A stretch of DNA of 39,783 nucleotides from contig JACOTA010000006.1 in assembly GCA_016178585.1 (NCBI GenBank), positions 1-39,783 on the forward strand. Reading direction: 5' to 3'. Made by a program: the position numbers and the translations under genes. Positions 1-39,783 of the stretch are shown here, piece by piece (within the stretch, counting starts at the first letter, position 1; every line of letters begins with the position of its first letter). This stretch comes from Nitrospirota bacterium (GTDB taxonomy: Bacteria > Nitrospirota > Nitrospiria > JACQBW01). The notes below the pieces were generated by a model. It was given only the letters and a program-made list of their open reading frames with translations. It searched no databases and had not been told where the DNA came from.

Positions 1-208
1 TTTTGGACGATGCGATCCATAGAAGTGGTCTCATAATTGGCTCCACGTTCGTATTATACCTAAATAGGTATAACTCGTCAAGTGTGGAATTTATTTTCAG
101 ACTTTGGCCAATATGTAATAAATAATTTCTTTGCTAAAGTTAGTGGTAATCCTCGCTTTTGAATACCTAAGAATTTATAATACTTAAAAATGTCCGAGGG
201 ATATTATT
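1..208. other. Non-coding left edge with short palindrome
   Basis: No gene is recognised here. The stretch is AT-rich and contains an 8-bp inverted repeat (ttatacct / aggtataa, 54-73, 4-nt loop) that could be an operator or the end of an upstream unit. The only assigned signal is the GAGGGA ribosome-binding site at 196-201 for the ankyrin lipoprotein. Whether the first ~40 bases belong to an upstream gene cannot be judged. Confidence 0.4.
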
Positions 209-844
209 TTGTTCGGAAAAGGCATTATTAAAAATAAAGTTATTTCTTTCTGCCTCCTAGGATTGGTCGCTTTTTCATTCTCTTGTGTCTATCCACCTGA
301 TCACCACAACCAAATAGATTCGGTTAGAGAAGCAAAACCTGTTGATGAAAGGAAGTATAGAAAAGAGGACCTAAACGAAGCACTATTCGACGCTGCGGCA
401 CATGGACGGCCACAGGTTATTAAAGTTTTGATTTCTGCAGGAGCAAATATAAACTCCATAAGAGATGATATTGGAAATACTCCATTAATAAACGCAGTCA
501 ATTCAAGTAATGAGGACACAATGAGGGCATTAATTGAGCTTGGCGCTGATGTCAATGTTGCCAATTCTATCGGTAGAACGGCCTTAAGATATGCAGTTCA
601 TTATGGCTTATTTGAAATTATGAAAACATTGATTGAGAAAGGAGCCAACATCAACTCTCAGGATATTTCGGGCGTTACTCCATTGATACAGGCTGTTTGG
701 CATAATGAAAGTAGAATGGTGCGGTATCTGGTAGATAAAGGTGCCGATATTAACATAAAGGATTCTGAGAGGCACTCCGCTTTGTTTTATGCAGATGAAA
801 GTAAAAATAAAGAAGTGTCCGAAATTCTAAAACTAGGAAAGTAG
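209..844 (+). CDS. Ankyrin-repeat lipoprotein
   Basis: This is a 211-residue predicted lipoprotein. A basic start (KGIIKNK) and a hydrophobic stretch end in the lipobox FSFSC, with Cys26 as the lipidation site. Residues ~50-210 carry about five ankyrin repeats, recognisable from the recurring pattern 'LI..GA.IN' followed by 'G.TPL..AV', for example 'LIELGADVNVAN' and 'LVDKGADINIKD'. Ankyrin repeats bind proteins, so an adaptor role at the envelope is plausible, but no partner is evident. The start is TTG, chosen because GAGGGA lies 8 nt upstream and no ATG is in frame nearby. The gene stands alone and is more AT-rich than the housekeeping core, so it may be acquired. The ankyrin and lipoprotein calls are firm; the function is unknown. 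Confidence 0.85.
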   Translation: MFGKGIIKNKVISFCLLGLVAFSFSCVYPPDHHNQIDSVREAKPVDERKYRKEDLNEALFDAAAHGRPQVIKVLISAGANINSIRDDIGNTPLINAVNSSNEDTMRALIELGADVNVANSIGRTALRYAVHYGLFEIMKTLIEKGANINSQDISGVTPLIQAVWHNESRMVRYLVDKGADINIKDSERHSALFYADESKNKEVSEILKLGK

Positions 845-1134
845 CGATTAAATTATTTTCTTCTTCCTCCGACCCTCACTTGTGTTATAAATCACAAAAA
901 TACACGGATCAAAAAGCAGGAGAACTTGTAGGCACTGAAAGGGCTACCCGTTAGCTTCGGTAATCCGCAGTTTATGCCATCAGGCCTTTTCGTTTCTTTG
1001 TAGCTTGCTATACGTAGAAGGAAAGTCGAATATAAAAGCAATAGTCGCGAAACAAACGTTGATAGACCAAGACCTTTAGTTAGCTGTTGTATTAACTGAA
1101 AATGCCCAAATGGGGAATACCCGCTTCACCCCCT
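845..1134. other. Intergenic stretch, nothing recognised
   Basis: About 290 bases lie between the ankyrin lipoprotein and the 3' end of the opposing unknown gene. I see no convincing ORF, RNA gene, repeat or strong terminator. Confidence 0.4.
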
Positions 1135-1788
1135 TTAAAAAGAAATGGGGGTCTTGATCGGCAGCCGCTCCACAATTTTGAAATCGATTATGGGAAAAAG
1201 GGACGGGGCCGGCCACCGGTTTAAATGACACTCATCCGACACCCGGCCGTGAAGGTAAAGGATGATTTGATTTAACTGTTTGGCGGGCGCAGGACCCATA
1301 AAGAGAATTCTGTCCACACCCGGAACGATTCCAAGCACCGGTTCAATCAAATGGCGAAAGGCGGTAGATTGAATTTCGGAAAAACCCTCCGTCCATTGAT
1401 TAAACTGATCGTCCCATTCCGGCTCAATCGCCGCTCCCAACATCGGAAGAATGACCAGACCGGGAGAGGAGCTTCCCCCGATCTCTTCGTTCAAATGTGA
1501 AAAGGGAATAAAACCGGTTTTCATACCGGCTTTCATTGCTTCGCCCGGCTTTGTGGAAGAAACCCACCGGCTATACTCCTCAAACGGAACAAACCGATCG
1601 GCTGTAACCAAATCAATTTGAAAATGCCGGTTAAAGAAATCTTTAAGAAGGGTCGGCGGATAAAAGGGTGAACATAAAAACGGATTTTTTCTTTCCGGTG
1701 CATACAGCGGTGAAACAATCATCGCGAGGGAGATCACATAACGGGTAAAAGGAGTAATTTTAATCTTCTTTTTTATTTTTTTGACCAT
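1135..1788 (-). CDS. Uncharacterised protein
   Basis: I do not recognise this protein. From the ATG at 1788 it has 217 residues: a lysine-rich start (MVKKIKKKIKI), then 'TPFTRYVISLAMIVSPLYAPERKNP', whose middle part could be a weak signal anchor. The soluble body contains 'LVILPMLGAAIEPEWDDQF' and 'PVLGIVPGVDRILFMGPAPAKQ'. A longer reading from 1887 would add 33 residues (MIFFNLQYRLKFL...), but that part is low-complexity and overlaps the region upstream of lgt, so I prefer the shorter form. The gene diverges from lgt with about 130 bp between the two starts. No catalytic motif or repeat is visible. Uniform coding-like composition and the lack of internal stops support a real gene. Confidence 0.6.
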   Translation of the reverse strand: MVKKIKKKIKITPFTRYVISLAMIVSPLYAPERKNPFLCSPFYPPTLLKDFFNRHFQIDLVTADRFVPFEEYSRWVSSTKPGEAMKAGMKTGFIPFSHLNEEIGGSSSPGLVILPMLGAAIEPEWDDQFNQWTEGFSEIQSTAFRHLIEPVLGIVPGVDRILFMGPAPAKQLNQIILYLHGRVSDECHLNRWPAPSLFPIIDFKIVERLPIKTPISF

Positions 1789-1920
1789 TGCTGATTTTCT
1801 ATCCCTTTTCTTTTTAAATCCGTTTTTTAACATCCTAAAGTTTTTATCTAAAAACTTCAACCTGTATTGCAAATTAAAAAAAATCAACGTAGTATTAAAC
1901 GTTATTTTCAGGGGAATTTT

Positions 1921-2706
1921 ATGCTCAATTATCCGAATATCGATCCGAATATTTTTAAAATAGGGCCCATCGCCCTTCGATGGTACGGCTTCATGTACCT
2001 TTTAGGGTTCACCGCCGGTTATTGGGTCCTGACCTGGCAATCCAAACATAAAAAATCGCTCCGGCTATCAAAAGAGGATATTGGAGATGCGGTAACCTAT
2101 GCGGCTTTTGGCGTCATTTTAGGGGGCCGGATCGGCTATACCCTTTTTTATAATTTTTCTTATTATTTTGAACACCCGCTTCGGGTTTTTTATGTTTGGG
2201 AGGGAGGAATGTCTTTTCACGGCGGGTTTTTAGGAACACTCGCCGCAATGGTGCTTTACGCTAAACATAAAAAAATTTCTTTTTATAAACTCGCCGACCT
2301 GGCCATTCTCGCCATCCCGATCGGGCTCGGTTTCGGCCGCCTCGGAAATTTCATCAATGGCGAGCTTTTTGGAAGAGCAACAGATGTTCCCTGGTGCATG
2401 GTCTTTCCCATGGGGGGGCCTGAGTGCCGTCACCCCTCTCAACTTTATGAAGCTTTGTTGGAAGGCCTTCTCCTTTTCTTCATTCTCTTTTTTTTAAACA
2501 AACGGAAACTCCCCGACGGCGTCATGTTCTGGAGTTTCATCACGGGCTACGGAACTTTTCGGTTCTTTGTGGAGTTTTTTAGAGAACCTGACCCCCAGCT
2601 CGGATTTATTCTGGGTCCCTTTTCAATGGGGCAGTTTTTAAGTTTCCCGATGGCGGTTCTGGGAATCTTTATGATCTTCCAACGGTTGCGGAGAAAAGCG
2701 GCTTGA
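1921..2706 (+). CDS. lgt: Prolipoprotein diacylglyceryl transferase
   Basis: Lgt transfers diacylglycerol from phosphatidylglycerol to the lipobox cysteine of prolipoproteins in the inner membrane, the first step of lipoprotein maturation. The 261-residue protein has the multiple membrane segments of the family, the early 'LRWYGFMYLLGF' segment, the 'GGMSFHGG' motif and the Lgt signature 'GRLGNFINGELFGR'. The length is normal. The ATG at 1921 is preceded by AGGGGA 5 nt upstream; a longer frame from 1867 adds only low-complexity residues and is rejected. The stop overlaps the TTG start of the following propeller lipoprotein by 4 bases, so the two are probably translationally coupled. Lipoproteins suitable as substrates are encoded at 209, 2703 and 7841. 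Confidence 0.97.
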   Translation: MLNYPNIDPNIFKIGPIALRWYGFMYLLGFTAGYWVLTWQSKHKKSLRLSKEDIGDAVTYAAFGVILGGRIGYTLFYNFSYYFEHPLRVFYVWEGGMSFHGGFLGTLAAMVLYAKHKKISFYKLADLAILAIPIGLGFGRLGNFINGELFGRATDVPWCMVFPMGGPECRHPSQLYEALLEGLLLFFILFFLNKRKLPDGVMFWSFITGYGTFRFFVEFFREPDPQLGFILGPFSMGQFLSFPMAVLGIFMIFQRLRRKAA

Positions 2707-3860
2707 AAACCGGTTTCAACGGGTTTAAAACCTGTGTGTTCATTTTTTTCTGGATGGCCGCGGGAATCAGCGGATGCCGTCAAAAAGGACCTGCTGTTTC
2801 GACGCCGCTACCCCCTTCCCTTCAATCGATTCAATATATCGTCTATGACACCTTTGATACCGGACCCGGAACCTATGTTCGCTCTCTGGCCATTGAAGGA
2901 CCTTTTCTCTGGGTCGGCTCTTCTCTGGGCGTTTTAAAAATCCAGCGGTTTTCCGGGGTTCTCCTTCAGACGTTTACCCAAAAAGAAGGTTTGAAAAGCC
3001 CTTACATCTTTACGATAAGCATTTCCAAAGATGGAACAAAATGGTTTGGAACAAACGCGGGCGGCCTGACCCGTTTTCGTGAGGAGAGCTGGCAGACCTT
3101 TCTCCCGCCAGATCTGGCCGATTCGTGGGTCTACCAGATCGCTTACCAGCCCGACGGTGTGATGTGGATCGGGACCTGGAACGGCGTCAGCCGCTACGAC
3201 GGCAAAAAATTTACCAATTACCGGGTAAAGGATGGATTGGTGAATCCCTGGGTTTATACCATTGCGGTGGATCAGGATCAGTCGGTTTGGATGGGAACCG
3301 AAGGAGGCGTCAATCGTTTTGACGGAAAAGCATGGCAAACCTGGACACATCAAGATGGTCTGGGCGCGGACAATGAGTTCCAGCTTGGCCAGGGTCCCAA
3401 CAACCATTATGGGTCTGAAACCCTGGACGATATCAATCTGGCCCGCCATCGTCATAATCTAAACACCCTGGATGAAACCGGAAAAGAAACTTACAACGAA
3501 AATTATGTTTTTTCGATGTTTATCGATTTAAACGGAATCAAATGGTTTGGAACATGGGGGGGAGGGCTTTCCCGGTTTGACGGCAGTCGATGGAAAAATT
3601 ACACCACCAAAAATGGTTTAGCCGGTAATGTGGTCTACGCCATTACTCCCGACAACAGGGGCGGGCTCTGGCTTGGAACGAACAATGGAATTTCCTATTT
3701 TAACGGCGAACAGTTTTTAAATTTTTCAAAAAAGGAAGGGCTCCCCGCCGACGACATTTATACATTGGTTCAGGATTCAGAGCGGAGACTCTGGGCAGGG
3801 CACAAGGAAGGGGTCACCCGCTTAATGCCCAAAGACCTGCTCGCCGCTCTCCATCCGTAA
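2703..3860 (+). CDS. Lipoprotein with regulator-type beta-propeller repeats
   Basis: This 385-residue lipoprotein has a hydrophobic leader ending in the lipobox ISGC (Cys25). The rest consists of 'two-component regulator propeller' repeats. Blades show W-x-GT-x-x-G(V/L)-x-R-(F/Y)-D/E-G followed by a KDGL or KEGL turn, for example 'MWIGTWNGVSRYDG', 'VWMGTEGGVNRFDG' and 'LWLGTNNGISYFNG'. Such repeats usually form the periplasmic sensor of hybrid histidine kinases; here no kinase or membrane helix follows, so it is a stand-alone lipidated propeller. A ~50-residue insert (near residues 220-275, rich in N, H and D) interrupts the blade register. The TTG start overlaps the lgt stop (TTGA). The 3' end overlaps the convergent EamA pseudogene by 39 bp. 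The ligand is unknown. Confidence 0.85.
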   Translation: MKTGFNGFKTCVFIFFWMAAGISGCRQKGPAVSTPLPPSLQSIQYIVYDTFDTGPGTYVRSLAIEGPFLWVGSSLGVLKIQRFSGVLLQTFTQKEGLKSPYIFTISISKDGTKWFGTNAGGLTRFREESWQTFLPPDLADSWVYQIAYQPDGVMWIGTWNGVSRYDGKKFTNYRVKDGLVNPWVYTIAVDQDQSVWMGTEGGVNRFDGKAWQTWTHQDGLGADNEFQLGQGPNNHYGSETLDDINLARHRHNLNTLDETGKETYNENYVFSMFIDLNGIKWFGTWGGGLSRFDGSRWKNYTTKNGLAGNVVYAITPDNRGGLWLGTNNGISYFNGEQFLNFSKKEGLPADDIYTLVQDSERRLWAGHKEGVTRLMPKDLLAALHP

Positions 3861-4694
3861 AGGGATTTGGCTGACGATCCAGGCACCTAATAAAATGAGA
3901 CCGCCGCCTGCCCACTGACGCCAATGAATCGACTCTCCCAACAGAAGCGCGGAAAAAAGAATGGCCGATAGTGGAATAAAATTTAAAAAAACGGTTGAAT
4001 GAGCGGCCCCCACCCGGTGGAGACCATAGAGCCAGAGAAAAAAACCGAAAATCGTCGCCACAAGAACGATATAAATTAAAGCTCCCCAGGCGATCCATAG
4101 ATTTTCCTGATGTATCGGAGGCGTTCAGGTCACCACCATAATAAAAGAAGGTGAGTGGCGGCCCATCGCCTCCTGGCCGAGCAGAGTATAAATTGACCAG
4201 CTGATGACACCTAAAAGGACTAAAAGATCCCCTTTCCAAACCGTATCGGGTCTTACTCCCGTCTGCGGATGGAACACCACCAGGACAACCCCTAAAAAGG
4301 TAATCAAACACCCCAGCCAACCCCGGCTGTCGAGGGATTGCTTTCCAAGCGACACAAGCATCAGCGCTGTCAGAATCGGTGTGCTTCCCATAATCATTCC
4401 GGCTTCCATAGCGGAGGTATATTGAAGTCCCAGTAAAACAAACAGGGAGTTTGCCAGACCTGTCATACTCATGCCGGCCAACCGGAACCTATCTTTGAAA
4501 AGAAGAGAAGGTTGAATTTTATTTTTAAACGTTAAATAGGGAAGGATCAACAAAAGTGTCCCTCCTCCACGAACCAGCAAAACAAAATAGGGGTTCCACG
4601 TCTGCAAGGCGACTTTTTGGGCCACAACCGATCCTCCCCATATCATTGCCGCCGCCACGAGACTTGCTGTTCCTAACCTGTTTTTTTGTGGCAT
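3822..4694 (-). pseudogene. EamA/DMT-family transporter interrupted by in-frame TGA
   Basis: Read through, this is a 290-residue drug/metabolite transporter with two five-helix EamA halves. The first half begins 'AAAMIWGGSVVAQKVAL' and contains 'SAMEAGMIMGSTPILTALM'. The second ends 'FIPLSAILFSALLLGESIHW', with the typical LGE and a GG-x-LILLG segment. After codon 189 ('FIMVVT') a TGA at 4125-4127 stops translation. The same frame continues without a shift as 'PPIHQENLWIAWGALIYIV', which is the expected second-half sequence. It is therefore a nonsense change, not a frameshift. A GTG at 4061 could restart only the last ~80 residues. TGA is a normal stop elsewhere here (lgt, gyrA, mnmA), so recoding is unlikely. 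A sequencing error remains possible. Confidence 0.85.
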
Positions 4695-4757
4695 TTTATT
4701 AACTTTTATTGAAGAATTCGAAAGGGTTCAGGTCTGAAAGGTTTTCAGAAAAGAAAT

Positions 4758-4798
4758 GATGTCCGGCGGGCTCCTAAATGTTGAGCCCGCCGGACATA
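4758..4798 (-). terminator. Strong hairpin downstream of the SmbP-like gene
   Basis: There is a perfect 13-bp GC-rich inverted repeat (gtccggcgggctc at 4761-4773, gagcccgccggac at 4783-4795) with a 9-nt loop. On the minus strand it follows the SmbP-like gene and is followed by a loosely T-rich run (atcatttctttt). It lies between two minus-strand genes, so it probably separates their transcripts. Confidence 0.6.
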
Positions 4799-4831
4799 AA
4801 AAGGAAAAGCGTTAAATCGATTTCAATCCGT

Positions 4832-5167
4832 TTATTTACCGGCCCCTTTGGCATGCTCCAAAGCGCCTTCGGCATGTTTCAGCGCAATATCCAAATGTCC
4901 GGCCTTGCCATGGTCTACGGCCTCTTCTTCATGTTTGATCGCCTCGCTGACATGATCTTTTGCCGCGCTCTCCTTTTCACAACCTTTGGCATGCTCCAGC
5001 ATTGCTTCCGCATGATGGGTGAGGGCTTTGACATCGCCGGCTTTGCCTTGATCGACGGCCTCCTGCGCATGCTTGATCATCTCGTCACAATGCCCCTTTG
5101 GAGCATCAGCGTGTGCAAACGGCGAGACGAAAACAACCAGGATAAAACCTAAAATGATTTGTTTCAT
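4832..5167 (-). CDS. smbP: SmbP-like small histidine-rich metal-binding protein
   Basis: This 111-residue protein has a clear Sec signal peptide (MKQIILGFILVVFVSPFAHA, cleavage after AHA), giving a ~90-residue periplasmic protein. The mature part is made of repeated amphipathic helices with the pattern H-A-(Q/E)-E/A-A-(V/M)-D/E-(Q/H)-GKAG: 'MIKHAQEAVDQGKAGD', 'LTHHAEAMLEHAKG', 'AIKHEEEAVDHGKAGH', 'ALKHAEGALEHAKG'. This resembles SmbP of Nitrosomonas europaea, a periplasmic Cu(II)-binding four-helix protein in which regularly spaced histidines bind several metal ions. The two halves look like an internal duplication. The start is supported by GGGAGG just upstream. The role is inferred as copper or other metal buffering. 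An ORF on the opposite strand is a mirror artefact of the repeats. Confidence 0.8.
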   Translation of the reverse strand: MKQIILGFILVVFVSPFAHADAPKGHCDEMIKHAQEAVDQGKAGDVKALTHHAEAMLEHAKGCEKESAAKDHVSEAIKHEEEAVDHGKAGHLDIALKHAEGALEHAKGAGK

Positions 5168-5237
5168 TTTTTCCTCCCTTTTAAATAAACCCTTCGATTT
5201 AATTTTATTCTCTTAAAAACGTAACATACCCAAAAGT

Positions 5238-5801
5238 TTAAATCAACGAAAACTCTTTCTTGTTTTTTAGAAAAGTTTCCGGATGATCATGTCCGGTTTT
5301 CGGAGCGGCAGGTGTTTTCTCGAAGGCTTTTGGATTGACCCCTACTCCAAACTCATAGACCAAACGGGCGCCCCGGTCAGCTCCGAGTGTGATCATCGAT
5401 GACAAAATCAACAACCCCAAAAGGAGCCCGAATTTTTGAGAAGCCCACTTCCCTTTCCGGTTGATCCGGAAAAGGTAAAGAGACAGGGCCCCGCTGAAAA
5501 TGGTAAGGGTGGCCATCCAATTCCGGTGGAGATGAATGTATTCGTGACCGGGACTGCTGTGCCCCCCGGGATCCGCCGCCGCAATCGTATCCGCGGCGAT
5601 AAATCCGGTCGACAGGGTAATGATCGCCGCCAGGGTCCCGAGATAGATCATCCAGGTTGCGACAATATGGAATTTTTCGTCCCGAAAAACAGCGCCTCCT
5701 TCCATGACAAGCGCGCCCAGGAAAAAGGCAATCGGGAAATGGACAAACATCGGATGAACATTCTGGAGCGCCGCCAGCCCGGGTAAAAGCCTTTCTATCA
5801 T
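5238..5801 (-). CDS. DUF2231 integral membrane protein
   Basis: This 187-residue protein has four predicted membrane segments. It opens with the DUF2231 hallmark 'LQNVHPMFVHFPIAFFLGAL' (His-Pro followed by HFPIA), then 'WMIYLGTLAAIITLSTGFIA', a histidine-rich loop (GHSSPGHEYIHLHRNW), and two more helices ('MATLTIFSGALSLYLF', 'LLLGLLILSSMITLGAD') with the conserved GADRGARLVYEFGVGV after the last. The family is widespread and functionally undefined; conserved His residues in and near the membrane have suggested haem or metal binding in relatives, which is not proven. It sits next to the SmbP-like gene on the same strand, but the 70-bp gap does not prove an operon. The ATG has AAGGAG about 12 nt upstream. 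Confidence 0.85.
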   Translation of the reverse strand: MIERLLPGLAALQNVHPMFVHFPIAFFLGALVMEGGAVFRDEKFHIVATWMIYLGTLAAIITLSTGFIAADTIAAADPGGHSSPGHEYIHLHRNWMATLTIFSGALSLYLFRINRKGKWASQKFGLLLGLLILSSMITLGADRGARLVYEFGVGVNPKAFEKTPAAPKTGHDHPETFLKNKKEFSLI

Positions 5802-5969
5802 TTTTTCAATAAACTCCTTCCTCTTGTTTCCCCTTTGAAATTGAAAGAAAGATTATCCCACTCCATTTACTTTTTCAAGAAGAAACGCTCCCTTGCCCAC
5901 CCCGGTTTTTTAAAATATCCGTTTTTTCAGGCCAGGGGCTGCGTCGTTTAATCGGGTGACCGGGATTTC

Positions 5970-5998
5970 TTGACAAAACAAACGTCCTTGGATAACGT
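5970..5998 (+). promoter_or_regulatory. Possible sigma70-type promoter of the YVTN gene
   Basis: TTGACA (5970-5975) is followed after 17 bases by a weak TAACGT (5993-5998), 27 nt before the ATG at 6025. The -35 is perfect; the -10 matches only three of six positions. The position fits the downstream gene. Confidence 0.35.
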
Positions 5999-6024
5999 TA
6001 AATGAACCCGAAATCGGATTTTTT

Positions 6025-6993
6025 ATGGCTTTTACGCTTCGCATTTTTTTTCTGACCTTCCTTTTGTGTTTCTTTTTTCATCACTCCCCTTCATTGGCTT
6101 TGGACCTGGAGGTGGTTAAAAAAATCCCTGTCGGGGAATTTCCCAAAGCAATTTTATTGGCTCCTGACGGTAAGGAAGCGGTAGTCAGCAACTTCGGGTC
6201 GAAAAGTTTTTCCATTATAGACCTTGGCGCCTTAAAAGTATCCGAAACGGTGCCGCTCCCTTCTGAGGCGGTTGAAATGGCCTTTTCGCCCGACGGCAGC
6301 CGGCTTTATATTACCAATTGGGGCGGCGGGACTCTCTCCGTGGTCGATTACCAAACTAAAAAGGTCATTCAAATTATTCCGGTAGGAGATAAACCAAAGG
6401 GGGTCACTGCCAGTTTCGATGGAAAAAAGGTTTATGTCTCTAATTGGGCGTCGGATAATGTGATGGTGATTAATAGCGAGACCTTTGAGGTCACCGCGAC
6501 GATTCCTGTGGGAGCGGTTCCCCGTGGAATCGCGTTGGTTCCGGACGGGTATGAGCTTTATGTGGCGAATTTCCGGGGTAAAAATGTCAGCGTCATCGAT
6601 ACCGTGAAAGAATCGGTAACGGGCATCATTCAAACGACGGATAATCCACGGCACATTGTTTTTTCAAAAGATGGCAAAAAAGCTTTTATTACCCATTGGG
6701 GCGCGGGAGAGGTCTGGGTCATTGACTCAACAACCCATCGGGTATTGAATAAAATTAAAGTGGGAGAACACCCTAAAACGGTTGATCTCTCTTCAGATGG
6801 AAAAAGACTCTTTGTGGCAAATTACAAATCTGATTCAATTTCAGTGATTGATGTGGATAAAAACAGGGTGATTCTGACCTATCCCGTTTTAAAAAACCCT
6901 TCGGGCCTGGCCGTTTCTCCCGATGGGAAGCGGGTTTACGTTACCGGCTGGTATTCTAACAATGTTACGGTTTTAAATATACTGGAAAATTAG
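6025..6993 (+). CDS. Secreted YVTN-family beta-propeller protein
   Basis: This 322-residue protein has a Sec signal peptide (hydrophobic core 'FLTFLLCFFFHH', cleavage near SLA-LD). The mature part is seven YVTN/YncE-type blades of ~42 residues. Each contains a phrase such as 'SPDGSRLYITNWGGGTLSVV', 'SFDGKKVYVSNWASDNVMVI' or 'VPDGYELYVANFRGKNVSVI', followed by an 'IPVG..P+G' turn. Relatives include E. coli YncE and archaeal surface-layer propellers; some bind DNA or other ligands, but no shared enzyme function exists. No haem motif is present. The stop codon overlaps the stop of the opposing TPR lipoprotein gene by 4 bases. The gene is monocistronic with its own upstream region. Location in the periplasm or outside the cell is well supported; the function is unknown. 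Confidence 0.88.
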   Translation: MAFTLRIFFLTFLLCFFFHHSPSLALDLEVVKKIPVGEFPKAILLAPDGKEAVVSNFGSKSFSIIDLGALKVSETVPLPSEAVEMAFSPDGSRLYITNWGGGTLSVVDYQTKKVIQIIPVGDKPKGVTASFDGKKVYVSNWASDNVMVINSETFEVTATIPVGAVPRGIALVPDGYELYVANFRGKNVSVIDTVKESVTGIIQTTDNPRHIVFSKDGKKAFITHWGAGEVWVIDSTTHRVLNKIKVGEHPKTVDLSSDGKRLFVANYKSDSISVIDVDKNRVILTYPVLKNPSGLAVSPDGKRVYVTGWYSNNVTVLNILEN

Positions 6994-7837
6994 CCGCCAT
7001 GGACCGTCGGTCGGTCCGGTTCCACGCTCTCCTGCTGTTGAAGGCTGGATTTTTTCTCTTCGATTTTTTTAATCCGCGCTTCAATCAAAAGATGGTTTGA
7101 GTAGGTCGGTAATAATTCCTTAAACACGGCCAGGGCCTCGTCATATCGGTTCAGCTCTTCCAGACAAACTCCCCGTTCATATTTCGCTTCAATCACAAAA
7201 GGGCTGTCAGGATAAACTTTTAGAAAATCGTCCATCGCGGCAAGTCCTTCGGCATATTTTTCCTTGATCAATAAAATCATCGCTACCTGAAAAGAGGCCC
7301 GGTCGGTCCATTTATTTCTTGGAAACTTTTTGATCAACCCTTCCCACTCGATTTTACTCTGGGCTAAATCCCCCTGGTTAAAGTAGATGTCGCCGATTTT
7401 GTAGAGATATTCATCTTCATTGGCATGGTCAGGGGTCTCTTCAATCATTTTTTGGTATTCCCCGATAGCCAGGCGGGGCTCATTAAATTCCTTTTCAAAC
7501 ATTTCCGCCAGATGGCCCCGGGAAGGGAGAACAAATTCCGAGGCGGGGTAATCGGTTAAAACCTTATGAAAATAATCGAGGGCTTTTTGAGTCTGTTTTA
7601 GATAGAGGTAGGAAATGACGCCGGCCCAATAATAGGCCTCCGGCGCCTGCCTGCTTTTAGGATAGGTCTCGGCGATTTGTAAATAATCTGAACGGGAATC
7701 CTGATAATTTCCCAACCGGAACTGTCTTTCGGCCTCTTTCAACTGGGCTTGAACCTTGTGAGTACAGCCGGCAGGAAACAAAATAAAGACAGCCAGAAAC
7801 GCCATTGCAGAGACGTAGCGCGCTACGTCTCTCTTTT

Positions 7838-7841
<4 letters not shown>
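6990..7841 (-). CDS. TPR lipoprotein (BamD/CpoB-like)
   Basis: This 283-residue lipoprotein has a KKRD start, a hydrophobic leader and the lipobox FPAGC (Cys26). About six tetratricopeptide repeats follow, including 'AERQFRLGNYQDSRSDYLQI', 'KALDYFHKVLTDYPAS' and 'DEALAVFKELLPTYSN'. The arrangement resembles outer-membrane assembly or periplasmic coordination lipoproteins (BamD, CpoB/YbgF); with no partner genes nearby the exact role is open. The TTG start overlaps the gyrA stop (TTGA). A start at the internal ATG near 7805 would lose the basic n-region, so the TTG is preferred. The codons for residues ~4-11 coincide with a perfect 24-bp palindrome. It is presumably co-transcribed with gyrA. 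Confidence 0.85.
7809..7832. repeat. Perfect 24-bp palindrome at the gyrA/lipoprotein junction
   Basis: agagacgtagcg at 7809-7820 is the exact reverse complement of 7821-7832. It lies just inside the 5' end of the TPR lipoprotein frame, seven bases past the gyrA stop. On the plus strand it is followed by ctcttttt. As RNA it would form a stem over the start of the lipoprotein ORF. Confidence 0.85.
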
Positions 7842-10324
<2,483 letters not shown>

Positions 10325-10341
10325 ATTGACTTCCTTTATTT

Positions 10342-12906
<2,565 letters not shown>

Positions 12907-12929
12907 TTAATTGTCCTTTCAGTCTTTTC

Positions 12930-14072
12930 TTACACCCGCATCGGCATGATGACGCAGAGGTATTTTTTGTCGCCCGGATCTTTAAAGAGCGTGGGGCTTA
13001 ACGAATCTTTCAACTCGATGAGAACCTCCTCGTTTTCAATGACCGATAACGCGTCGAGAACATACCGGGCGTTAAACCCTGTCCCGATTTTATCCCCCTT
13101 ATACACGATGGCAATTTCATCCTCAGCTTCTCCCAGCTCTGAAGATTGGGTGCTCAAGAACAATCTGTTTTCTTCAAATGAGAACTGCACCGCGTGGGTT
13201 TTTTCTTTTGAAAGAATAGCCACCCGCCGAATCGCCCGTTCGAGATCCCATTTTTTTACCGAGACCGTCTTGTCGTTCGCCTTCGGGATCACCTGAGAAT
13301 AATTGGGGTAATTTCCTTCCATCAAGCGGGAGTAAAGAACCAGGTCCCCTTTTTTAAAAATAATTTGATTCTTGGCCAGGCTGATCAGGAGTTCTTCTTC
13401 CCCTTCTTCGATCAGTTTTTTCATTTCAAAAATCGCTTTTTTTGGAACCACCGCCTGAAGTTCTTTATCCCCCCCGGGCTCCCCGTCCGGAAAAAAATGT
13501 TCAAAATCTTCACGCTCAATGACGGCAAGCCTGTGGCCGTCCGTTCCTGCCAAACGAAGGACTTTTTTGCTGCCTTGCACCTGAACGTTGACCAAAAGTC
13601 CGTTTAAAATATAGCGGGAATCATTTTCTCCGACCGCGAAAACCGTCTTTTTGAACAGCTCTGACAAATTTTTTGCCGAAAGTCGAACGGATATTTCCTC
13701 CTTAACCGCCGGGGCCAGAGGAAAATCTTCTGCCGAAAGGGCTGCCATCTTAAATTTGGATTTTCCGGCTTCGATCTGAACCCATTGATTTTCCTGCTGT
13801 TGGAGGGTAACAGGACCTTCGGGAAGCTCCTTGACAATTTCATAGACTTTACGGGCTGACAGGGTGGTTTTTCCTTTCCGGATCACCTCCGCGGGATAGG
13901 AGGCCTGGATGGCGATTTCCATGTCGGTGGCGAAAAGAGAAACGACAGAGTCTTCCTTTTCAGCGTCCAGCAAAATATTGGAAAGGATCGGCATGGTATT
14001 CCTTTTTTCCACAACACCCTGCACCCTTTGGAGACCCTTAAGCAACTCTCTCCTGTCGATACAAATTTTCAT
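12930..14072 (-). CDS. dnaN: DNA polymerase III beta sliding clamp
   Basis: The protein is a 380-residue beta clamp, the dimeric ring that tethers DNA polymerase III and other clamp-binding proteins to DNA. It begins 'MKICIDRRELLKGLQRVQGV' and contains 'TMPILSNILLDA', 'LAGTDGHRLAVIE', 'LYSRLMEGNYPNYSQVIP' and the C-terminal 'YLCVIMPMRV', all typical of DnaN. The ATG at 14072 is chosen over a TTG at 14087, because the protein then starts at the family's usual MKI and GGGAG lies 8 nt upstream. It sits between dnaA and gyrB on the same strand, the classic origin arrangement. Confidence 0.98.
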   Translation of the reverse strand: MKICIDRRELLKGLQRVQGVVEKRNTMPILSNILLDAEKEDSVVSLFATDMEIAIQASYPAEVIRKGKTTLSARKVYEIVKELPEGPVTLQQQENQWVQIEAGKSKFKMAALSAEDFPLAPAVKEEISVRLSAKNLSELFKKTVFAVGENDSRYILNGLLVNVQVQGSKKVLRLAGTDGHRLAVIEREDFEHFFPDGEPGGDKELQAVVPKKAIFEMKKLIEEGEEELLISLAKNQIIFKKGDLVLYSRLMEGNYPNYSQVIPKANDKTVSVKKWDLERAIRRVAILSKEKTHAVQFSFEENRLFLSTQSSELGEAEDEIAIVYKGDKIGTGFNARYVLDALSVIENEEVLIELKDSLSPTLFKDPGDKKYLCVIMPMRV

Positions 14073-14168
14073 GATGATCTCCCACAAAGCTTTCTCGCGG
14101 GTGGTTCCGCAGGGAGGCTTCGTTCTTTTTAGATGATTATTCTAATTTTCAGCGTTTTCTGAAAAATT

Positions 14169-15503
14169 TCATAAGTCTTTGACCTGACGCCTGAGACGAT
14201 CGATGAGCGCCTTTCCCTCGCCGTCAGCCTGGTTAAGTTTCTCGACCTGGCGGCAGGCATGAATCACGGTTGAATGATCCTTCCCTCCAAAATGTTTTCC
14301 GATTTCAGGAAAGGACAACTCGGTCAATTCGCGGCAAAGATACATGGCAAGCTGCCGGGGAAAAACCAGGTTTTTGGTCCTTTTTTTGGATTTCATCTCG
14401 TTGATTTTGATGTGTAGTTTTTCGGAGACGATTTTTTGAATATCCTCCGGCGTAATCATCTTCTTTTTTTCAACAATAATATCTTGAAGGACGCGCCTTG
14501 CGAGGTCGATGGAAAGGGTTTCACCGGTTAAAGAGGAAAACGCCCCTACCCGGTTTAAAGAACCCTCGAGAACCCGAATGTTATTTTTGATATGTGTGGC
14601 GAGAAACAACGCCAAATCATCCGGGAGATTTGTTTTTTCGGCATCGGCTTTTTTCTTTAAAATGGCAATTCGGGTTTCAAGATCCGGAGGCTGAATGTCG
14701 GCAATCAATCCCATTTCAAAACGGGAACGGAGCCGTTCTTCAATATCAGACATCTCTTTGGTCGACCGGTCGCTGGATAAAACGATTTGTTTGTTGTCTT
14801 CATAGAGGGTATTAAAAGTATGAAAAAACTCTTCCTGCGTACGCTCTTTCCCCTGAATAAACTGAATATCGTCAATAAGAAGAACATCGATATGTCTGTA
14901 TTTTCCCCTGAACTCCGGCATTTTGTCGTAGCGAATAGAATTAATCAGCTCGTTCGTGAATTTTTCAGAGGGAAGATAAACAATATTCAACCCGTTGTTC
15001 TTCGCATACATCGCGTTTCCAATGGCGTTTAACAGGTGTGTCTTCCCCAATCCGGCGCCACCGTACAGGAACAGGGGGTTGTAGGTCTTTCCGGGCTCCT
15101 CGGCAACCTTTAAAGAAGCGGCATGGGCAAATTGATTGGAGGACCCCACAACAAAGGAGCTGAAAACATGCTTGGCATTCAGCCCCACCTTTCGTTTTTC
15201 TTTATCCGCCCTTCTTTCAGGGACTGCGGCGTTTTCTTCTTTCGTTAATCCCGCTTCATCGATAACAAAAACAACCTTAATATCTTTTCTTTGGGTGAGG
15301 GTTTCCAGGTTCTGATCGATTTGGTCCTGATAATGGGTAAAAATCCATTCGCCAAAAAGCTTGTTGGGGGCAGAAATGATAAAAGCATCTTTTTCAAAAC
15401 TGGAAAAACGCAGCGGTTTAAACCACATATCAAAACTTTGTTTGTTAATCTGAGTTTCAATCAAACTCAAATTTTCTTTCCAAATTTCATTCATATCCAT
15501 CAT
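14169..15503 (-). CDS. dnaA: Chromosomal replication initiator DnaA
   Basis: DnaA binds DnaA boxes, forms an ATP-dependent filament and opens oriC. The 444-residue protein has the N-terminal helicase-loading domain I, a short linker (~90-110), and the AAA+ domain with Walker A GGAGLGKT (148-155) and Walker B LLIDDIQF. The C-terminal domain carries the DnaA signature 'GGKDHSTVIHACRQVEKL', whose helix-turn-helix reads the box. The start is uncertain among three close ATGs (15503, 15500, 15494); no strong ribosome-binding site is visible. It is transcribed away from the AT-rich oriC candidate, with dnaN downstream after 96 bp. Confidence 0.98.
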   Translation of the reverse strand: MMDMNEIWKENLSLIETQINKQSFDMWFKPLRFSSFEKDAFIISAPNKLFGEWIFTHYQDQIDQNLETLTQRKDIKVVFVIDEAGLTKEENAAVPERRADKEKRKVGLNAKHVFSSFVVGSSNQFAHAASLKVAEEPGKTYNPLFLYGGAGLGKTHLLNAIGNAMYAKNNGLNIVYLPSEKFTNELINSIRYDKMPEFRGKYRHIDVLLIDDIQFIQGKERTQEEFFHTFNTLYEDNKQIVLSSDRSTKEMSDIEERLRSRFEMGLIADIQPPDLETRIAILKKKADAEKTNLPDDLALFLATHIKNNIRVLEGSLNRVGAFSSLTGETLSIDLARRVLQDIIVEKKKMITPEDIQKIVSEKLHIKINEMKSKKRTKNLVFPRQLAMYLCRELTELSFPEIGKHFGGKDHSTVIHACRQVEKLNQADGEGKALIDRLRRQVKDL

Positions 15504-15595
15504 TTTTTATAAAAACCTAATTAATGATATTCAGGGGCCTGTGTCACAAAGCTTGCTCTCGGCACGTTCCCGCAGTGCCGATAAGTCTTTTTCGG

Positions 15596-15677
15596 CAGAT
15601 GCCCGAACCCCGCGCTCCGCTCGGTCTAACTACGACCATTCCAAAGTCCGTCACTGGCTAAACCAGTTGCTTCACTT
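15596..15677. repeat. GC-rich repeat between dnaA and oriC
   Basis: A GC-rich island in otherwise AT-rich DNA. It shares the 15-mer aaccccgcgctccgc (15606-15620) with the gyrB 5' end. Its right part (ctggctaaaccagttgcttcactt, read in pieces at 15654-15677) is, in reverse, like the gtgaagca-ccggct-ccggt start of the repeat before mnmG. Just to its left a cggcac/gtgccg hairpin lies near 15567-15587. Confidence 0.5.
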
Positions 15678-15689
15678 AATTTATAAAAA

Positions 15690-16190
15690 TAAACTTCTCT
15701 ATTAATTTTAAAGTTACTAACAGAGTTATTCACAATTGTTAATAACTTTTTTTTACCTATTTTTTCAATGTGTTATATCTTCATCCTGTTTTTTTTATAG
15801 TTCAATAAACGAATAAAAAACATATAAAAATCAATATCTTATATATTTTTTTTTAAAAAAGCAATAAAACTATAACAAACTTAAAACCATTTTACAAGCC
15901 ATTTCATTTTCCACAAAAATGAAATAAACAGTTGATAATTTTTTTTATAAAACTATCCCCAGATTTATATCTCTTTTATTCATGTCATTTAAAGGACTTA
16001 GGTTATTTTCCACACTTTAATGCTGCTTACTATGGACTACTATTTTTATTTAATTTATAAATATTATCTTTATTTACTAAACAATAAAATAAAAAATTAT
16101 TTATTAAAAAGACATAATTAAAACTTGACTTTAAACTTAAAAAACACTATTTTATCTTGTTTAAACCTCTTATTCAAGATTAGAAGGATC
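15690..16190. other. Candidate replication origin oriC
   Basis: About 500 very AT-rich bases lie between divergently oriented dnaA and rpmH, the usual bacterial oriC position. Three plus-strand DnaA boxes fit TTWTNCACA exactly: TTATTCACA at 15726-15734, TTTTCCACA at 15907-15915 and TTTTCCACA at 16006-16014. A near-match (ctatcccca, 15953-15961) lies between them. The stretch at ~16040-16125 is almost purely A/T and is a candidate unwinding element. No coding potential is seen. Gene order (dnaN-dnaA-oriC-rpmH-rnpA), box cluster and composition together support the call. Confidence 0.8.
16125..16153 (+). promoter_or_regulatory. Probable promoter of rpmH-rnpA-yidD-yidC
   Basis: TTGACT (16125-16130), a 17-base spacer and TATTTT (16148-16153) lie 41 bases before the rpmH ATG. 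The match is good but sits in AT-rich sequence, where chance matches are common. Confidence 0.5.
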
Positions 16191-16194
16191 TCAC

Positions 16195-16335
16195 ATGTCT
16201 GACACCTATGCTCAACCCAGTAAATTAAAAAGAAAAAGAACCCACGGGTTTTTAAAAAGAATGTCGACCGCCGACGGACGTAAAGTCATTAAGAGGCGGA
16301 GAAACAAAGGGAGAAAAAGATTGACCGTTGATTAA
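16195..16335 (+). CDS. rpmH: 50S ribosomal protein L34
   Basis: This is a 46-residue L34, a small basic protein of the large ribosomal subunit. The sequence has the family core: '[17 protein letters not shown]', then '[20 protein letters not shown]'. The extension MSDTYA before QPS is slightly longer than in E. coli but normal for many phyla. AAGGA lies 9 nt before the ATG. It heads the rpmH-rnpA-yidD-yidC group, and its position next to oriC is classical. Confidence 0.97.
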
Positions 16336-16366
16336 AAGATCGTAAAAAACTCAGGAAGGGAATGGG

Positions 16367-16720
16367 CTGAAAGAAAAATTAAAAGATAAAAAAATAAAAA
16401 GTAATCGTGAAATTCAGTTTTTATTTGAAAAAGGAAAAAGATTAAGAGGTCCAAATTTTGATTTTCTTTTTTTTAAAAATAATCTTTCTCATGGCCGGGC
16501 GGGAGTTGTCGTTGGGAAAAAATGCGGGGGAGCCGTAGATCGAAACACCATTAAGAGAATTTTCAGGGAAATTCTTTATAATCAGCAAATTGATTTTAAC
16601 TTTCCTTTTGATTTTATCGTGGTTCCAAAATCCGAATCGAAAAAGAAACTTTTTATTTTATTAAAGCAAGAAGTTATTTTTTCCATTCATAAAATGTTAA
16701 AACAGCTTCCTGTCCAATGA
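16367..16720 (+). CDS. rnpA: Ribonuclease P protein component, CTG start
   Basis: RnpA is the protein cofactor of RNase P, which matures tRNA 5' ends. The frame gives a 117-residue protein with 'NREIQFLFEKGKRLRGPNF' and the diagnostic RNR motif 'DRNTIKRIFREIL', then 'FDFIVVPKS'. In this frame there is no ATG, GTG or TTG between the stop at 16343 and a GTG well after the RNR motif, so initiation must use a non-standard codon. CTG at 16367 fits best: the strong AGGAAGGG (16353-16360) lies 6 nt upstream and the length is normal. It starts 31 bp after rpmH, and its stop overlaps the yidD start (ATGA). A local base error cannot be excluded, though no single-base change obviously joins a nearby ATG. 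Confidence 0.93.
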   Translation: MKEKLKDKKIKSNREIQFLFEKGKRLRGPNFDFLFFKNNLSHGRAGVVVGKKCGGAVDRNTIKRIFREILYNQQIDFNFPFDFIVVPKSESKKKLFILLKQEVIFSIHKMLKQLPVQ

Positions 16721-16926
16721 CCCAAGTCGTTATTTTATTGATTCGAATTTATCAAAGGGGGATTTCTCCCTGGTTGCCCCCGGTCTGCCGGTTTTATCCC
16801 TCCTGTTCCCAATATCAAATCGACGCTTTGGCAAGATATGGAATTTTTAAAGGCGTTTTTTTGGGAGTCTGCCGCCTTTTTAAATGTCATCCCTTTCATC
16901 CCGGCGGTTATGATCCTCTCCGTTGA
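16717..16926 (+). CDS. yidD: Membrane protein insertion efficiency factor YidD
   Basis: YidD is a small membrane-associated protein that assists YidC-dependent insertion. The 69-residue product has the conserved 'RIYQRGISPWLPPVCRFYPSCSQY' (given here as two blocks, RIYQRGISPW and CRFYPSCSQY), 'ALARYGIFKG' and the terminal 'KCHPFHPGGYDPL'. The start overlaps the rnpA stop by 4 bases, indicating translational coupling. YidC follows after 83 bp. Length and motifs match the family. Confidence 0.96.
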   Translation: MTQVVILLIRIYQRGISPWLPPVCRFYPSCSQYQIDALARYGIFKGVFLGVCRLFKCHPFHPGGYDPLR

Positions 16927-17009
16927 AATAAAGTTTTCTTTTCTCGCCTCTTTAATCAAATTGAATTTATTTTTTTAAATTAGAAAATTTTTAGCTGAAA
17001 AAGGAATCC

Positions 17010-18650
17010 ATGGAAAAAAGGCTTGTTCTCTTTATTGTTATCTCCGTTCTAATTCTGATTGGGAGTTCCTATCTTTTTCCGGCCAAAAAAACGTTGCCGG
17101 TGAAACAAGAAACAGCGGTTTCAACCCGTGCCGCGGCGGGGGTTGAAAAAAATGAGCTCCTGAACACGCCAATAGGCGCCATTGAAAACAAACCAGCGCC
17201 GGAAGAAAAAATTTTAACCGTTGATACGCCCCTTTATCATGCCCAGTTAACCAATCGCGGGGGGGCCTTTAAGCGGTGGGACCTTAAAAAATATACAGAG
17301 AGCGACCGAACCACGAGCGTTAAACTCCTCAATGAAGGAATATCTCTTTTTCCTTTGTCTTTAGAAATGAAGGAAGAGGGGGATCTTTTTTTAAAAGGAA
17401 TTTATCATGTTGAAGGGGAGGATCTTAATCTCGCGAGCGGAAAAAAAGAAGGAACGATCATTTTTTATTTAAAAGACGCCGCAACAGGGAAGGGGGTCCA
17501 GAAAAAACTGACCTTTCATGACGACACCTATGCCGTCGACGTTGAAATCAAAACCGAAAACATTCCTTCGTATGAATTTCTTTTGGGTTCCAATTTTGGA
17601 ATTCATCAATGGGGAGATAAAAGTTTTGTTGGATTTATCGGGCCCACCAGCTTGATCAATAACCGGGTGATAAAGGAAACCCCTTCAAAACTTTCTCAGG
17701 AGGTTGTTTATGAGGGAAAAACAACCTGGACGGCTTTACAGGATAAATATTTTCTTGCCGCGCTGATTCCTAAAGATGAAGAAGTGAAATCCATTGTTAA
17801 AAAAGTTAAAGAGGGGGAATTTACAGTCGGGGTAAAGGTGTTGCCCAAACAACCCGCTTCCAACACCGAACAATTTGTCCTTTTTGCCGGCCCCAAGAAA
17901 CTATCGATCCTGGAATCTTTAAATGTCTATCTGGAAGAAACAATTGATTTTGGCTGGTTTATCGCCGGAAGCTGGTCGGTGGTCCGTATCATCGCAAAAC
18001 CGTTATTTTCGATCCTGAATTTCTTTTACAGTTTTACTCATAATTATGGCATTGCCATCATTTTTCTGACCGTTTCGATCAAGGTGCTGTTTATTCCGCT
18101 GACCCATAAGAGCTATAAATCAATGAAGGGGATGCAGGAGGTTCAGCCGATCCTTGCCGATCTACAAAAAAAATATAAGAATGACAAACCGCGGCTAAAT
18201 AAAGAAATTATGGAAATTTACAAGACGCGCAAAATAAATCCTCTTGGCGGTTGTCTCCCGATGGTTCTTCAAATACCCGTATTTGTGGCTCTCTTTAATA
18301 TTTTTTATACGACGATTGAACTTCGGCACGCGCCGTTTTTTTTGTGGGTGAACGACCTCTCCGATTATGACCATAAATATGTTCTTCCCGTCTTGATGGG
18401 AATCACCATGTTTATCCAGCAAAAAATCCAGCCGACCAATATGGATCCCAAGCAGGCTAAAATCATGCTTTTCCTGCCCTTGATTTTTACCTTTTTCTTT
18501 TTAAACTTTTCTTCCGGGTTAGTTTTATACTGGATGGTGAACAACATCCTGAGTATCACCCAGCAGGTGGTCACGGCGAAATATTCCGCCAATGGAAAAC
18601 AAAAAGCGGGAGTTGCAGAGAAGACCGGAAAGGCCGTAAAATCAAGTTAG
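17010..18650 (+). CDS. yidC: Membrane protein insertase YidC
   Basis: YidC inserts and folds inner-membrane proteins alone or with SecYEG. The 546-residue protein is the Gram-negative type: an N-terminal helix (LVLFIVISVLILIGSS), a large periplasmic beta-sandwich domain (~50-330), then the five-helix core with 'TVSIKVLFIPLTHKSYKSM', 'GGCLPMVLQIPVFVALFNIF' and 'LPLIFTFFFLNFSSGLVLYW'. The C-terminal tail is basic. The ATG at 17010 is preceded by AAGGA. The Jag/KhpB gene often found next is absent; mnmE follows after a repeat-containing gap of 136 bp. Confidence 0.98.
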   Translation: MEKRLVLFIVISVLILIGSSYLFPAKKTLPVKQETAVSTRAAAGVEKNELLNTPIGAIENKPAPEEKILTVDTPLYHAQLTNRGGAFKRWDLKKYTESDRTTSVKLLNEGISLFPLSLEMKEEGDLFLKGIYHVEGEDLNLASGKKEGTIIFYLKDAATGKGVQKKLTFHDDTYAVDVEIKTENIPSYEFLLGSNFGIHQWGDKSFVGFIGPTSLINNRVIKETPSKLSQEVVYEGKTTWTALQDKYFLAALIPKDEEVKSIVKKVKEGEFTVGVKVLPKQPASNTEQFVLFAGPKKLSILESLNVYLEETIDFGWFIAGSWSVVRIIAKPLFSILNFFYSFTHNYGIAIIFLTVSIKVLFIPLTHKSYKSMKGMQEVQPILADLQKKYKNDKPRLNKEIMEIYKTRKINPLGGCLPMVLQIPVFVALFNIFYTTIELRHAPFFLWVNDLSDYDHKYVLPVLMGITMFIQQKIQPTNMDPKQAKIMLFLPLIFTFFFLNFSSGLVLYWMVNNILSITQQVVTAKYSANGKQKAGVAEKTGKAVKSS

Positions 18651-18685
18651 GTTAGTTCAATGAAGACCTCTTTATATAGATTCCC

Positions 18686-18795
18686 AGCAAGCAAAGCGAG
18701 CGTGGAGCATCCGAGCTAGCTATGGAAGCGTTTCCACAGCGGACAGATGATTTTAAAAAACCGGCTTTGCCGGTTGAGGGGGCGACGTGAGCCCC
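18686..18795. repeat. GC-rich leader repeat in front of mnmE
   Basis: The last 35 bases (18761-18795, ccggctttgccggt then gagggggcgacgtgagcccc) match 20402-20436 before mnmG with two differences. A second word, agc-agcaaagcgagcg (18686-18702), is also shared (20368-20384). The end forms a ggggc-gacgtga-gcccc hairpin. The proposed mnmE GTG start lies within it. Confidence 0.75.
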
Positions 18796-20190
18796 TATCG
18801 CTTTGCGAATGAGGACACGATTTGCGCAATATCCACCCCGCCCGGTCAGGGGGGCATCGGGGTGATCCGGGTGAGCGGACAAAGGTCCTTTGAAATCGGG
18901 GATCGGATTTTTCACGCCGTACATAAAAAAAAACTTCACAAGGCCCCCACGCACACCCTTCATTACGGCAAGATCGTGGACCCTCGAACCGGAGAGGTCC
19001 TGGATGAAGTCCTGGCGGCCGTGATGCGTTCCCCTAAATCCTACACCTGCGAGGATGTTTTAGAGCTCAGCTGCCACGGCAACACCCCTTCTCTCATGAA
19101 AATTCTTTCACTGCTGGTGCGGGAGGGGGCCAGAGAAGCCCTTCCCGGAGAATTTACCAGGCGAGCCTTTCTAAATGGAAGAATCGACCTGGTTCAAGCT
19201 GAAGCGGTCATGGATTTTATTTCAGCGGAATCTGAAATTGCCCGGGAGCTGGCCCTTAAACATTTAAATGGCGATTTTTCCCAGGTCATTTTAAAAATCC
19301 GCGAGCGGATGGTCAGCCTTCTCTCGAATTTGGAAGGGAACATAGACTTTTCCCAGGAAGACATAGAGTTTTTATCCGAACCCGCCGCGGTTCAGAAGGT
19401 CCTCAATCTTTTGGAAGAGGTCGATGGGTTGTTAAATACCGCCCGGGATGGAAGGATTGTCCGGGAGGGGTTTCTGGTCGCCCTGGCGGGGAGACCCAAT
19501 GTGGGGAAGTCGACCTTGCTGAACACCCTGTTAGGAAATGAAAGGGCCATTGTCACGGCGTTTCCGGGAACGACGCGGGACACTCTGGAGGAATCTCTTT
19601 TAGTTCATGGTGTAAAAGTCAGGCTGGTGGATACCGCCGGAATCCGGTCGACGGACGATCCGATTGAAAAGGAAGGGATTAAACGGGCAGAAGAGACGAT
19701 CCGGTCCGCGGACCTTGTGCTCTGGCTGGTCGATGCAACCGCCGGAATGACCCCGGAAGAAGATAAAAACATTGAAAAATATTGCCGGAAGAATTATCTT
19801 ATTCTCTTTAATAAAATAGACTTGGTCAATGACAGCGGCTTGCCGCGAACGGGGAGATTTTCGAATAAGCAGGTGTTAAAAATCTCTTCCTTTAGAAAAT
19901 CGGGCATTCGGGAGTTAGAGGCGGGGATTTCCGAGGCGTGTCTTCAATTAACCCGGTGGACCGGTTCAGAAGCCGGGGCTGTGGTTATTCGGCGGAGGCA
20001 TGAACAGGCGCTTCGGGAGGCGAAGGCGTCGCTTCTTCACTCCCTGGACTCTCTCAAAGGTAATATGTCGCCGGAATTTGTAGCGCTTGATTTAAAAGGG
20101 GCGATCGACCATCTGGGGAAAATTGTTGGAATCACCACTCCGGACGATGTTTTAAATCAAATTTTTAAAGATTTTTGCATAGGGAAATAG
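18787..20190 (+). CDS. mnmE: tRNA modification GTPase MnmE
   Basis: MnmE, with MnmG, installs the (carboxymethyl)aminomethyl group at C5 of the wobble uridine of tRNAs. The 467-residue protein has the N-terminal folate-binding domain ('DTICAISTPPGQGGIGVIRVSG' in two overlapping blocks), a helical domain, an inserted G domain with P-loop GRPNVGKS (235-242), DTAGIR and NKIDLV, and the C-terminal catalytic 'FCIGK' cysteine motif. The GTG start at 18787 (MSPYRFANEDT) lies inside a repeated GC-rich leader that also precedes mnmG, so the true start could differ slightly. The core begins only ten residues later. It is followed by mnmG on the same strand. Confidence 0.97.
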   Translation: MSPYRFANEDTICAISTPPGQGGIGVIRVSGQRSFEIGDRIFHAVHKKKLHKAPTHTLHYGKIVDPRTGEVLDEVLAAVMRSPKSYTCEDVLELSCHGNTPSLMKILSLLVREGAREALPGEFTRRAFLNGRIDLVQAEAVMDFISAESEIARELALKHLNGDFSQVILKIRERMVSLLSNLEGNIDFSQEDIEFLSEPAAVQKVLNLLEEVDGLLNTARDGRIVREGFLVALAGRPNVGKSTLLNTLLGNERAIVTAFPGTTRDTLEESLLVHGVKVRLVDTAGIRSTDDPIEKEGIKRAEETIRSADLVLWLVDATAGMTPEEDKNIEKYCRKNYLILFNKIDLVNDSGLPRTGRFSNKQVLKISSFRKSGIRELEAGISEACLQLTRWTGSEAGAVVIRRRHEQALREAKASLLHSLDSLKGNMSPEFVALDLKGAIDHLGKIVGITTPDDVLNQIFKDFCIGK

Positions 20191-20317
20191 ATCGGGTGCC
20201 TGGTGCGGCCTGAGCGAAGACGCCGACGAAGTTATTCTCATCTCTAGATTTTTAGACTATGGTGGAATGGGCAAACTTCGCCGAAGTCTTCTTTTCAGGT
20301 CACACCAGGCACCCGAT
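20191..20317. repeat. GTGCCTGGTG hairpin element, copy A
   Basis: A 127-bp imperfect palindrome begins directly after the mnmE stop. Outer arms are a perfect 15 bp (atcgggtgcctggtg at 20191-20205, caccaggcacccgat at 20303-20317). Pairing continues imperfectly inward (cctga-cgaagac-cgaag against cttcg-gtctt-tcagg). Its right arm is repeated at 31021-31053. Confidence 0.8.
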
Positions 20318-20331
20318 TCATGAATAAAGGA

Positions 20332-20436
20332 ATAAGTGAAGCAGCCGGCTTGGCCGGTGCGGAACCTAGCGAGCAAAGCGAGCGAGAGGGGGAGGCTCCA
20401 TCCGGCTCTGCCGGTGGAGGGGGCGACGTGAGCCCC
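20332..20436. repeat. GC-rich leader repeat in front of mnmG
   Basis: It opens with gtgaagcagccggct, resembling the reversed island upstream of dnaA and the gyrB 5' end. It continues with agcgagcaaagcgagcg and ends with a 35-base block (20402-20436) that matches the mnmE leader at 33 of 35 positions. Two hairpins are visible: ccggctctgccgg, and gggggc with gccccc around gacgtga. Confidence 0.75.
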
Positions 20437-20449
20437 CATAGATAGACCC

Positions 20450-22336
20450 ATGTTAATTCAAACATTTAAAGAAAAATATGATGTCATTGTGATTGGCGCC
20501 GGCCATGCGGGGTGCGAGGCCGCGCTGGCTTCGGCCCGGATGGGGGCTAAAACCTTGCTCTGTACCATCAGCCTCGATAAGATCGGCCAGATGTCCTGTA
20601 ACCCGGCCATCGGAGGAATTGCAAAAGGGCACCTGGTTCGTGAAATTGACGCTCTGGGCGGAGAGATGGGTAAAAACGCCGATAAAACCGGCATACAGTT
20701 TAAAATGCTCAATACCCGAAAGGGCCCCTCGGTTCGTGCCCTGCGGGCTCAGTCAGATAAAGACCTTTACCGCGAGGAAATGACCCGATCCCTGTTAAAC
20801 CAGGAAAGTCTGGAATTGCTGGGGGAGATGATCGACCGCATTCTTGTCGAAGACGGACGGGTGATCGGGATCGAAACCGCCGGTGGAAAAACGTTCCTGT
20901 CGCAAAATGTGATTGTCACGACCGGGACTTTCTTGCGGGGGTTGATCCATATTGGTTTAACCCGCTTTCCATCGGGAAGAGCCGGGGAAAACGCGTCGGA
21001 AAATCTTTCCAAATCATTTTTACAGCTCGGATTCCCCCTCGGCCGTTTAAAAACGGGAACGCCCCCCCGAATCGACGGCAGGACCATTGATTTTTCCAAA
21101 ACCGCTCCACAGTACGGCGATGCCCCCCCGCTTCCTTTTTCGTTTGAAACCCGTCAGATTTCCCTCCCGCAGGTCCCCTGTTATTTGACCTATACCCAGG
21201 CAGAGACCCATCGGATCATTAAAGATAATCTCGACCGCTCTCCTTTATTTAACGGGACGATAGAGGGGATCGGGCCGCGCTATTGTCCTTCGATTGAAGA
21301 CAAGGTCTTCCGGTTTGCCGATAAAGAGCGCCATCAGATCTTTTTAGAGCCTGAAGGTCTGGAAACAAACTCATGGTATCCCAACGGTGTTTCCACGAGT
21401 CTTCCGGTCGATGTCCAGCTTGCCTTTATCCGGACGATTTCCGGCCTGGAAAAAGCCGAATTTCTCCGACCCGGATATGCCATCGAGTATGACTTTGTTC
21501 CTCCCACTGAATTAAAACCAACCCTGGAGACCAAACGGGTGGAAGGCTTATATCATGCCGGCCAGATCAACGGAACGTCGGGCTATGAAGAGGCGGCGGC
21601 ACAGGGGTTAATGGCGGGGATTAACGCGGTTTTAAAAATGAGAGGAGAAGCGCCTTTTATTTTAAAGCGGTCAGAGGCTTATATCGGCGTCTTGATCGAT
21701 GACCTGGTGACGAAGGGAACAAACGAGCCTTACCGGATGTTCACCTCGCGTGCGGAGTACCGCCTTCTTCTTCGCCATGACAACGCCGATTTAAGACTTT
21801 CCGAAATAGGGTATGGCCTTGGTTTGGTCGGGGAAAATCGGTATAAAAGATTTTTAAGAAAGAAAGAGTCTATTTTCCGGAAGATCGAATGGCTGGAGTC
21901 AACCCGGCTCGGGTCGTTTGAAGATTATTCGGAACGACTCCGTGGAATGGGTCAGACAGGCTTGCCCGATTTAACCCTGAGTCAGCTTTTAAAAAGGCCG
22001 GAAGTTGATTACGGAACGCTGTGTGAATGGTTTGATGAACCGAACGACGACGAAGAGATGGGCGCCCAGGTTGAAATTCAGGTTAAATATGAAGGGTATA
22101 TTCAACGGCAAAACGAGCAAATCAGCCAATTTCATTTAAGTGAAAATAAAAAGATTCCCTATGACTTTGATTATTCCTCGGTGAAAAGCCTTTCCCACGA
22201 AGTCCTTCAAAAACTAACCCATATCCGGCCCCTTTCGGTGGGCCAGGCATCCCGGATTTCAGGCGTGACCCCGGTTGCGATTTCGCTCCTCCTGGTCGCG
22301 TTGGAGCGTCACCGGCGAAGCGGTGTGAAAAATTAA
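20450..22336 (+). CDS. mnmG: tRNA uridine 5-carboxymethylaminomethyl modification enzyme MnmG
   Basis: MnmG is the FAD- and NADH-dependent partner of MnmE in wobble-uridine modification. The 628-residue length is normal. It has the N-terminal dinucleotide fold '[19 protein letters not shown]', the conserved cysteine block '[20 protein letters not shown]', '[12 protein letters not shown]', '[10 protein letters not shown]', the second cysteine region 'YCPSIEDKV', the FAD-binding '[20 protein letters not shown]' and the helical C-terminal tRNA-binding domain ('[19 protein letters not shown]'). The ATG at 20450 lacks a strong ribosome-binding site but gives the standard N-terminus. It follows mnmE after 259 bp of repeat elements. 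Confidence 0.98.
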
Positions 22337-22363
22337 GCCTGTTTGTAGCCAAGGCGGAAACAT

Positions 22364-22391
22364 CAAAAAAGGGCGAGCCAAAACTCGCCCC
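22364..22391 (-). terminator. Rho-independent terminator of the peroxiredoxin gene
   Basis: gggcgag (22371-22377) and ctcgccc (22384-22390) pair around a 6-nt loop. On the minus strand the stem is followed by six T residues (aaaaaa at 22365-22370). It lies just after the peroxiredoxin stop and between convergent genes. Confidence 0.85.
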
Positions 22392-22406
22392 TGCAGAGGG
22401 TATTTT

Positions 22407-23069
22407 TTAAACTTTTGGGAGGTCTTTCAGGCAGAGATAAAAATCCTGATAGAGATAATCTTTTCCTTTATGGCTTTCCCGTTCTTTAACCTCATCCACT
22501 TTTTTGGGCGGCGGCACAACCACCTTGTTTCCCGGCGTCCAGTTCACCGGTGTCGCAACGGTAAACTTGTCAGCCGTTTGCAGCGAAGTGACCAATCGAA
22601 TGATCTCTTCGACGTTCCGTCCCACATTCATCGGATAGTAAACAAGGGCGCGGACAACCCGTTTGGGATCGATGATAAAAACCGCGCGAATGGTTGCCGT
22701 GGCGCTGGCTCCCGGATGGATCATTCCATAAGCCTGTGAAACCTTCATGTCGATATCGGCAATCATTGGAAAAGGGATTTCAACACCCATTTTCTCTTTC
22801 ATGTTTTGAAGCCAGGCCAAATGGGAATGAATGCTATCGACGCTGATACCGATTAATTTTGTTGAAATTTTCTTAAAATCTTCGCTTCGCCGTCCAAACT
22901 CCATAAGCTCGGTGCTGCAAACCGGGGTAAAGTCGGCCGGATGAGAAAAAAGGACGACCCACTCTTTTCCCTGCCACTCGCTAAAAGTCATCTCACCGGA
23001 ATGGGTGGTCACTGCCTTAAAATCCGGAGCGACATCTCCAATTTTAGGTAAACTTAATCCTTCTGCCAT
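22407..23069 (-). CDS. 1-Cys peroxiredoxin (Prx6 type)
   Basis: This 220-residue thiol peroxidase reduces H2O2 and organic or peroxynitrite peroxides. The peroxidatic cysteine is Cys51 in 'SHPADFTPVCSTEL', with the conserved Thr and Pro of PxxxT/SxxC. No resolving cysteine occurs at the position of typical 2-Cys enzymes. The long C-terminal arm ('VATPVNWTPGNKVVVPPPKK') is characteristic of the Prx6 subfamily, which includes archaeal Prx and yeast Prx1. A further Cys near the end ('YLCLKDLPKV') could take part in resolution, which is speculative. AAGGAG lies upstream of the ATG and a clear terminator follows. It is monocistronic and cytoplasmic. Confidence 0.93.
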   Translation of the reverse strand: MAEGLSLPKIGDVAPDFKAVTTHSGEMTFSEWQGKEWVVLFSHPADFTPVCSTELMEFGRRSEDFKKISTKLIGISVDSIHSHLAWLQNMKEKMGVEIPFPMIADIDMKVSQAYGMIHPGASATATIRAVFIIDPKRVVRALVYYPMNVGRNVEEIIRLVTSLQTADKFTVATPVNWTPGNKVVVPPPKKVDEVKERESHKGKDYLYQDFYLCLKDLPKV

Positions 23070-23128
23070 AGCTAATCTCCTTAAAGTTTATCGGTTTAGT
23101 AAGAAAATTATAATCACCCCATTTCCTC

Positions 23129-23266
23129 CCAAGACCAGCGATAGACTTCGCACCCACTTATTAATCATGTCATTGCGAGCACCGAAGGGTGCGTGGCAAT
23201 CTTATCGTAAAGTCTTGAGATTGCTTCACTTTGTTCGCAATGACAGCTTTCTAACTCTGTTCTTGG
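23129..23266 (+). repeat. 138-bp MITE-like element, left copy
   Basis: This copy is exactly identical, in reverse complement, to 24366-24503. Ends are imperfect terminal inverted repeats (CCAAGAcCAG ... and, reversed, CCAAGAaCAG). The interior holds a cattgcga...gcaatct / agattgc...tcgcaatg inverted pair of the kind widely dispersed in bacterial genomes. It is non-coding and probably moved in trans by a transposase. Confidence 0.9.
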
Positions 23267-23344
23267 TACTTTTTCTTTATGATGAAATTAAGCTTAAGAA
23301 GCTCCGACGTATTTGTATTTATTTGAACCTAACGGGAGGAAATA

Positions 23345-24091
23345 ATGCTGAATATAATAAAAGTATTAGTAAAAAGCTCCTTTAGAGTGGGAATGTTTCT
23401 GGTCCTATTCTTTTATTTTGCTCCAAAAACGCCTCTTTTAGCCTATGACGTGATTCCTGTTAAACGGGGAGGAGAACTTTTCGGGTCCATCAAATTTATG
23501 GGGGAACCCCCTCCCAATCGATCCCATCAGGTGTTGAATAACCCGGAATTTTGCGGATCGGCGGTTCTAGAAGAGACCACCCTTGTCAATCCCGAAAATC
23601 ATGGCCTGAAAAATGTTGTGATCAGCATTGAGAAAATCGAGCGGGGCAAAAAACCACTTTTATCCTCTCTGGTATTGGAAAATCGTCATTGCCATTTTGT
23701 GCCGCACGTTCAGATGGGAATGGTGGGGAGTTCATATGAAATCAGGAATTCAGATCCGGTGCTCCATAATACCCATCTCTATACCGAATCGGTAACCCTT
23801 GTCAATGTCGCTATGCCCGCCAGCGGGAACAATATCAGAAAAACGATTGTAAAAAAAGGAATCATCAATGCCAAATGTGATGCTCACAAGTTCATGCAAG
23901 GGTGGATATTTGTTTCGGATAACCCATACGGTGCGGTTACTGATCAAGATGGAAATTACAGAATTTCTGACATTCCCCCCGGCAAATATAAAATCGGGAT
24001 CTGGCATGAAAGCCTTCCGCTTCAGGAAAAAGAAGTGGTGATTTCTCCGGAAAAGGAAACCGAACTCTCAATAAAATTTCCCGTGCGCTAA
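23345..24091 (+). CDS. Cupredoxin-like exported protein with carboxypeptidase-regulatory tail
   Basis: This 248-residue exported protein begins with a basic start and a long hydrophobic segment (VGMFLVLFFYF) and is probably cleaved near LLA-YD. The middle resembles a cupredoxin-like domain: 'HNTHLY' (His141, His144) and 'CDAHKFMQGW' (Cys178, His181, Met184) are placed like type-1 copper ligands, although C-x2-H-x2-M is tighter than in plastocyanin. The tail 'AVTDQDGNYRISDIPPGKYK' is a carboxypeptidase-regulatory or peptidase-associated beta-sandwich turn. Such proteins are common in nitrifiers and metal-respiring bacteria, with undefined function. The ATG has GGGAGG 5 nt upstream. The gene is enclosed by identical inverted 138-bp elements. 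Copper binding is inference. Confidence 0.75.
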   Translation: MLNIIKVLVKSSFRVGMFLVLFFYFAPKTPLLAYDVIPVKRGGELFGSIKFMGEPPPNRSHQVLNNPEFCGSAVLEETTLVNPENHGLKNVVISIEKIERGKKPLLSSLVLENRHCHFVPHVQMGMVGSSYEIRNSDPVLHNTHLYTESVTLVNVAMPASGNNIRKTIVKKGIINAKCDAHKFMQGWIFVSDNPYGAVTDQDGNYRISDIPPGKYKIGIWHESLPLQEKEVVISPEKETELSIKFPVR

Positions 24092-24184
24092 AAGGACTCT
24101 GATCACGTTTTTCTGCCTCTGGACGCAAAACCGGGAAGACTAAAATCTTATAAAATAAGAGGCTTGATGGCGGAGAGAACCGCC

Positions 24185-24370
24185 TCAGGATGGTTGAGCG
24201 TCTTCTCCCACCTCTATCAGAAGCAGTTCATGATGAGTTCGACCGGAAGTCAAAGCCGCCGCCGGAAAATTCAATTGACCTTTTTCAATATGCTGGAAAC
24301 CCGGAAGCTCTTTATAAAATTTGAGCGATTGCTTCAGGTTTCTTACATACAAAACCACATGGCCCCCAAG
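24185..24370 (-). pseudogene. Remnant of a VOC (glyoxalase/dioxygenase) family gene
   Basis: The minus strand reads 'LGGHVVLYVRNLKQSLKFYK', 'ELPGFQHIEKGQLNF' and 'PAAALTSGRTHHELLLIEVG', which is the N-terminal half of a vicinal-oxygen-chelate protein (betaalphabetabetabeta fold, metal His in GHVVL and HHELLL). A TGA ends it after 61 codons, and the second half (the usual YH(I/V)G...) is not found. The 5' end runs straight into the 138-bp element at 24366, where the start codon should be, so insertion probably removed it. No intact start exists. An ORF on the opposite strand here is a mirror frame. Confidence 0.7.
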
Positions 24371-24503
24371 AACAGAGTTAGAAAGCTGTCATTGCGAACA
24401 AAGTGAAGCAATCTCAAGACTTTACGATAAGATTGCCACGCACCCTTCGGTGCTCGCAATGACATGATTAATAAGTGGGTGCGAAGTCTATCGCTGGTCT
24501 TGG
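24366..24503 (-). repeat. 138-bp MITE-like element, right copy
   Basis: Exact reverse complement of 23129-23266 over the full 138 bases, with flanks that differ immediately outside. It abuts the VOC-family remnant. No convincing target-site duplication is visible at either copy. Confidence 0.9.
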
Positions 24504-24675
24504 AAATCGATCAATTTCCTTGCACTTTCGTCAATGCCCACCCTTCACTGAAGGGTTACCAAAAAGGAAATAATCAATTTGACCTGCAAAAAGTTTTCTG
24601 TTAAACCTTTACCTGACGCGCCGTAAAGCTTCGGGGTTTATTTTTTTAAGTCATTTTAAGTAAAAGGGGGAATCA
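24504..24675. promoter_or_regulatory. Leader of ugd with two hairpins
   Basis: 24540-24556 is a perfect acccttca / tgaagggt hairpin with a 1-nt loop. Around 24602-24645, taaacc pairs with ggttta and is followed by a run of seven T residues, a terminator-like structure about 30 bases before the ugd ribosome-binding site. It could be an attenuator or simply the end of an upstream transcript. No known riboswitch consensus was recognised. Confidence 0.3.
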
Positions 24676-25974
24676 ATGAAAATTTGCATGATTGGCGCGG
24701 GATATGTCGGGCTGGTAACCGGCGCCTGTTTTGCCGAATTTGGCATCCAGACGACCTGTATCGATAAGGATAAGGTCAAAATCAAAACGCTTGAAAAAGG
24801 AGAAATCCCTTTTTATGAGCCGGGGTTGAGAGAACTCGTCGCAAAAAATGTCCTTCAAAAGCGCCTTGCCTTTTCTTCGGATTTAAATAAATCGATTGAA
24901 AAAAGCGAAGTCATTTTTATCGCCTGCGGAACCCCGCAGGGCCACAACCGGGAAGCTGATCTGACGGCCATCAAAGAGGCGGCGAAAACGATTGGCCAAA
25001 ACTTGAAAGGGTATAAGGTGATTGTGACCAAAAGCACAGTCCCGGTGGGAACCAGCGAGGCGGTTAAAAAAATCATTGCCCAATACGCGGGAAAGCGAAA
25101 ATTCGATGTGGTTTCAAACCCTGAGTTTTTGAGAGAAGGGTCGGCCATTGAAGATTTTATGCGGCCTAACCGCGTCATCATCGGTTCCGACAGCCCAAAA
25201 GCCCTTGAGACCATGAAAGACCTCTACCGGGTGCTTTATTTGATTGAAACCCCCTTTGTCCTCACCGATTTAAGGACGGCGGAGTTGATCAAGTATGTTT
25301 CGAACTCTTTTTTAGCCACCAAGGTTTCTTTCATTAACGAAGTGGCGAATTTATGCGAGCTGGTGGGCGCGGATGTTCAGGTGGTTTCCAAAGGAATGGG
25401 GCTTGATCATCGAATCGGGAACAAGTTTTTACATGCCGGACCCGGTTTTGGAGGGTCCTGTTTTCCGAAAGACACCCAGGCTCTGGTAAAAATTGCGGAG
25501 GCGGCCGGCTATTCATTTCAACTGGTCAAAACGGCAATCGAGGTCAACGAAAAACAACGAACCCGGATGGTTCAAAAGATCCAAAAAGCGCTGGGAGGGT
25601 TTAAAAATAAAACGCTCGGGGTGCTTGGCCTTTCGTTTAAACCGAACACAGATGATTTAAGAGAGTCTCCAGCCATTGCGATTATTCAGCAATTACAGGC
25701 CAGGGGAGTGGCGATTCAGGCTTATGATCCGGTGGCGATGGAAGGGGCTAAAGCGGTCTATAAAAAAATTTCCTATGGCGCGGACCCGTATCAAACGGCA
25801 AGAGGAGCCGATGGGCTGGTTTTGTTGACGGAATGGAATGAGTTTAGAAACCTCGACCTTTTACGAATGAAAGAGTTGTTAAAAACACCCCTTTTAATGG
25901 ATCTTCGCAACGTGTATGATCCCCAAAAGGTTCGAGCTCTGGGATTCACCTACGTTTCCGTTGGCCGTCAATAG
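24676..25974 (+). CDS. ugd: UDP-glucose 6-dehydrogenase
   Basis: This enzyme oxidises UDP-glucose to UDP-glucuronate with two NAD+. The 432-residue protein has the NAD fold 'MIGAGYVGLVTGACFAEFG', 'VTKSTVPVGTS', 'SNPEFLREGSAIEDF', the central helix region, the catalytic Cys262 in 'GPGFGGSCFPKDTQAL', and the C-terminal UDP-binding domain with 'GLSFKPNTDDLRESPA'. The length is normal. GGGGG lies 5 nt before the ATG. The next plus-strand gene encodes a UDP-glucuronate-epimerase-like enzyme 371 bp away, so the pair probably makes UDP-galacturonate for envelope polysaccharide. A nested-hairpin element separates them. Confidence 0.96.
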   Translation: MKICMIGAGYVGLVTGACFAEFGIQTTCIDKDKVKIKTLEKGEIPFYEPGLRELVAKNVLQKRLAFSSDLNKSIEKSEVIFIACGTPQGHNREADLTAIKEAAKTIGQNLKGYKVIVTKSTVPVGTSEAVKKIIAQYAGKRKFDVVSNPEFLREGSAIEDFMRPNRVIIGSDSPKALETMKDLYRVLYLIETPFVLTDLRTAELIKYVSNSFLATKVSFINEVANLCELVGADVQVVSKGMGLDHRIGNKFLHAGPGFGGSCFPKDTQALVKIAEAAGYSFQLVKTAIEVNEKQRTRMVQKIQKALGGFKNKTLGVLGLSFKPNTDDLRESPAIAIIQQLQARGVAIQAYDPVAMEGAKAVYKKISYGADPYQTARGADGLVLLTEWNEFRNLDLLRMKELLKTPLLMDLRNVYDPQKVRALGFTYVSVGRQ

Positions 25975-25988
25975 TAGGGGGTTTCTGA

Positions 25989-26284
25989 GCTTTGCCTGCT
26001 CCCGGTATAAGTTTCAGATGCCGTTTATCAAGACCACGGCAGGGGCATTCCGTCATGAGTCAAAGCGTCGACCATGATTTTCTCCTGTGACGTATTTGCT
26101 TCGGCCTGAAGCGCTCACGAAGCGCGCTTCAGGCAGGTGGTTTATCTTTTGAGGGGTTGGATTCAAAATTTATATGTCCGCTGCGGAACCGCTCCCAAAG
26201 CAAGCTCGGAGGCACCTACCCATTCCTCCATCCCCCTGCCGTGGTCCTGGCTCCGGTTGTCTCTAAAAACCGTGGGTGGACAAG
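25989..26284 (-). repeat. Nested-hairpin element, copy 1
   Basis: This ~296-bp non-coding element lies between ugd and the epimerase gene. A perfect 14-bp arm (gaccacggcagggg, 26032-26045) pairs with 26233-26246. Centred inside is an 11-bp hairpin (gcctgaagcgc, 26104-26114, with 26124-26134). Its reverse complement aligns along most of its length with 27956-28203. Confidence 0.75.
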
Positions 26285-26345
26285 GGTTTCTGAGAGGCGC
26301 GGAATCCAGGTGAATCTAAACGGTTAAAAAAAGGGGACGCAAAGG

Positions 26346-27293
26346 TTGGAAAAAATATTGGTGACGGGGGCGGCGGGTTTTATTGGTTCTCATTTGACCG
26401 GCCGTCTTTTATCACTCGGATACAGGGTTTACGGACTCGACAACTTTGACTCCTTTTATGACCCGGCCTTAAAACAAAAGAACGTCGACCTGTTTAAAGA
26501 CCACCCTCTTTTTTCCCTTTTTGTCGGGGATATTCGGGACACTCCTTTTTTAGAAAGAATTTTTGCCCGGCAGTCGTTTGACAAAATCGTCCATCTGGCG
26601 GCTCGCGCCGGCGTTCGCCCCTCCATTCAAAACCCCTTGCTTTACGAAGAGGTGAATATTAAAGGGACGCTCAACCTCCTGGAGCTTTCGCGGATTCATT
26701 CCATTAAGCAATTTGTGTTCGCCTCTTCCTCCTCCGTTTACGGCGGGAATATTAAAACCCCTTTTTCTGAAGCCGATCCGGTCGATTCACCCGGCTCGCC
26801 CTATGCGGCAACTAAAAAAGCCGGGGAGCTCTTTTGCTATAACTACCACCATCTTTATCAAATTCCAATGACTTGTTTACGGTTTTTTACGGTGTATGGC
26901 CCGAGACAACGCCCGGAAATGGCCATCCATCTTTTTGCGCGAGCGATCTTTGAAGGAAAGTCCCTCCCTTTGTTCGGCGATGGAACCATCAGGCGGGATT
27001 TTACCTACATCGACGACATTATCGACGGGATCGTCCAGGCGATAAAAAATCCTTTCGAGTTTGAGATTTTTAATCTGGGAGAGTCGGAAACCCATCCGAT
27101 GAATAAAGTTATCGAATTACTGTCAAAATATATTGGAAAACCAGCCAGGATAAATTACCTTCCCGTTGCGCCGGGGGATATGTTAATCACCTATGCCGAT
27201 ATTTCGAAAGCGCGAAAGAAATTAGGGTATGATCCTAAAACCCCCCTTGAACAAGGCGTTTTTAAATTTGTGGAGAACCTGAAAAAACAGTAA
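26346..27293 (+). CDS. NAD-dependent sugar-nucleotide epimerase, UDP-glucuronate 4-epimerase-like
   Basis: This 315-residue extended short-chain dehydrogenase has the NAD motif 'GAAGFIGSHL' (8-17), the substrate and cofactor region 'LDNFDSFYDPALKQKN', the serine cluster 'SSSSVYGG', and the catalytic Tyr153 and Lys157 in 'YAATKKAGE'. The 'NFDSFYDPALK' region resembles UDP-glucuronate 4-epimerases (GlcA to GalA). The neighbour ugd makes that substrate, which supports this specificity over GalE. The start is TTG at 26346, with AGGGGAC a few bases upstream; no in-frame ATG precedes the NAD motif. Substrate choice is inference. Confidence 0.85.
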   Translation: MEKILVTGAAGFIGSHLTGRLLSLGYRVYGLDNFDSFYDPALKQKNVDLFKDHPLFSLFVGDIRDTPFLERIFARQSFDKIVHLAARAGVRPSIQNPLLYEEVNIKGTLNLLELSRIHSIKQFVFASSSSVYGGNIKTPFSEADPVDSPGSPYAATKKAGELFCYNYHHLYQIPMTCLRFFTVYGPRQRPEMAIHLFARAIFEGKSLPLFGDGTIRRDFTYIDDIIDGIVQAIKNPFEFEIFNLGESETHPMNKVIELLSKYIGKPARINYLPVAPGDMLITYADISKARKKLGYDPKTPLEQGVFKFVENLKKQ

Positions 27294-27432
27294 TCCAGCC
27301 TTAAACCCGGTCCGGTCTTTTACTTTTAGGATTGATCTTGTTGTTTAACTTCGCTATTCTTTGTCCCGATCTCTTGAGAAAAGTTTCTTTTTCGTTTTTG
27401 GCGCGGTTTTGTACAAAAGAGAGGAAAAATAA

Positions 27433-27810
27433 ATGGCCCAAAAAGTTCTTCTTATTGACGACAGTGATTTTGTGCGAACGATGTTTTTAACCGTTTTGAT
27501 GACCGGGGGGTTTCAGGTTTCAGCCGCAAAAGATGGAAACGAAGGAATCGCGGCCATTACTAAAGAAAAACCTGATTTAATTTTGCTTGATTTAATGATG
27601 CCGGTTATGGATGGGTTTAAAGTTCTTTCTTTTTTAAGAGGCGATCCGAAAACGGCTGACATTCCCGTGATCGTCCTGTCGGCCAAAGGAAACCCGGAAG
27701 AAATTCAAAAAGCAATGTCGTTGGGAGCAAAAGATTTTTTAATTAAGTCCACCACTCCTCCTAAAAAAGTTTTAGAGAAAGTTAAATTTCACCTCTCCTC
27801 GCCCAAATAA
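27433..27810 (+). CDS. Single-domain response regulator (CheY-like)
   Basis: This 125-residue receiver domain has no output domain. The acidic pair is in 'LLIDDSD' (Asp9, Asp10), the phospho-acceptor is Asp53 in 'LILLDLMMPVMDGFK', the Ser switch is in 'VIVLSAKG', and the conserved Lys is in 'KDFLIKSTTPP'. Such stand-alone regulators act by protein contact, for example on motors, kinases or secretion systems. No histidine kinase is nearby. GAGG precedes the ATG. A perfect parS site lies 39 bp after its stop. The family call is firm; the partner is unknown. Confidence 0.92.
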   Translation: MAQKVLLIDDSDFVRTMFLTVLMTGGFQVSAAKDGNEGIAAITKEKPDLILLDLMMPVMDGFKVLSFLRGDPKTADIPVIVLSAKGNPEEIQKAMSLGAKDFLIKSTTPPKKVLEKVKFHLSSPK

Positions 27811-27848
27811 CTATGTAAATATTTGATTTTATTATATTTTAAAATTAA

Positions 27849-27864
27849 TGTTCCACGTGGAACA
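27849..27864. promoter_or_regulatory. parS centromere site 1
   Basis: TGTTCCACGTGGAACA is a perfect 16-bp palindrome matching the near-universal chromosomal parS consensus bound by ParB. It lies 1.4 kb from parA, directly after the response regulator gene. Confidence 0.93.
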
Positions 27865-27955
27865 TTTTTAGTTTTGCTTCAGTTTTTGGTGTCAGATGGG
27901 CATTGGAATGTCTCTCTCCAATGCCATCGAACCTTGTCCGAATCTCTGTATTTTT

Positions 27956-28203
27956 CTTGCCCCTCCCCAGTTTTATCCAAAAGAACCGGGACCAAGGCCA
28001 GGGGAGGGGGTTGGAGGAATGGGTCGTACGCCAAAACAACCCTTTAAGAGACAAACCACCTGCCTGAAGCGCGTTTCATGAGCGCTTCAGGCCATTGCAA
28101 TGACGACAGAGGAGACAATAACGGGAGACGTTTTGACCCGTGACGGAAACTCCCTCCCCTGGCCTGAAAAAACGACTATTTTAAAAAACTGGGGGTGGGC
28201 AAG
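27956..28203 (+). repeat. Nested-hairpin element, copy 2
   Basis: This 248-bp non-coding element has terminal inverted repeats cttgcccctccccagtttt (from 27956) and aaaactgggggtgggcaag (to 28203). A perfect 13-bp inner arm is ggccaggggaggg (27996-28008) with 28152-28164. A central 11-bp hairpin is gcctgaagcgc (28062-28072) with 28082-28092. It is a diverged, inverted copy of 25989-26284. Confidence 0.8.
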
Positions 28204-28269
28204 CTAGATTTTTATATTATGGTAGGGTTAATCATTTTTGCGGTCCAAAACTGAAATAAAGCCGTTTTT

Positions 28270-28908
28270 ATGAAATACTTATTGTTAGAGAATATCCTGA
28301 AAAAAGGGGCTAAGGAGTTAGGTTTTAATCTGACTTTTAAGCAGCTTCAGCTATTTCAAGACTATAATGAATTGCTCCTTTTTTGGAATAAGGCTATTAA
28401 TTTAACGACGATTGTTGATGAAGAAGAGGTTGCTCAAAAACATTTTGTAGATTCCCTGGCGTATATCAAAGCTTTTCCTCCATTTTTTGCTGAATTGAAA
28501 TTTCTGGATATCGGGAGCGGAGCCGGTTTTCCCGGCGTTCCTCTTAAAATTGTTTTTCCTGATCTGAAAATTTGTCTGATGGAGCCTTCTTTTAAAAGAA
28601 CGTCTTTCCTTCATACCCTTAATTCGAGGCTTAAATTGGATGTTCGAATCATTGAAGAAAAAGCCGAGAAATGGCTTAAACAGAATCAGGAATATTTTGA
28701 TGTCATGATGATGCGGGCTGTGGGGCAAATTGACCATTTCATCGATCAAATTTTTGATTATTTAAATCCAAACGGAAGGATCATTATTTCAACGGGTCCA
28801 GGAGAGCGGCTTTTTAATAATAAGAAGGGTCGGGACGTTGAAACGATCTCCTTTCTCCTCCCTTTAACGACGATTAGGCGAAATCTGTTGATCATTCATA
28901 AGTCCTAA
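28270..28908 (+). CDS. rsmG: 16S rRNA (guanine-N7) methyltransferase RsmG
   Basis: RsmG (GidB) methylates N7 of G527 of 16S rRNA using S-adenosylmethionine. The 212-residue protein has the family opening 'YNELLLFWNKAINLTTI', the 'HFVDSL' block, the SAM motif 'LDIGSGAGFPGVPLKI' (79-94), 'LMEPSFKRTSFL' and 'MMRAVGQIDHFIDQ'. In many bacteria rsmG lies next to mnmG and before parAB; here it precedes parA, while mnmG is 6 kb upstream, separated by inserted accessory genes. The ATG at 28270 lacks a strong ribosome-binding site but gives a standard N-terminus. Confidence 0.95.
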   Translation: MKYLLLENILKKGAKELGFNLTFKQLQLFQDYNELLLFWNKAINLTTIVDEEEVAQKHFVDSLAYIKAFPPFFAELKFLDIGSGAGFPGVPLKIVFPDLKICLMEPSFKRTSFLHTLNSRLKLDVRIIEEKAEKWLKQNQEYFDVMMMRAVGQIDHFIDQIFDYLNPNGRIIISTGPGERLFNNKKGRDVETISFLLPLTTIRRNLLIIHKS

Positions 28909-28916
28909 AAATGGTA

Positions 28917-29025
28917 GTAGGGGCAGGTCCCCGTGCCTGCCCGATGTGTGATGTTCGGCATATAAAATATAGAAGACGTCCCTTGGTTATTCTTTTATAG
29001 GGCAGGCACAGGGGCCTGCCCCTAC
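28917..29025. repeat. GGGGCAGG-ended inverted-repeat element
   Basis: Arms of 26 bases (28917-28942 and 29000-29025, beginning gtaggggcagg and ending cctgcccctac) pair with two mismatches around a 57-base non-coding spacer. It lies directly behind rsmG. It looks like a small non-autonomous mobile element. Confidence 0.8.
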
Positions 29026-29068
29026 AATATAATTTATAATACATTGATTATATTAACTAAACAGGAAA

Positions 29069-29084
29069 TGTTCCACGTGGAACA
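29069..29084. promoter_or_regulatory. parS centromere site 2
   Basis: Perfect TGTTCCACGTGGAACA, 158 bp before the parA start and 32 bp from site 3. Together they form a close parS pair directly upstream of parAB. Confidence 0.93.
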
Positions 29085-29116
29085 TTTTTAGAAATAGACA
29101 GAACGTCTGCCCGGAA

Positions 29117-29132
29117 TGTTCCACGTGGAACA
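29117..29132. promoter_or_regulatory. parS centromere site 3
   Basis: A third perfect TGTTCCACGTGGAACA, 109 bp before the parA start. ParB bound here would spread over the parAB promoter region and could autoregulate it. Confidence 0.93.
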
Positions 29133-29241
29133 AACCAACGAAATTTTTTGAGGAATAAGTTGATTATTTTTAATTTTGTGGTATGATCCTCCCTTTATTT
29201 ACTTAAATTTTACTTTTCTATCTTTTGTTTATTGGAAATTT

Positions 29242-30009
29242 ATGGCTAGAATTATTGCAGTCGCAAACCAAAAAGGGGGGGTCGGAAAGACGACCACAGC
29301 CATTAATTTGTCGGCCTCTTTAGCTGTTTTGGAGAAAAAGATTTTATTGATTGACGCCGACCCTCAGGGAAATGCAACGAGCGGTTGCGGCATCGACAAA
29401 AAAACCGGGCTTTTAACCCTTTATAATATTTTTGCTCAGCAAAATATGATCAGCGAGGTAATTTTAGAAACCGAAATTAAAAACCTTCAAATTGTTCCAT
29501 CGACCGGAGACCTCGTCGGGGCGGAAATTGAACTGATTCAGTATCCGGAGAGGGAGTTTATTCTAAAAAAGGCCCTGGATGCGGTCAGTTCAAAGTACGA
29601 TTATATCTTTATCGATTGCCCTCCTTCTCTCGGTCTTTTGACCGTAAATGCGCTAGTCGCCGCGCAAACCGTTTTGATTCCTGTGCAATGTGAATATTAT
29701 GCTATGGAAGGGTTGACCCAGCTTCTAAAAACGATCCAATTGGTTCATCGGTCGCTGAACCCCGCCCTTGAGATTGAAGGGCTTTTGCTGACGATGTTTG
29801 ACAGTCGGAATAATCTCTGCAACCAGGTGGTTGAAGAGGTCCGAAAACATTTTAATGAAAAAGTGTTTACCATTACAATTCCCAGAAATATTGCTTTAGC
29901 TGAGGCGCCAAGCCATGGAAAACCCGTTTTACTTTACAATATCCTTTCAAAGGGAGCTCAGACATATTTGGAAGCGGCTAAAGAATTAATTACGAATTCC
30001 ACGAATTAA
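29242..30009 (+). CDS. parA: Chromosome-partitioning ATPase ParA (Soj)
   Basis: This 255-residue ParA/Soj ATPase forms ATP-dependent dimers on the nucleoid and moves ParB-parS complexes apart. It has the deviant Walker A 'KGGVGKTT' (11-18) with signature lysine, 'LLIDADPQGNATSG', 'YIFIDCPPSLGLLTVNAL' and 'IPVQCEYYAMEGLTQL'. The short N-terminus is typical of chromosomal ParA. The ATG at 29242 (MARIIAVANQ) is chosen; a frame from 29176 adds hydrophobic residues without family support. parB follows after 87 bp and two parS sites lie upstream. Confidence 0.97.
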   Translation: MARIIAVANQKGGVGKTTTAINLSASLAVLEKKILLIDADPQGNATSGCGIDKKTGLLTLYNIFAQQNMISEVILETEIKNLQIVPSTGDLVGAEIELIQYPEREFILKKALDAVSSKYDYIFIDCPPSLGLLTVNALVAAQTVLIPVQCEYYAMEGLTQLLKTIQLVHRSLNPALEIEGLLLTMFDSRNNLCNQVVEEVRKHFNEKVFTITIPRNIALAEAPSHGKPVLLYNILSKGAQTYLEAAKELITNSTN

Positions 30010-30096
30010 GCTTTGTTTAAATCCGGTTGTTTTGGATCTATTATTAATGGAAACGATTAATCATCTCTTCTTCTTCGCTTGGAGGTTAAACATTAA

Positions 30097-30954
30097 ATGG
30101 AGCGGCAAAAACTAGGAAAAGGATTAGGCGCCCTGCTTGGGGAAACGATTCTGACCGGGGAGGAAACTAAATCAAAAGAATTTATCGAGGTGGAAATTTC
30201 CCGCGTCATACCGAATAGATATCAGCCAAGAATTGATTTTGATTCGAAGGAGCTGGAAGAGCTTGCGGCTTCGATTCAAATCAATGGAGTCATTCAACCG
30301 ATCATGATCAGATCCAAAGGGTCCAATCAATACGAGCTCGTAGCGGGAGAAAGACGGTTTAGAGCCTCTAAAATGGCTGGTTTAACGAAAATCCCGGCGT
30401 ATATTAAAAATATTTCAGACCGGGAGATGCTGGAGTTTGCGTTAATTGAAAATATCCAGAGAGCTGACTTAAACCCTCTTGAAGAGGCCCGGGCCTATGA
30501 ACGGTTGATTAAAGAGTTTGAGTTAACCCAGGAAGAGATTTCAAAACAGGTCGGAAAAGAGCGTTCGAGTATTGCAAACAGTTTAAGGCTCCTTGATCTT
30601 CCGAAAGAAATTCGTGATTTTATTTTCGAAAATAAAATTTCAGTGGGACATGCGAAAATTCTTCTCACCCTTTCAGACCGCGACCGCCAAATTTCCCTGG
30701 CTAACCAGATCATTGAAAAAGGGATTTCTGTCCGCCAGACCGACCTTTTGGCAAAAAAAATCGTTCAACCCCGCCATACGAAGAGCAAGAAAAAGGAGGC
30801 GCTATGGGTTGATCTTGAAGACCGGTTGAAAAGATCGCTTGGAACGAAGGTTTCTATTGAGAGCGGCCGTAAAGGTGGAAAAATTATGATAGAATATTAT
30901 AATCCTGAAGATTTAGAGCGTTTGATGGAAATCATGCTGGGGTGGAATCAATAA
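30097..30954 (+). CDS. parB: Chromosome-partitioning protein ParB (Spo0J)
   Basis: This 285-residue ParB is a CTPase clamp that loads at parS and spreads. It has the N-terminal 'KLGKGLGALLGE', the ParB box 1 region 'NRYQPRIDFDSKELEELAAS', box 2 'GERRFRA' (84-90) which binds CTP, 'ENIQRADLNPLEEARAYERL', the HTH 'TQEEISKQVGKERSSIANSL' that contacts parS, and a C-terminal dimerisation domain. The gene directly follows parA and is followed by a hairpin element and bactofilin. Three perfect parS sites within 3 kb are its likely targets. Confidence 0.97.
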   Translation: MERQKLGKGLGALLGETILTGEETKSKEFIEVEISRVIPNRYQPRIDFDSKELEELAASIQINGVIQPIMIRSKGSNQYELVAGERRFRASKMAGLTKIPAYIKNISDREMLEFALIENIQRADLNPLEEARAYERLIKEFELTQEEISKQVGKERSSIANSLRLLDLPKEIRDFIFENKISVGHAKILLTLSDRDRQISLANQIIEKGISVRQTDLLAKKIVQPRHTKSKKKEALWVDLEDRLKRSLGTKVSIESGRKGGKIMIEYYNPEDLERLMEIMLGWNQ

Positions 30955-30984
30955 TAAAAAAAATTGATATCACACGTTAGCTTT

Positions 30985-31053
30985 GGGTGCTTGATGTCCC
31001 TAAAATGCCCATCTCTCCGCCGCCGAAGTCTCCGTTTAGGGCACACCAGGCAC
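30985..31053. repeat. GTGCCTGGTG hairpin element, copy B
   Basis: This shorter relative of 20191-20317 lies just after parB. Its right arm (31021-31053, cgccgaagtct...cacaccaggcac) matches the copy A right arm (20279-20312) with about five differences. It pairs imperfectly with its own left arm (gtgcttgatgtccctaaa, 30987-31004). Confidence 0.65.
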
Positions 31054-31122
31054 ATCTTTTTTGTACGGTTGAAGAACCGCCCAATATTATAAAAACATAA
31101 ATAAATTAAGGAGTTATGAGAT

Positions 31123-31530
31123 ATGATGACCAAAGAAAAAGAACGGAAAGAGACTGTAACAGGCGAAATTATAGCTTTTCTCGGGAAAGGGACCTCGTTT
31201 AAAGGGGTTATTACCTATGATGGTACCGTTCGAATCGATGGAAATGTCGATGGTGAAATTATTACAAAGGGCTCTCTGGTCGTCGGAGAGAGTGCAGAAA
31301 TTAAGGCGGAAATCGAAGTAGGGAGCCTCGTTTGCGGCGGTTCGATTAATGGGAACATTGTCGCATTTGAAAAAATTCAACTAATCGCTCCGGCGATTGT
31401 CACGGGCACTATCAAAACCCCGATTTTGGTGATCGAAGAAGGGGTTCGTTTTAATGGAACGGTTGACATGGGAAAATCGCCCTCGCACGCCGCTCCCGAA
31501 AACCACCCTACCGAAAAAGAAGGGGAATAA
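31123..31530 (+). CDS. bacA: Bactofilin
   Basis: This 135-residue bactofilin is a bacterial cytoskeletal protein that polymerises without nucleotide into right-handed beta-helix filaments. The beta-helix core is seen in the short hydrophobic-glycine repeats 'FLGKGTSFKGVITYDGTVRI', 'GNVDGEIITKGSLVVGESA', 'IEVGSLVCGGSINGNIVAFE' and 'APAIVTGTIKTPILVIEEG', flanked by short disordered ends. Bactofilins place cell-wall or polar machinery; in Myxococcus xanthus BacNOP scaffolds ParABS at the pole. The position directly after parAB fits such a role, by inference. AAGGAG lies 9 nt before the ATG. The gene symbol is a family name, not a proven orthologue. Confidence 0.93.
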   Translation: MMTKEKERKETVTGEIIAFLGKGTSFKGVITYDGTVRIDGNVDGEIITKGSLVVGESAEIKAEIEVGSLVCGGSINGNIVAFEKIQLIAPAIVTGTIKTPILVIEEGVRFNGTVDMGKSPSHAAPENHPTEKEGE

Positions 31531-31572
31531 ACCTTCCGTCAGATATTTTAAATGATCTGACTTAAAGAAAAG

Positions 31573-32637
31573 ATGAAAATCGCAGTAGGGATGAGCGGCG
31601 GCGTGGATAGCGCCGTGACCGCCGCTCTTTTACAACAGCAAGGACATGAGGTGATCGGTCTACACCTTCGTTTATATAAAGACGAAGGGGATGAGGCAAA
31701 ACATTGGCTTGACCGTTCCTGTTGTAAAATTGGCCTGGCCAAACATGTCTGTCAACAACTCAAACTCGATATCCAGGTTTTTGACGTTCAGGACGATTTT
31801 CGTTCTCTGGTCATTGATAACTTTACCGATGAGTATAAAAAAGGGAGAACCCCAAACCCCTGCGTCCGTTGCAATGAAAGCATTAAATTTGGAACTTTAA
31901 TCGAGAAGGCCGGGGAGGTCGGGGCCGAGGCTCTTGCGACCGGCCATTACGCAAAAATCGTCTATAATAAAATAACAAAACGATATCAATTACTTAGACC
32001 AAAAGATCAGGTCAAAGATCAGACCTATTTTCTCTATCGTCTCAAACAGGAGCAACTGAAAAAAATTCTTTTTCCTTTGGCGGACATGGAGAAAAAGGAA
32101 ATATACAAAATCGCGGAAGCCCTTGATTTTCCATATGAAGATGTACTTGAAAGTCAAGAGGTCTGTTTTGTCAATCAGGGGGATTATCGGACTTTTTTAA
32201 AAGACGAAACCGCGGTGGAAGCGCCTAAAGGGGAATTTGTTTCATCTGCCGGGGAAGTGATGGGAGAGCATCAAGGGATTCCTTTTTACACCGTCGGCCA
32301 GAGAAGGGGGCTTGGCGTAGCGACAGGAAAGCGCCAGTTTGTGATTCGAATAAATTCCACCACCAACCAAATTGTTATCGGTGACGAGGCCGACCTCTAC
32401 CATAAAAACCTAATGGTGGGTGATTTAAACTGGATTGCTTTGGATCGCCTTTCCGAGTCGGTCCAGGCCGGCGTAAAAATTCGGTATAAATCGACCGAGG
32501 CAAAGGCCTGGCTAGAACCCGTCGATGAGAAAAGGATAAAAATCATTTTTGATGAACCTCAAAAAGGAGGCGCCCCGGGTCAGTCGGCGGTTTTTTATCA
32601 GGGAGAGGTTGTGGTCGGCGGCGGGGTGATCGAATGA
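31573..32637 (+). CDS. mnmA: tRNA-specific 2-thiouridylase MnmA
   Basis: MnmA puts sulphur on C2 of the wobble uridine (U34) of tRNAs for Lys, Glu and Gln, using ATP and a persulfide donor. The 354-residue protein has the PP-loop 'GMSGGVDSAV' (SGGVDS 8-13), the first catalytic cysteine Cys97 in 'TPNPCVRCNESIKF', the second, Cys198, in 'LESQEVCFV', and 'DQTYFLYRL'. It complements MnmE and MnmG in this window, which modify C5 of the same base. The ATG at 31573 gives the usual N-terminus. The stop overlaps the next gene (ATGA). Confidence 0.97.
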   Translation: MKIAVGMSGGVDSAVTAALLQQQGHEVIGLHLRLYKDEGDEAKHWLDRSCCKIGLAKHVCQQLKLDIQVFDVQDDFRSLVIDNFTDEYKKGRTPNPCVRCNESIKFGTLIEKAGEVGAEALATGHYAKIVYNKITKRYQLLRPKDQVKDQTYFLYRLKQEQLKKILFPLADMEKKEIYKIAEALDFPYEDVLESQEVCFVNQGDYRTFLKDETAVEAPKGEFVSSAGEVMGEHQGIPFYTVGQRRGLGVATGKRQFVIRINSTTNQIVIGDEADLYHKNLMVGDLNWIALDRLSESVQAGVKIRYKSTEAKAWLEPVDEKRIKIIFDEPQKGGAPGQSAVFYQGEVVVGGGVIE

Positions 32638-33281
32638 GTCTGGAGTTTTTTGAAATCAATCCCCAAAAAGGAAAGCCTCTGGGATGCGTCATAGGCCTTC
32701 ATGGACTGGGGGCAAACGGAAAAGACCTCATGCCCCTGGCCGAACAACTCAATCTTCCTCAAACAAAGTTTATTTTTCCGAACGGTCCGTTTCCGGTTGA
32801 ATATTCCTACGAGGGGAGAGCCTGGTATCAGCTTCCCCGTGAAAACGGGAGAGGAATTCCGGTTAGCCGAAAAAAGTTAATTGAACTGGTTCAGCAAATC
32901 GAATCTTCGGGGATCCCCGCGCGAGAAATTATGATCGCCGGATTTTCGCAAGGTGCGGTGATGAGTCTGGACGCCGGCCTTCGTTATCCCAACAAGCTTT
33001 GCGGATTAATGGCTTTAAGCGGCTATCTCCATGCCCCCGAAAGGCTTTCCGAAGAAAAATCTTCAGAAAATAAAGGTCTGCCGGTTCTAGTCTGCCACGG
33101 CGTCGAGGATGATGTTCTCCCGGTTCAGGGGAGCCGAGAAGCGGCGTTGGTTTTGGAAAAAGAAGGATATTCCGTGGCCTACCATGAATTCCCCATCGGC
33201 CATCAGATTGTTCCGGAAGAATTGCGTATTATTCGTCAGTTTATTCTCACCTCCCTCCACCGATCCCTGTTTCCTTCTTAA
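32634..33281 (+). CDS. Phospholipase/carboxylesterase family hydrolase
   Basis: This 215-residue cytoplasmic alpha/beta hydrolase of the YpfH/acyl-protein-thioesterase group hydrolyses short carboxyl esters or thioesters. The oxyanion region is 'VIGLHGLGANGKDLMPLAEQ'. The nucleophile is Ser105 in 'IAGFSQGAVMSLDAGL', the acid is Asp160 in 'HGVEDDVLP' and the base is His190 in 'EFPIGHQIVPEEL', so the triad is complete. The start overlaps the mnmA stop by 4 bases, so the two are co-translated, but no functional link to tRNA thiolation is known. The physiological substrate is unknown. Confidence 0.92.
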   Translation: MSLEFFEINPQKGKPLGCVIGLHGLGANGKDLMPLAEQLNLPQTKFIFPNGPFPVEYSYEGRAWYQLPRENGRGIPVSRKKLIELVQQIESSGIPAREIMIAGFSQGAVMSLDAGLRYPNKLCGLMALSGYLHAPERLSEEKSSENKGLPVLVCHGVEDDVLPVQGSREAALVLEKEGYSVAYHEFPIGHQIVPEELRIIRQFILTSLHRSLFPS

Positions 33282-33435
33282 TGCTTTTGAGTTTAAGTTG
33301 TAAGGTTTAAGGCTGGCGACCGGGTGTTGCGCCTGCCATGCGTGTTCAAACGTTTGAAGATTCAGAAGCGCCAGGATTTAAAAGATTTGTGCAGCAGGCC
33401 GGAAGGGCTTATTCTATTCTTCATGAGGATCGGGT

Positions 33436-35136
33436 TTGAATCATTTGACCGGACGAGTTTTTCAAACTCCACGGAAGGGACCGGCTGCGGTTTTTGCCGG
33501 CGATAAAATCATCAGTAATTTTGAATATCCAACCCGTACCCCTTGTGAAACGGTTGTCGGTGGAAAGAAACTGCGCATCTATCCTAAAGAGGTGATGACG
33601 CGATTTCCAGATGCTCAAAGATTACGGGAAATGGGGGTCGAGAGTTATATTGGCGCTCCTTTGTTCGACTCATCCGGCCATCCAATGGGATTACTGGTTG
33701 TCATGGACAGCAAGCCGATAGCCAATCCTGAAATGGTGGAATCTCTCATGCAAATGTTTACGTTCCGCACGTCATTAGAACTTGAACGAAAGCGGTTAGA
33801 AGAAACGATTCAGCGGCTGGAATACTACGACTCGACAACCGGCCTGCCCAATCAGCTCTTTTTCTATGATCTTCTTCATAAGGCCATTCAAAAGGCGGAG
33901 CGCAACAATGAATCTTTAGCTGTCCTTCTCATTGATCTCGACCGTTTCAATGAGATCAATGACACCCTGGGATTTTATCGAGGGAATCGTCTCCTGCGGG
34001 AGGTGGGAAAGCGTTTTGACACGGTGGGACAAACTGGAGCGGTTGCGCGTCTTGCAGGTGACGAATTTGGATTGATATTGCCAAAAGCTTCGTCCGAAGA
34101 AGCAGCCAGGTTCGCTTCCCGGATTTTAAAAACTTTGCAAGAACCATTTGATATTGAAGGCATACCGGTTCAGGTTGAGGCAGGAGTCGGCATTGCGCTT
34201 TATCCTGATGAAGGAAAAAATCCAGACAATCTCATTCTAAGGGCTGAAATAGCCCTATATACGTCGAAGAAGTCCGAGAAAACTGTTGATGCGGCAAAAC
34301 CGGGCGGCAACGAAGTCAACCATTCACCTGTTCATGTTCAATCTATTTCGGAGCCGCTTTCCCTGATGAAAAGTCTGCACCAGGGTATAGAAAACGGCCA
34401 GCTGTTTCTTGTTTACCAGCCCAAGTTAGACCTCCGCACTAAACGGGTCACCGGGGTTGAAGCCCTGGTACGGTGGCGTCATCCAAAACTTGGAATCGTT
34501 CTGCCGGAGCAGTTCATTCCATTTGCAGAGAAAGCGGATTTGATGAAACCCCTTACTTTGTTTGTTCTGAAAGAGGCTGTGAACCAATGCCGGCTCTGGC
34601 ATGAATCGGGGCGAAAGATCAGCGTCGCTATGAACCTGGTCAGACAGAGTTTGCTGGACTCTGACCTTCCGGACCAAATCTGCAAATTATTAGAAGTCTG
34701 TGGTGTCGATCCTGCCTGGCTGGATGTAGAGATTACTGAAAGCATCATCATGTCTGATCAGAACAAGATAGCGAATGCCATTGTTCAAATCGCCAGAAAG
34801 GGAGTCACGCTATCTCTTGACAATTTTGGCTTCCGTTCTTCTTCGATGAATTACCTGACAAAACTTCCCATTCATTCAATAAAAATTGATCGGTCCTATG
34901 TCATGGACTCCATCACGAGTTCGGACCATGCAATGGTGGTTAAATCGGCTATCGACTTCGCTCATGGCCAGGGTTTGAAGGTTATTGCCGTGGGAGTTGA
35001 AGATCAAGAGACGCTGGATCAGCTTGTGGCATTCGATTGTGATGAGGCGCAGGGTTACTTTATCAGCAGACCTGTTTCGGCAGAGGAGCTTACTCCATGG
35101 CTGGATGAGTCGCCCTTGATTTTAGAGAAAAAATAG
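33436..35136 (+). CDS. GAF-GGDEF-EAL protein with degenerate GGDEF and altered EAL site
   Basis: This 566-residue cytoplasmic c-di-GMP-type protein has a C-terminal part of a GAF domain (~20-110, 'NFEYPTRTPCETVVGG', 'APLFDSSGHPMGLLVVMD'), a helical linker, a GGDEF domain (~130-285) and an EAL domain (~310-555). The GGDEF signature is AGDEF (207-211). The EAL motif is intact (342-344), as are Asn400, Glu432, Lys483 and QGY, but the metal-binding DD pair reads DN (462-463), which may weaken phosphodiesterase activity. The GAF domain lacks its first ~40-50 residues; just upstream all frames are interrupted, so the 5' end may be truncated. The TTG start at 33436 has GAGG 7 nt upstream. No membrane segment is seen. 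Confidence 0.88.
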   Translation: MNHLTGRVFQTPRKGPAAVFAGDKIISNFEYPTRTPCETVVGGKKLRIYPKEVMTRFPDAQRLREMGVESYIGAPLFDSSGHPMGLLVVMDSKPIANPEMVESLMQMFTFRTSLELERKRLEETIQRLEYYDSTTGLPNQLFFYDLLHKAIQKAERNNESLAVLLIDLDRFNEINDTLGFYRGNRLLREVGKRFDTVGQTGAVARLAGDEFGLILPKASSEEAARFASRILKTLQEPFDIEGIPVQVEAGVGIALYPDEGKNPDNLILRAEIALYTSKKSEKTVDAAKPGGNEVNHSPVHVQSISEPLSLMKSLHQGIENGQLFLVYQPKLDLRTKRVTGVEALVRWRHPKLGIVLPEQFIPFAEKADLMKPLTLFVLKEAVNQCRLWHESGRKISVAMNLVRQSLLDSDLPDQICKLLEVCGVDPAWLDVEITESIIMSDQNKIANAIVQIARKGVTLSLDNFGFRSSSMNYLTKLPIHSIKIDRSYVMDSITSSDHAMVVKSAIDFAHGQGLKVIAVGVEDQETLDQLVAFDCDEAQGYFISRPVSAEELTPWLDESPLILEKK

Positions 35137-35199
35137 ACCTCAAAAACATCACGGATTCAGGAAGAGATGAAGAAAAACCGCCCTGTTTCCATGAACCCA

Positions 35200-35736
35200 T
35201 CAGATAGGTTCGGACAACGCCGTTTTATAGGCGGCAAACGCTTCGGGTCCAAACAGGACAAACCGGACCCGCCGGATATCCTCGTACTGATTCAGATAAT
35301 CCATGACGGTTTGGAGGGCAATCCGGGCCGCTTCAGGGATCGGATAACGATAGGCCCCTGTGCTCAGGGAGGGAAAAGCAATTGACCTGATGCGGTGCCG
35401 GGTGGCCAGTTGAAGACTGGACCGGTAAGCGCCGGCCAGAAGCTCCGGTTCCCGGTGCCTGCCGTCTTTGTAGACCGGTCCAACGGTATGGATAACGTAT
35501 TTTGCTTTAAGCCGGCCCCCGGAGGTGATCCGGGCTTCACCGGTGGGGCAACCCCTGATCTTTTTACATTCTTCTAAAATTTGTGGGCCCCCTGCTCTGT
35601 GAATCGCTCCATCCACACCCCCGCCTCCGAGAAGCGTGGTATTGGCGGCATTCACTATCGCTTCCGTGTCCTGCAGGGTAATATCCCCTTCCACCAGTTC
35701 CAGAATAGATTTATGAACGGTAACTTTCATCGTCAT
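35200..35736 (-). CDS. Macrodomain protein (ADP-ribose-binding, YmdB-like)
   Basis: From the ATG at 35736 this is a 178-residue single macrodomain. Members bind ADP-ribose and remove O-acetyl groups or ADP-ribose from proteins. It shows the ligand loop 'IVNAANTTLLGGGGVDGAIH' with the conserved Asn and the GGGGVD loop, 'GEARITSGGRLKAKYVIHTV', and the second loop 'SIAFPSLSTGAYRYP' with 'STGAYRYP'. Length and motifs match the E. coli YmdB (O-acetyl-ADP-ribose deacetylase) group. A longer reading from 35769 adds MTPLWSAEKEK; AAGGA just before 35736 favours the shorter form. It is isolated between c-di-GMP genes with no sirtuin or ADP-ribosyltransferase nearby. Confidence 0.93.
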   Translation of the reverse strand: MTMKVTVHKSILELVEGDITLQDTEAIVNAANTTLLGGGGVDGAIHRAGGPQILEECKKIRGCPTGEARITSGGRLKAKYVIHTVGPVYKDGRHREPELLAGAYRSSLQLATRHRIRSIAFPSLSTGAYRYPIPEAARIALQTVMDYLNQYEDIRRVRFVLFGPEAFAAYKTALSEPI

Positions 35737-35973
35737 TTTTTCCTTCTCTGCCGACCATAATGGGGTCAAAAAGCCCGGCTTAAATGATCATAAATTCCCT
35801 CCCGCCAATGTGTCCATCCTTGCCTTTCTAAAGAATCAAAAGAGTTAATAGACGGAATGATCTTTTCTACAGGTCAAGGAGCCGGCGGGGAGAGGCGATG
35901 AGGTTCTCGAAAGAGAGAACTTTAATTCTATAGTTCAGTTACTTGTTTTAGGCTCTTACCGGTAATTTGTTTT

Positions 35974-37455
35974 TTATTCTAAGGGAGCTTGCAGAAGAAA
36001 ATCAATGAGAAGCAGGGAAGCCTGGCGAACGGGTTTAAATTGAATCCCGATCTTATAGCCTGAAGCGGCATTTTCCGCACTGGGCTCCATCCAAGCAACT
36101 ATGGCAATAAAGGTGATTTTATCAGAATAGGGATACAATCTCACTTGCAAAGGGGTGCCCTCGGAAAGAGGAAAGGACGAATCAAACATCAAACCACCCC
36201 TTCCTATGGTTTTGGTCCTGATGGGGTATAGTTCTTTGTCTTTTTCCAGCAGAAGTATACGAAAATCTCCCTTCACTTCTATTTTGATTCTTGGAAATTT
36301 TCGCTTTCCTATGGTCGGGGGATGGAGGCTCTCTTTGAATCCTTCCTGGATTTCTCTCACCTTCTTGGGATTTTGAATAAGCGCTTTGACGCAATCCTTA
36401 TCGAGCTTAAACCCTGCTAATTGCCGCAGCATGGCAAACGCCTCATCGTTTGACCAGGCCGCTTTGTAGCTGCGGGAACTGGTGAGGGCGTCGAAAATAT
36501 CAGCCACAGAGATCATGCGCGCTTCGATAGGGATTTCTTCTCCCTGTAATCCAAGCACGTATCCCGATCCGTCCAGAGTCTCATGATGATACTCGGCCAT
36601 GTTGCGTAACATCGTCATGTATTGAAGCGTATTAAGTCCAAAATCTTTGATGATAGAATCGATAATCTCGCGGCCGATAACGACATGTTTTTTGAGTCCG
36701 TCAAAATCTTCGTCGGACAGTTTTTCATTTTTTTTAAGCAGAGTATCCGGAACACCCACCTTGCCAATATCGTGCAGAGGAGAGAAGAGAAAAATATTTT
36801 CGATATATTCATCACTAAATCCATATTTTGGCGCCAGTTCCTGGGCAATCAGTCGGGCATAATGGGACACCCGGTCGATATGCTGGCCTGTTTCCAAATG
36901 ATGATAGGCGCTGATTTGTTTGGCCGCCTGGACTGTGGATAGCATCATCCGAATGGTTGCCAGTTCGGTTGAAACGATCGAAGAGATGAAATGACCGAAA
37001 AAGTTAAGTTCCTGAAGATTCTCTTGTTGAAAAGATTGTTTCTGGTACGAATTGAAAAAGACAAAACCAAGGAATTGACCATTGAGGAAGATAGGCAGAG
37101 TATAACTTGAGCCAAAACCCTGAGAGACAATCTTCTTCGTATGCTCGGCTTTCCCCCCTTCAAATACTGAAAGGTCGTTTACCACGCGAGCTTGACCGCT
37201 TTCCATAATGTCTTTTAACGATTTGACGTTGGAGAGTTTGGCCTGGTATCGAACCAGGGGATGGTCTTCATCACTGCTGTAAATAAAGGTTTTAAGAAGA
37301 TCGCTTTTAGAATCGTGGAGTATAACCGCAATTCGATCAACTCTTTCCACACGATTTTTTAATAGATGATGAATAAATTGAAGTTTTTCAGAGAGAGGAA
37401 TTTTTTTGTTTAAAAAACTCAATGGGTCTTCATGCAATTCCACTTTCGGATTCAT
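35974..37455 (-). CDS. GAF-HD-GYP-PilZ protein
   Basis: This 493-residue cytoplasmic protein has a GAF-like sensor (~15-165), an HD-GYP domain (~175-375) and a C-terminal PilZ domain (~384-490). The HD-GYP metal site is kept: 'HHLETGQHIDRVSHYA', 'LHDIGKVGVPD' (His228, Asp229), 'EYHHETLDGSGY' and 'ISVADIFDALTS'. The GYP triplet is GYV (298-300), a change in the loop used for GGDEF contacts. HD-GYP enzymes hydrolyse c-di-GMP; PilZ binds it through RxxxR and (D/N)xSxxG. Here PilZ begins 'GKRKFPR' and the second motif is 'IGRGGL', weaker than consensus. HD-GYP followed by PilZ in one chain suggests product or substrate feedback, which is inference. Confidence 0.9.
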   Translation of the reverse strand: MNPKVELHEDPLSFLNKKIPLSEKLQFIHHLLKNRVERVDRIAVILHDSKSDLLKTFIYSSDEDHPLVRYQAKLSNVKSLKDIMESGQARVVNDLSVFEGGKAEHTKKIVSQGFGSSYTLPIFLNGQFLGFVFFNSYQKQSFQQENLQELNFFGHFISSIVSTELATIRMMLSTVQAAKQISAYHHLETGQHIDRVSHYARLIAQELAPKYGFSDEYIENIFLFSPLHDIGKVGVPDTLLKKNEKLSDEDFDGLKKHVVIGREIIDSIIKDFGLNTLQYMTMLRNMAEYHHETLDGSGYVLGLQGEEIPIEARMISVADIFDALTSSRSYKAAWSNDEAFAMLRQLAGFKLDKDCVKALIQNPKKVREIQEGFKESLHPPTIGKRKFPRIKIEVKGDFRILLLEKDKELYPIRTKTIGRGGLMFDSSFPLSEGTPLQVRLYPYSDKITFIAIVAWMEPSAENAASGYKIGIQFKPVRQASLLLIDFLLQAPLE

Positions 37456-37832
37456 TGAAATATGCTCCTTATCAGGGGGTAGAGAAAATCTGGCTCCAAT
37501 CGATAATCCGCCCCTTGGGAAAGCTTACCGGTTTTCACGTCTCTCACAATAAGTATACCAAAACATGAAGAAAACGCTAGTCGAAGGGCTTGTTCAGGGA
37601 GAAAGAATTAGCATGAATTTTTATCTGAACCTGCTTGACTAGTTATGCCCATTTTACTTCATAAAATATTTGGTCATTGTTTAGCATAAAATAAGAGCCC
37701 GCATATAAGAATCTTAAAATGGTCTTATTTGAACCTAGCCCTTTAAACAATGGAAATGGTTTCACAATTTACTTGTAAGGGTGTTTTTCAAACCTTAGAC
37801 AGAGCACTATTGCCTTTAGAAAATTTTAGGTC
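37456..37832. other. Intergenic region, no gene recognised
   Basis: About 380 bases separate the HD-GYP gene start from the hipA end. It holds the leader of the HD-GYP gene on its left and AT-rich sequence on the right. I searched by eye for a c-di-GMP riboswitch ahead of the HD-GYP gene and found no convincing consensus. Confidence 0.4.
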
Positions 37833-37860
37833 CCGAATTTCCCTTCGCAGAGAAATTCGG
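37833..37860 (-). terminator. Possible terminator after hipA
   Basis: ccgaatttc (37833-37841) pairs with gaaattcgg (37852-37860), 9 bp with a 10-nt loop, 10 bases after the hipA stop. The minus-strand tail (gacctaaaattttct) is only loosely T-rich, so termination is uncertain. Confidence 0.4.
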
Positions 37861-37869
37861 AGAAGATAC

Positions 37870-39177
37870 CTATGGGATTTGAAACAGTTGCAGGCGACTT
37901 TTAATGCCGGTGTTGATGGATGAGGAAATGGCCTCAGGGAAATCAGCCGGCATTTGGTCTTTGGTTTTATCAAGAGCTAGAAGAACTTCGTGTTCCAGTT
38001 CTTCTATCACCCCTGTAACCTTCTCCGCTGGAAGGTTGGAAAGCACGGCCGTCTGTATGAAATGCCGTGGAAGGATTTTGTCAATCACATAATGACGGTT
38101 GTCGCCAACTGCCATCGCCAATTTCATTTTATTTCTGTTAATCTGCCCTGCATCCACATTCGGTTGCGTTGACATGATGTCGTAAAGCGGTGTCAGGTGA
38201 AACCGACCTCCTGGATTCAGGAATACACTGAAGTTCTTTGCATGCCCGTCTGTAGCGCCCAGAAGCCAGAAGGAAAGCTGGGCTTTTAGAAACATTTTCT
38301 GATCGTTGGCAGGATCGTCGCTACCTTTCAGCAATTCTAGGATTTGCCGGATCCCAGGACCGCCGTCCGGTTCGTACTTCATGGTAGGTGGGACGGACAA
38401 GGCTTGACAACAGTCCTCCTGTGGCCGACGTAAGAGACGCCCATCCGTAGCCCATTGGCGGTCAAAGCGCTCGACAATTAGGACGCGCTTTTCGCCAAAA
38501 TCTTGAATTGTTGTTTTCGCCACGGGCATTCCTAGAGCGGCCATGAAGGTCATGCAAAAATGTTCATTTTCGACGCTTTGCGAAAGGTCTATGCCGTTTT
38601 CAAGCTTGCCGATCTGGGGTTTAAAAATATGCGTGGTTGCAGTCATCCTGTGCGGGATATACCACTTATCCTTCCAGCGCAGCAGTGCAGTTTTCTCCTG
38701 AACCCCCGCAATGGAAATGCGGAATTCATCATCTTCGGTGACCCCCAGTGGGGCCCTGCCGAGGTTCTTCAGAATAAGGGCGATCTCTTTGTCAGATATG
38801 GGCTGTCCTTCTACTTTTCCGGAGGGTTTTGGTTCCACACCCTCCGGTACGAACTGAAGTGCCCCAATGCAATCTCGGCCGACAGCAGCTAGGAGGCTAT
38901 ATGCATCATCGTCGCCAGCTTTCACTCGCTCCGCGAGGCGGCGGCGGATGACGGTATTTTCGGGCAGTAGGTTGTCAAAAACTGCAATGACAGGTTTTCC
39001 GACATACCTGTCCTCACGAAGCGGCAAGGAAAGGGAAATGGGCATCGCATGTTCCCATGCAAGCCAGCTTTTATCGTACTGAAAATCGATTCCGCCTGTA
39101 CTGCTTTTTTTCAGGTCGCCCACAAGGCGGCCATTTAGAAAGGCCTTGAGTGGAATATGGGTTTTTTGCCGTGCCAT
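37870..39177 (-). CDS. hipA: HipA-type serine/threonine kinase toxin
   Basis: This 435-residue protein matches full-length HipA in length and motifs. E. coli HipA phosphorylates glutamyl-tRNA synthetase and triggers growth arrest and persistence. It shows 'MPISLSLPLREDRYVG', 'FDNLLPENTVIRRRL', the autophosphorylation loop 'FRISIAGVQEKTALL' (Ser155, equivalent to Ser150), 'DLSQSVENEH', 'VERFDRQW', the catalytic 'GATDGHAKNFSVFL' (Asp310) and 'LTPLYDIMS' (Asp333). All key residues are present, so it should be active. The start overlaps the hipB stop by 1 base. Composition differs from the flanking AT-rich DNA and an IS remnant lies nearby, suggesting acquisition. Confidence 0.96.
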   Translation of the reverse strand: MARQKTHIPLKAFLNGRLVGDLKKSSTGGIDFQYDKSWLAWEHAMPISLSLPLREDRYVGKPVIAVFDNLLPENTVIRRRLAERVKAGDDDAYSLLAAVGRDCIGALQFVPEGVEPKPSGKVEGQPISDKEIALILKNLGRAPLGVTEDDEFRISIAGVQEKTALLRWKDKWYIPHRMTATTHIFKPQIGKLENGIDLSQSVENEHFCMTFMAALGMPVAKTTIQDFGEKRVLIVERFDRQWATDGRLLRRPQEDCCQALSVPPTMKYEPDGGPGIRQILELLKGSDDPANDQKMFLKAQLSFWLLGATDGHAKNFSVFLNPGGRFHLTPLYDIMSTQPNVDAGQINRNKMKLAMAVGDNRHYVIDKILPRHFIQTAVLSNLPAEKVTGVIEELEHEVLLALDKTKDQMPADFPEAISSSINTGIKSRLQLFQIP

Positions 39178-39428
39178 TAGAATAACCGTTCAATATCACC
39201 GGGTGATGCTTTGGTTCTTGAGCGGATAACCAGCTCAAGGTTCAGGGCTCCTAGGACATCGAGCAATGTCTGCAGTAGAATTGCTTCCTCGCCCTTTTCC
39301 AGCCTGGATATAGTAGCCTGGCGCAACTTGATCTTTTTGCCAAGTTCTCCTTGCGTCAGCCCTTGCTGACGGCGGACGCGCCGCACTGCGGCGGCGACTT
39401 GTTTTGTTGTGCGGGCAATTTGATCCAT
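39177..39428 (-). CDS. hipB: HipB-type antitoxin and repressor
   Basis: From the ATG at 39428 this is an 83-residue Xre-family DNA-binding protein. The helix-turn-helix is 'QQGLTQGELGKKIKLRQATI' followed by 'SRLEKG', and the tail 'TLLDVLGALNLELVIRSR' is the beta-strand end that dimerises in HipB. It should neutralise HipA and repress the operon. The start at 39428 (MDQIARTTKQV) is chosen over 39485 because AGGATGG lies just upstream and the longer form reads through the operator. The stop overlaps the hipA start (TAATG), indicating coupling. Confidence 0.94.
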   Translation of the reverse strand: MDQIARTTKQVAAAVRRVRRQQGLTQGELGKKIKLRQATISRLEKGEEAILLQTLLDVLGALNLELVIRSRTKASPGDIERLF

Positions 39429-39450
39429 GGATACCATCCTTTTTATAAGG

Positions 39451-39491
39451 TACGTCATATCGTATATTTTGTCAATATACTTCATAACGTA
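39451..39491. promoter_or_regulatory. Probable hipBA operator
   Basis: Arms 39451-39468 (tacgtcatatcgtatatt) and 39474-39491 (in reverse complement tacgttatgaagtatatt) match at 13 of 18 positions. They lie 22 bases before the hipB start, in very AT-rich DNA with further cgtata words to 39525. Position and symmetry fit HipB autoregulation, though the E. coli TATCC-N8-GGATA operator is not present. Confidence 0.5.
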
Positions 39492-39565
39492 TAAATATAC
39501 TATATACTCTAAAGCGTATAATATATAATATAGGAAAACGATGCTAAAATGGGTTTAAATTTAAA

Positions 39566-39783
39566 TTAAATAGGTTTAGTGCATAGGTATATATACCTAT
39601 GCACTAAACGAATAATTAAATAATAAAATAAACCAAAAAAAACCGTGTGACCGCTCTGCACCACCACCTCATTGATCCGATCGAGAACCGCTGGTGTGAG
39701 GAGGGCAACATTATCCTTCAAGGTCTGCAAGGGATACTCTTTGTCCTCCTCGTCGATCCCATGCCCCAGCATCTGACGCAGGG
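39566..39783 (-). pseudogene. ISNCY-type transposase fragment, runs off the window
   Basis: The minus strand from the window edge reads 'LRQMLGHGIDEEDKEYPLQT' and then 'LKDNVALLTPAVLDRINEVV' and 'VQSGHTV', which is the N-terminal region of ISNCY-family transposases (LRQMLGHG...LQTLKDNVALLTP...INQVVV.AGH). After GHTV (about 39640) similarity ends: the frame continues with 24 unrelated hydrophobic residues to a stop at 39566. The catalytic DDE part is missing, so this copy is dead. The 5' part lies beyond 39783. A 36-bp palindrome lies inside the unrelated tail. Confidence 0.75.
39574..39609. repeat. Perfect 36-bp palindrome
   Basis: gtttagtgcataggtata (39574-39591) is the exact reverse complement of 39592-39609. 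It lies at the broken end of the transposase remnant and may be a hairpin end or terminator of a mobile element. Confidence 0.85.

Follow-up and report, generated by a model that had tools for sequence, protein, structure and literature searches.

Two inverted foldback MITEs in a Nitrospirota genome and a candidate DUF6788/IS4-type driver with the same 19-bp ends in other genomes

Correia elements and RUP use TA, and the target duplications of QMITE2 are 7-9 bp long. The IS4 family, with its subgroups IS10, IS231, ISH8, IS4Sa and IS4, comprises elements described as single-ORF that make duplications of about 10 bp and whose transposase carries a YREK motif (PMC2266710). The hupL MITE of Candidatus Thiomargarita nelsonii is flanked by 10-bp direct repeats, has 19-bp inverted repeats and is present in many copies, and its authors found no parent IS family for it (PMC4853749). 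The window considered here, the whole stretch of 39,783 nucleotides analysed (positions 1 to 39,783 of contig JACOTA010000006.1, assembly GCA_016178585.1, from a Nitrospirota bacterium), holds two elements of this already known kind in mutually inverted orientation, 78% alike over the main 138-nt arm (Table 1). An initial annotation had described two inverted, diverged hairpin copies, and it needs small corrections, at the limits, where 25989 becomes 25990, and in what follows. Its perfect 14-bp arm in copy 1 and its central hairpin common to both copies are present as described; the arm of copy 2 is likewise perfect, at 14 rather than 13 bp, and the cttgccc-type ends reported for copy 2 also occur in copy 1 (CTTTGCC... 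/ ...GGACAAG), where they had been missed together with the flanking duplication of copy 1, a left-end fragment elsewhere in the window and the further copies in the genome. Among the ORFs of the window, none of 100 aa or more overlaps either copy.

Table 1. Coordinates in the window of the two MITEs, their parts and a third family member
Feature	Position	Strand	Remark
Copy 1, 295-bp MITE	25990..26284	+	own variant lineage, common to C29 copy (92% alike over 92 bases)
Copy 2, 248-bp MITE	27956..28203	-	main subfamily; C18 and C13 copies 93% alike
Left 10-bp target-site duplication, copy 1, GGTTTCTGAG	25980..25989	.	identical to 26285-26294
Right 10-bp target-site duplication, copy 1, GGTTTCTGAG	26285..26294	.	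identical to 25980-25989
Degenerate left TIR, copy 1, CTTTGCCTGCTCCCGGTATA	25990..26009	+	from alignment; start fixed by exact duplication
Right TIR, copy 1, CTTGTCCACCCACGGTTTT on - strand	26266..26284	-	3 mismatches
Inner stem left arm, copy 1, GACCACGGCAGGGG	26032..26045	+	perfect complement of 26233-26246
Inner stem right arm, copy 1, CCCCTGCCGTGGTC	26233..26246	+	14-bp perfect pairing with 26032-26045
Central hairpin, copy 1, GCCTGAAGCGC	26104..26134	+	also in copy 2
45-bp piece of unrelated genome repeat, ATATGTCCGCTGCGGAACCGCTCCCAAAGCAAGCTCGGAGGCACC	26172..26216	+	replaces part of copy 1
Decayed target-site duplication, copy 2, CTGTATTTTT	27946..27955	.	8/10 with 28204-28213
Decayed target-site duplication, copy 2, CTAGATTTTT	28204..28213	.	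8/10 with 27946-27955
TIR, copy 2	27956..27974	+	2 mismatches
TIR, copy 2, exact CTTGCCCACCCCCAGTTTT	28185..28203	-	no mismatch to consensus
Inner stem arm, copy 2, AGGCCAGGGGAGGG	27995..28008	+	perfect complement of 28152-28165
Inner stem arm, copy 2, CCCTCCCCTGGCCT	28152..28165	+	14-bp perfect pairing with 27995-28008
Central hairpin, copy 2, GCCTGAAGCGC	28062..28092	-	also in copy 1
Third family member, left-end fragment (TIR and start of inner stem)	5892..5938	+	92% to copy 2 positions 8-55; TIR match

The two copies belong to an interspersed family. The initial annotation had proposed a search for further copies and for terminal duplications, and both were found: full or broken copies lie at about 15 places in the assembly (2.45 Mb, 82 contigs, 96% complete), and copy 1 is flanked by an exact 10-bp duplication. 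DNA search with copies 1 and 2 recovered almost complete copies from contigs C18 and C13; those from C17, C53, C43 and C29 are diverged, that from C35 has an internal deletion, and C30, C73, C25, C5 and C11, like the window itself, hold end fragments. A second subfamily, with identical ends and a collinear, strongly diverged interior, is present at C53:2646-2884 and on C43 and C32. Copies with both ends span 156-295 bp, and several of them carry at both ends the 19-bp terminal inverted repeat (TIR) of consensus CTTGCCCACCCCCAGTTTT, which is found with up to three mismatches at 15 places in the genome against one for a reversed-pattern control. Besides copy 1, exact 10-bp duplications flank the C35 copy (ACACAAACGG) and the C53B copy (GTTGTTTTTT), the latter read from the sequence, as the automatic flank count set that end one base late; the flanks of copy 2 agree at 8/10 positions and those of C18 at 7/10, as expected of older insertions. 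Among 39 elements sharing these ends, in this and other genomes, flanks are at least 8/10 alike in 24 and identical in seven, whereas permuting the flank pairing 2000 times gives a mean of 0.63 and a maximum of 4 for the former count, which argues for transposition with a 10-bp staggered cut. With 19-bp inverted ends, 10-bp target duplications, full, internally deleted and truncated copies and no gene, these elements are MITEs, and the family is now mostly decaying in this genome. Other repeats lie among them. The one that replaces part of copy 1 recurs about 27 times elsewhere in the genome, in several cases preceded by 'aggggcccgtgcggagaaatgattaaaacc'. Another, 'GTCATTGCGAGC...GAAGCAATCTC' with AGAACAGAGATAGAAAG-type ends, is inserted into or beside several MITE copies (C30, C29, C67) and occurs also at L034, L033 and L111; a predicted 126-aa ORF at 23005-23385 of the window appears to be partly this repeat. 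On contig C27 of the same genome (L055, 6088-6106 region) a solo MITE end is placed immediately upstream of a stretch that, judged by eye, resembles a leader of the cobalamin-riboswitch type.

No DNA match to the family was found in any of 39 relatives searched, a DNA search of plasmids with copy 2 gave no match, and the TIR was not found in viral contigs. Among 296 genomes sampled from the phylum, the TIR gives, besides the source genome, 1-3 scattered matches in each of 17 genomes; as this is near background, the family arrived sporadically and not by descent within the phylum. A scan of one genome per species in 84,980 species, by contrast, returned 41 stretches with the exact end, from deltaproteobacterial bins, Acidobacteria, Nitrospinota, Tectomicrobia, a Troglogloeales genome and others. 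In several end pairs of these genomes the two ends are separated by 48-452 bp and flanked by near-perfect duplications of 10 bp, the TIR stands at both ends of 30 or more elements outside the source genome, and its counts exceed those of the reversed-pattern control in four other genomes (70 v 1, 45 v 2, 46 v 3 and 26 v 2). The MITE families of different genomes have only their ends in common, their interiors being unrelated in sequence. The ends CTTGCCCACCTTCACTTTT and CTTGCCACCCCCCAGTTTA, variants met repeatedly in a Thermodesulfobacteriota genome and in the JAPLIW genome (L155-L158, G043), suggest sister groups of the same IS/MITE family. In the acidobacterial JABCYZ (L068, L072, L073, L096), 4/4 ends run into a contig end at 127 or 197 bases, which is what an intact element in many copies would cause by breaking the assembly, and 2/4 open with a DUF6788 leader.

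The same ends also belong to a putatively autonomous element in other genomes (L152, L098 and L088), and it is by these shared ends in other organisms, no resident transposase having been found, that a driver can be assigned. L152, from an Acidobacteria-phylum genome (G566), is a complete element of 1796 bp (1-1796) in which an end is followed by DUF6788, an IS4-type transposase and a second end, with the TIR at both ends and domain matches to DUF6788 (8e-07) and DDE_Tnp_1 (2e-08). L153 is a second, more distant element with CTTGCCCTCTCCC ends, and at L098 the same TIR stands at one end, followed by DUF6788 and then by the transposase. The latter protein (P0001) has D114-D180-E286, that is D(65)D(105)E, and, as its full YREK motif, YRERMHIEHSFRDFK (YRERMQVEHTFRDFK in L152); it matches DDE_Tnp_1 at 1.2e-10 and, as the best NCBIfam model, transpos_IS4_2 at 6e-37, where its 127.5 bits against a cut-off of 152 make it IS4-like yet outside the curated groups. 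A DDE_Tnp_1 transposase with Y(2)R(3)E(6)K and D(60-110)D(100-150)E, as the IS4 family has it, is thus present; the single ORF of that family is not, as in L098, L152, L153 and L088 the TIR is separated from the transposase gene by a DUF6788 ORF. A whole or broken DUF6788 frame follows the end at L065, L072, L073, L083, L088 and L098 (the frames of L072, L073 and L083, like the ORF of L153, were judged by eye from the letters). The 10-bp duplication was measured on MITEs with these ends and is not clean on the few drivers seen, which lie at contig ends; since IS4 members make duplications of about 10 bp, its length in the MITEs independently fits a driver of this type. The DUF6788 and IS4-type DDE element is the likely driver of the MITEs. 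In the source assembly, a profile search found no PF01609 (DDE_Tnp_1) transposase gene, none of the 296 genomes of the phylum holds a relative of the transposase at E <= 1e-10, and a sequence search of the PDB with it gave no entry. The only DUF6788 match of the source genome is a stub that runs off the end of contig C7 (L170, G000 C7:1-145). This stub was considered as the resident driver and rejected, as no TIR lies beside it, and another DUF6788-bearing element probably sits at that assembly break. Apart from the 19-20 bp ends, MITEs and driver show no convincing similarity, and the lack of shared interiors gives no support to descent of the MITEs by simple internal deletion.

The interiors of the MITEs keep their internal stems paired while the sequence drifts. 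Over eight copies of the source genome, 92.5% of cells are paired in two helices of 25 pairs, and 11 of the 25 pairs are changed on both sides, in 15 cells, with 0/500 shuffles for each of these counts and only 0-4 pairs in slid controls; over 13 copies, 14 pairs and 22 cells are so changed (0/500), and trees built from unpaired columns call for no fewer than 14 paired changes of independent origin. The covariation that the initial annotation had asked to be examined is above background. Weaker replicates come from a same-end family elsewhere (3 pairs, 5 cells; 0/500 for cells) and from a second other genome (3 pairs, 6 cells; 2/500). Against dinucleotide shuffles, copy 2 folds with z of -5.7 and -7.0 on its two strands, and copy 1 more weakly (z -2.3), perhaps in part because of the foreign piece that it carries. 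Across 38 elements the interior has a mean z of -4.25, compared with -0.53 for neighbouring DNA, at a p of 8e-12 that overstates independence because the elements of one family are related.

Several readings of this pairing and mobility have to be weighed. That the copies are two chance-decayed palindromes of no common mobile origin would agree with the folding of copy 1, only moderately better than that of its shuffles, and is refuted to the point of negligible probability by about 15 homologous places, exact target duplications and covariation that no shuffle reproduces. The MITEs could instead belong to another transposase family with long target duplications (e.g. IS256, ISL3 or a Mutator-like family), their ends having been captured by the DUF6788/IS4-type element. 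The absence of a DDE_Tnp_1 transposase gene from the source assembly leaves some room for this proposal; however, the TIR lies upstream of DUF6788 at five or more independent loci (L065, L088, L098, L152, L153), with an IS4-type gene downstream in four, and a duplication of about 10 bp is characteristic of the IS4 family (PMC2266710), so that this reading is very unlikely. The initial annotation had left the choice between a structured RNA and a hairpin-dependent mobile DNA, and of these it is mobile DNA that stands. Functional structured RNAs, whether regulatory elements or sRNAs scattered in the genome and kept paired by selection on the RNA, would account for compensatory changes in two helices and for a very low folding energy, and it is known that MITE transcripts fold and can turn into sRNAs (PMC10969869, PMC5896051). 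However, transposition is evident from the TIRs and the flanking 10-bp duplications, interiors are entirely different from one genome to the next, and broken pairs on the modelled strand do not show the tolerance of G-U expected of RNA, A-C being the commoner there (10 v 4 for G-U; 17 v 8); a weak G-U lean towards the opposite strand falls short of significance, and the JAPLIW family, for which RNAalifold chose a G-U-rich fold, was left out of the strand test. As there is also no Rfam match, at gathering thresholds or at E<=1, a functional RNA is not supported and must be considered highly improbable.

For what maintains the stems, selection on the mobile lineage and template switching are the two alternatives. 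The initial annotation took divergence with preserved pairing to indicate selection; the stems do change in matched pairs, and template-switch repair is an alternative reading of such changes. The elements may thus be MITEs of the kind proposed here whose pairing arises from mutation bias alone, one arm being copied onto the other by template switching, without selection on structure. Template switching homogenises inverted-repeat arms and can yield multi-base compensatory changes (PMC8794818, PMC8604942), and it would agree with the many paired changes by which several lineages are set apart in one go, and with the direct GC-to-CG flips found in both arms. However, exchange of arms should also invert the loops, and 0/11 aligned central loops are inverted; in addition, the inner stem arms lie about 140-190 nt apart, which is long for a short-range switch. 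On this indirect evidence from a small sample, we regard mutation bias alone as possible, if somewhat doubtful. It seems unlikely at present that, in MITEs carried by the DUF6788/IS4-type group, selection demands a foldback interior of the non-autonomous state as such, for example because hairpins bring the two ends together or give shelter from transcription; were it so, covarying nested hairpins would be a convergent feature, reached in several phyla by interiors of unrelated sequence that lie behind one nearly invariant 19-bp end. The term "hairpin-dependent" is not supported: mobility is explained by the TIRs together with a DDE transposase of IS4 type, and pairing of the stems could persist through template-switch repair with no need of hairpins for movement.

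The available data thus allow the construction of a model that is very probably correct for both elements, namely that they are MITEs moved by a DUF6788/IS4-type transposase that binds the 19-bp ends, with the driver since lost or lying in a gap and the foldback maintained. The model proposes that the transposase, having bound the ends, would excise or copy the element and cut the new site with a 10-bp stagger. The driver may later have been lost from the genome, or may sit in an assembly gap, which would account for most copies now decaying. Meanwhile the interior foldback would be maintained in the transposing lineage, either by selection at the level of the element or by template switching between arms that repairs mismatches. 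A candidate driver is in this way assigned to a cross-phylum MITE group with 10-bp duplications and a nearly invariant 19-bp end, which may give a parent to orphan MITEs such as the hupL MITE of Thiomargarita, and for DUF6788 a concrete role can be examined, that of accessory protein to an IS4-type element. Functional RNA structure is what covariation is normally taken to prove; the paired stem changes in these mobile DNAs provide a natural data set within which selection and template-switch mutation can be compared.

The DUF6788/IS4-type driver group, the cross-phylum 19-bp end and the covarying nested hairpins in unrelated MITEs are apparently new as far as searched: in the literature searched, no paper names the 19-bp end string or DUF6788, though an IS that already has a name may carry these ends. 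The hupL MITE resembles the present elements in its 10-bp duplications, 19-bp ends and multiple copies, a comparison made by description that serves as a lead only. Correia/NEMIS, QMITE of Coxiella, RUP and BOX, also compared by description, are alike in being short and gene-free with inverted ends and a foldback interior (PMC10969869, PMC2229807, PMC5896051), and differ in their ends, duplications and drivers. REP/BIME are likewise multicopy extragenic hairpins; however, REPs are 20-40 bp long and lack target duplications, whereas the elements here span 48-496 bp and have 10-bp duplications. The transposase of the candidate driver has as its closest named relative on plasmids ISTth2, at about 30% identity. 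With the IS4 family it shares the complete Y(2)R(3)E(6)K, the D(65)D(105)E spacing and the duplication of about 10 bp, and it departs from that family in being part of a two-gene element, with the DUF6788 ORF in front, and in ends (CTTGCCCACCCCC) that fit no tabulated subgroup end exactly, IS10 having CT... but 9 bp.
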